Part shown: positions 1-42,261 of the stretch, piece after piece
Layout: the number at the start of each line of letters is the position of its first letter
Position numbering within the stretch: position 1 is the first letter of the stretch
From: Methylophilaceae bacterium
GTDB lineage: Bacteria > Pseudomonadota > Gammaproteobacteria > Burkholderiales > Methylophilaceae
DNA length: 42,261 nucleotides
Assembly: GCA_026419515.1 (NCBI GenBank)
Contig: JANZZG010000006.1
Coordinates: forward strand, 1-42,261
Direction: 5' to 3'
The notes under the pieces: generated by a model
Told to the model about the DNA's origin: nothing
Seen by the model: only the letters and a program-made list of their open reading frames with translations
Databases searched by the model: none
Made by a program: the position numbers and the translations under genes

Positions 1-330
1 GTGGTCGATGCGATCCGCGAGACCCGCGAGCGTGGTGGACGAGTAATGGCGGTGGGCACCACAGCCCTACGCGCCTTGGAAAGCGCGGCGCGCAATGGTG
101 ACCTCATGGCCAGCCGCGGAGAAACCGACCTGTTCATCACGCCGGGGTTTACGTTCCGCGTGGTGGATCGATTGCTGACCAATTTCCATCTGCCGCGCAG
201 CACATTGCTGATGCTGGTGTCGGCTTTCGCCGGCTTGGAAGCCATCCGTCGCGCTTATGCGCATGCCATCGCGCAACGCTATCGCTTTTTCAGCTATGGG
301 GACGCCATGCTGATCGAGCGGGCCAGATGA
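1..330 (+). CDS. queA: QueA C-terminal part (tRNA queuosine synthesis), cut by the window edge
   Basis: C-terminal 109 residues of S-adenosylmethionine:tRNA ribosyltransferase-isomerase, which moves the ribosyl part of SAM onto 7-aminomethyl-7-deazaguanine in tRNA to form epoxyqueuosine. Recognised by the family's C-terminal block: [13 protein letters not shown], then TDLFITPGF, then [19 protein letters not shown], and [10 protein letters not shown] at the end. The gene begins upstream of base 1; the GTG at base 1 is only the first codon in the window, not a claimed start. It ends in TGA at 328-330. Its last 37 bases overlap the end of the convergent glycosyltransferase-like gene, so no terminator fits between them. 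Confidence 0.95.
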
Positions 331-1391
331 CCCGCCGCCTGTGCCGTGCCATCCGGGGCCACGGGGCGGGGTTTCGGGCGTGACAGCAGTTCTTGCAGCG
401 CATTCCCCAGCGTGCCGGACGCCAGGGCCTGGCGCTCCAGTTCCAGGCCGCTGCCATGGCGTGACAGCCATTCCACCAGACAAGGCTGCTCCGGCCAGTC
501 GTCCCGGCGGACATACAGCACCGGGATGCCGTTGCAGGCGGCTTCGGTGAAACTGCCATACCCCGGCTTGCAGAGCAGCGCATCACAGCTCGCCAGGATG
601 TCGGTGAAATCCAGCCCGAGTGACTCCAGTGCATGGAAATCCGGCCGCCTCACGCGCCAGTCGGCCTGCACCAGCCAGTGCACACCGGGAAACCTCGGCC
701 AGGCTTCGACCGACAGACGCGTCGCGATGCCTCCCAAGGTGATCAGCACCAGCTTTTCATGGGCAGCGAGTCCCAGGCGACGGTCGATCTCCCGGCGGCG
801 ATCGCGGCCCAACCGGGCGACCGGCCCGACCGGACGCAGATTGGGCAGGCCGGCCATCGCCATGCCCGGTGTTACGCGCAGAAAGACATCCGCCGCGGCA
901 TACGCCTCACGCATCTGATCCAGGATGGGGGCCACCCCAGGCAGGGCTCCGCAATAATGCGCCAGGATATCGGCCCAGTTGAGTGAGCACATCGCGGCGC
1001 TGGGGATCCCGGCCCGCCGTGCCGCGGCAAGCGGTAGATAGGCCACGTTGGACAGCACGAAGTCCGGCCTGAGGGCGGCCATGCGCCGCACCTCGTGCCC
1101 AACCCGGGCGTCCCAGTCGGCATGAAACGCTACATAGGCCTGCAGGCTCTCCTGCACTTTCACGTCCAGTGCCGACGCCATCACCATGCCCAAATCGGTC
1201 GCTTCGGGAATAAGGTGGAAATCACCCGCGATACGGGAACGCAGATGGCGTTCCGGCACCGCCGAACACACCGTCAAGCGCAGATTGCCGAGCATCTCGC
1301 GCAAGCGGTTGAGCACTGGCGCGACCTGGGCCACATGCCCATAGCCGTGCCCGGAGACATACGCCAAGAGATGGGGAACACGCTCACGCAT
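294..1391 (-). CDS. GT-B fold glycosyltransferase-like protein (MurG / arabinokinase N-domain type)
   Basis: A 365-residue protein of two Rossmann-like halves. The N-terminus reads [15 protein letters not shown], the Gly-rich nucleotide-sugar loop seen in MurG-like GT-B proteins and in the N-domain of plant L-arabinokinases. The C-terminal half has [19 protein letters not shown] followed by GIPVLYV, matching the donor-binding E/G-rich region of GT-B enzymes. No signal peptide or membrane segment is visible, so it is probably cytoplasmic. Donor and acceptor cannot be told from sequence. It is divergent from the secreted-protein gene at 1464 and converges on queA with a 37-base overlap. The start at the ATG ending at 1391 has only a weak Shine-Dalgarno sequence. 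Confidence 0.8.
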
Positions 1392-1399
1392 ACACGGTC

Positions 1400-1427
1400 T
1401 TTACATGGCGTGTCGTTTGCATAGAAT
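1400..1427 (+). promoter_or_regulatory. Putative sigma70 promoter for the secreted protein gene at 1464
   Basis: TTTACA at 1400-1405 and TAGAAT at 1422-1427 are 16 bases apart, each one or two mismatches from consensus. Transcription would start near 1434, giving a leader of about 30 nt before the ATG at 1464. It lies in the 72-base divergent gap with the glycosyltransferase-like gene. Confidence 0.5.
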
Positions 1428-1463
1428 GAGTCGCCCTGCCATTATGACCCTGTTTCACGAATC

Positions 1464-2372
1464 ATGATCACCCAACCACGTCTCATCCTAGCCGTTGCCC
1501 TGCTGTCTTTAGGGACGTCTGTCCAAGCCCCGGCCGCAGTATTGGCCGAAGCCGAGGAGCATCTGAAAATCGTGCTCGCCAAGCCGCCGACCTCCCGCCC
1601 CATGAGCATCGCCTATGTGCCCGATTACAAACGCTATTACGTCGCCGACGGCGGCTTTGGGGCCACCCTGGATGCAACCGGCGGATTGATCCCGTCCAAA
1701 TCCGAGATCCATGTCTATAGTGAGCGCGGAGACTATCTGCAATCGATGCGACTCGGGCTGGACAATCGCTCGCTCTATTTCAACCGCAACACGCAACGGC
1801 TGGAATCGATCACTTTCAACGTGTCGAGCTTTGCTGGGTTTACGCCATATTGCGGAATTTTCGGCCTCAAGCTCAATGAGCAGGGTGATTTGCTACCCGA
1901 AACCCAGGATATCCTCAATTTCAACCCGGCCTTCGGCGATGCCTCTACCGGCCCCAGTTACGACCCCGTCGACAACCGCTACCTGGCCAAGCAGCCCCGC
2001 AGCAACAAAGTGTGGGTCGTCAAGACCGACAAGCGCGAAAAAATCGCGGAAATCGAACTCGACCTCGATGCAGCCGGGGTGCAGCCTGACGCCATCAGCG
2101 ACTATTTCGTGGCCTGGACGGGAATCGCCGGCGAAGAACTGGCGATCTTGGACATCGATCACAAGGCCATCCTGGTGTTCGACGCGCGCGGCAAATTCGT
2201 CGGACGCAGCCAGTTACCCGCCGATATCAAATTGCGCGCCCAGAATCACTACAACGGGTCAGGGTACGCCAATGGCCTGTTTTTCGTCTATAGCGAAACG
2301 GAAGGTCCCTATGGCACCTTGCGTAGCTTCCGCATCTCCGACCAGGCCCCTCGTCCGTCTCAGTTGCGGTAG
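1464..2372 (+). CDS. Secreted protein, probably beta-propeller-like, function unknown
   Basis: A 302-residue protein starting with an N-terminal signal peptide (basic start, hydrophobic stretch to about residue 25, Ala-rich cleavage region). The mature part carries beta-rich repeats of the kind found in NHL or YVTN propellers: YVPDYKRYYVADGG, then SEIHVYSERGDYLQSM, KVWVVKTDKREKIAEIELD, and ELAILDIDHKAILVFDARG. Each repeat ends in a hydrophobic strand plus a turn. No catalytic motif or enzyme family is recognised. It probably acts in the periplasm or is exported. Its last 13 bases overlap the convergent lytic transglycosylase. The start has no clear Shine-Dalgarno sequence. The propeller assignment is inferred from repeat pattern only. 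Confidence 0.75.
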   Translation: MITQPRLILAVALLSLGTSVQAPAAVLAEAEEHLKIVLAKPPTSRPMSIAYVPDYKRYYVADGGFGATLDATGGLIPSKSEIHVYSERGDYLQSMRLGLDNRSLYFNRNTQRLESITFNVSSFAGFTPYCGIFGLKLNEQGDLLPETQDILNFNPAFGDASTGPSYDPVDNRYLAKQPRSNKVWVVKTDKREKIAEIELDLDAAGVQPDAISDYFVAWTGIAGEELAILDIDHKAILVFDARGKFVGRSQLPADIKLRAQNHYNGSGYANGLFFVYSETEGPYGTLRSFRISDQAPRPSQLR

Positions 2373-2941
2373 CTCCAGTAACGCTTCCACGCGCTCACCA
2401 CCATGTTGGGGTATTCGGCCTGGCCCAGGCTGCCGTTGTAGCGTCCCAAGGCACGGAACAGGTCGCCTTTTTCCATGTCCAGATAGTGGCGCAGGATGGT
2501 GCAGCCATAGCGCAGGTTGACCCGCAAGTGGAACAGGTTGTGGTCGGGTGTGCCGATCAGCCGTACCCAGAAGGGCATCACCTGCATGAAGCCACGGGCC
2601 CCGGCAGAAGATACGGCATATTTTCTGAAACCACTCTCCACCTGGATCAGCCCCAATACCAGCTGGGGATCCAAACCGGCACGCGTGGCTTCATAGTGCA
2701 CCGTCTTGAGGAAATCGAGGCGGAATTCCTTGTCCGGGATGCGCTTTTCCAGACGGCGCGACATTTCCGAAAGCCAGGCATGTGCTTCGGCCTCCGACGG
2801 GAAAGCCAGCCGTGGTGCAGCAGTGTCCGCGACCGCTTTCTGCATCACGGCACGCACGCTGGCAGACAGCGGCTCTTCGCGCTGTGCACCACCCTGCGCC
2901 AACGCAGGGATCAATAGCAGGATGAAGAAGATCGCGCGCAT
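2360..2941 (-). CDS. Periplasmic lytic transglycosylase (SLT domain)
   Basis: A 193-residue SLT-type murein lytic transglycosylase that cuts the MurNAc-GlcNAc bond of peptidoglycan to form 1,6-anhydro-MurNAc. A signal peptide covers about residues 1-17. The SLT core runs from about residue 90: [18 protein letters not shown] with catalytic Glu102, then [12 protein letters not shown], and the ALGRYNGS motif near the C-terminus. Its start lies inside the end of proS (31-base overlap), so it is translated from the same mRNA. The proS-transglycosylase pairing is, to my knowledge, common in betaproteobacteria. The N-terminal 80 residues are not assigned to a domain. Confidence 0.88.
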
Positions 2942-4647
2942 GCCAATGATGTTACGAAATTCACGATTTCGTTCAAGGGGATGCGCCTGGCCTCGCTGTC
3001 GCTGCGCGCCTGGTATTCGACCACACCATCTTTCAGACCTCGTTCTCCCACGTTGATCCGGTGGGGGATGCCGATCAGCTCAAGATCGGCGAACATCACG
3101 CCCGGCCGCTCGCCGCGGTCATCCAGCAGCACGTCCACGCCGGCAGCTTCCAGTGCATCGTGCAATTCGAGCGCCGCCGCCCGCACTGCCTCGCTGCGTT
3201 CGAACCCGATGGCGGCGATGGCTACGGTAAACGGTGCCATCGCTGGAGGGAACAAGATACCGCGGGCGTCATGATTTTGCTCGATGGCGGCGGCCACGAT
3301 GCGGGAGACGCCGATCCCATAACACCCCATGATCATGATGCGGGTCTCGCCGTTTTCGTCCAAATAAGTGGCGTTCATCGCGCGCGAATATTTGTCACCC
3401 AACTGGAAGATATGCCCAACCTCGATCCCTCGACAGATTTCCAGCGTGCCCTTGCCGTCCGGGGAAGGGTCACCCGCTACTACGTTGCGAATATCGGCCA
3501 CCCGATCGGGTTCTGGCAGATCGCGCCCCCAGTTGACGCCGGCGAGGTGCAACTTGGGCTTGTTGGCACCACAGACGAAATCGCTCATGGTCGCCACGGT
3601 GCGGTCGGCGATCACGCGAACCTTGCCGCGGTCGAGCCCCACCGGACCGAGAAAACCGGGCGGGCAACCGAATGCCGCACGAATTTCCGCATCGGTGGCG
3701 AAGCGGAACCCCGTCAATCCATCGACCTTGGCGGTCTTCACTTCATTGAGAGTATGGTCGCCACGCACCAGCAACACATGCAACCTGTCATTCGCCATCA
3801 CTGCGATCAGCTTGACGGTCTTCTGCAACGGGATGCCCAGCAGCGCCGCGACTTCTTCGCAAGTGGTCTGGCTGGGGGTGTCAACCTCGCGCAGGGTCTC
3901 GGCAGGCGCCTGGCGTGGTGTGGCGGGAGGTAGCGCCTCCGCCATTTCCACGTTGGCCGCGTAGTCCGAGGTCGGACAAAAGGCGATGGCATCCTCGCCG
4001 GAATCGGCCAGTACATGGAACTCGTGCGAACCGGTGCCACCGATGGCTCCGGTGTCGGCCGCCACTACGCGGAATTTCAGTCCCAACCGCGTGAAGATGC
4101 TGGAGTAAGTGCGATGCATCACCGCGTAGGTTTGCTGCAACGATTCCTGACTGGTGTGAAAGGAATAGGCGTCCTTCATCACGAACTCGCGCGCACGCAT
4201 CACACCGAAGCGCGGCCGGATCTCGTCGCGGAACTTGGTCTGGATCTGGTAGAAATTGACCGGCAACTGCTTGTAGCTTTTGATCTCCTTACGCACGATG
4301 TCGGTGATGACTTCCTCGTGGGTGGGGCCGAAGCAGAAATCCCGCTCGTGGCGGTCCTTGAGCTTGAGCATTTGCGGCCCGAACACATCCCAGCGCCCGG
4401 TTTCCTGCCACAATTCGGCCGGCGTGACGGCCGGCATCAAAAGCTCCAGTGCGCCGGCCTTGTCCATTTCCTCGCGCACGATGGCTTCTACCTTGCGCAA
4501 CACACGCAGCCCCAGCGGCATCCAGCTATAGAGACCCGACCCCAGACGTCTGATCAGGCCAGCCCGCAGCATCAGCTTGTGACTGACCAGTTCGGCCTCG
4601 GCGGGGGCTTCCTTGAGGGGGGAAAGAAAAAACCGGGATGCACGCAT
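2911..4647 (-). CDS. proS: Prolyl-tRNA synthetase
   Basis: A 578-residue class II aminoacyl-tRNA synthetase of the bacterial type with a YbaK-like editing domain inserted in the catalytic domain; it charges tRNA-Pro and hydrolyses Ala-tRNA-Pro. Visible features are the N-terminal [20 protein letters not shown], motif 2 region [21 protein letters not shown], the insert at roughly residues 225-385, motif 3 region [17 protein letters not shown], and the C-terminal anticodon-binding domain. An in-frame extension of 33 codons upstream is rejected because the ATG at 4647 matches the family N-terminus and is preceded by an AGAAGGG Shine-Dalgarno sequence. The lytic transglycosylase overlaps its 3' end. 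Confidence 0.97.
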
Positions 4648-4703
4648 GATTACCCTTCTATGTCCATCAAGGCGCGGAATTCTATAGCAAAACCACCGTT
4701 GCG

Positions 4704-5309
4704 TCAGTGCGCGGAGGAATCGGCGGGACGCCAGCCCCCACTCCACAGCTTGAGCGGTAACACCACTGCCGGTTGGCCGTTGTCATAGAACCAGGAATCG
4801 ACGGCATACCGTTCGCCACTGGCACGTTCTGCGATCACCGCGCTGGAATGGCGGCCGAAAATGAGGAACCCACCGCGAGTGGTAGTATCCAGCACCTGGT
4901 GAAACTTCAACAGACCGTCGTGCTGCATCATGCGCAGGTAGGTGGTGGTGTTGGTGGCCTCGTCGTTGCAGTCGAGCTGGCCGGGCCAGGCGCCATTGCC
5001 GAAGGTACCGGCGCGGTCCCCGGCAGTACCGGTCTTGGGGCCGACGATGCGCTCCAGCAGCCCGATGGCCTGGCTGACCACGGTCCGTTCCTGCTCGGCG
5101 GAGTCCGGCGCCGGATCGAACAGGTCGCGCACTTGCGCCCATTCCTCCGCGCCCAGATGCACCCTTACCACTTCGGCGCAGGTGCCGCCCCAGCAGAAGC
5201 TGAACTGCTGCGGGGCGGGGGTTTCCTTCAGCACGCGGGTCATGGCCTGGGCATCGGCCAGCGCGACCAGCGGAAAAAACAGCAGGAGGCTAAATAACGA
5301 TCGGCGCAT
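4704..5309 (-). CDS. Secreted protein with a possible Cys-His-Asp triad (transglutaminase/papain-like?)
   Basis: A 201-residue protein with a signal peptide ([19 protein letters not shown]). It fits no family I can name with certainty. The second half runs [18 protein letters not shown], then [15 protein letters not shown], then [12 protein letters not shown]: an ordered Cys114, His154, Asp171, each in a conserved-looking block. This spacing is what bacterial transglutaminase-like or papain-like cysteine peptidases show. Cys39 and Cys44 could form a disulfide. The ATG ending at 5309 is chosen because the signal peptide follows directly; an upstream in-frame ATG would put 20 polar residues before it. 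It overlaps the TPM-domain gene upstream by 20 bases, so both belong to one operon. Activity is inference. Confidence 0.75.
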
Positions 5310-5787
5310 CAGGCAGCTCGTTGGCATTCGGTTGACGTCCGGCCGGGAAGTGCTCGGCCAACAGCGCACTGATGCGGGCGATGCCGGTCAGCACGCCCTG
5401 CTCGAAGCGGCCGGCGCGGAATTCGGCCTCCATCTCGCGACAGATGTTTTCCCAGACGGCCGTGCCAACACGGGCATGGATACCGCGGTCGGCCACGATC
5501 TCCACATCACGCTCGGCGAGCAGCAGGTAGATCAGCACGCCGGAATTGTACTCGGTATCCCACACGCGCAACTGCGAGAACACTTCGATGGCCCGTGCGC
5601 GGGCCGTGACGCCGTGCCAGAGGTCATCCCAATTTAGTCCGGCTTCGACGACGAAGCGCAGCTCGCCCAGATGCGCAGATTCGCTCGCGGCAATCGCGGA
5701 TTCGATTCTCGCCAAGGCGTCACGGGGAAAGTGTCTGCGCACCTGCCATGGCCCGCTCAACAGGTTGCGCAAAATCCGCATCACCAT
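5290..5787 (-). CDS. TPM-domain protein (short, cytoplasmic-type)
   Basis: A 165-residue protein with one TPM domain (Pfam TPM_phosphatase, as in plant thylakoid TLP18.3 and bacterial YgcG). Recognisable blocks are HLGELRFVVEAGLNWDDLW, SQLRVWDTEYNSGVLIYLLL, and ERDVEIVADRGIHARVG, which correspond to the E-x-R-x-V, N-G-V-L and I-x-x-D-R-G family patterns. No signal peptide is seen, unlike its upstream paralogue. Two starts are possible: ATG ending at 5787, with GGAGG 12 bases upstream, or ATG ending at 5781, which overlaps the preceding stop as TGATG. The first is used here. The next gene begins inside its 3' end. Confidence 0.85.
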   Translation of the reverse strand: MVMRILRNLLSGPWQVRRHFPRDALARIESAIAASESAHLGELRFVVEAGLNWDDLWHGVTARARAIEVFSQLRVWDTEYNSGVLIYLLLAERDVEIVADRGIHARVGTAVWENICREMEAEFRAGRFEQGVLTGIARISALLAEHFPAGRQPNANELPDAPIVI

Positions 5788-6602
5788 CGTCCCGAAGCGC
5801 CTCCACCGCCGAATCCGCCGCCTCCCCCGGCGAAACCGCCCCCGCCGCTGCCGAATCCGCCGCCACCCAGACTTCCGCCACCGATGCCGCCTCTCCATCC
5901 GCCCAACGTCAAGAGAAATGCGAACAGGCCCAGAAACAGCGCAAACACCAGTCCAGCCCCCAACAGCCAGGCCAGGAAACCGACCAGACCGCCGGTAGCC
6001 ACGCCGCCGACAAAACTGCCCAGCACGGCACGCAATATGCCGCCGAGGATCACGGCGAGAAAAAATACCAAAGGGAAATAGCGTTCGATTGCGTCCGGGG
6101 AACGCGCGCGCGTGGGCCCGGGCAAGGGTTCGCCACTGACCACGGCGATGATCCGGTCCACCCCGGTCTCGATCCCGCCGGCATAGTCGCCTTGCTTGAA
6201 ACGGGGCACGATGGATTCCTCGATGATGCGCTTGGCGGTGGCGTCGTTGAGGACACCTTCCAGGCCGTAGCCGACCTCGATGCGCAACTGGCGGTCGTTC
6301 TTCGCCACCAGCAGCAGCACGCCATCGTCCACACCCTTGCGGCCCAGCTTCCACTGTTCCACCACGCGGATGGAATACTGCTCGATGGTTTCGGGCTGGG
6401 TGGTCGGAACCACCAGCACGGCGATCTGGCTGCCCTTGTGGCGCTCGAACGCTGCGAGCTTGGCTTCCAGTGCGGCTTGCTGGGCCGCCGTCAGGGTGCC
6501 GGTGAGATCGGTGACGCGCGCGGCCAGCGGCGGCACCTCCACTTCTGCCCGCCCCAGCACCGGTAACAAGCAAAGCCCGAGGATCGCCAGCCAGCGCATC
6601 AT
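5781..6602 (-). CDS. Membrane-anchored TPM-domain protein, YgcG family
   Basis: A 273-residue envelope protein: signal peptide at 1-19, an extracytoplasmic TPM domain at about 25-150 (VTDLTGTLTAAQ, GSQIAVLVVPTTQPETIE, KGVDDGVLLLVAKNDRQLRI), two hydrophobic segments at about 175-230, and a tail of almost pure glycine (GGGGFGSGGGGFAGGGG pattern) ending GASGRW. This architecture is typical of the YgcG family, usually found next to LemA, as it is here. TPM proteins have been linked to acid phosphatase activity and photosystem repair in plants; the bacterial role is not well established. It lies 18 bases downstream of lemA and is followed by the second TPM gene with overlapping start and stop. Confidence 0.92.
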   Translation of the reverse strand: MMRWLAILGLCLLPVLGRAEVEVPPLAARVTDLTGTLTAAQQAALEAKLAAFERHKGSQIAVLVVPTTQPETIEQYSIRVVEQWKLGRKGVDDGVLLLVAKNDRQLRIEVGYGLEGVLNDATAKRIIEESIVPRFKQGDYAGGIETGVDRIIAVVSGEPLPGPTRARSPDAIERYFPLVFFLAVILGGILRAVLGSFVGGVATGGLVGFLAWLLGAGLVFALFLGLFAFLLTLGGWRGGIGGGSLGGGGFGSGGGGFAGGGGGFGGGGASGRW

Positions 6603-6620
6603 GCCGCCCCGACCGTGGTC

Positions 6621-7211
6621 CTAGTTGCCGAAATCCACCTTGGGCGGGGTGGAGATCGCCTTCTCGTTCTCCACCGTGAAAGTGGGCTTGGTTTTGTAGC
6701 CGAACAGCATCGCCGTCAGGTTGGTGGGGAAGGAGCGCACCGTGATGTTGTACTCTTTCACGGCCTGGATGTAACGGTTGCGCGCGACCGTGATGCGGTT
6801 TTCGGTACCTTCCAGCTGCGCCTGCAGATCACGGAAATTGGCATCGGCCTTGAGCTGAGGATAATTTTCCGCCACCACCAGCAGGCGCGACAGCGCCGAG
6901 GTCAGTTCCCCCTGGGCGGCCTGGAACCGGGCAAAGGCCTGTTCGTCATTGACCAGTTCGGGCGTGACCTGGATGCCGCCCACTTTGGCGCGGGAGGCCG
7001 TGACTGCTTCCAGCACCTCCTTCTCGTGAATGGCATAGCCCTTGACCGTATTGACCAGATTGGGTACCAGATCGGCGCGGCGCTGATACTGGTTGACCAC
7101 TTCCGCCCAACTGGCATTGATCTGCTCGTCTTGCGCTTGCAAGGTGTTGTAACCGCACCCACTCAAGGCAAGCGTGGATACCAACAGGAACATCATCAGA
7201 AGTTTGCGCAT
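6621..7211 (-). CDS. lemA: LemA family lipoprotein
   Basis: A 196-residue LemA-family protein. The N-terminus MRKLLMMFLLVSTLALSGCG contains a lipobox (LSGC), so the mature protein should be lipidated at Cys19 and anchored to a membrane. The LemA core follows: NASWAEVVNQYQRRADLVPNL, the predicted coiled coil, and VKEYNITVRSFPTNLTAMLFG near the C-terminus. LemA proteins have an alpha-helical bundle fold and no proven enzyme activity. It is the first gene of the four-gene set lemA, TPM, TPM, secreted Cys/His/Asp protein. Only 33 bases separate it from the uracil-DNA glycosylase gene upstream, so the promoter may lie within that gene. Confidence 0.93.
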   Translation of the reverse strand: MRKLLMMFLLVSTLALSGCGYNTLQAQDEQINASWAEVVNQYQRRADLVPNLVNTVKGYAIHEKEVLEAVTASRAKVGGIQVTPELVNDEQAFARFQAAQGELTSALSRLLVVAENYPQLKADANFRDLQAQLEGTENRITVARNRYIQAVKEYNITVRSFPTNLTAMLFGYKTKPTFTVENEKAISTPPKVDFGN

Positions 7212-7244
7212 CTATCGATCCCTTTCACGCAATGAAACCTTTTC

Positions 7245-7967
7245 TCAAGATGGGGACACCCTACCGGATTGCAACTGGCGCATGGTGGCGCGGGCAAAGC
7301 ACAGATCCTCCCATGCCTTGGCCTTGTCCATCATGTTGCGCAGCAGGTAGGCGGGATGGTAGGTGACGATCACCGGTACGCCATGATAATCATGCAGTCT
7401 GCCACGCAAAGCCGAGATCGGGGCGTCGGTATCCAGCAGTGACTGTGCGGCAAACCTGCCCAATGCCACGATCAGCTTGGGCTGGATCAACTCGATCTGG
7501 CGCTTTAGGAAAGGATCGCATTTAGCCACCTCCTCCCCATGCGGATCGCGGTTTTGCGGTGGACGGCACTTCAGCACGTTGGCAATGTAGACGTTGTCGC
7601 CGCGCCTGAGCTGGATCGCCGCCAGCATGTTATCCAGCAGCTGTCCGGCCTGGCCGACGAAGGGCTCGCCGCGCTTGTCTTCTTCCGCGCCCGGCGCTTC
7701 CCCCACGAACAGCCAATCGGCATGTTCATCGCCCACACCGAACACGGTCTGGGTGCGGGTCTGTGCCAGAGAGCAGGCCTGGCAGGCAGCCACCGCCTGC
7801 TTCAGCTCTGCCCAGCCTAGGCCGGCCATCGGCAGCGGTCGTTGTGGCGGAGACGATTCCTGGGCGTGGACCGGCTGTGATGCCATCTCGGGCCGCAGAG
7901 GCTGACGCAGGCGCCATACTGGCCACAATCCCAACTCACGTAGCACATCTCCGCGATTCAGGCTCAT
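7245..7967 (-). CDS. Uracil-DNA glycosylase, family 4 (iron-sulfur)
   Basis: A 240-residue family-4 uracil-DNA glycosylase that removes uracil from DNA in base excision repair. The first 45 or so residues are variable and Pro-rich. The catalytic domain has ACQACSLAQTRTQTVFGVG (first two cluster cysteines), motif A GEAPGAEEDKRGEPFVGQAG, KCRPPQNRDP and KCDPFLKRQI (further cluster cysteines), and motif B HPAYLLR. The cysteine arrangement supports a [4Fe-4S] cluster. It is followed by neither gap nor promoter: the rimI stop overlaps its start by 4 bases (ATGA type), giving a tsaB-rimI-udg transcription unit. Confidence 0.93.
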   Translation of the reverse strand: MSLNRGDVLRELGLWPVWRLRQPLRPEMASQPVHAQESSPPQRPLPMAGLGWAELKQAVAACQACSLAQTRTQTVFGVGDEHADWLFVGEAPGAEEDKRGEPFVGQAGQLLDNMLAAIQLRRGDNVYIANVLKCRPPQNRDPHGEEVAKCDPFLKRQIELIQPKLIVALGRFAAQSLLDTDAPISALRGRLHDYHGVPVIVTYHPAYLLRNMMDKAKAWEDLCFARATMRQLQSGRVSPS

Positions 7968-8425
7968 AATACCAGCCCCATGAGGATGGCGTCCTCCCGC
8001 CCTTGTGCGGCGGGGTAGTAACCTTTACGGATGGAGAATTCGTTGAACCCCATTTTTTCGTAGAGAGCCCGCGCCGCATGGTTGGAGGGACGCACCTCGA
8101 GAAACATGGTCTGTGCCCCGTGGCCACGTGCAACCTCGATGACATGTCGCAACAAATCAGACCCCAACCCCTGCCCTTGATATTCACGGGCGATACTCAG
8201 ATTGAGCAAATGCGCTTCGTCCAATACCGTCATCAGCACCGCGTAGCCAATCAACGCGCCTTCGACCTCACCCACCCAGCAGCTATATCCAGCCCTGAGC
8301 GCATCGGCGAAGTTGCCGCGTGTCCAGGGATGAGAATATATCCGCGGTTCGATCCCCATGATGGCGTCCAGATCGGACTCCTGCATGGGACGGTAGGAAA
8401 CAGTGAACTTCAGCCGGGTGTCCAT
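7964..8425 (-). CDS. rimI: Ribosomal protein S18 alanine N-acetyltransferase
   Basis: A 153-residue GNAT acetyltransferase expected to acetylate the N-terminal alanine of ribosomal protein S18. The acetyl-CoA binding motif is LSIAREYQGQGLGSDLL (R/Q-x-x-G-x-G/A), followed by LEVRPSNHAARALYEKMGF, the RimI signature with its conserved Asn and Tyr. An FSIRKGYYP stretch ends the domain. It starts inside the 3' end of tsaB (16-base overlap) and ends overlapping the glycosylase start, so it is almost certainly translationally coupled to both. The tsaB-rimI neighbourhood supports RimI over a generic GNAT protein. Confidence 0.92.
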   Translation of the reverse strand: MDTRLKFTVSYRPMQESDLDAIMGIEPRIYSHPWTRGNFADALRAGYSCWVGEVEGALIGYAVLMTVLDEAHLLNLSIAREYQGQGLGSDLLRHVIEVARGHGAQTMFLEVRPSNHAARALYEKMGFNEFSIRKGYYPAAQGREDAILMGLVL

Positions 8426-9102
8426 CGCGTCTCTCGTTCCCGTAGAGTCAATGCCACCTTGTTACGAACGTAGACCGGCGCGGCATCCCGTGCAGAACGG
8501 CCTTCGCCCCGCTCGAACAATGGCACGGCCAAGGCCACCATGGCCTGTGCATGCGGAAAAATCCGTGGCTGCACGCTGGCGATCTGGTCGCGGTAGCAGG
8601 CTTGCAAGGTACTGCCATGAGCCGCCCAACCACTGCCGACCCCACACCAGCCTTCACCTGCTACCGGAGGCACCCGCTCCGGCACATACAGCCCAGGCGC
8701 ATGGATCTCGTCCCAACCCCCTTCACAGCGCACATAAGCCGCATGATAGACCTCGCCCATACGGGCATCGAGGCAAGCAATCGCTTTGTCTGCACCACTG
8801 GCTTCCGCCAACGCCAACAACGTACCAATGCCCACTACCGGCAAACCAGTCCCGTAGGCCAGTCCCTGTGCCACCCCGCATGCGATGCGCAAACCAGTGA
8901 AGGATCCCGGCCCGGCGCCGAACGCAATACCGTCGAGCGCCCGGAGTTCCAATCCCGTCTCGCCCAGCAGCTTTGCCAACGCCGGCAGGATCAGGCTGGA
9001 ATGTGCTTGCCCCGCCCATTGCGCATGCGCTGTCACGACGCCCTCACACCAAAGCGCGAGAGACAAATATTCGGTGGAAGTATCGAATGCCAGGATTTTC
9101 AT
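8410..9102 (-). CDS. tsaB: TsaB, component of the tRNA t6A synthesis complex
   Basis: A 230-residue ASKHA-fold protein, partner of TsaD and TsaE in making threonylcarbamoyladenosine at tRNA position 37. The start MKILAFDTSTEYLSLAL is the family N-terminus; the in-frame extension upstream is rejected on that basis. Then come HSSLILPALAKLL and the block IAFGAGPGSFTGLRIACGVAQGLA, both diagnostic of TsaB, and ARMGEVYHAAY. TsaB is a pseudoenzyme scaffold and lacks the metal ligands of TsaD. It is the first gene of the tsaB-rimI-udg set, with a 46-base gap to the amidotransferase gene upstream. Confidence 0.94.
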   Translation of the reverse strand: MKILAFDTSTEYLSLALWCEGVVTAHAQWAGQAHSSLILPALAKLLGETGLELRALDGIAFGAGPGSFTGLRIACGVAQGLAYGTGLPVVGIGTLLALAEASGADKAIACLDARMGEVYHAAYVRCEGGWDEIHAPGLYVPERVPPVAGEGWCGVGSGWAAHGSTLQACYRDQIASVQPRIFPHAQAMVALAVPLFERGEGRSARDAAPVYVRNKVALTLRERETRWTPG

Positions 9103-9148
9103 ACAATCTTCATTCCGACCAGTACGTGCATGTGTCCATTCCAACCGG

Positions 9149-9856
9149 CTAAACATTAAGTCCCGCAATCCACTTGGCATATACGCTTGCGGCAACTGTG
9201 TTGAGCTGGCTTACGCGCGCCTCGATTCCCTCTTGAATGGCTTGCAGCGACTGCACGCCGGGACTGTCGATCGATGAGGCGATCTCTTCCGCACCGATTT
9301 CGCACCATTCGCGGATCATCGCCTGCGTCATCTCGATGTGGCACTGCAAACCCAGGTGCTTGCCCAGCGAGAACGCCTGATGGGCGCAATGAGCACTGGA
9401 CAGGATGTTGGTGGCTCCTTGCGGGATGGTGAACGTTTCGCCATGCCAGTGAAAACCCAGGAATTGACGCGTGTTGCCGAACCAGCGGCGGGCTTCGGCA
9501 TTGTCCGCCACCATGACCTCCCCCCAGCCGATCTCCTTGACCGGATTTTGCATGACCGTTCCACCCAGCGCCTTGGCCATGAGCTGCCCACCCAGGCAAT
9601 GCCCCAGCACCGGGATGTCGGCAGCCATCGCTTCCCGGATCCGTTCCAGCACCGGTGGGATCCATGGCAGGTCGTCGTTGACACTCATCGGGCCGCCCAT
9701 GAAAACGAGCCCGGAAAATTCCCGTGCCGATACTGGCAATGGGTCGCCAGCGTCGATGCAAATCAACCGCCAGGGAATGCCGTTAGCATCAAGAAAATCG
9801 GCGAAATAGCCTGGCCCTTCGCTGCGGGCGTGGCGGAAAATGGCAACGGGTTTCAT
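9149..9856 (-). CDS. Class I glutamine amidotransferase (GMP synthase-like)
   Basis: A 235-residue stand-alone class I glutamine amidotransferase domain. The catalytic nucleophile is in [17 protein letters not shown], the oxyanion region in [13 protein letters not shown], and the His-x-Glu pair in [25 protein letters not shown] matches the usual GMP synthase-like block. Such free-standing proteins often have unknown amino acceptors; some act as gamma-glutamyl hydrolases. The downstream specificity is not visible. Its start overlaps the stop of rluE by 4 bases, so it is translated from the rluE message. Confidence 0.85.
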
Positions 9857-10386
9857 GCGAGCTCCTGGTATGTTCCGGGCGCGATGCCATCGAGCGTGTA
9901 AGGGCCGATGGCATAACGGATGAGGCGCAAGGTGGGAAAACCGATTTTGGCCGTCATGCGCCGCACCTGACGGTTTTTGCCTTCACGGAGGACGAGTTCC
10001 AGCCATGTGGTGGGAACCGTTTTGCGTTCGCGAATAGGGGGATTCCTGGGCCATAAACCCGACGGTTCGGCCACGCGTCGGACTTGAGCCGGGCGTGTGA
10101 CGAAATCACCCAGATCCACCCCGTGACGCAATGGTTCGAGATCAGCCTCCGTAGGCACTCCCTCGACTTGCACCCAATAGGTCTTGGGCTGCTTGTGCCG
10201 GGGGTCGGACAGCCGGTGTTGCAGGGCGCCGTCATCGGTTAGAATGAGCAGGCCCTCGCTGTCGGCATCGAGCCTTCCTGCTGCATAGACCCCCGGAATC
10301 GGAATGAAGTCTTTGAGCGTAGGATGTTTCTCGTGCGCGCGAAACTGGCAGACCACGTTGTATGGTTTGTTGAACAGGATGATCAA
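9853..10386 (-). CDS. rluE: 23S rRNA pseudouridine synthase RluE
   Basis: A 177-residue RsuA/RluB/E/F-type pseudouridine synthase, expected to act on 23S rRNA U2457. The catalytic Asp is in [17 protein letters not shown]. Also present are [18 protein letters not shown], a stretch characteristic of RluE, and [23 protein letters not shown]. No ATG fits: the reading frame is open further upstream but would run antisense into icd. A TTG ending at 10386 puts the [14 protein letters not shown] core at the start, as in other RluE proteins, though the E. coli enzyme has a longer N-terminus. With this start only 16 bases separate it from the divergent icd gene. The exact start is uncertain. Confidence 0.9.
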
Positions 10387-10402
10387 TTTCTCAGGAGCCC
10401 AG

Positions 10403-11638
10403 ATGTCCAGAATCAGCGTGCCCGCCCACGGGCAGAAAATCACGGTCAAAGCCGACAACAGCCTGAACGTTCCCGACCATCCAATTATCCCATTTATCGA
10501 AGGCGATGGCATCGGTGTCGATATCACGCCGACGATGCGGCGGGTGATAGACGCCGCCGTGGCCAAAGCCTACCACGGCCGACGTGCCATCGCCTGGATG
10601 GAGGTCTACGCCGGCGAAAAAGCCACCCGCATTTACGGCCAAGACACCTGGCTGCCAGACGAGACCCTGCAGGCGGTGAAGGACTACATCATCTCCATCA
10701 AGGGCCCGCTGACCACGCCGGTCGGCGGCGGCATCCGCTCGCTCAACGTCACCCTGCGCCAGGAACTCGACCTCTATGTCTGCTTGCGGCCTGTACGTTA
10801 TTTTCCAGGTGTACCCAGCCCACTCAAACACCCAGAAAAAACCGACATGGTGATCTTTCGCGAAAATACCGAAGATATCTATGCCGGCATCGAGTTTGCG
10901 GCTGGTACTGGAGAAGTGAGAAAAATGATGGACTTTCTGAGCGAAATCGGGGTCGTCAACAAAATCCGCTTTCCCGAATCTTCCGCCATCGGTATCAAGC
11001 CGGTGTCGATGGATGGTAGCAAGCGCTTGATCCGCAAAGCCATCCAATACGCGATCGACCACAAGCGCAAATCGGTGACGCTGGTGCACAAAGGCAACAT
11101 CATGAAGTTCACCGAAGGTGGCTTCAAAAACTGGGGCTACCAACTGGCCAAGGAAGAATTCGGGGCAGTGGAGATCGACGGCGGGCCATGGTGCAAGCTA
11201 CCGAATGGCGTCGTGATCAAAGACTGCATCGCCGATGCCTTCCTGCAGGAAATCCTCCTACATCCGGAAGACCATGACGTCGTCGCTACGCTCAATCTCA
11301 ACGGCGACTATATTTCCGATGCACTGGCCGCCCAAGTGGGCGGCATTGGCATCGCTCCCGGGGCCAATCTCTCGGACACCGTGGCCATGTTCGAAGCCAC
11401 GCACGGCACGGCCCCCAAAATCGCCGGCCAGGATATTGCCAACCCATGTTCGTTGATCTTGTCCGCGGAAATGATGTTGCGCCACATCGGTTGGGTCGAA
11501 GCTGCCGATCTGGTGCTGGCGGGGGTAAGCAAAGCGATCGCCAGCAAACGTGTGACCAGTGACTTTGCCAGTCAAATGGAAGGCGCAACCCAGGTTTCGT
11601 GCTCTCGCTTCGGGGATGAAATCATCAGCCGGATGTAA
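10403..11638 (+). CDS. icd: Isocitrate dehydrogenase, with NAD-type residues in the cofactor site
   Basis: A 411-residue isocitrate dehydrogenase of the E. coli type (TCA cycle: isocitrate to 2-oxoglutarate and CO2). Substrate residues sit in [40 protein letters not shown] and [20 protein letters not shown] are family signatures. ATG at 10403 has an AGGAG Shine-Dalgarno sequence 6 bases upstream; an in-frame extension to 10304 is rejected. In the coenzyme pocket [15 protein letters not shown] and VTSDFAS, E. coli Tyr345, Val351, Tyr391 and Arg395 are replaced by Ile340, Ala346, Ser386 and Ser390, while the Lys344 equivalent (Lys339) is kept. That points away from standard NADP binding. Confidence 0.95.
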
Positions 11639-11778
11639 GGACGGTTTGCCCTGAACACCCCCACGCACCGTGGGCGTACTCCAGACCCACAAGGGGTTCT
11701 TTACAAATCAAAGTCTAGCGTGCATCATGCAAGATGATCTCATGGTGGGCTACCAGGTAGTCGACGAAACTCCTTCGC
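11639..11778. other. icd-pilB intergenic region with a small hairpin
   Basis: The 140 bases hold a perfect 6-bp stem, CCCACG at 11660-11665 and CGTGGG at 11669-11674, with a 3-nt loop. No T-run follows, so it is at best a weak terminator for icd. TTTACA at 11700-11705 could be a -35 for pilB but no matching -10 is clear. No gene is visible. Confidence 0.3.
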
Positions 11779-13491
11779 ATGGCAACGACCAACACACCGA
11801 TCAGGCTGGGAGGACTTGCACGTACTCTGGTCCAGGAAAAACTCCTGACCGAGGAAGAAGCCGAAGCCATCCAGAAACAGGCGAACGCCACCGCCACGCA
11901 TTTCGTCACGCAAGTCACCGCAAGTAAGAAATTGACGCCGCTGCAGGTCGCCGAGACGGCGTCGGCCGCATTTGGGTTTCCTTTGTTCGATCTCAACGCG
12001 ATCGACATCGACTCGATTCCGAAGACGATCGATGTCAAGCTGTTGCAAACCTATCGTGTGCTGGGCTTGCAGCAGCGCGGCAACACATTGTTCGTCGCGA
12101 TTTCCGACCCCACCAATCTGCATGCGCTGGACGACATCAAATTCCAGACCGGGATGACATTGTCTCCCGTGGTGGTGGAAGACGACAAACTGGGCAGAAT
12201 GATCGACAAGCTCGCCGAGCTTAGCGATACCAGTCTAAGATCACTGCAGGTAGACGACGACATCAATCTCGACTTCGAAACCGACAAAGAAGAAAGCGAG
12301 GTTTCGTCGGTTGAAATCGATGACGCCCCCGTGGTCAGATTCATCCACAAGATTCTGTTGGATGCCATCAACATGGGGGCATCCGACCTGCATTTCGAGC
12401 CTTACGAAAAGTTCTATCGCATCCGTTTCCGTATCGACGGCATCTTGCGCGAGATCGCCCAGCCTCCATTGGCCATCAAGGAAAAAATTGCTTCGCGCAT
12501 CAAGGTGATCTCCAACATGGACATCTCCGAGAAACGCGTGCCGCAGGATGGCCGCATGAAACTGGTGTTGTCCAAAAACCGCGCCATCGATTTTCGTGTC
12601 AGCACGCTGCCCTGCGTGCATGGGGAGAAGATCGTGATGCGCATCCTCGACCCGAGCAGTGCCACGCTGGGAATCGATGCATTGGGTTATGAACCGATCC
12701 AGAAAGAACAATTGCTCGCAGCAATCAAACGTCCCTATGGATTGGTGCTGGTCACGGGACCGACGGGCTCGGGTAAAACGGTATCACTCTATACCTGTCT
12801 CAATATCCTGAACGGCCCGGGCGTCAATATCTCCACGGCCGAGGACCCGGCGGAGATCCCCCTGCCCGGCATCAACCAGGTCAATGTCAATGAAAAACAG
12901 GGACTGACATTCGCTGCTGCCTTGAAAGCTTTTTTGCGCCAGGATCCGGATATCATCATGATTGGTGAAATCCGCGATCTGGAAACCGCCGACATGGCCA
13001 TCAAAGCAGCCTCCACCGGCCACATGGTGCTGTCTACGTTGCACACCAACGACGCGCCCTCCACGCTGACCCGCCTGGTCAACATGGGAGTGGCCCCATT
13101 CAACATCGCTTCTGCAGTCACTTTAATCACGGCACAGCGCCTGGCGCGCCGCTTATGTAAAAACTGCAAGGTACCGGTGGACATTCCCAAAGAAGCATTG
13201 TTGCGCGCCGGATTCACGGAAGAAGACTTGGATGGCAGTTGGACCTTGTACGGTCCCAGAGAAGGTGGCTGCGAGCAATGCAATGATGGCTATAAAGGGC
13301 GCGTCGGCATTTATCAGGTGATGCCGATCAGTGAGGAGATGAGCCGCATCATCATGAAAAATGGCACATCACATGACATTGCCGACCAGGCGCAGCGCGA
13401 GGGTATCAAGGACTTGCGCCAGTCCGGCTTGCTCAAAGTCAAACAGGGGCTCACCTCGCTGGAAGAGGTCGAGGCCTGCACCAACGAATAG
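11779..13491 (+). CDS. pilB: Type IV pilus assembly ATPase PilB
   Basis: A 570-residue GspE/PilB secretion ATPase that powers type IV pilus extension from the cytoplasmic face. The N-terminal MshEN-type domain covers about residues 1-150. The core has the Walker A GPTGSGKTVSLYT, the Asp box, the Walker B DIIMIGEIRDLETADMA, and the His box STLHTNDAPSTLTRL. A zinc-type cysteine tetrad follows (CKNCK and CEQCNDG). The overall length is typical. pilC starts 27 bases downstream; the usual third gene, prepilin peptidase pilD, is absent here, and dsbC converges instead. Confidence 0.97.
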   Translation: MATTNTPIRLGGLARTLVQEKLLTEEEAEAIQKQANATATHFVTQVTASKKLTPLQVAETASAAFGFPLFDLNAIDIDSIPKTIDVKLLQTYRVLGLQQRGNTLFVAISDPTNLHALDDIKFQTGMTLSPVVVEDDKLGRMIDKLAELSDTSLRSLQVDDDINLDFETDKEESEVSSVEIDDAPVVRFIHKILLDAINMGASDLHFEPYEKFYRIRFRIDGILREIAQPPLAIKEKIASRIKVISNMDISEKRVPQDGRMKLVLSKNRAIDFRVSTLPCVHGEKIVMRILDPSSATLGIDALGYEPIQKEQLLAAIKRPYGLVLVTGPTGSGKTVSLYTCLNILNGPGVNISTAEDPAEIPLPGINQVNVNEKQGLTFAAALKAFLRQDPDIIMIGEIRDLETADMAIKAASTGHMVLSTLHTNDAPSTLTRLVNMGVAPFNIASAVTLITAQRLARRLCKNCKVPVDIPKEALLRAGFTEEDLDGSWTLYGPREGGCEQCNDGYKGRVGIYQVMPISEEMSRIIMKNGTSHDIADQAQREGIKDLRQSGLLKVKQGLTSLEEVEACTNE

Positions 13492-13518
13492 CAGGGAAGC
13501 AATTGGAGAATCCCCATC

Positions 13519-14733
13519 ATGGCCGACAAGAGCATCAAGGAAGCAACCTACCTCTGGGAAGGCACGGATAGAAAAGGCAAGAAAGTCCGTGGTGAAATGA
13601 AGGCCAGCGGGGAAGGCTTCGTCAACGCCACCCTGCGTCGCCAAGGGATCACCGTCACCAAGATCAAAAAACAAAGCGCATTCAGCCGGGCCGGCGGCAA
13701 AATCACTGCCAAAGACATCACCCTGTTCACCCGCCAGCTCGCCACCATGATGAAGGCTGGTGTTCCGCTGCTGCAGGCCTTCGACATCGTGGGCAAAGGC
13801 CATAGCAACGCCGCTTTGTCCAGACTGCTCGCCGACATCAAGGCCGACGTGGAAACCGGCAGCAGCTTGACGGCGGCTTTCCGTAAATATCCTTTGTACT
13901 TCGACAACTTGTACTGCAACCTGGTCCAAGCTGGCGAGCAGGCGGGGATTTTAGATTCCCTGCTGGACCGTCTGGCCACTTACATGGAAAAAACCCAGGC
14001 CATCATCAGCAAGATCAAATCGGCGCTGTTTTATCCCGTCTCCATCATCGTGGTGGCGGTGATCATCACGGCAGTCATCATGATTTTCGTCATTCCTGCT
14101 TTCAAGGAACTATTCTCCAATTTTGGCGCGACGCTCCCGACCCCGACCCTGGTGGTCATTGCCATGTCGGATTTCACCGTGAAATGGTGGTGGGCCATCT
14201 TTGGCTCATTGGGGTTGGGCGGGTGGTTCTTTTTTTACACCTGGAAGCGTTCGGTCAAGATGCAAGCCACTATGGACCGTTTGTTGCTCAAGCTGCCGAT
14301 CTTCGGCCATCTGGTCATGATCGCCACCGTTGCCCGCTTCGCCCGCACGCTGTCCACCATGTTCGCCGCCGGCGTGCCATTGGTGGACGCCCTCGACTCG
14401 GTGGCGGGTGCTTGCGGCAACCGTGTCTATTATGATGCCACCAAAAAGATCCAGAGTGAGGTCAGCACCGGCACCAGTCTGACGGTGGCCATGCAAAACG
14501 CCAACGTGTTTCCCAACATGGTGATCCAGATGACTCAGATCGGAGAGGAATCCGGCTCGCTGGACGCCATGCTGGGCAAGGTGGCCGATCTCTACGAGCA
14601 AGAATTGGATGATGCGGTAGAAGCGCTCTCCAGCCTGATGGAACCCATCATCATGGTGGTGCTGGGCACTCTGATCGGGGGTTTGGTGATCGCCATGTAT
14701 CTCCCCATCTTCAAGATGGGCGAAGCCGTGTAG
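13519..14733 (+). CDS. pilC: Type IV pilus inner-membrane platform protein PilC
   Basis: A 404-residue GspF/PilC platform protein of the inner membrane, contacting PilB and PilT. It has the two repeated GspF cytoplasmic domains: first ITLFTRQLATMMKAGVPLLQ with VETGSSLTAAF, and second RFARTLSTMFAAGVPLVDAL with VSTGTSLTVAM. Each is followed by hydrophobic segments (about residues 170-195, 215-235 and 375-400). MVIQMTQIGEESGSLDAML is the family's conserved stretch. GGAG lies about 10 bases before the ATG. It is coupled to pilB with a 27-base gap and converges on dsbC. Confidence 0.97.
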   Translation: MADKSIKEATYLWEGTDRKGKKVRGEMKASGEGFVNATLRRQGITVTKIKKQSAFSRAGGKITAKDITLFTRQLATMMKAGVPLLQAFDIVGKGHSNAALSRLLADIKADVETGSSLTAAFRKYPLYFDNLYCNLVQAGEQAGILDSLLDRLATYMEKTQAIISKIKSALFYPVSIIVVAVIITAVIMIFVIPAFKELFSNFGATLPTPTLVVIAMSDFTVKWWWAIFGSLGLGGWFFFYTWKRSVKMQATMDRLLLKLPIFGHLVMIATVARFARTLSTMFAAGVPLVDALDSVAGACGNRVYYDATKKIQSEVSTGTSLTVAMQNANVFPNMVIQMTQIGEESGSLDAMLGKVADLYEQELDDAVEALSSLMEPIIMVVLGTLIGGLVIAMYLPIFKMGEAV

Positions 14734-14739
14734 CCGCCC

Positions 14740-14764
14740 GCACACGAAAAGCGCTTAGGTGTGC
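14740..14764. terminator. Weak hairpin between pilC and dsbC ends
   Basis: GCACAC at 14740-14745 pairs with GTGTGC at 14759-14764; the loop contains the palindrome AAGCGCTT. No T-run follows on either strand, so this is a low-confidence candidate for the end of two convergent messages. Confidence 0.25.
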
Positions 14765-14784
14765 CTCGTGCGCGCCGAGCGTCC

Positions 14785-15510
14785 TCATTTCTTTGTGGCG
14801 GCTTCAGCCAGTGCCGCCTCGATGTCCTTGGTCGGATAGGCGCCCACCAGCCGTTTGCCATTGGCGAATATCAACGTGGGCGTACTATCGATGCCCAGCT
14901 TTCTGCCCAAAGCAGTGATCTTGTCCAGTGGCGTTTCGCAGTTTGCCCCGTTTTTGGCAAGTTGACCTTTGAAAATCCAGTCCTGCCAAGCCTTGACCCG
15001 GTCGGGCGCGCACCAGATCGCTTTGGACTTGTTGGCGGCATCCGGATGCAGCATTTCCAGTGGGTAGAGAAAAGTGTAAATGGTGACGTCGGTAAGCGGG
15101 AGGAGTTCTTTTTGCTCCAGTCTCTTGCAATAAGGGCAGTCGGGGTCCGAGAACACCACCAGCTTACGGCTGCCGTTGCCCCGTACGACTTTGATTGCCT
15201 GATCCAGTGGCAACGCATCGAAATCCACCTTGGTCAGCTCCTCCAAACGTGCCGTGGTCAATTCCCGACGTGTTTTGGGATCGACCAGCTTGCCTTCGGT
15301 GATGAACCAGGTGAAATTCTCGTCGGTATAGATGATTTGGCCATCGAGGAATACCTCGTACAGCCCCGGGAAGGGGGTCTTCGTCACGCTTTCCACCTTG
15401 ACCTTGGGATAGGCGGCCTGCAGGGCCTTGCGTATGGCGGCTTCGTCAGCGTTGGCGACGAGGGTGAAAACCATCAAAGTGAACGCGAGTATGATTCTTA
15501 TCAGCATCAA
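14785..15510 (-). CDS. dsbC: Periplasmic disulfide isomerase, DsbC family
   Basis: A 241-residue thiol:disulfide interchange protein. Signal peptide at about 1-21, then an N-terminal dimerisation domain (VESVTKTPFPGLYEVFLDGQ), then a thioredoxin-fold domain with the active site SDPDCPYCKRLE and the cis-proline loop IDSTPTLIFANG. A second cysteine pair (IWCAP and ANCET) fits the structural disulfide of the DsbC/DsbG family. It should isomerise wrong disulfides in exported proteins; LptD, coded nearby, is a known DsbC client in E. coli, but nothing here shows co-regulation. It lies 9 bases downstream of the FAD hydroxylase gene, so it may be the last gene of the long minus-strand operon. Confidence 0.93.
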   Translation of the reverse strand: MMLIRIILAFTLMVFTLVANADEAAIRKALQAAYPKVKVESVTKTPFPGLYEVFLDGQIIYTDENFTWFITEGKLVDPKTRRELTTARLEELTKVDFDALPLDQAIKVVRGNGSRKLVVFSDPDCPYCKRLEQKELLPLTDVTIYTFLYPLEMLHPDAANKSKAIWCAPDRVKAWQDWIFKGQLAKNGANCETPLDKITALGRKLGIDSTPTLIFANGKRLVGAYPTKDIEAALAEAATKK

Positions 15511-15519
15511 ATTTTCCTT

Positions 15520-16683
15520 TCAAGCAAGTGCATGCACCATCAACTGGCGCTTGAGGGGATGCAAACGATGCACGACAGCCAACCCGCGATTGCGCAGCCA
15601 TCCCCAGACCGGGTGAGGGTTGTTGAACAATTTTTGCAATCCAGTGGTCGTCACCTGCATCGCGACGACATCCGCTTTTCTGGCACGTTCGTAGCGACGC
15701 AGTAGCAGCAGGTCGCCCAACTCACGGAGGCCGCGTGCCATCAGTGTTTCAGCCAAGACCTTCGCGTCACGAAACCCTAGGTTGACTCCTTGTCCTGCAA
15801 GCGGATGCACCATATGGGCGGCATCACCGACCAGCGCCAGTCGGGGCGCCACCACGGCCGTATTGTGCTGCAGCCGCAGCGGAAATGCCATCGGTGGCGT
15901 GATCTGGCGCAGCGTGCCCAACACGCCATGTCCGGCCTCTTCCACGGCGCGGCAGAACGCCGCCTCGCCCAGCGCCAGCAACGCCTGCGCTTCAGCTTCG
16001 AAAGCAGACCACACGATGGAGATGCGGTTACCCGGAAGTGGCAGCCAGGCTAAGATGCCGTCGCGCAGAAACCACTGGCGGGCAATGTTGCCGTGTGGTC
16101 GCTCCGCTTCGAAGTTGGCCACGATACCCAGTTGTCCGTAAGACAGCGTATGCACCTCGATCCCTGCCTGCTGTCTGACCCAGGAGCCGCCGCCATCGGC
16201 GCCCACCAGCAACCGCGCCCGCAGCGAACAGCCGTCTTCCAGGTCGAGACGGGCCCAATCCCGTTCCAGTGTCAACGCCGTTCCCGACTGACTGACGATG
16301 GTCACGTCAGTACGAGACTTCAGAGCCTGCCACAAACCGTTCTGTATCAGCCGGCTTTCGGCGATGAAGCCCAATTCCGGCACACCGGCATCATAGGCCT
16401 CGAAATCGAGCCGGGAGACACCATCGTCCCCCCATACGTGCATGGCATGAATGGGCGCAATGCGTGACGCATCCAACCCATCCCACACCCCCAATTGACG
16501 AAGAAATTCAGCATTACCCGGACTGATCGCATAGATACGCGCATCCCAGCTGGCATCGCCGGGCAACGGCGCGCAGGGCGAGGGTTCCACTAACGCCAAC
16601 CGCAGCCCCGCCTGCGCCAAGGCGAGTGTCAAGGCACTGCCCACCAGGCCACCGCCCACGACCACCACGTCCAAATCGTTCAT
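15520..16683 (-). CDS. FAD-dependent ubiquinone-synthesis hydroxylase (UbiF/UbiI/UbiM-like)
   Basis: A 387-residue flavoprotein hydroxylase of the UbiH/COQ6 family, adding a hydroxyl to the ubiquinone head group. The dinucleotide fold is DLDVVVVGGGLVGSALTLAL, the second motif is LLVGADGGGSWVRQQAG, and the FAD/ribityl motif is GDAAHMVHPLAGQGVNLGFRD. The start at the ATG ending at 16683 places the Rossmann fold at the N-terminus; an 18-codon extension is rejected. It overlaps the UbiH gene upstream by 4 bases. Which ring carbon it hydroxylates (C1, C5 or C6) cannot be told by eye, so no symbol is given. Confidence 0.9.
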   Translation of the reverse strand: MNDLDVVVVGGGLVGSALTLALAQAGLRLALVEPSPCAPLPGDASWDARIYAISPGNAEFLRQLGVWDGLDASRIAPIHAMHVWGDDGVSRLDFEAYDAGVPELGFIAESRLIQNGLWQALKSRTDVTIVSQSGTALTLERDWARLDLEDGCSLRARLLVGADGGGSWVRQQAGIEVHTLSYGQLGIVANFEAERPHGNIARQWFLRDGILAWLPLPGNRISIVWSAFEAEAQALLALGEAAFCRAVEEAGHGVLGTLRQITPPMAFPLRLQHNTAVVAPRLALVGDAAHMVHPLAGQGVNLGFRDAKVLAETLMARGLRELGDLLLLRRYERARKADVVAMQVTTTGLQKLFNNPHPVWGWLRNRGLAVVHRLHPLKRQLMVHALA

Positions 16684-17838
16684 CCACGCGCTCCGAACAT
16701 CATTTTGTCTGCCACGAAACGTTTGGCCGGCAAGCACGTCTCCAGCAGGTTGAGGCCATGCCCCCGCAGGGCGCCGAGACCCGGCAGACCGTTGGAAAAA
16801 ACGCGCACCAGAAAATCGGTGAACAAAATCCCGCCCTCCCTATCGAGACAGCGCCGCGCACGATAACGCTGCAGCATGGCAGGGCTCCCCAATTGCTCAC
16901 GGCGGATTTCACCGATCAACCGTGCCAGTTCCCAGGCATCTCGCAACCCCAGGTTGAACCCCTGCCCGGCCACTGGATGCAAGGTCTGGGCGGCATTCCC
17001 GATCACCGCCAGACGTCGCCCTGTTACCGGTCGAGCACACGCCAACCGCAGCGGGAATACCCCGCGATCGCGCACGGCGAGGAAGGCGCCTTGCCGGTCG
17101 CCGAAATGGTCGTAGAGGCGCCGCAGAAAATCCGTTTCGTCGAGTTCACACAGGGCCTGTGCAATTTCCGGCGTTTCCGTCCACACCAACGCATAAGTGC
17201 GCTCGCCGTGGGGCAGCAGGGCCACCGGTCCGCGTGTAGTGAAACGTTCGTATGCCACGTGATGATGCGGCAACTCCGTCTCCACCTGCGCCACCAGCGC
17301 CGCCTGGCCATAGTCTTGAACGTCACGCCGGATGCCAGGAATTTCGGTTAATCCTTTGCCGCCATCCGCCACCACCAACAAGGCGGCGTACACCACACCA
17401 GGCCGCCCTGCGTGGACGTAATGCACCGTCGCCGATTCCAGCGTGCTCGTGACACGACGCGCCTGCGCATCATACAGTACAGGGATACCGGCACGCGCCA
17501 GCGCGCCGGCTAGGGCGCCGTACAGCACTCCATACTCGACGATGCAGCCCAGCTCCGGCACCCCGCATTCTTGCGCGGACAGCACGGTGCGCCCCAGGCG
17601 GGCGCGCTGGGACACATGGATGCTGCGGATCGGGGTCACACTCGGCGCCAAGGCGCTCCATACCCCCAACCGCTGCAGGATCAGCCGACTGCCATAGGAC
17701 AACGCAATGACGCGGGGATCGGCGGGCGGCATGGGATCGGGGCGCGCTTCCAGTACCATGAGCCGTAACCCCTTGTCCTGCAGTGCCAATGCCAGCGTGG
17801 CCCCCACCGGCCCGCCGCCGATGATGGCCACGTCAGCA

Positions 17839-17846
<8 letters not shown>
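16680..17846 (-). CDS. ubiH: 2-octaprenyl-6-methoxyphenol hydroxylase UbiH
   Basis: A 388-residue FAD monooxygenase of aerobic ubiquinone synthesis. The N-terminal fold is DADVAIIGGGPVGATLALAL, the middle motif LLVVADGGKGLTEIPG, and the FAD motif VIGNAAQTLHPVAGQGFNLGLRD. The GNAAQTLHP form, rather than GDAAH, and the C-terminal MMFGARG are typical of UbiH as opposed to its paralogues. It starts inside the last bases of pepP (8-base overlap) and its stop overlaps the start of the second hydroxylase, so pepP-ubiH-hydroxylase forms one translationally coupled string, an order also known from gammaproteobacteria. Confidence 0.9.
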
Positions 17847-20794
<2,948 letters not shown>

Positions 20795-20980
20795 GGCGTG
20801 GGTTCCGTCGAAAAATGATGTAGTAATTTAACTTGATTCATTAACTCGTTGCCATCCAAGGAAAACTTGGCAAAACTGCCTGACAAGGCACGACTGGTGC
20901 GGTTTTTGGGGTTGCTTTGGTGTAGAATCGCCTTGATTTTATCACCCCCAAAACCAGAGCGTCCAAACTTGTCCGTGCGC
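20795..20980. promoter_or_regulatory. amgK-lptD divergent regulatory region with inverted repeats
   Basis: The 186 bases hold a possible -10 (TAGAAT at 20923-20928) for lptD without a good -35. Around it, GGTTTTTGGGG at 20901-20911 and CCCCCAAAACC at 20945-20955 can pair over 10 bp with one bulged T. Smaller stems lie upstream, including CCAAG/CTTGG at 20856-20870. Operator function is not shown; the placement around the -10 makes it a candidate. Confidence 0.35.
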
Positions 20981-23212
20981 ATGTCGTCTTTGAACAACAT
21001 TCGATACATCGTGTTGATGATGGCACTGCTGACCAGCATGGAAAACCATGCGGGAGACACCGGGCCGGCAGATACCAAAGCACTGCCTGCCGGGACCACC
21101 ACCATCGATGCACAACGGCTGGAAATTTACCTGGACAAGGAAATGCGGGCCTTCGGGGATGCCGAAATCCAGCGTGACGGGCAAGTGATCTCGGGGGACC
21201 GCATCACATACAACGCCATCAATCATGAGCTCCACGCCACCGGCAACGTACGCGTCAGACAGGGCGACACCCTGGTCGAAGGGGTTGAACTGCGCCTGAA
21301 GATGGATGAGCAGGTTGGGGAAATGACCGCCCCGGTACTCCATATGACGGACGAAGGTGGCAAAAAATCACGCGGCCGTGCCAGTACGTTGCTATTCGAA
21401 GGTCCCACCCGTCAACGCTTAAAGAGTGCCCGCTACACCACCTGCGAGGATGGACGTGACGACTGGTTCCTGCGTGCCGGTGAGCTGGAAATCGACCACC
21501 ACGCCGAAGTCGCCACGGCCACCCATGCCAGCGTCGAATTCAAAGGTATTCCCATCCTCTACACTCCCTGGATCAATTTTCCGTTCAAGGACCAGCGCAA
21601 GTCCGGTTTCCTGACGCCCACTTTCGGCAGCACCAGCCGCAGCGGCTTTGAACTCATGCTGCCCTATTACTGGAACATCGCACCCAACATGGACGCCACC
21701 CTGGCGCCGCGCCATCTGGGCAAACGCGGCCTGCAACTGCAGGGCGAATTCCGGTATCTCGATCCCAACTACCAAGGGATCGATATCATCGAATTCTTGC
21801 CCAACGACGACCAGACCGGCACCACCCGCTTCTATGCCAATCTGAAGCACAGTCACCACTTTGGCAATGGCTGGTCCGGCGGCTTCCAGTTCGAACGGGT
21901 GTCAGACAACCAGTACTTTTCTGACATGTCCACCCGTGTGGCCGTCACCAGCCGGGTCAACCTGCCGCAGCAGGCCAATTTGCGCTATGACGGAACGAAC
22001 TGGCATTTCGCGGCCCTGGTGCAGCAATACCAGACCCTGGACGAACGGTCCTATCCCTATCAGCGGCTCCCGCAGCTGACCCTGAGCAGCGTGGAATATT
22101 ACGGGCCGTTCAACGCGGCGCTGGCCAGCGAGTTCGTGCGTTTCGACAAGGACAGCAATGCCCCGGTCTCGGTCACCGGCAACCGGTTCACCCTCTACCC
22201 CAGCCTGAGCCTGCCAATGACGCAGTCATACGGCTACCTCACCCCCAAGCTCGGCATCCACTACACGCGCTACGATCTGGGTGGCAATACGGCGTTCACC
22301 AACGACCGCGGCCTGCCTGACACTTACCAGTCGGATACCCGTGTGCTCCCCATCTTCAGCGTGGACACGGGCCTCTTTTTCGACCGCGACATGCGGGTGG
22401 TGAAAAACCGCTACACCCAGACCCTGGAGCCACGTCTCTACTATGTCTATATCCCCAACCAGAACCAGAGCCGTCTGCCGATCTTCGATACCGGCTTGAG
22501 CGACATCAACCTAGCCACCATTTTTTCCGAGAACCAATTCAGCGGCGGCGATCGCATCAACGATGCCAACCAGGTCACACTGGGGTTGACCACTCGCCTG
22601 ATCGACCAGAAAACCGGAGCCCAGCGCCTGGCCGCTACACTTGCCGAGCGCTTCTATTTCAAGGACCAGAACGTCGTGATGCCCGGCCAAGCCCCCCGGA
22701 CCGGCATGCGCTCCGACTTGCTGGCCGCGCTGAACGTGAATCTGCTCAATCACTGGTCAGCCGACGTCGCCTGGCAATACAACGCAGACAATGGCTTTAC
22801 CGAGAAAGGCAACGTTTCCGCCCGTTATCAGCCGGAGCCCGGCAAGGTACTCAACATGGCCTACCGCTATACCCGCAACAGCTTGGAGCAGATTGACCTC
22901 TCCTCCGAATGGCCACTGGGCGGCAACTGGTATGGGTTGGGGCGCCTCAATTACTCGCTGCGCGACAATCCACCCACCGATCGGCGCGGGCCCGTGGAAT
23001 ATTTGGCCGGTCTCGAATACGATGCGGGATGCTGGCAGGGGCGCGCGGTACTGCACCGGCTCGCCACGGCGACCGCCAACTCCAACTATGCTCTGTTCTT
23101 GCAGCTGGAGCTGGGGGGCATAAGCAAGATCGGCTCCAACCCGCTGGACGTCCTGAAACGCAACATCCCCGGCTATACCAGTACGGGTCTCATTCCTGAA
23201 ATCACGCAATGA
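20981..23212 (+). CDS. lptD: LPS assembly outer-membrane protein LptD
   Basis: A 743-residue outer-membrane protein that, with LptE, inserts lipopolysaccharide in the outer leaflet. A signal-like hydrophobic stretch follows the start (IRYIVLMMALLT). The N-terminal OstA/LptA-like beta-jellyroll lies at about residues 40-140 (IDAQRLEIYLDKEMRAFGDA, ISGDRITYNAINHELHATGNV); the C-terminal part is a long beta-barrel with alternating aromatic residues. Cysteines occur at TTCEDGRDDW and DAGCWQGR, in line with the interdomain disulfides of LptD. ATG at 20981 is preferred, though in-frame GTG and TTG lie just upstream and an earlier ATG at 20849 is open. It ends one base before surA. Confidence 0.93.
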   Translation: MSSLNNIRYIVLMMALLTSMENHAGDTGPADTKALPAGTTTIDAQRLEIYLDKEMRAFGDAEIQRDGQVISGDRITYNAINHELHATGNVRVRQGDTLVEGVELRLKMDEQVGEMTAPVLHMTDEGGKKSRGRASTLLFEGPTRQRLKSARYTTCEDGRDDWFLRAGELEIDHHAEVATATHASVEFKGIPILYTPWINFPFKDQRKSGFLTPTFGSTSRSGFELMLPYYWNIAPNMDATLAPRHLGKRGLQLQGEFRYLDPNYQGIDIIEFLPNDDQTGTTRFYANLKHSHHFGNGWSGGFQFERVSDNQYFSDMSTRVAVTSRVNLPQQANLRYDGTNWHFAALVQQYQTLDERSYPYQRLPQLTLSSVEYYGPFNAALASEFVRFDKDSNAPVSVTGNRFTLYPSLSLPMTQSYGYLTPKLGIHYTRYDLGGNTAFTNDRGLPDTYQSDTRVLPIFSVDTGLFFDRDMRVVKNRYTQTLEPRLYYVYIPNQNQSRLPIFDTGLSDINLATIFSENQFSGGDRINDANQVTLGLTTRLIDQKTGAQRLAATLAERFYFKDQNVVMPGQAPRTGMRSDLLAALNVNLLNHWSADVAWQYNADNGFTEKGNVSARYQPEPGKVLNMAYRYTRNSLEQIDLSSEWPLGGNWYGLGRLNYSLRDNPPTDRRGPVEYLAGLEYDAGCWQGRAVLHRLATATANSNYALFLQLELGGISKIGSNPLDVLKRNIPGYTSTGLIPEITQ

Positions 23213-23213
23213 C

Positions 23214-24530
23214 ATGTCCCGATCCTTCACTCTATTGCTGATCGGTTGTCTGCTGTCGCTGGCCATGATGGTATCGGCAAAGGCAACCGCTGCAGAAACC
23301 GATGTCGTAGCCCTAGACCGTATCGTCGCGATAGTCGACAACGAAGTCATCACCCGCAGCGAGCTCGAAAGCCGCCTACGCCTCGTCCGCCAACAGCTGG
23401 ATAAGCAGGGCACACCCCTGCCCCCCCCCGAAGCGCTCGAAAAGCAGGTGCTGGAACGCATGATCACGGACCAGCTGCAGTTGCAGTTCGCGGCGCGCAC
23501 CGGGCTGCGTGTCGATGACAACCAGCTGGACAGGACCATCGAACGGATTGCAGAGCAAAACAAGCTCAGCCTGGCTGAGTTCCGTGCCGCCCTGGAAAAC
23601 GAAGGCATCCCCTTCGCCAAATTTCGTGAGGACATTCGCCGTGAAATCCTGCTGGCCCGGTTACGGGAGCGCGAGGTAGACAACCGCATCAACGTGACCG
23701 AAGCAGAAATCGACAACCTGCTGACTTCCAAAGCTGCGCGCGGGGAAACCGACGACGAAGTGGAAATCTCGCATATCCTGATCCGTGTCCCGGAACAAGC
23801 CACACCAGAAGAGTTACAAAAGTTACGAAACAAGGCGGAAGAAGCTTTGAAGAAATTACAGGAAGGGGCTGATTTCGGGCAAATCTCGGCTGGCTATTCG
23901 GATGCTCCCAATGCCATCGAGGGTGGCAAGCTCGGTTGGAAAAAGTTTTCTCAGCTGCCAGAACTGTTCCAGGCTCCGCTCAAGTCACTCAAGAAGGGAG
24001 AGCTATCCCCCATACTGCGCAGCCCGAATGGTTTTCACATCCTCAAAGTGACCGACCGCAAAGGCAATACAGCAACCTGGGTGGTCCAACAGACGCGTGC
24101 ACGCCACATTCTGATCAAAACCAGCGAAGTCATGTCAGATGCAGAAGCCCAGCGGCGCCTGGCCGATCTCAAGGAGCGCATCGACAATGGTGCCAACTTC
24201 GAAGAGCTGGCGCGCCAATATTCGGAGGATGGCTCCGCCAGCAAGGGGGGGGATTTGGGCTGGATCAATCCCGGCGATACCGTGCCGGATTTCGAGAAAG
24301 CCATGAATGCGCTGGCTCCCGGAGAAACCAGCCCCCCCATTCGTTCTCCGTTCGGCTGGCATCTCATTCAGGTACTCGAGCGCCGAAGTCAAGATGTGAC
24401 CCAACAAGCCGCCCGCTTCCAGGCGCGCCAGGAAATCAAGGCGCGTAAGGCCGATGAAGCCTACCAGGACTGGATACGCGAGCTGCGCGACCGGGCTTAT
24501 GTCGAATACCGTCTTGAAGACAAAGACTAG
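23214..24530 (+). CDS. surA: Periplasmic chaperone and peptidyl-prolyl isomerase SurA
   Basis: A 438-residue periplasmic chaperone for outer-membrane proteins, LptD among them. Signal peptide at about 1-27, SurA N-terminal domain at about 30-170 ([20 protein letters not shown]), and two parvulin domains at about 180-285 ([26 protein letters not shown]) and 300-400 ([33 protein letters not shown]). Length matches E. coli SurA. It begins one base after the lptD stop, so translation is probably coupled, and its last 32 bases overlap the start of pdxA. Confidence 0.96.
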
Positions 24531-25458
24531 ACCCAGAATCGCGCTTACCGCCGGCGAGCCTGCCGGCATCGGCCCCGACCTCTGCGTGCAGCTGGCGCAG
24601 CGGCCACCAGAAGCGGACATCACGGTGATCGCCGACCGCAATCTGTTGGAACGACGCGCCACCCTGCTCAACCTGCCGCTCGGCAACCTCCACGTCCACC
24701 ACGTGCCGTTGGTCACGGCTTGTACTGCCGGCCGGCTCAATCCCGCCAATAGCGGCTATGTGCTGGAAACCCTACGTATCGCCACCGAAGGCTGTCTTTG
24801 CGGCACGTTCGATGCCATGGTCACGACCCCGGTACACAAGGGTGTCATCAACGACGCGGGCATCCCCTTCACTGGTCACACCGAATACCTACAAGCGCTC
24901 ACGCATAGCCCGCAAGTCGTCATGATGCTGGTCGGCGGCGGTATGCGCGTGGCGCTGGCCACCACCCATCTGCCGCTGCGTCAGGTGCCGGACGCCATCA
25001 CGCCGGAACTGCTGGAAAGCGTGATCCGCATCCTGCATGGCGATCTGGTGCAACGTTTCGGCATCACTCAACCGCGCATTCATGTCGCCGGCCTCAACCC
25101 CCATGCGGGCGAGGGTGGTCACTTAGGGCGGGAAGAAATCGAAGTGATCGCGCCCGTGCTGGAGAGGCTGCGCGCCGAAGGCATGCAGCTTTCCGGCCCG
25201 CTGCCGGCAGACACCCTGTTTTCGCAAAAAAACCACGCCGATGCCTTTCTCGCCATGTACCATGACCAAGGACTGGCCGTGCTCAAATATGCCAGCTTCG
25301 GGGAAGGCGTCAATGTCACGCTAGGCATGCCCATCATCCGCACCTCGGTCGATCACGGCACGGCGCTGGAGTTGGCGGGAACAGGCAAGGCCAATTGTAA
25401 AAGCCTACGTGCGGCCATTGCGCTCGCCATCAAGCTCGTCAGGAATCGATCCCATTGA
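24499..25458 (+). CDS. pdxA: 4-hydroxythreonine-4-phosphate dehydrogenase PdxA
   Basis: A 319-residue NAD-dependent dehydrogenase of pyridoxal phosphate synthesis. Recognised from [20 protein letters not shown] at the N-terminus, [25 protein letters not shown] (substrate and metal His), [19 protein letters not shown], and [13 protein letters not shown]. The ATG at 24499 places the family N-terminus close to the start; it lies inside the 3' end of surA. A longer in-frame form from 24454 is less likely. The lptD-surA-pdxA-rsmA order is classical. The stop TGA overlaps the TTG start of rsmA. Confidence 0.95.
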
Positions 25459-26225
25459 AGCATATCCCACGCAAACGCTTCGGCCAGAATTTCCTCACCG
25501 ACCCAGCCATCATCCGCGCCTGTGTCGAGGCCATCCAGCCTGCTCCCGACGACCGCATGGTGGAGATCGGCCCCGGCCTCGGCGCGCTCACCCAGCCGCT
25601 GCTGAAGACGCTCAAGCACCTGCACGCCGTGGAGCTCGACCGCGATATCGTCGCCTGGCTGCAGGCCCATTACCCCCCGGAAAAGATCACCCTCCACAAC
25701 GTGGACGCGCTGAAATTCGATTTCGCCACGCTGGGGGATAGAATTCGTGTGGTGGGCAATCTGCCCTACAACATCTCCACGCCCCTCCTGTTCCATCTGC
25801 TGGACAATGTCGATCACGTCATCGACATGCATTTCATGTTGCAGAAAGAAGTCGTCGAGCGCATGGTGGCCAAACCATGCTCGGCTGCTTACGGACGGCT
25901 TTCGGTGATGCTGCAGTACCGGCTGCAGATGGAGTATCTGTTCACCGTACCGCCGCAGGCGTTCGAGCCCCCCCCCAAAGTCGAATCCGCTTTCGTGCGC
26001 GCCGTGCCCTACCCTGTGCTGCCATCCCAGGCGCGGGACGAGCAACTGCTGGGCAAGGTCGTCACCGCCGCCTTTGCCCAGCGCCGTAAGACATTGCGCA
26101 ACACACTCAAAGGCTGGCTGGACGATGCCGATTTCAGGGAGCTTGAAATCGACCCGCAATTACGGGCGGAAAATCTGGCGGTAGAGCATTTCGTCGCCAT
26201 CGCCAACCATCTGGCAGGCCGCTGA
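25455..26225 (+). CDS. rsmA: 16S rRNA dimethyladenosine transferase RsmA (KsgA)
   Basis: A 256-residue SAM-dependent methyltransferase that dimethylates A1518 and A1519 of 16S rRNA during small-subunit maturation. [19 protein letters not shown] is the family start; the SAM loop is [16 protein letters not shown], followed by [12 protein letters not shown], and the catalytic motif [15 protein letters not shown] (NLPY). The C-terminal part has the substrate-binding helical domain. Start codon is TTG, overlapping the pdxA stop as TTGA; translation is thus probably coupled. A 111-base gap with its own promoter follows before adk. Confidence 0.96.
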
Positions 26226-26990
<765 letters not shown>

Positions 26991-27027
26991 GCATCGGTCC
27001 TGGATTCGGCTTGTGGGTCTGGACGCG

Positions 27028-27423
27028 TCAGTAGCCGGCCGTCCCTTTCTGGATGAATTCGATCTTGTAGCCATCCGGATCCTCGATGAAGGCGATCACC
27101 GTCGTGCCGTGCTTCATCGGCCCTGCCTCGCGGATCACCTTGCCACCCGCTTTCTTCACTTCCTCGCATGCCTTGTAGGCATCGTCCACTTCGATGGCGA
27201 TATGCCCGAAAGCACTGCCCATCTCATAACTGGACACCCCCCAGTTGTAAGTCAATTCCAGCACGGTATGATCCCGCTCGTTGCCATACCCGACGAAGGC
27301 TAACGTGAATTTACCATCCGGATATTCCTGGCGACGCAGTAGCCGCATACCGAGGACTTCGGTATAAAACTTGATGGAACGATCGAGGTCTCCGACCCGC
27401 AGCATGGTATGCAAAATGCGCAT
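27028..27423 (-). CDS. gloA: Lactoylglutathione lyase (glyoxalase I)
   Basis: A 131-residue VOC-fold enzyme converting the methylglyoxal-glutathione hemithioacetal to S-lactoylglutathione. The four metal ligands are visible: His5 ([10 protein letters not shown]), Glu in [10 protein letters not shown], His in [10 protein letters not shown], and Glu in [10 protein letters not shown]. The short length without the extra insert suits the Ni2+-type bacterial enzymes. It lies 30 bases downstream of the chemoreceptor gene on the same strand, so it may share that transcript. Confidence 0.96.
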
Positions 27424-27453
27424 GATGATATTGCTCCCGTTTCAAACAGACAT

Positions 27454-29064
27454 TCAAAGCCTGAAGTTTCCAACCACTTCCCGGAGTTTGGCCGCCACCT
27501 GATCGAGTTGGGCCGCAGATTCCGAAATCTTGCGGCTGATTTCCACACGCTCTTGCGCCATCCGTGCGATCTCGGCGACGTTCTGGCCGATTTCCTCGGT
27601 GGCCGCGTTGCCCTGGCGCATGGCGTCGGCAATCTTGCCGATGACATGCATGGTCTGCATCGAGCCTGCATTGATTTGGGTCAGTGCCTCGCCCGCCTGA
27701 CCGGCTAATAGCACGCCCTGTCGAACCTGAGCGATACCGTTTTCCATATTGTTGACCGCCGCCTGTGTCTCGCCCTGGATCGTCGCGATCATGGCGCCGA
27801 TTTCATGGGTTGCCTTGCTGGTGCGCTCTGCCAACTTGCGTACCTCGTCGGCCACCACGGCGAAACCCCGCCCCTGCTCTCCGGCGCGGGCGGCTTCGAT
27901 CGCCGCGTTCAGGGCAAGCAGGTTGGTCTGTTCGGCAATCTCCTTGATCACCTGAACGATGCCAGATATCTCGTCCGAGCGCCGGCCCAGGGAAGCCACG
28001 GTCTGGGCAACATGCGTCACCGCATCAGCCACGCGGTTGATCTCGGCAGCGGCCTCCTGCACCACCTGCATACCCCGGCGCGCATTTTCACCCGCTTCAC
28101 GTGCGATGGAGTCTGCTTCCTCCGCGCTGCTGGAAACCAGGCTCAAGCTGCCAATCATATTGTTCATGTTGGCAACGATCACGCCTACCGTCTCACTTTG
28201 TCTTTGCGAACCCACGGCCACCTGTTGTGCCACCCCCGCAAAACGAGTGGCGTAGTCGGAAATATGCGCCGTCTGTTGCAACAGTTCGCGTATGATGCCC
28301 TGCAACCCTTCCATGAACCGGTTGAAGGACTGTGCCACCCGGCCGATCTCATCCTCACCACTGCCCGCCTGGATGCGCATGGTCAGATCGCCACTGCCGC
28401 TAGCCAGCCGGCTCATCGAATCATTGAGCTGCAGCAAGGGCTTGAGCAGTGTCTTGGTCAGGACGTAAGCGACAGACGACGACAAGAGCAACACCAGCAC
28501 GGTATAACCGACGTTCTTGAGTAGCAACCCTTCGATCACATCGAAGAACTCGGCCTTTTCCACCCCCACGTAAAGAATACCGATGACCCGTCCGGCCTGA
28601 TCGAAAATGGGATCATAAGCGGTGAAATACTCGGTTCCGAGAATTTCCGCCTCACCGCGATAGGGTTTGCCCTGCTTTAACACCGTGTCATACACCGGCC
28701 CTTTGGCGAGCTGAGTGCCGATGGCCCGGCTGCCGTCCGGCTTCTTGACGTTGGTCGAAACGCGCGTATCCCCCATGAATATGGTCGCCGTGCCCCCCAC
28801 CAACTTCTGTACCGTATCCACCACCTCGAAATCGCCGTTGAGGACATGATCACCATTCATCAGCTGGCCATTTTCCACCCTGAAGTCCCCACCGCCCTTC
28901 GCCCGCAACACATGCCATGCGACCCGCATGCTTTTTTCCTGGCTGGCCTGCGCCTGGCGTCTCATTTCCTCGTTCAGATTATGCGTGGTGATGCCGACCA
29001 ATATGGCAGCCAGCGCAATACTGGTCGCAATGTTCATCGAAATCAGCTTGTAGGACAATTTCAT
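27454..29064 (-). CDS. Methyl-accepting chemotaxis protein with a Cache sensor domain
   Basis: A 536-residue transmembrane chemoreceptor. First membrane segment at about 8-28, then a periplasmic single-Cache-type domain at about 35-185 ([50 protein letters not shown]), second membrane segment at about 195-215 ([18 protein letters not shown]), HAMP at about 216-270, and the signalling domain whose tip reads [43 protein letters not shown]. No C-terminal CheR-binding pentapeptide. The ATG ending at 29064 has AGGAGA six bases upstream; a 10-codon extension is rejected. The ligand is unknown, though this kind of Cache often binds small carboxylates. No che genes lie nearby. Confidence 0.93.
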
Positions 29065-29159
29065 CCGGGATCTCCTCTTAATTGTCTTTGCCAATCACGT
29101 CCTGACCGCCCTGTTTGGACGGCGCACCTCCGAGCAAACCAGTGCAGAATATACCCGTT

Positions 29160-31175
<2,016 letters not shown>

Positions 31176-31183
<8 letters not shown>

Positions 31184-32564
31184 GCCCACCATCACCGACC
31201 ACGATGGTCACCATGTGCTCCGGATCGATCCTTCGACGGAAGGCATCCTTGACCTGATTGACCGTCACCTTGTTCACTTGCTCGACGTAATCATCCAGCC
31301 AGGTGAGCGGCAGACCGTAGAAACCGATCACGGTGAGATAATCGAGCACCTTGCCATTGCTGTCGAGCCGCAGGGCAAAGCCTCCCACGAGATTGTCCTT
31401 GGCAGCTTTCAGCTCCTGCACCGTCGGCCCTTCCCGCAGAAATCGTCTCAACGTCGCGCGCACCAGCTCCAGCGCCTGGTTTGTCTGCGCTTTCTTGGTC
31501 TGTAGGCCGATCTGGAACGGCCCGGCCTCGCGCAGCGGGGCGAAATAACTGTAGACACTGTAGGCCAAGCCGCGTTTTTCACGCACTTCTTCGGTCAGAC
31601 GCGATACAAACCCGCCACCACCCAGAATGTAATTGCCGACGTAGAGCGGGAAATAGTCTGGATCGCCGCGTTTGATGCCGGGATAACCCAGCAGGATGTG
31701 TGATTGCGCCGCCGGATGGGCGATGCGCTGCTCCAGCCCTTGGGTAGGCAAGAGAACCGGGGAAACGGGAGGGGGAACCGGCCCCTCCGGCAGGTCTTGG
31801 GTCAACTGCTCTGCAACTTGTTCAGCCTGCTGACGCGTCACATCGCCGATGATGGCCACGACTGCACCCCGGCGTGTGTAGTGGGCCCGGTAGAACTGCA
31901 CCAGGTCATCGCGGGTAATGGCCTGCACCGTCTCCGGCTCCACCCGTTCCGATAGGGCATACGGATGGCTTCCATACAGTGCCCGAATAAAGGCCCGATT
32001 CGCAATGCTTTCGGGTTGGGTCTTGGCCTCATTGAGACTCGCAATGAGTCGTGCCTTTTCGCGCTCCAGCACCGTTTGGGGAAAATCTGGCCGTTGTAGC
32101 AGGGTTGCAAACAGCTCGAGAGCTGCCACCCTCTCGCGCTCACTCGACAGGGTGCGTAATTTAAAGCTCGCCCGGTCAGCATCGAAATCCCCACCTGCAA
32201 TGGCCCCCAAATCAGCGAATCGGTCCGCTATCTGGTCGTCACTGAGCCCTCCCGCACCCAGCATCATCAGCCCCTGTGTCAGACTGGCTAGTCCCGCCCT
32301 GGCAACGGGGTCATAGCTGCTACCGGCGGGGAAGCTCACACTGACGTCGAGTATGGGCAGGTCGTGGTTTTCGACGAAATATACTTTGACCCCGGATGGA
32401 CTCTGCCAGTGCTGGATCGGCAAGCCGGCATGGGTTGCGATCGGCACCCATATCGTGATCAGACACAATAGCCGTTTCGCAACAGACCACAGGCCATGCA
32501 AGGCGAGAGTCGCAGCGCTTTCTTGTCGTGCATGCACTGCGGCGATCGTTTCCTCAGTGCACAT
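31176..32564 (-). CDS. M16 family peptidase homologue lacking the zinc motif
   Basis: A 462-residue M16B protein, the usual non-catalytic partner of the gene upstream. It has an export signal (KRLLCLITIWVPIATHA, about residues 30-46) and two M16 domains, but where the partner has HxxEH it reads AGLASLTQGLMML, so zinc ligands are missing. The second domain keeps the substrate-contact glycine loop ILGGGGFVSRLTEEVREKRGLAYSVYS, with the Arg/Tyr pair typical of non-catalytic M16 subunits. A strong AAGGAGG lies 6 bases before the ATG ending at 32564; the start overlaps the partner's stop by 11 bases. The pair probably forms a periplasmic heterodimer. Confidence 0.92.
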
Positions 32565-33915
32565 GCGGTACCTCCTTGCGCTTGGAAGCACTTTCGTCGA
32601 TCGGCTGCGGATCGAGCACCGCCACCGTCAGCTTGTCGTCATCGAGATATTTGCGTGCCACCGCCTGCACCTGCTCAGCCGTGACCGCTTGCAAGCGCTT
32701 GGGGTATTCCTCGATGAGTCGCCAAGAGTGGCCGGTACTCTCCAGCATGCCGATCTCCATGGCCTGGTAGAACATGGAATCACGCTTGTAGACGTCTGCC
32801 GCGATGACCTGCGCCTTGACCCGCTGCAATTCTTCTTCGGTGATACCATTTTGCTTGATGTTTTCGATCTCGCTGCGGATCGCCAATTCCAATTCCTCCA
32901 CGGTAACTCCCTCGCTGGGCGTGCCATCGAATTCGAACAACGCAGGGCCACGATTGACCGCGTCGTAGCCGACACTTACCTCGACTGCGATACGGTCACG
33001 TCGCACCAGATTCCGATGTAAACGCGAGGCGGAATTGCCACCCAGCACTCCAGCCAAAATTTCCAATGCGTACGGTTCCCAGTCATTTTGCGCATCTCGC
33101 AACGAAGGCGCGTGATAGCCCATGGCAAGATAAGGTAATTTGGCTGGCGCCTTGACCACCACCCGACGCTCCCCTTTCTGTTCCGGCTCGGCTTGCTGTT
33201 TTCGTTCAGGCAGCTTTCTTGCCTTCAGTGGACCAAAATACTTTTTGGCGAGTCGGTAGACTTCTTTCGGCTCGACATCGCCCACCACCACCAAGGTGGC
33301 GTTGTTGGGCGCATACCAGCGCTGATACCAGTCGCGAGCATCCTGCGCCGTCATCTGTTGCAAATCGTTCATCCAACCGATCACCGGGCGACCATATGGG
33401 TGGACTTGGAAGGCGGTGGACATCAGCTGTTCCCCCACCAGCGCCTGTGGCTTGTCCTCGGTACGCCAGCGGCGCTCCTCTTTGACCACCTCGATCTCCT
33501 TGGCGAATTCTTTGTCGCTCATGTCGAGGTTGACCATGCGGTCAGCCTCCAGCTTCATGGCAAGCCCGAGCTTGGATTTTTCCAACTGCTGGAAATACAC
33601 TGTGTAATCGCGGCTGGTAAAAGCATTCTCCTTGCCGCCGGCTGACGCAATGATGCGTGAAAACTGGCCAGCCGGCACCTTTTTCGTTCCCTTGAACATC
33701 ATATGCTCCAGCACGTGCGCTACGCCGGTAGTACCGTCGTATTCATCCATGCTCCCCACCCGATACCACAACTGCGAGACCACGACGGGAGAGCGATGAT
33801 CTTCCTTCACCAGCACTTTGAGGCCATTGGACAATTTGAATTCATGCACGGCAGCTGCCGCAACCTCCTGCAAAGTAAGCAGCAGCCCGAGCAAAACAAA
33901 GCATCTTTTGAGCAC
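32554..33915 (-). CDS. M16 family zinc peptidase, catalytic subunit, periplasmic
   Basis: A 453-residue M16B metallopeptidase. Signal peptide at about 1-22 (CFVLLGLLLTLQEVAAAA). The inverted zinc motif is GVAHVLEHMMFKGT (His67, Glu70, His71), with the third ligand Glu147 in EVVKEERRWRTEDKP, 76 residues later as the family requires. Start is GTG ending at 33915, with AAGGAGG 9 bases upstream; the frame is open far upstream over ftsY on the other strand but that part is not coding. M16 heterodimers cleave small peptides and extracytoplasmic substrates. The partner follows with overlapping codons. Substrate unknown. Confidence 0.94.
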   Translation of the reverse strand: MLKRCFVLLGLLLTLQEVAAAAVHEFKLSNGLKVLVKEDHRSPVVVSQLWYRVGSMDEYDGTTGVAHVLEHMMFKGTKKVPAGQFSRIIASAGGKENAFTSRDYTVYFQQLEKSKLGLAMKLEADRMVNLDMSDKEFAKEIEVVKEERRWRTEDKPQALVGEQLMSTAFQVHPYGRPVIGWMNDLQQMTAQDARDWYQRWYAPNNATLVVVGDVEPKEVYRLAKKYFGPLKARKLPERKQQAEPEQKGERRVVVKAPAKLPYLAMGYHAPSLRDAQNDWEPYALEILAGVLGGNSASRLHRNLVRRDRIAVEVSVGYDAVNRGPALFEFDGTPSEGVTVEELELAIRSEIENIKQNGITEEELQRVKAQVIAADVYKRDSMFYQAMEIGMLESTGHSWRLIEEYPKRLQAVTAEQVQAVARKYLDDDKLTVAVLDPQPIDESASKRKEVPHVH

Positions 33916-33958
33916 GATGATCGTCCTCCTTATCGCATACCCGAAACTGGTCGCTATG

Positions 33959-33980
33959 ACCAATCTCCGACGAGATTGGT
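33959..33980. promoter_or_regulatory. Perfect 9-bp inverted repeat in the M16-ftsY divergent gap
   Basis: ACCAATCTC at 33959-33967 and GAGATTGGT at 33972-33980 are exact reverse complements around a 4-base centre. They sit in the 88-base gap between two divergent genes. TAAAAT at 33991-33996 could be the ftsY -10, so the palindrome would lie about where the -35 belongs, consistent with an operator. A transcript hairpin for the minus strand is the other option. The regulator is unknown. Confidence 0.5.
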
Positions 33981-34003
33981 TCGGGCAAGGTAAAATAAGC
34001 CTT

Positions 34004-34960
34004 ATGTTCGATATCTTCAAGAAAAAGCACGAATCCACGAAATTGGACCAACCCTTGTCCTGGGCCGAGCGCCTGAAGGCCGGCCTGGCCCGAACCCGTG
34101 ACACGCTCAACACCCCGATCTCCGAGTTGTTGCGCGGCGGTAAAATCGATGATGCATTGTACGAAGAATTGGAGTCCCTACTGCTGATGGCGGACTGTGG
34201 CGTTGCGGCCACCCAAGCGCTGCTGGAGGAGGTGCGCAGCCAGGTCAGTCGTAGCGCCCTCAAGGACGCCACCGCACTGCGCAGTGCGTTGCGCCAGGCC
34301 ATGACGGCTTTGCTAGCTCCCTTGGAACAGCCTCTCGATACCCGCAGCCATACCCCTTTCGTCATCATGCTGGTAGGAGTGAATGGCGCCGGTAAGACTA
34401 CTACCATCGGTAAGCTGGCCTGGAAACTGCAACATGAAGGCAAATCCGTGCTGGTCGCCGCCGGTGACACATTCCGCGCCGCGGCACGCGAGCAGCTGGA
34501 AGCCTGGGGAGCACGTAACAACGTGCACGTGGTCGCATCCACAGGAGGCGATCCGGCTGCTGTCATTTTCGACGCCGTCAACTCCGCCAAAGCCAAGGGC
34601 ATCGACGTCGTGATCGCCGACACCGCCGGGCGTCTGCCGACGCAGCTCAACCTGATGGAAGAAATCAAGAAAATCCGGCGCGTGATCGGCAAAGCGCTGC
34701 CCGGCGCACCCCATGAAGTACTGCTGGTGTTGGATGCCAACACCGGGCAAAATGCCGTGATGCAGGTCAAGGCATTCGACGACGCGCTCAAGGTCACCGG
34801 GCTGGTCCTCACCAAACTGGATGGAACCGCCAAAGGTGGCGTGATCGCCGCCATTGCGAAGACCCGCCCCATTCCAGTGCGCTACATTGGTGTCGGCGAG
34901 CAGATCGAAGACCTGCAACCATTCAGGGCGGCTGAGTTCAGCGAGGCGTTGTTCGCTTGA
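34004..34960 (+). CDS. ftsY: Signal recognition particle receptor FtsY
   Basis: A 318-residue SRP GTPase that docks ribosome-SRP complexes at the membrane. It has only a short N-terminal region (FDIFKKKHE) rather than the long acidic A domain of E. coli, then the N domain, and the G domain: G1 MLVGVNGAGKTTTIGKLA, DTFRAAAREQLEAW, G3 IADTAGRLPTQLNLMEE, and G4 LTKLDGTAKGGV. ATG at 34004 is used; a longer frame from 33818 would cover the palindrome and the divergent gene's start. ftsE follows after 20 bases. Confidence 0.96.
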   Translation: MFDIFKKKHESTKLDQPLSWAERLKAGLARTRDTLNTPISELLRGGKIDDALYEELESLLLMADCGVAATQALLEEVRSQVSRSALKDATALRSALRQAMTALLAPLEQPLDTRSHTPFVIMLVGVNGAGKTTTIGKLAWKLQHEGKSVLVAAGDTFRAAAREQLEAWGARNNVHVVASTGGDPAAVIFDAVNSAKAKGIDVVIADTAGRLPTQLNLMEEIKKIRRVIGKALPGAPHEVLLVLDANTGQNAVMQVKAFDDALKVTGLVLTKLDGTAKGGVIAAIAKTRPIPVRYIGVGEQIEDLQPFRAAEFSEALFA

Positions 34961-34980
34961 AAACAGCGGGGGATTGCAGA

Positions 34981-35628
34981 GTGATCAAATTCGATGCCGT
35001 CACCAAGCGCTACCCCGGCGGGCACGAGGCTCTACGCTCGGTTTCGTTCGCGATCGACAAAGGAGAAATGGTTTTCGTCACCGGTCATTCGGGTGCTGGC
35101 AAAACCACTTTGCTGAAACTGGCTGCCGCCATCGAGCGGCCCACCTCCGGTACCATTCTGCTCAATGGGCAAAACATCGGCAAGTTGCGCCGGGCTGCTC
35201 TACCATACGTGCGCCGCAATTTTGGCTTGATCTTCCAAGACCACAAACTACTTTATGATCGTAACGTCTTTGACAATGTCGCATTACCGCTGGCCATTGC
35301 GGGCATCTCCGGCCGGGAAGCTGGCAAGCGCGTGCGCGCCGCGCTCGACAAGGTTGGCCTACTCCATCGCGAAAAGGCCATGCCCATCGCGCTATCGGGA
35401 GGGGAACAGCAGCGTTTGGCCATCGCCCGCGCCATCGTGAGCCGCCCTGCCATCTTGCTGGCCGACGAGCCCACCGGCAATCTCGATGCCAATTATGCCC
35501 GCGATATCATGGAGCTGTTCCGTTCTTTCAACCAAGTCGGGGTCACCGTAATCATCGCAACACCAGATGCCGCGCCATCGACCACAGGACGTATCCTACA
35601 TCTGGATCATGGGATGCTTGCATCATGA
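34981..35628 (+). CDS. ftsE: Cell division ATPase FtsE with a non-canonical H-loop
   Basis: A 215-residue ABC ATPase that with FtsX couples septal ring events to peptidoglycan hydrolase control. Walker [13 protein letters not shown]-loop [16 protein letters not shown], signature [16 protein letters not shown], and Walker [17 protein letters not shown] are all intact. The H-loop, usually ATHD, reads [18 protein letters not shown]: Pro195 (CCA at 35563-35565) replaces the histidine, and the segment is about two residues shorter than in E. coli. Start is GTG at 34981, with GGGGGA upstream, giving the family N-terminus [17 protein letters not shown]. The stop overlaps the ftsX start (ATGA). Confidence 0.94.
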
Positions 35629-36533
35629 TGGAATGGCTACACGCCCATCGGCTGGCTTTGCTGATCACACTCAAAAAATTGCGCGCCACCCCTTTGGCTC
35701 ACTTACTGATGGCTGGAGTAATTGGCGCGGCACTCAGCTTGCCATCCGGTCTATACCTGCTGGTGAACAATCTCGAGCGTGCGGCTGGAAACGTCTCCGT
35801 TCAACCTCAAATCACGTTGTTTCTGGTGCAAAACACCCCTCAGGAGGTCATTCATACGCTCGAACACAAACTGCGCAAACACCCTGCCATCGAAGACATC
35901 AATTTCATTCCGCGTGACGAGGCCTGGAAAGCACTGCTGGAAAGGAACGGGTTGGAAGGCACCGGAGGAGAATTAGAAACAAATCCACTCCCCGACGCTT
36001 TCATCGTCCATGCGAACGATACCGACCCCAATGCCGTTTCGGCGCTGCAACAAGAATTGTCTCGCTGGCCGGAGGTCGAGTTCGCCCAGCTCGATGCCGC
36101 TTGGGTGAAACGTCTTCATGCCTTGCTGCAGCTTGGCAACAAGCTGGTGGTGGTGCTAGCGGGGCTGCTGGGATTTGCGCTGCTCGTCATCATTGGCAAC
36201 ACCATACGGCTACAGATTCTCACGCAACGGGACGAAATCGAGGTCAGTGCCCTGATCGGCGCTACCAATCGCTTTATTCGCCGCCCTTTTCTTTACGCTG
36301 GTACGCTGCACGGCCTACTGGGGGGTGTGATGGCCTGGCTGATACTCCATGCCGCACTATTCCTATTCAACGTCTCGGTGAAAGATTTGGCACAGCTGTA
36401 CGGCACGGACTTCAGGCTCGAACCCCTTGGCCTGCAGCCGAGCTGGATATTGATCGGCTGCGCAGCGGCGCTCGGTTGGGTAGGTTCCTACTTTGCCGTC
36501 AGCCGTTATCTATTCAACCTGGAGCGTCCTTAA
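35625..36533 (+). CDS. ftsX: Cell division protein FtsX
   Basis: A 302-residue inner-membrane partner of FtsE. First membrane segment at about 25-47 (HLLMAGVIGAALSLPSGLYLL), a large periplasmic domain at about 50-165 with the usual ITLFLVQNTPQEVIHTLEHKL start, then three more membrane segments at about 170-195, 225-250 and 275-295. NTIRLQILTQRDEIEVSALIGAT is the cytoplasmic family block between segments. ATG at 35625 overlaps the ftsE stop; a second in-frame ATG follows at 35628. Its stop TAA overlaps the stop of the convergent oxyR, leaving no space for a terminator. Confidence 0.95.
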   Translation: MMEWLHAHRLALLITLKKLRATPLAHLLMAGVIGAALSLPSGLYLLVNNLERAAGNVSVQPQITLFLVQNTPQEVIHTLEHKLRKHPAIEDINFIPRDEAWKALLERNGLEGTGGELETNPLPDAFIVHANDTDPNAVSALQQELSRWPEVEFAQLDAAWVKRLHALLQLGNKLVVVLAGLLGFALLVIIGNTIRLQILTQRDEIEVSALIGATNRFIRRPFLYAGTLHGLLGGVMAWLILHAALFLFNVSVKDLAQLYGTDFRLEPLGLQPSWILIGCAAALGWVGSYFAVSRYLFNLERP

Positions 36534-37441
36534 TCCGGGTAAGTCACGGGATTGAAACACGTCGAGCGTATGCTGCGTATGGCTTCGGCCATAACCTTCA
36601 CGGCCTGGATACGCACAAAACTACGTCGATAAGCAAGGGCGATCCGACGTGCAGGTACGGGCTGCTCGAACGGCAGCACCTTGACCAGCGGATTACCATA
36701 GCGTTGAGTGACCGCACTGCACGGCAATACCGTGATGCCAAGACCCGTCGCCACCATATTACGTATGGTCTCCAAAGAATTGCCCTGCAGCACTTCCCCT
36801 TTGCGTGACAACTCCGGACAGGCTTCAACCACCTGATTGCTGAAGCAATGGCCACTATTCAGTAGTAACACCTTCTCGGACGACAGCTCAGCGGCTACCA
36901 CCCGTCTTCGCCTGGACCAGGCATGCGTCTTCGGCACCACCACCATGAAGGGCTCATCATAAAGGGGCAGGGTTTCAACCCCCGGGACATCGAACGGTAA
37001 CGCAATGATGACGACATCCACGCCGCCACCACGTAACTGCGTCACCAGGTTGGCTGTCGTGTTCTCCTCCACATCCAGTGGCATCGCAGGCGCCCTGGCA
37101 TGCAGGATGGGAATCAGTTCGGGCAACAAATAAGGGCCGACGGTGTAGATCACCCCCAGGCGCAAAGGCCCAACCAACTGATCAGCACCTTGACGGGCGA
37201 CTTCTTTGATTTTGGCTGCCTCGTCCAGTACCCGCGCAGCCTGCTCGACCACCCGCTCCCCCACGGGTGTTGGCATCGCCTCGGTTTTCTTGCGTTCGAA
37301 CAAACGCACACCCAGTTCGTCTTCCAGCTTCTGGATGGCCAGGCTCAGTGCGGGCTGGCTCACGAAACATGTCTCTGCCGCCCGACGAAAATTACGCTCG
37401 CGCGCCAAAGCCACCACATAACGAAGTTCGTTCAGTGTCAT
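36530..37441 (-). CDS. oxyR: Peroxide-sensing LysR-type regulator OxyR
   Basis: A 303-residue LysR-type regulator. The N-terminal winged helix-turn-helix is NELRYVVALARERNFRRAAETCFVSQPALS; the effector domain follows. The redox cysteines lie in NSGHCFSNQVVEACPEL at residues 199 and 208, the same numbers as in E. coli OxyR, where hydrogen peroxide forms the Cys199-Cys208 disulfide. SLETIRNMVATGLGITVLP matches the family. It is divergent from ahpC, a classic OxyR target. Its 3' end overlaps the stop of ftsX. Confidence 0.95.
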   Translation of the reverse strand: MTLNELRYVVALARERNFRRAAETCFVSQPALSLAIQKLEDELGVRLFERKKTEAMPTPVGERVVEQAARVLDEAAKIKEVARQGADQLVGPLRLGVIYTVGPYLLPELIPILHARAPAMPLDVEENTTANLVTQLRGGGVDVVIIALPFDVPGVETLPLYDEPFMVVVPKTHAWSRRRRVVAAELSSEKVLLLNSGHCFSNQVVEACPELSRKGEVLQGNSLETIRNMVATGLGITVLPCSAVTQRYGNPLVKVLPFEQPVPARRIALAYRRSFVRIQAVKVMAEAIRSIRSTCFNPVTYPD

Positions 37442-37444
37442 ATT

Positions 37445-37463
37445 TGATAAATATAATAAATCA
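37445..37463. promoter_or_regulatory. Putative OxyR operator (T-N11-A palindrome)
   Basis: TGAT at 37445-37448, 11 AT-rich bases and ATCA at 37460-37463 form the T-N11-A arrangement of LysR-type regulators. It lies directly in front of the oxyR ATG, as expected for autorepression and divergent activation of ahpC. The surrounding 37440-37500 is extremely AT-rich compared with the rest of the window. A second half-site pair for the OxyR tetramer is likely in 37466-37490 but not clear. Confidence 0.45.
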
Positions 37464-37482
37464 TTTTAATTTAAAAACAAAA

Positions 37483-37512
37483 TTAGATTTATTAAAAAAA
37501 CGGGTCTACAAT
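37483..37512 (+). promoter_or_regulatory. Putative ahpC promoter
   Basis: TACAAT at 37507-37512 is a good -10; the -35 position (TTAGAT at 37483-37488, 18 bases away) is weak, as at activator-dependent promoters. It lies next to the proposed OxyR operator. Transcription would start near 37519, which leaves a leader of about 284 nt in front of ahpC. Confidence 0.45.
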
Positions 37513-37518
37513 GCGCAC

Positions 37519-37802
37519 CCATCATCCCACGAGAATCGAGCAAACCCTGAAAAACCGTTGCGAGCGGTCTCGAGAGCTACGCGCACGGAGCGAAAACGAC
37601 CGGGACTGGTGGTAAGTAAAGAAGCGACAACCGCAGGTTACTGCGGAAGCTTGCGTGGTTGTAGCGAACGTTAAGCTCACGTAGCGTCTGGAGCCCAAAA
37701 TTCGCACCACACCGCCATCGGCCCACGCAGCAGGTGATTTAAGAGGTTGCTCAGCAAGGGATGCGAGTCCGAACCTATTATTCATGATTGAAGGAGAACA
37801 CC
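37519..37802 (+). other. Long, apparently structured ahpC leader of unknown class
   Basis: No protein gene is supported here, but several stems are visible. Element I (37555-37588): CCGT/ACGG plus GCGAGC/GCTaCGC, about 10 bp. Element II (37624-37665): perfect CCGCAG/CTGCGG with loop GTTA at 37631-37646 inside GCGACAA/TTGTAGC. Element III (37744-37776): AGG/CCT enclosing TTGC/GCAA and GGA/TCC, a possible three-way junction ending about 18 bases before the ahpC Shine-Dalgarno sequence. I do not recognise a known riboswitch or sRNA. It could be a regulatory leader, a processed sRNA or relic sequence. Confidence 0.4.
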
Positions 37803-38372
37803 ATGGCAACATGTTTGATCAATACCCAAGTTCAACCGTTCAAGGCCCAGGCTTTTCATAATGGCCAATTCATCGAGGTCACCGAACAGAGCCTGAAGGG
37901 GAAGTGGTCGGTGGTCATTTTCATGCCCGCCGCGTTCACTTTCAACTGCCCGACCGAAGTAGAAGACGCGGCCGACCATTATGAAGAATTCCAAAAGGCG
38001 GGCGCCGAAGTTTACGTCGTCACCACCGACACCCATTTTGCGCACAAGGTATGGCACGAAACTTCGCCGGCCGTCAGCAAGGCGAAATTCCCGCTGGTCG
38101 GCGACCCCACTCACCAGCTCAGCCGCGCCTTTGGTGTGCTCATCGAAGAGGAAGGGTTGGCGTTGCGTGGAACTTTCGTGATCAATCCGGAAGGCATCAT
38201 CAAGACCGTCGAAATCCATGACAACGCCATCGCCCGCGACGTCAAGGAAACGGTGCGCAAGCTGAAAGCCGCGCAATACGTGGCCAGCCATCCCGGCCAA
38301 GTCTGCCCGGCCAAGTGGACCGAAGGCGCCAAAACGCTGACACCTTCCCTGGAGCTGGTCGGCAAGATCTAA
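37803..38372 (+). CDS. ahpC: Alkyl hydroperoxide reductase peroxiredoxin AhpC
   Basis: A 189-residue typical 2-Cys peroxiredoxin that reduces hydrogen peroxide and organic hydroperoxides and is recycled by AhpF. Peroxidatic Cys49 is in MPAAFTFNCPTEVEDAADHYEEF and resolving Cys168 in ASHPGQVCPAKWTEG. The usual PADFTF is PAAFTF here. ATG at 37803 follows an AAGGAGA Shine-Dalgarno sequence, so the in-frame ATG at 37788 is not used. It is divergent from oxyR and followed by a hairpin before ahpF. Confidence 0.96.
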   Translation: MATCLINTQVQPFKAQAFHNGQFIEVTEQSLKGKWSVVIFMPAAFTFNCPTEVEDAADHYEEFQKAGAEVYVVTTDTHFAHKVWHETSPAVSKAKFPLVGDPTHQLSRAFGVLIEEEGLALRGTFVINPEGIIKTVEIHDNAIARDVKETVRKLKAAQYVASHPGQVCPAKWTEGAKTLTPSLELVGKI

Positions 38373-38387
38373 ACTTGCGTGATTTCT

Positions 38388-38410
38388 GCCCGGGCCCATT
38401 CCGCCCGGGC
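38388..38410 (+). terminator. ahpC-ahpF attenuator hairpin
   Basis: GCCCGGGC at 38388-38395 and again at 38403-38410 pair over 8 bp with a 7-nt loop and are followed by GGTTTTC. The T-run is short, so partial termination is likely, which would give more ahpC than ahpF message. Because each arm is itself palindromic, other pairings are possible. Confidence 0.55.
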
Positions 38411-38471
38411 GGTTTTCAGCGTAAAGCGGCATCCATCGCTTTGCAGTGAAAACCAATCCGGAGCAACCTAA

Positions 38472-40016
38472 ATGCTAGACGCCACTATCAAAGAACAACT
38501 CAAAGGCTATTTGGAGCGCCTAAAGCAGCCAATCGCGCTGATCGCCAGTCTCGACGACAGCGCTGCCGCGCGGGAAATGCGCGAGCTATTACAGGAAATC
38601 GCCAGCCTTTCAGACAAAATCACCCTGCGCGAGGATGGCGACAATCCCCGCCGCCCCTCCTTCGGTGTTGCTCGCGAGGGTGAAGCACCGCGGGTACATT
38701 TCGCCGGCATTCCGATGGGGCACGAATTCACCTCGCTGGTGCTCGCCTTGCTGCAGACCAGCGGCTATCCGCCCAGAGTAGAAGCAGACATTCTCGACCA
38801 GATCCGTAGCCTGCCCGGGACATACGATTTCGAGACCTATGTCTCCTTGTCTTGCCACAACTGCCCGGATGTGGTGCAAGCGCTCAATCTGATGGCGATC
38901 TACAATCCCGGCATCACCCATACCATGATCGATGGCGCGCTGTTTCAGGAAGAAGTCACCGAGCGCCAGATCATGGCTGTGCCGACCATCTATCTCCACG
39001 GCGAAGAATTCGACCACGGCCGCATGGAACTGGAGCAAATCCTGGCCCGTATCGACACACGCAGTGCCGAGCGCGAAGCAGAAAAAATCAATGCCCGAGC
39101 CCCATTCGACGTGCTGATCGTCGGTGGCGGCCCAGCTGGCGCGGCAGCAGCGATCTACGCTGCACGCAAGGGCATCCGCACCGGCGTGGTGGCCGAGCGC
39201 TTCGGTGGGCAGGTAATGGACACGCTGGCCATCGAAAACTTCATATCCGTCAAGGAAACCGAGGGCCCCAAACTGGTCGCCGCACTGGAAGAACATGTCA
39301 AAAGTTACGAAGTGGACATCATGAACCTCCAGCGCGCGGAAAAGCTCGTTCGCAACGGCACGCAGATCGAGGTCAGACTGACCAATGGCGGCGTACTCAA
39401 AAGCAAATCCGTCATCATTGCGACCGGCGCACGCTGGCGTGAGCTCAATGTACCTGGCGAAAAAGAATACCGCGGCAAAGGCGTGGCCTATTGCCCGCAC
39501 TGCGATGGACCCCTGTTCAAGGGCAAGAAAGTTGCCGTCGTCGGGGGCGGCAATTCTGGCGTGGAAGCCGCCATCGATCTCGCCGGTTTCGTCGAGCATG
39601 TCACTCTGCTCCAGTACGACACCAAGCTCAAAGCTGACGCCGTACTGCAAAAAAAGCTGTTCAGCCTGCCCAATGTCACCGTCATCTGCCAGGCACAGAC
39701 CACCGAAATCACTGGCGACGGCCACAAAGTGAATGGGCTGACCTACATCGATCGTGCCACTGGCGCCATTCATCGTATCGAGCTTTCCGCCGTGTTCGTG
39801 CAAATTGGCCTGGTGCCCAATACCGACTGGTTGAAGGGCACGGTAGAATTCAATCAATACGGCGAGATCGTAGTAGATGCCCATGGCCAGACCAGTCTGC
39901 CAGGTGTATTCGCGGCGGGCGACGTCACCACCATCCCTTACAAGCAAATCATTATCGCCATGGGAGATGGTGCCAAAGCGGCGCTGGGCGCCTTCGACTA
40001 CCTGATCCGGCAATAG
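38472..40016 (+). CDS. ahpF: Alkyl hydroperoxide reductase flavoprotein AhpF
   Basis: A 514-residue NADH-dependent disulfide reductase for AhpC. The N-terminal tandem thioredoxin-like domain has its active CxxC in [17 protein letters not shown]. The FAD domain starts at about residue 210 with [23 protein letters not shown], the thioredoxin reductase-like redox site is [13 protein letters not shown], the NADH fold is [20 protein letters not shown], and the FAD end motif [16 protein letters not shown]. Length is typical of AhpF. It lies 99 bases after ahpC and shares its regulation, with the attenuator in between. Confidence 0.97.
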
Positions 40017-40072
40017 GCAACCATGCATATGAACATGATTACGCGAATTGCCAAAGAAAGGACGACAGTAGT

Positions 40073-40114
40073 GGATGCCATCATGCCTTTCTACGAAGGC
40101 GATGATGCCCATCC
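40073..40114. repeat. Long imperfect stem-loop after ahpF
   Basis: GGATG (40073-40077), CATCAT (40079-40084) and GCCTT (40085-40089) pair in order with CATCC (40110-40114), ATGATG (40102-40107) and AAGGC (40096-40100) around a 6-nt loop, 16 bp in all with small bulges. No T-run follows. It may mark the 3' end of the ahpF message; it also overlaps the -35 area of the cfa promoter candidate. Confidence 0.55.
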
Positions 40115-40125
40115 AACAGAAAAAG

Positions 40126-40131
40126 TATAAT
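40126..40131 (+). promoter_or_regulatory. cfa promoter -10 candidate
   Basis: TATAAT, a perfect -10, with no good -35 upstream. A start near 40138 would make the first transcribed base coincide with the 5' arm of the stem-loop at 40139-40191. Stationary-phase promoters often lack a strong -35, and cfa is RpoS-dependent in E. coli; that parallel is inference. Confidence 0.5.
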
Positions 40132-40138
40132 TGGGAGC

Positions 40139-40191
40139 CCCAGCCATGCCATCACCACGCTTCGTTCTGGTGACTGGCAATGGAAGCTGGG
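40139..40191 (+). ncRNA. Long stem-loop at the predicted 5' end of the cfa message
   Basis: CCCAGC (40139-40144), CAT (40145-40147), GCCA (40148-40151) and CACCA (40153-40157) pair in order with GCTGGG (40186-40191), ATG (40080+100, i.e. 40180-40182), TGGC (40175-40178) and TGGTG (40168-40172). That is 18 bp around a 10-nt loop, with bulges on the 3' side. It would begin at the first nucleotides of the message and end 29 bases before the cfa ATG. A 5' stem of this kind can protect mRNA or act as a regulatory leader; it matches no class I can name. Confidence 0.45.
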
Positions 40192-40220
40192 TATGATGAT
40201 TTGCAGCAAGGGCACCACCG

Positions 40221-41372
40221 ATGACCACCATTCGAGAGAACTTCATCGACACGCCCCAGCCCCCGCAGGTCATCGCCGATCTATTGCGGGAGGCAGGCAT
40301 TGCCATCAATGGCGACGCGCCTTGGGACATTCAGGTCTACGATGAAAAAGTCTACCGTGAGGTTCTGACCCGTGGTTCGCTCGGCTTTGGGCGTGCTTAC
40401 ATGGAAGGTCTGTGGGAGTGCGCGCAACTGGATGAAATGTTCTGCCGGCTGCTACGCGCCGACATCGACAGCAAACTCATCGGCTGGGCCCGGGTACGCT
40501 TGCTGGGCGAAGTGCTGCGGCACCGTCTGTTCAATCTGCAATCTCCGCAGCGTGCCTTTCATGTCGCTGAAAAGCACTACGACATCGGCAACGACGTGTT
40601 CGAAGCCATGCTCGATTCCAGCATGAGCTATTCGTGCGCCTACTGGGAAAAGGCCGCCAATCTCGAGGAAGCCCAGCATCACAAACTCGACATGATTTGC
40701 CGCAAGCTCGAACTGCGTCCCGGCGAGCGTCTGCTCGAAATCGGTTGCGGATGGGGCGGGCTGGCACGCTTCGCCGCAGCCCACTACGGTGTCGAAGTGG
40801 TCGGCATCACCATATCGAAAGAACAACAAAAACTCGCCCAGCAGCGCTGCCAGGGCCTGCCCGTGACCATTTTGCTCATGGATTACCGGCAACTCGAAGG
40901 ACTGTATGACAAAGTCGTTTCGGTCGGTATGTTCGAACATGTCGGTCCCAAAAATTATCCCGTTTACTTTGACACCGTGCAGCGGGTCTTGAAGGATGAG
41001 GGACTATTCCTGCTTCACACCATCGGCAGCTGGAAAACGACTTCGAAAACGGATGCCTGGATCGACCAGTACATCTTTCCCAACGGTAAACTACCTTCCG
41101 CCAGAGAAATCGTACAAGTGCTCGAGAACCGATTCCTGATCGAAGACTGGCACAATTTCGGTCAAGACTACGATCGCACGCTCATGGCCTGGTGGCAAAA
41201 TTTCGATCGAGCATGGCCCAGATTACGATCCAAATATGACGAAGTGTTCTACCGCATGTGGAAATACTACCTGATGAGTTGTGCTGGGTTCTTTCGATCC
41301 CGCCAAGGCCAACTCTGGCAGATCGTGCTCAGCAAACGTACTCGCACCACCGTCTACCGTTCCAAGCGCTGA
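40221..41372 (+). CDS. cfa: Cyclopropane-fatty-acyl-phospholipid synthase
   Basis: A 383-residue SAM-dependent enzyme that adds a methylene bridge to unsaturated acyl chains of membrane phospholipids, mainly on entry to stationary phase. N-terminal lipid-binding domain with RGSLGFGRAYMEGLWE; then AEKHYDIGNDVFEAMLDSSM, SYSCAYWEKAANLEEAQ, SAM motif LEIGCGWGGLARFAAAHYG, and MFEHVGPKNYPVYF. Length and motifs match E. coli Cfa. It has its own leader region (about 80 nt) with the stem-loop described above. The 175 bases after it carry only the pqqA upstream elements. Confidence 0.96.
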   Translation: MTTIRENFIDTPQPPQVIADLLREAGIAINGDAPWDIQVYDEKVYREVLTRGSLGFGRAYMEGLWECAQLDEMFCRLLRADIDSKLIGWARVRLLGEVLRHRLFNLQSPQRAFHVAEKHYDIGNDVFEAMLDSSMSYSCAYWEKAANLEEAQHHKLDMICRKLELRPGERLLEIGCGWGGLARFAAAHYGVEVVGITISKEQQKLAQQRCQGLPVTILLMDYRQLEGLYDKVVSVGMFEHVGPKNYPVYFDTVQRVLKDEGLFLLHTIGSWKTTSKTDAWIDQYIFPNGKLPSAREIVQVLENRFLIEDWHNFGQDYDRTLMAWWQNFDRAWPRLRSKYDEVFYRMWKYYLMSCAGFFRSRQGQLWQIVLSKRTRTTVYRSKR

Positions 41373-41410
41373 ATGGATCGCTGGAACCATCGTTGAAAGA
41401 TGCAGGCCTG

Positions 41411-41442
41411 ATTCATGAAAATCACCAGCCGACATTCATGAA
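41411..41442. repeat. Direct repeat of a palindrome, ATTCATGAA, upstream of pqqA
   Basis: ATTCATGAA occurs at 41411-41419 and at 41434-41442; each contains the palindrome TTCATGAA. The copies are 23 bases apart, about two helical turns, so both would face the same side of the DNA. Two identical palindromes in phase suggest a tandem operator for pqqA or for the end of cfa. The regulator is unknown. Confidence 0.4.
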
Positions 41443-41486
41443 GACGCCGAATACCCGAGAAAAGCAGTTGGATATAGTACGCATAC

Positions 41487-41506
41487 GGCGGTCGGGTATG
41501 ATCGCC
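41487..41506 (+). promoter_or_regulatory. Inverted repeat overlapping a possible pqqA -10
   Basis: GGCGGTC at 41487-41493 pairs with GATCGCC at 41500-41506 (one G-T pair) around a 6-base loop. TATGAT at 41497-41502 in its loop and 3' arm resembles a -10; no -35 at the right distance is clear, although TTGGAT lies at 41468-41473. Whether it is promoter, operator or both cannot be told. Confidence 0.3.
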
Positions 41507-41547
41507 AGAGTCGATCAAGTTCAACCAATTGAAACAAGGAGATGACC

Positions 41548-41619
41548 ATGTGGACCAAACCTGAAGCAACCGAAATGCGTTTCGGTTTCGAAGTCACGAT
41601 GTACGTCTGCAGCCGCTAA
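41548..41619 (+). CDS. pqqA: PqqA, precursor peptide of the cofactor PQQ
   Basis: A 23-residue peptide whose Glu and Tyr are cross-linked by PqqE (with PqqD) to start pyrroloquinoline quinone synthesis. It keeps the family pattern: MWTKP at the start and the core GFEVTMY, with Glu15 and Tyr19 spaced E-x3-Y. The C-terminal VCSR differs from the usual FASR or FANR by a cysteine. AGGAG lies 7 bases before the ATG at 41548; an in-frame ATG at 41542 is too close to that site. No other pqq gene is seen in the window; pqqB-E may lie downstream or elsewhere. A perfect hairpin follows. Confidence 0.93.
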   Translation: MWTKPEATEMRFGFEVTMYVCSR

Positions 41620-41640
41620 GCCTCGGTTCAGCGTCACATG

Positions 41641-41664
41641 CAACGGGGGCTACTGCCCCCGTTG
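41641..41664 (+). terminator. Perfect 10-bp hairpin after pqqA
   Basis: CAACGGGGGC at 41641-41650 and GCCCCCGTTG at 41655-41664 are exact reverse complements with loop TACT, followed by TCGTTTGG. The stem is very stable but the T-run is short, so it may terminate in part or protect the small pqqA message from decay. It sits 21 bases after the pqqA stop and 32 bases before the next gene. Confidence 0.7.
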
Positions 41665-41696
41665 TCGTTTGGAGGAGAAGTTTTCGGGAGCCGATC

Positions 41697-42261
41697 ATGA
41701 CAGCCGCGTTTACTGCCTTGTTTATCGTCATCCTCGCTGCCACGGTGCTGGTGCGGGCCTGGCTGGGGCTACGCCATATCGGCCACGTCACCGTCCACCG
41801 CGGTGCGGTTCCGGCAGCCTTTGCCACCACCATCCGCCTGGAAGATCACCAGAAAGCCGCGGATTACACGATCGCCAAAACCCGTTTGATGATGGCCGAT
41901 GGTGGGGTCCAGGCGGTTTTTTTGCTCATACTGACGATAGGAGGGGGGCTCCAGGCGATCGATACCGCCTGGCGTAGCGTGCTGCCAGAGCACGAATTAC
42001 TGCGCGGTGCCTTGGTAGTCGCTTCTGTTTTCGCCCTCTCCGGCCTGGTGGACATTCCGTTGGGCTATTACAAGACTTTCGTGGTGGATGCCCGCTTCGG
42101 CTTCAACCGGATGTCACCTGCCATGTTTTTCACTGATCTCGTCAAGCATGCTTTGATCGGCATGGCGTTCGGTGGCCCGCTGTTGTTCGCCGCCTTGTGG
42201 CTGATGCAAAGCGCGAATGATCTGTGGTGGTTCTACTTGTGGATCATCTGGTCCGGGTTCA
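41697..42261 (+). CDS. M48 family membrane peptidase (Ste24/CAAX type), N-terminal part, cut by the window edge
   Basis: The first 188 residues of an integral-membrane M48 metallopeptidase; the HExxH zinc motif would lie beyond the window. It is recognised from the M48 N-terminal region: LEDHQKAADYTIAKTRL after the first membrane segment and GYYKTFVVDARFGFNRMSP before the third. Membrane segments are at about residues 3-22, 70-90, 103-122 and 150-172. GGGAG stands 6 bases before the ATG at 41697. It lies 77 bases downstream of pqqA in the same direction. A role in PqqA processing is only speculation: most Ste24-like enzymes serve general membrane proteolysis. Confidence 0.85.
   Translation, partial: MTAAFTALFIVILAATVLVRAWLGLRHIGHVTVHRGAVPAAFATTIRLEDHQKAADYTIAKTRLMMADGGVQAVFLLILTIGGGLQAIDTAWRSVLPEHELLRGALVVASVFALSGLVDIPLGYYKTFVVDARFGFNRMSPAMFFTDLVKHALIGMAFGGPLLFAALWLMQSANDLWWFYLWIIWSGF

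Follow-up and report, generated by a model that had tools for sequence, protein, structure and literature searches.

The closest described counterparts of the sequence considered here are mobile elements on the one hand and regulatory RNAs of peroxide defence on the other. The insertion sequence IS5 has YTAR as its duplication motif, as given in the accessible part of one source (PMC10359306). Correia and ERIC elements are intergenic foldback MITEs that can be co-transcribed with neighbouring genes; a second source, in the portion available to us, describes transcribed MITEs as able to serve as RNase III substrates or to expose a site for RNase E; RNase III cleaves the Correia elements of Neisseria messages, and ERIC elements influence mRNA decay in Yersinia (PMC10969869). 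Among RNAs, OxyS of E. coli lies divergent to oxyR, and thermometers have been reported in the 5' UTRs of Yersinia oxidative-stress transcripts, again as far as the accessible part of the source goes (PMC10358904). A leader RNA, or an RNA recalling OxyS, had been considered in a preliminary description of the leader of ahpC in a Methylophilaceae bacterium. We report that the sequence making up most of this leader (37540-37750) is almost certainly a mobile repeat, and that it is probably a MITE that is carried neutrally. This disposes of one spurious candidate for a leader RNA that responds to peroxide. The class to which the repeat belongs, the MITEs, is already known; what is new is the repeat family itself, which is unnamed, and in our searches of open-licence papers we recognised none describing it.

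The window, a 42,261-nt stretch of contig JANZZG010000006.1, holds the following features at this locus:

36530..37441, minus strand: LysR-type regulator, divergent to ahpC and assigned as oxyR by position and similarity (open reading frame; Pfam LysR_substrate and HTH_1)
37484..37512, plus strand: proposed ahpC promoter, with -35 TAGATT at 37484-37489 and -10 TACAAT at 37507-37512 (sequence; alignment to locus L030 of a relative)
37536..37539 and 37751-37754: flanking 4-mers of the repeat copy, TCGA on the left and TCAG on the right, a mismatch
37540..37750, plus strand: MITE-type repeat copy, long form, 211 bp, with a model match over 37538-37753 (own-genome search and profile; missing from the syntenic relative)
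37540..37564, plus strand: left terminal repeat GCAAACCCTGAAAAACCGTTGCGAG, base-paired to the right one when the four-copy consensus is folded
37627..37696, plus strand: internal hairpin module, missing from short forms of the repeat, limits approximate (comparison with the long/short junction)
37631..37646, plus strand: 6-bp hairpin with a GTTA loop, CCGCAG-GTTA-CTGCGG, exact here
37730..37750, plus strand: right terminal repeat GCAGGTGATTTAAGAGGTTGC, pairing with the left end in the four-copy consensus fold
37803..38372, plus strand: ahpC, peroxiredoxin (open reading frame; Pfam AhpC-TSA and 1-cysPrx_C), with the Shine-Dalgarno sequence AAGGAG just 5' of it
38472..40016, plus strand: ahpF-like flavoprotein reductase (open reading frame; domain match)

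The LysR-type regulator, which we take to be oxyR as did the preliminary description, is separated from ahpC by a gap of 361 bp. The long non-coding stretch noted earlier between the promoter and ahpC holds as sequence (37519-37802, 284 nt), and the repeat copy occupies 211 of these 284 nt. A promoter beside the oxyR operator, likewise claimed before, is plausible: its -35 and -10 elements are set apart by a 17-bp spacer and find an aligned counterpart in L030, so placed that ahpC transcription would start near 37519. In a generic promoter consensus scan this promoter was not among the sites listed. The abrupt change in composition is also confirmed, the AT-rich operator (37442-37506) having 13.8% G+C as against 56.9% in 37540-37750. 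As the flanks TCGA and TCAG differ, no target duplication is visible at the ahpC copy.

A DNA search of the same genome with the ahpC leader recovered three further copies at 73-74% identity: one sits in a tail-to-tail gap, another is flanked by two cytochrome-like genes, and the third follows a recR-like gene (names from translations). We built a sequence-only profile from these four copies and searched it against the 1.86 Mb genome. It gave 73 matches with E<=1, of which 58 had E<=1e-3; several of these rows are pieces of one copy, and the copies are therefore fewer than the rows. The copies, dozens in all, lie in either orientation, next to genes other than ahpC as well as in gaps that separate convergent genes. 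From 30 such loci we drew a set of 25 near-full-length copies, leaving out L128, L130 and L134-L136, where the match fell short of at least one end. These 25 copies are 193-232 bp long, with a mean pairwise identity of 65% (range 54-74%), and share ends of the form YTAR-GGAAACCCTGAAAAACCGTTGCGAG ... GCAGCAGGT-ATTCAGAGGTTTC-YTAR, the full YTAR being present at 12/25 left borders and at 12/25 right borders. The terminal inverted repeats pair in the four-copy fold, in the fold of the 25-copy consensus and in younger copies found elsewhere. Searching for a leader in its own genome is thus a cheap check to make ahead of covariation work on a lone leader. One copy (L125:192-423) has a tandem duplication inside the module, a further insertion in that copy. 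Plasmid records gave no match to the repeat of this genome or to that of the related genome G142.

In L030, from an uncultured Methylophilaceae genome of another genus, the oxyR-ahpC gap measures 159 bp and is without the repeat. On alignment, TTGATT-17-TAGAAT of L030 matches the proposed ahpC promoter and the ribosome-binding site is kept while the repeat is left out, the rest of the intergenic alignment being loose; by count, the ahpC leader minus the repeat comes to about 70 nt versus roughly 60 in this relative. L030 was the only one of 80 ahpC loci at which a divergent oxyR was found (flanks of up to 2 kb, shorter at some loci), and the repeat was detected at none of the 80 (E<=0.1; flanks of up to 2 kb). 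A reverse look at the oxyR loci of 19 relatives showed ahpC adjoining in just one, L209 of G008, whose identities are those of L030 and which therefore probably represents the same genome. A lack of conservation in relatives, which the preliminary description had named as contradicting its proposal, is what these searches show; the comparison is one between a genus consisting of one genome and the single syntenic relative found.

Target duplications are seen on younger copies of the repeat. The copies of the present genome are old, and their left and right 4-mers are identical in 2/25, no better than in permuted pairs (P=0.16), which in itself counts against a MITE. In two related genera (G142 and G098) we chose by eye, from 16 loci, the 11 younger copies that show the two ends in the GGAAACGCGG or GGATACACGG version, and 8/11 of these have exact 4-bp duplications (permuted mean 2.17, P=0.00025): three are CTAA, the strict motif, three are TTAA or TTAG, and two are TTTA, one position off YTAR. 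The units come in sizes of 142-144 bp (short), 197-210 bp (long) and also 268-271 bp. Like IS5-type MITEs, then, the repeat is non-coding, 142-271 bp long, and equipped with terminal inverted repeats, YTAR borders and, on younger copies, exact 4-bp duplications; unlike them, it combines one core with terminal repeats of several kinds, and at one junction an internal module may be present or absent. Correia and ERIC elements, which it resembles as an intergenic foldback element, differ from it in sequence and duplication type. REP sequences are short palindromes, some tens of bases each; we considered a REP/BIME identity and rejected it for units of 142-271 bp with defined ends and duplications. 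We posit that the ahpC leader owes its length to a non-autonomous MITE making IS5-type 4-bp target duplications, which at some time inserted downstream of the OxyR-side promoter and ahead of the ahpC start codon. Transcription very likely begins upstream of the repeat, and transcripts starting near 37519 would carry about 211 nt of additional, presumably inert, 5' UTR. The repeat was probably tolerated because the promoter and the ribosome-binding site stayed intact, and it would have no dedicated regulatory role in the ahpC leader.

The folding tests are in keeping with stems that belong to the repeat rather than to ahpC. The preliminary description had listed several stems: those formed by the inverted repeats stand, but folding of the whole leader beyond that of shuffled sequence does not, since its -87.8 kcal/mol corresponds to z=-0.95, with 33/200 shuffles folding as well. 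The junction-like fold proposed just before the Shine-Dalgarno sequence was not borne out either, the region around this sequence and the start codon (37740-37840) folding like shuffled sequence (z=+0.65; 147/200 shuffles fold as well). The perfect 6-bp hairpin with the GTTA loop is there exactly as described, with all six of its pairs kept in 2/24 copies. For the consensus and the single copies, z scores were taken from 40-60 shuffles each: the fold of the consensus sequence spans its full length (-97.7 kcal/mol, z=-4.4), the mean over the 25 copies of this genome is z=-0.98, the ahpC copy alone reaches z=-2.34 (40 shuffles), fourth best of the 25, and three young copies elsewhere give z = -5.3, -2.1 and -7.1. 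The stems go back to a founder foldback that has decayed in the copies of this genome. The covariation that the preliminary description had suggested looking for is nearly absent, RNAalifold on 24 copies (the set of 25 minus L121) finding 6 pairs, two with a compensatory change, although some weak and mixed pairing signals did emerge. In the closest four copies pairing holds for 91.1% of cells (4/500 shuffles as high) and 6 pairs are changed on both sides (6/500), and over the 25 copies paired cells and compensatory cells each give P of about 0.04; both tests ignore relatedness and use structures derived from the same sequences, and the signal for kept pairing that they suggest is weak at most. 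The earlier remark that the leader is of no recognised RNA class agrees with the Rfam search, in which no family reached its gathering score in the window and 37400-37850 had only matches far below threshold. Matches in other copies are also far below gathering, the best one touching a copy being P17 (L109 1672-1755; 27.6 versus 45 bits), which extends past the right end of the copy into a downstream hairpin.

A dedicated ahpC leader RNA is accordingly not supported, and the proposal that the stems form one, riboswitch- or OxyS-like, gives way to a dispersed repeat that is missing from L030, was detected at none of the 80 ahpC loci within the flanks covered, and has the hairpin whole in 2/24 copies. 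An ahpC-specific cis-regulatory RNA, be it a riboswitch, an RNA thermometer or something similar, could account for a long leader with stems and for the weak pairing signal, and the Yersinia thermometers, in the accessible part of their description, are likewise located in the 5' UTR of a peroxide-defence gene (PMC10358904). However, no stable structure surrounds the Shine-Dalgarno sequence here, the start-codon region folding no differently from shuffles; 24 copies share 6 pairs; Rfam offers no match; and the sequence is not specific to ahpC, being dispersed genome-wide beside other genes and not found upstream of ahpC at the other loci covered. Such a reading is largely refuted and must be rated very improbable. 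The same dispersal, with the lack of any match to a covariance model, that of OxyS included, and of a terminator-like plus-strand site between 37519 and 37802, makes a separate OxyS-like small RNA extremely improbable; what it shares with OxyS of E. coli is the position divergent to oxyR, and it differs in that the leader is a genome-wide repeat without an Rfam match. We set the riboswitch, thermometer and OxyS readings aside because of the dispersal, the insert-free site of the relative and the want of a conserved fold.

Two further alternatives accept the repeat and ask what it does. By one, the host has taken over the inserted MITE, which is transcribed as a leader, so that RNase III cuts the foldback or the decay or translation of the ahpC message is altered. 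The published Correia and ERIC cases provide precedents, and by analogy with the RNase III and RNase E effects described above the insert may modestly influence the ahpC message; moreover, the terminal repeats of the ahpC copy can still pair, with one pair changed on both sides, and its z is -2.34. Yet the ahpC copy is no better preserved than others, ranking fourth of 25 in z, and its genus, comprising one genome, offers no close relative to compare for constraint; we regard such a take-over as unlikely. By the other, ahpC is transcribed from a second promoter, near 37750-37780, which would leave most of the repeat outside the message. By eye, TATTAT at 37776-37781 resembles a -10 element, and a start near 37780 is one of the results that the preliminary description had named as contradicting its own proposal. 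Nevertheless, the consensus scan has no sigma-70-type site on the plus strand in 37300-38500, the same scan having missed the upstream promoter too, and the promoter that aligns in L030 sits upstream; this alternative is quite improbable.

Copies of the repeat often abut stop codons. Frames open for 100 codons or more have their stop codon at 21/50 borders of the 25 own-genome copies (in L107-L133), at both borders in 5 copies, and at 7/22 borders of the 11 younger copies (in L165-L194), versus 331/10,000 tests (3.3%) at random positions in the same own-genome loci. This control spans all sites, beyond intergenic or YTAR ones, and therefore does not separate choice of target from survival. Copies bordering stop codons might survive because insertion into a YTAR that coincides with a stop codon would leave a stop on either side and do no harm. 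With a rough gene picker, which misread the ahpC side, 10 of the 25 counted copies lie between convergent genes (25 of 30 were counted, the other five being overlapped by a predicted frame). The closest parallel, by description, is QMITE2 of Coxiella burnetii, which in the accessible part of the source lies mostly just behind genes, as many copies here border stops (PMC10969869).

As for a mobiliser, the genome has one DDE_Tnp_1 match, within a 1280-bp IS5-family element (NF033581; L164:451-1730). The left end of this element, GGGCACCTCGAAAAACC, agrees at 15/17 positions with the repeat of related short forms and at 13/17 with the own-genome repeat consensus, and its right end at 13/17 and 11/17, respectively; the flanks of the element are not YTAR, and the link to the repeat is therefore only suggestive. 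Elements about 81% identical over its full length are present on plasmids of Aromatoleum and Pseudomonas. In G098 and G142, a search for the terminal-repeat pattern, with 2 mismatches allowed, turned up no two sites spaced as in an insertion sequence among the matches listed, and an autonomous partner bearing the repeat's own terminal repeats was identified neither in this genome nor among those matches.

The repeat extends beyond this genome. At the family level, 17/150 genomes have a match at E<=1e-4, this one included, and at the order level 27/349 at E<=1e-5 (this genome and 26 others), in 20/148 genera; both figures are minima owing to strict filtering, as G098 shows, with one match there versus 21 matching pieces with a nearer query. 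Several relatives' matches span only about positions 30 to 203, that is, the core without the ends, and the terminal repeats vary by genome: GGAAACGCGGAATAAG in G142, GGGGCTTCTATAAAT in G126 and CAGGCCGTTGAAAAAC in G191, next to the own-genome kind. The same core under quite different terminal inverted repeats can be seen at L138, L153, L157 and L269. What sets long forms apart from short ones is a single hairpin module, some 60-75 nt long, whose junction is shared by G000, G142 and G191 and reads GGAGCG|AGCACCGCGCAACG or nearly so; to this comparison G296 contributes a short form and G169 a long form, and in G191 the long and short copies shown carry identical terminal repeats. The arms of the module hairpin vary between genera yet seem complementary by eye. 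For the alignments of relatives we chose 14 loci from L137-L163; in an unadjusted alignment of 14 cores, RNAalifold finds 18 pairs, one of them compensatory, and five single cores fold near chance (z of -1.14, -0.98, -1.14, -1.66 and +0.31). The covarying module is accordingly an observation rather than a result. A more novel, though unlikely, reading sees the core as a structured cassette kept across the order, with terminal repeats of at least four kinds being exchanged around it and the arms of its GGCTAAC-stem-GTTAAGC hairpin differing yet staying complementary: as such it would be no dead filler, and might be a non-coding partner, as DNA hairpin or RNA, that several IS5-type transposons share and need, or be of use at the ends of host genes. 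The fixed module junction, the differing ends and the stop-codon borders pose testable questions on the evolution of MITEs. Two copies in G142 (L168 and L171) have about 58 extra bases near the left end.

A minus-strand frame of 96 aa (37522-37812) runs across the ahpC copy of the repeat. Coding origin was considered and set aside, this frame and those over other copies being taken as a by-product. Similar frames extend over further copies (L101:5704-6153; L099:2999-3307) and could be mistaken by gene callers for small proteins; the repeat family can thus mislead gene callers as well as searches for leader RNAs.
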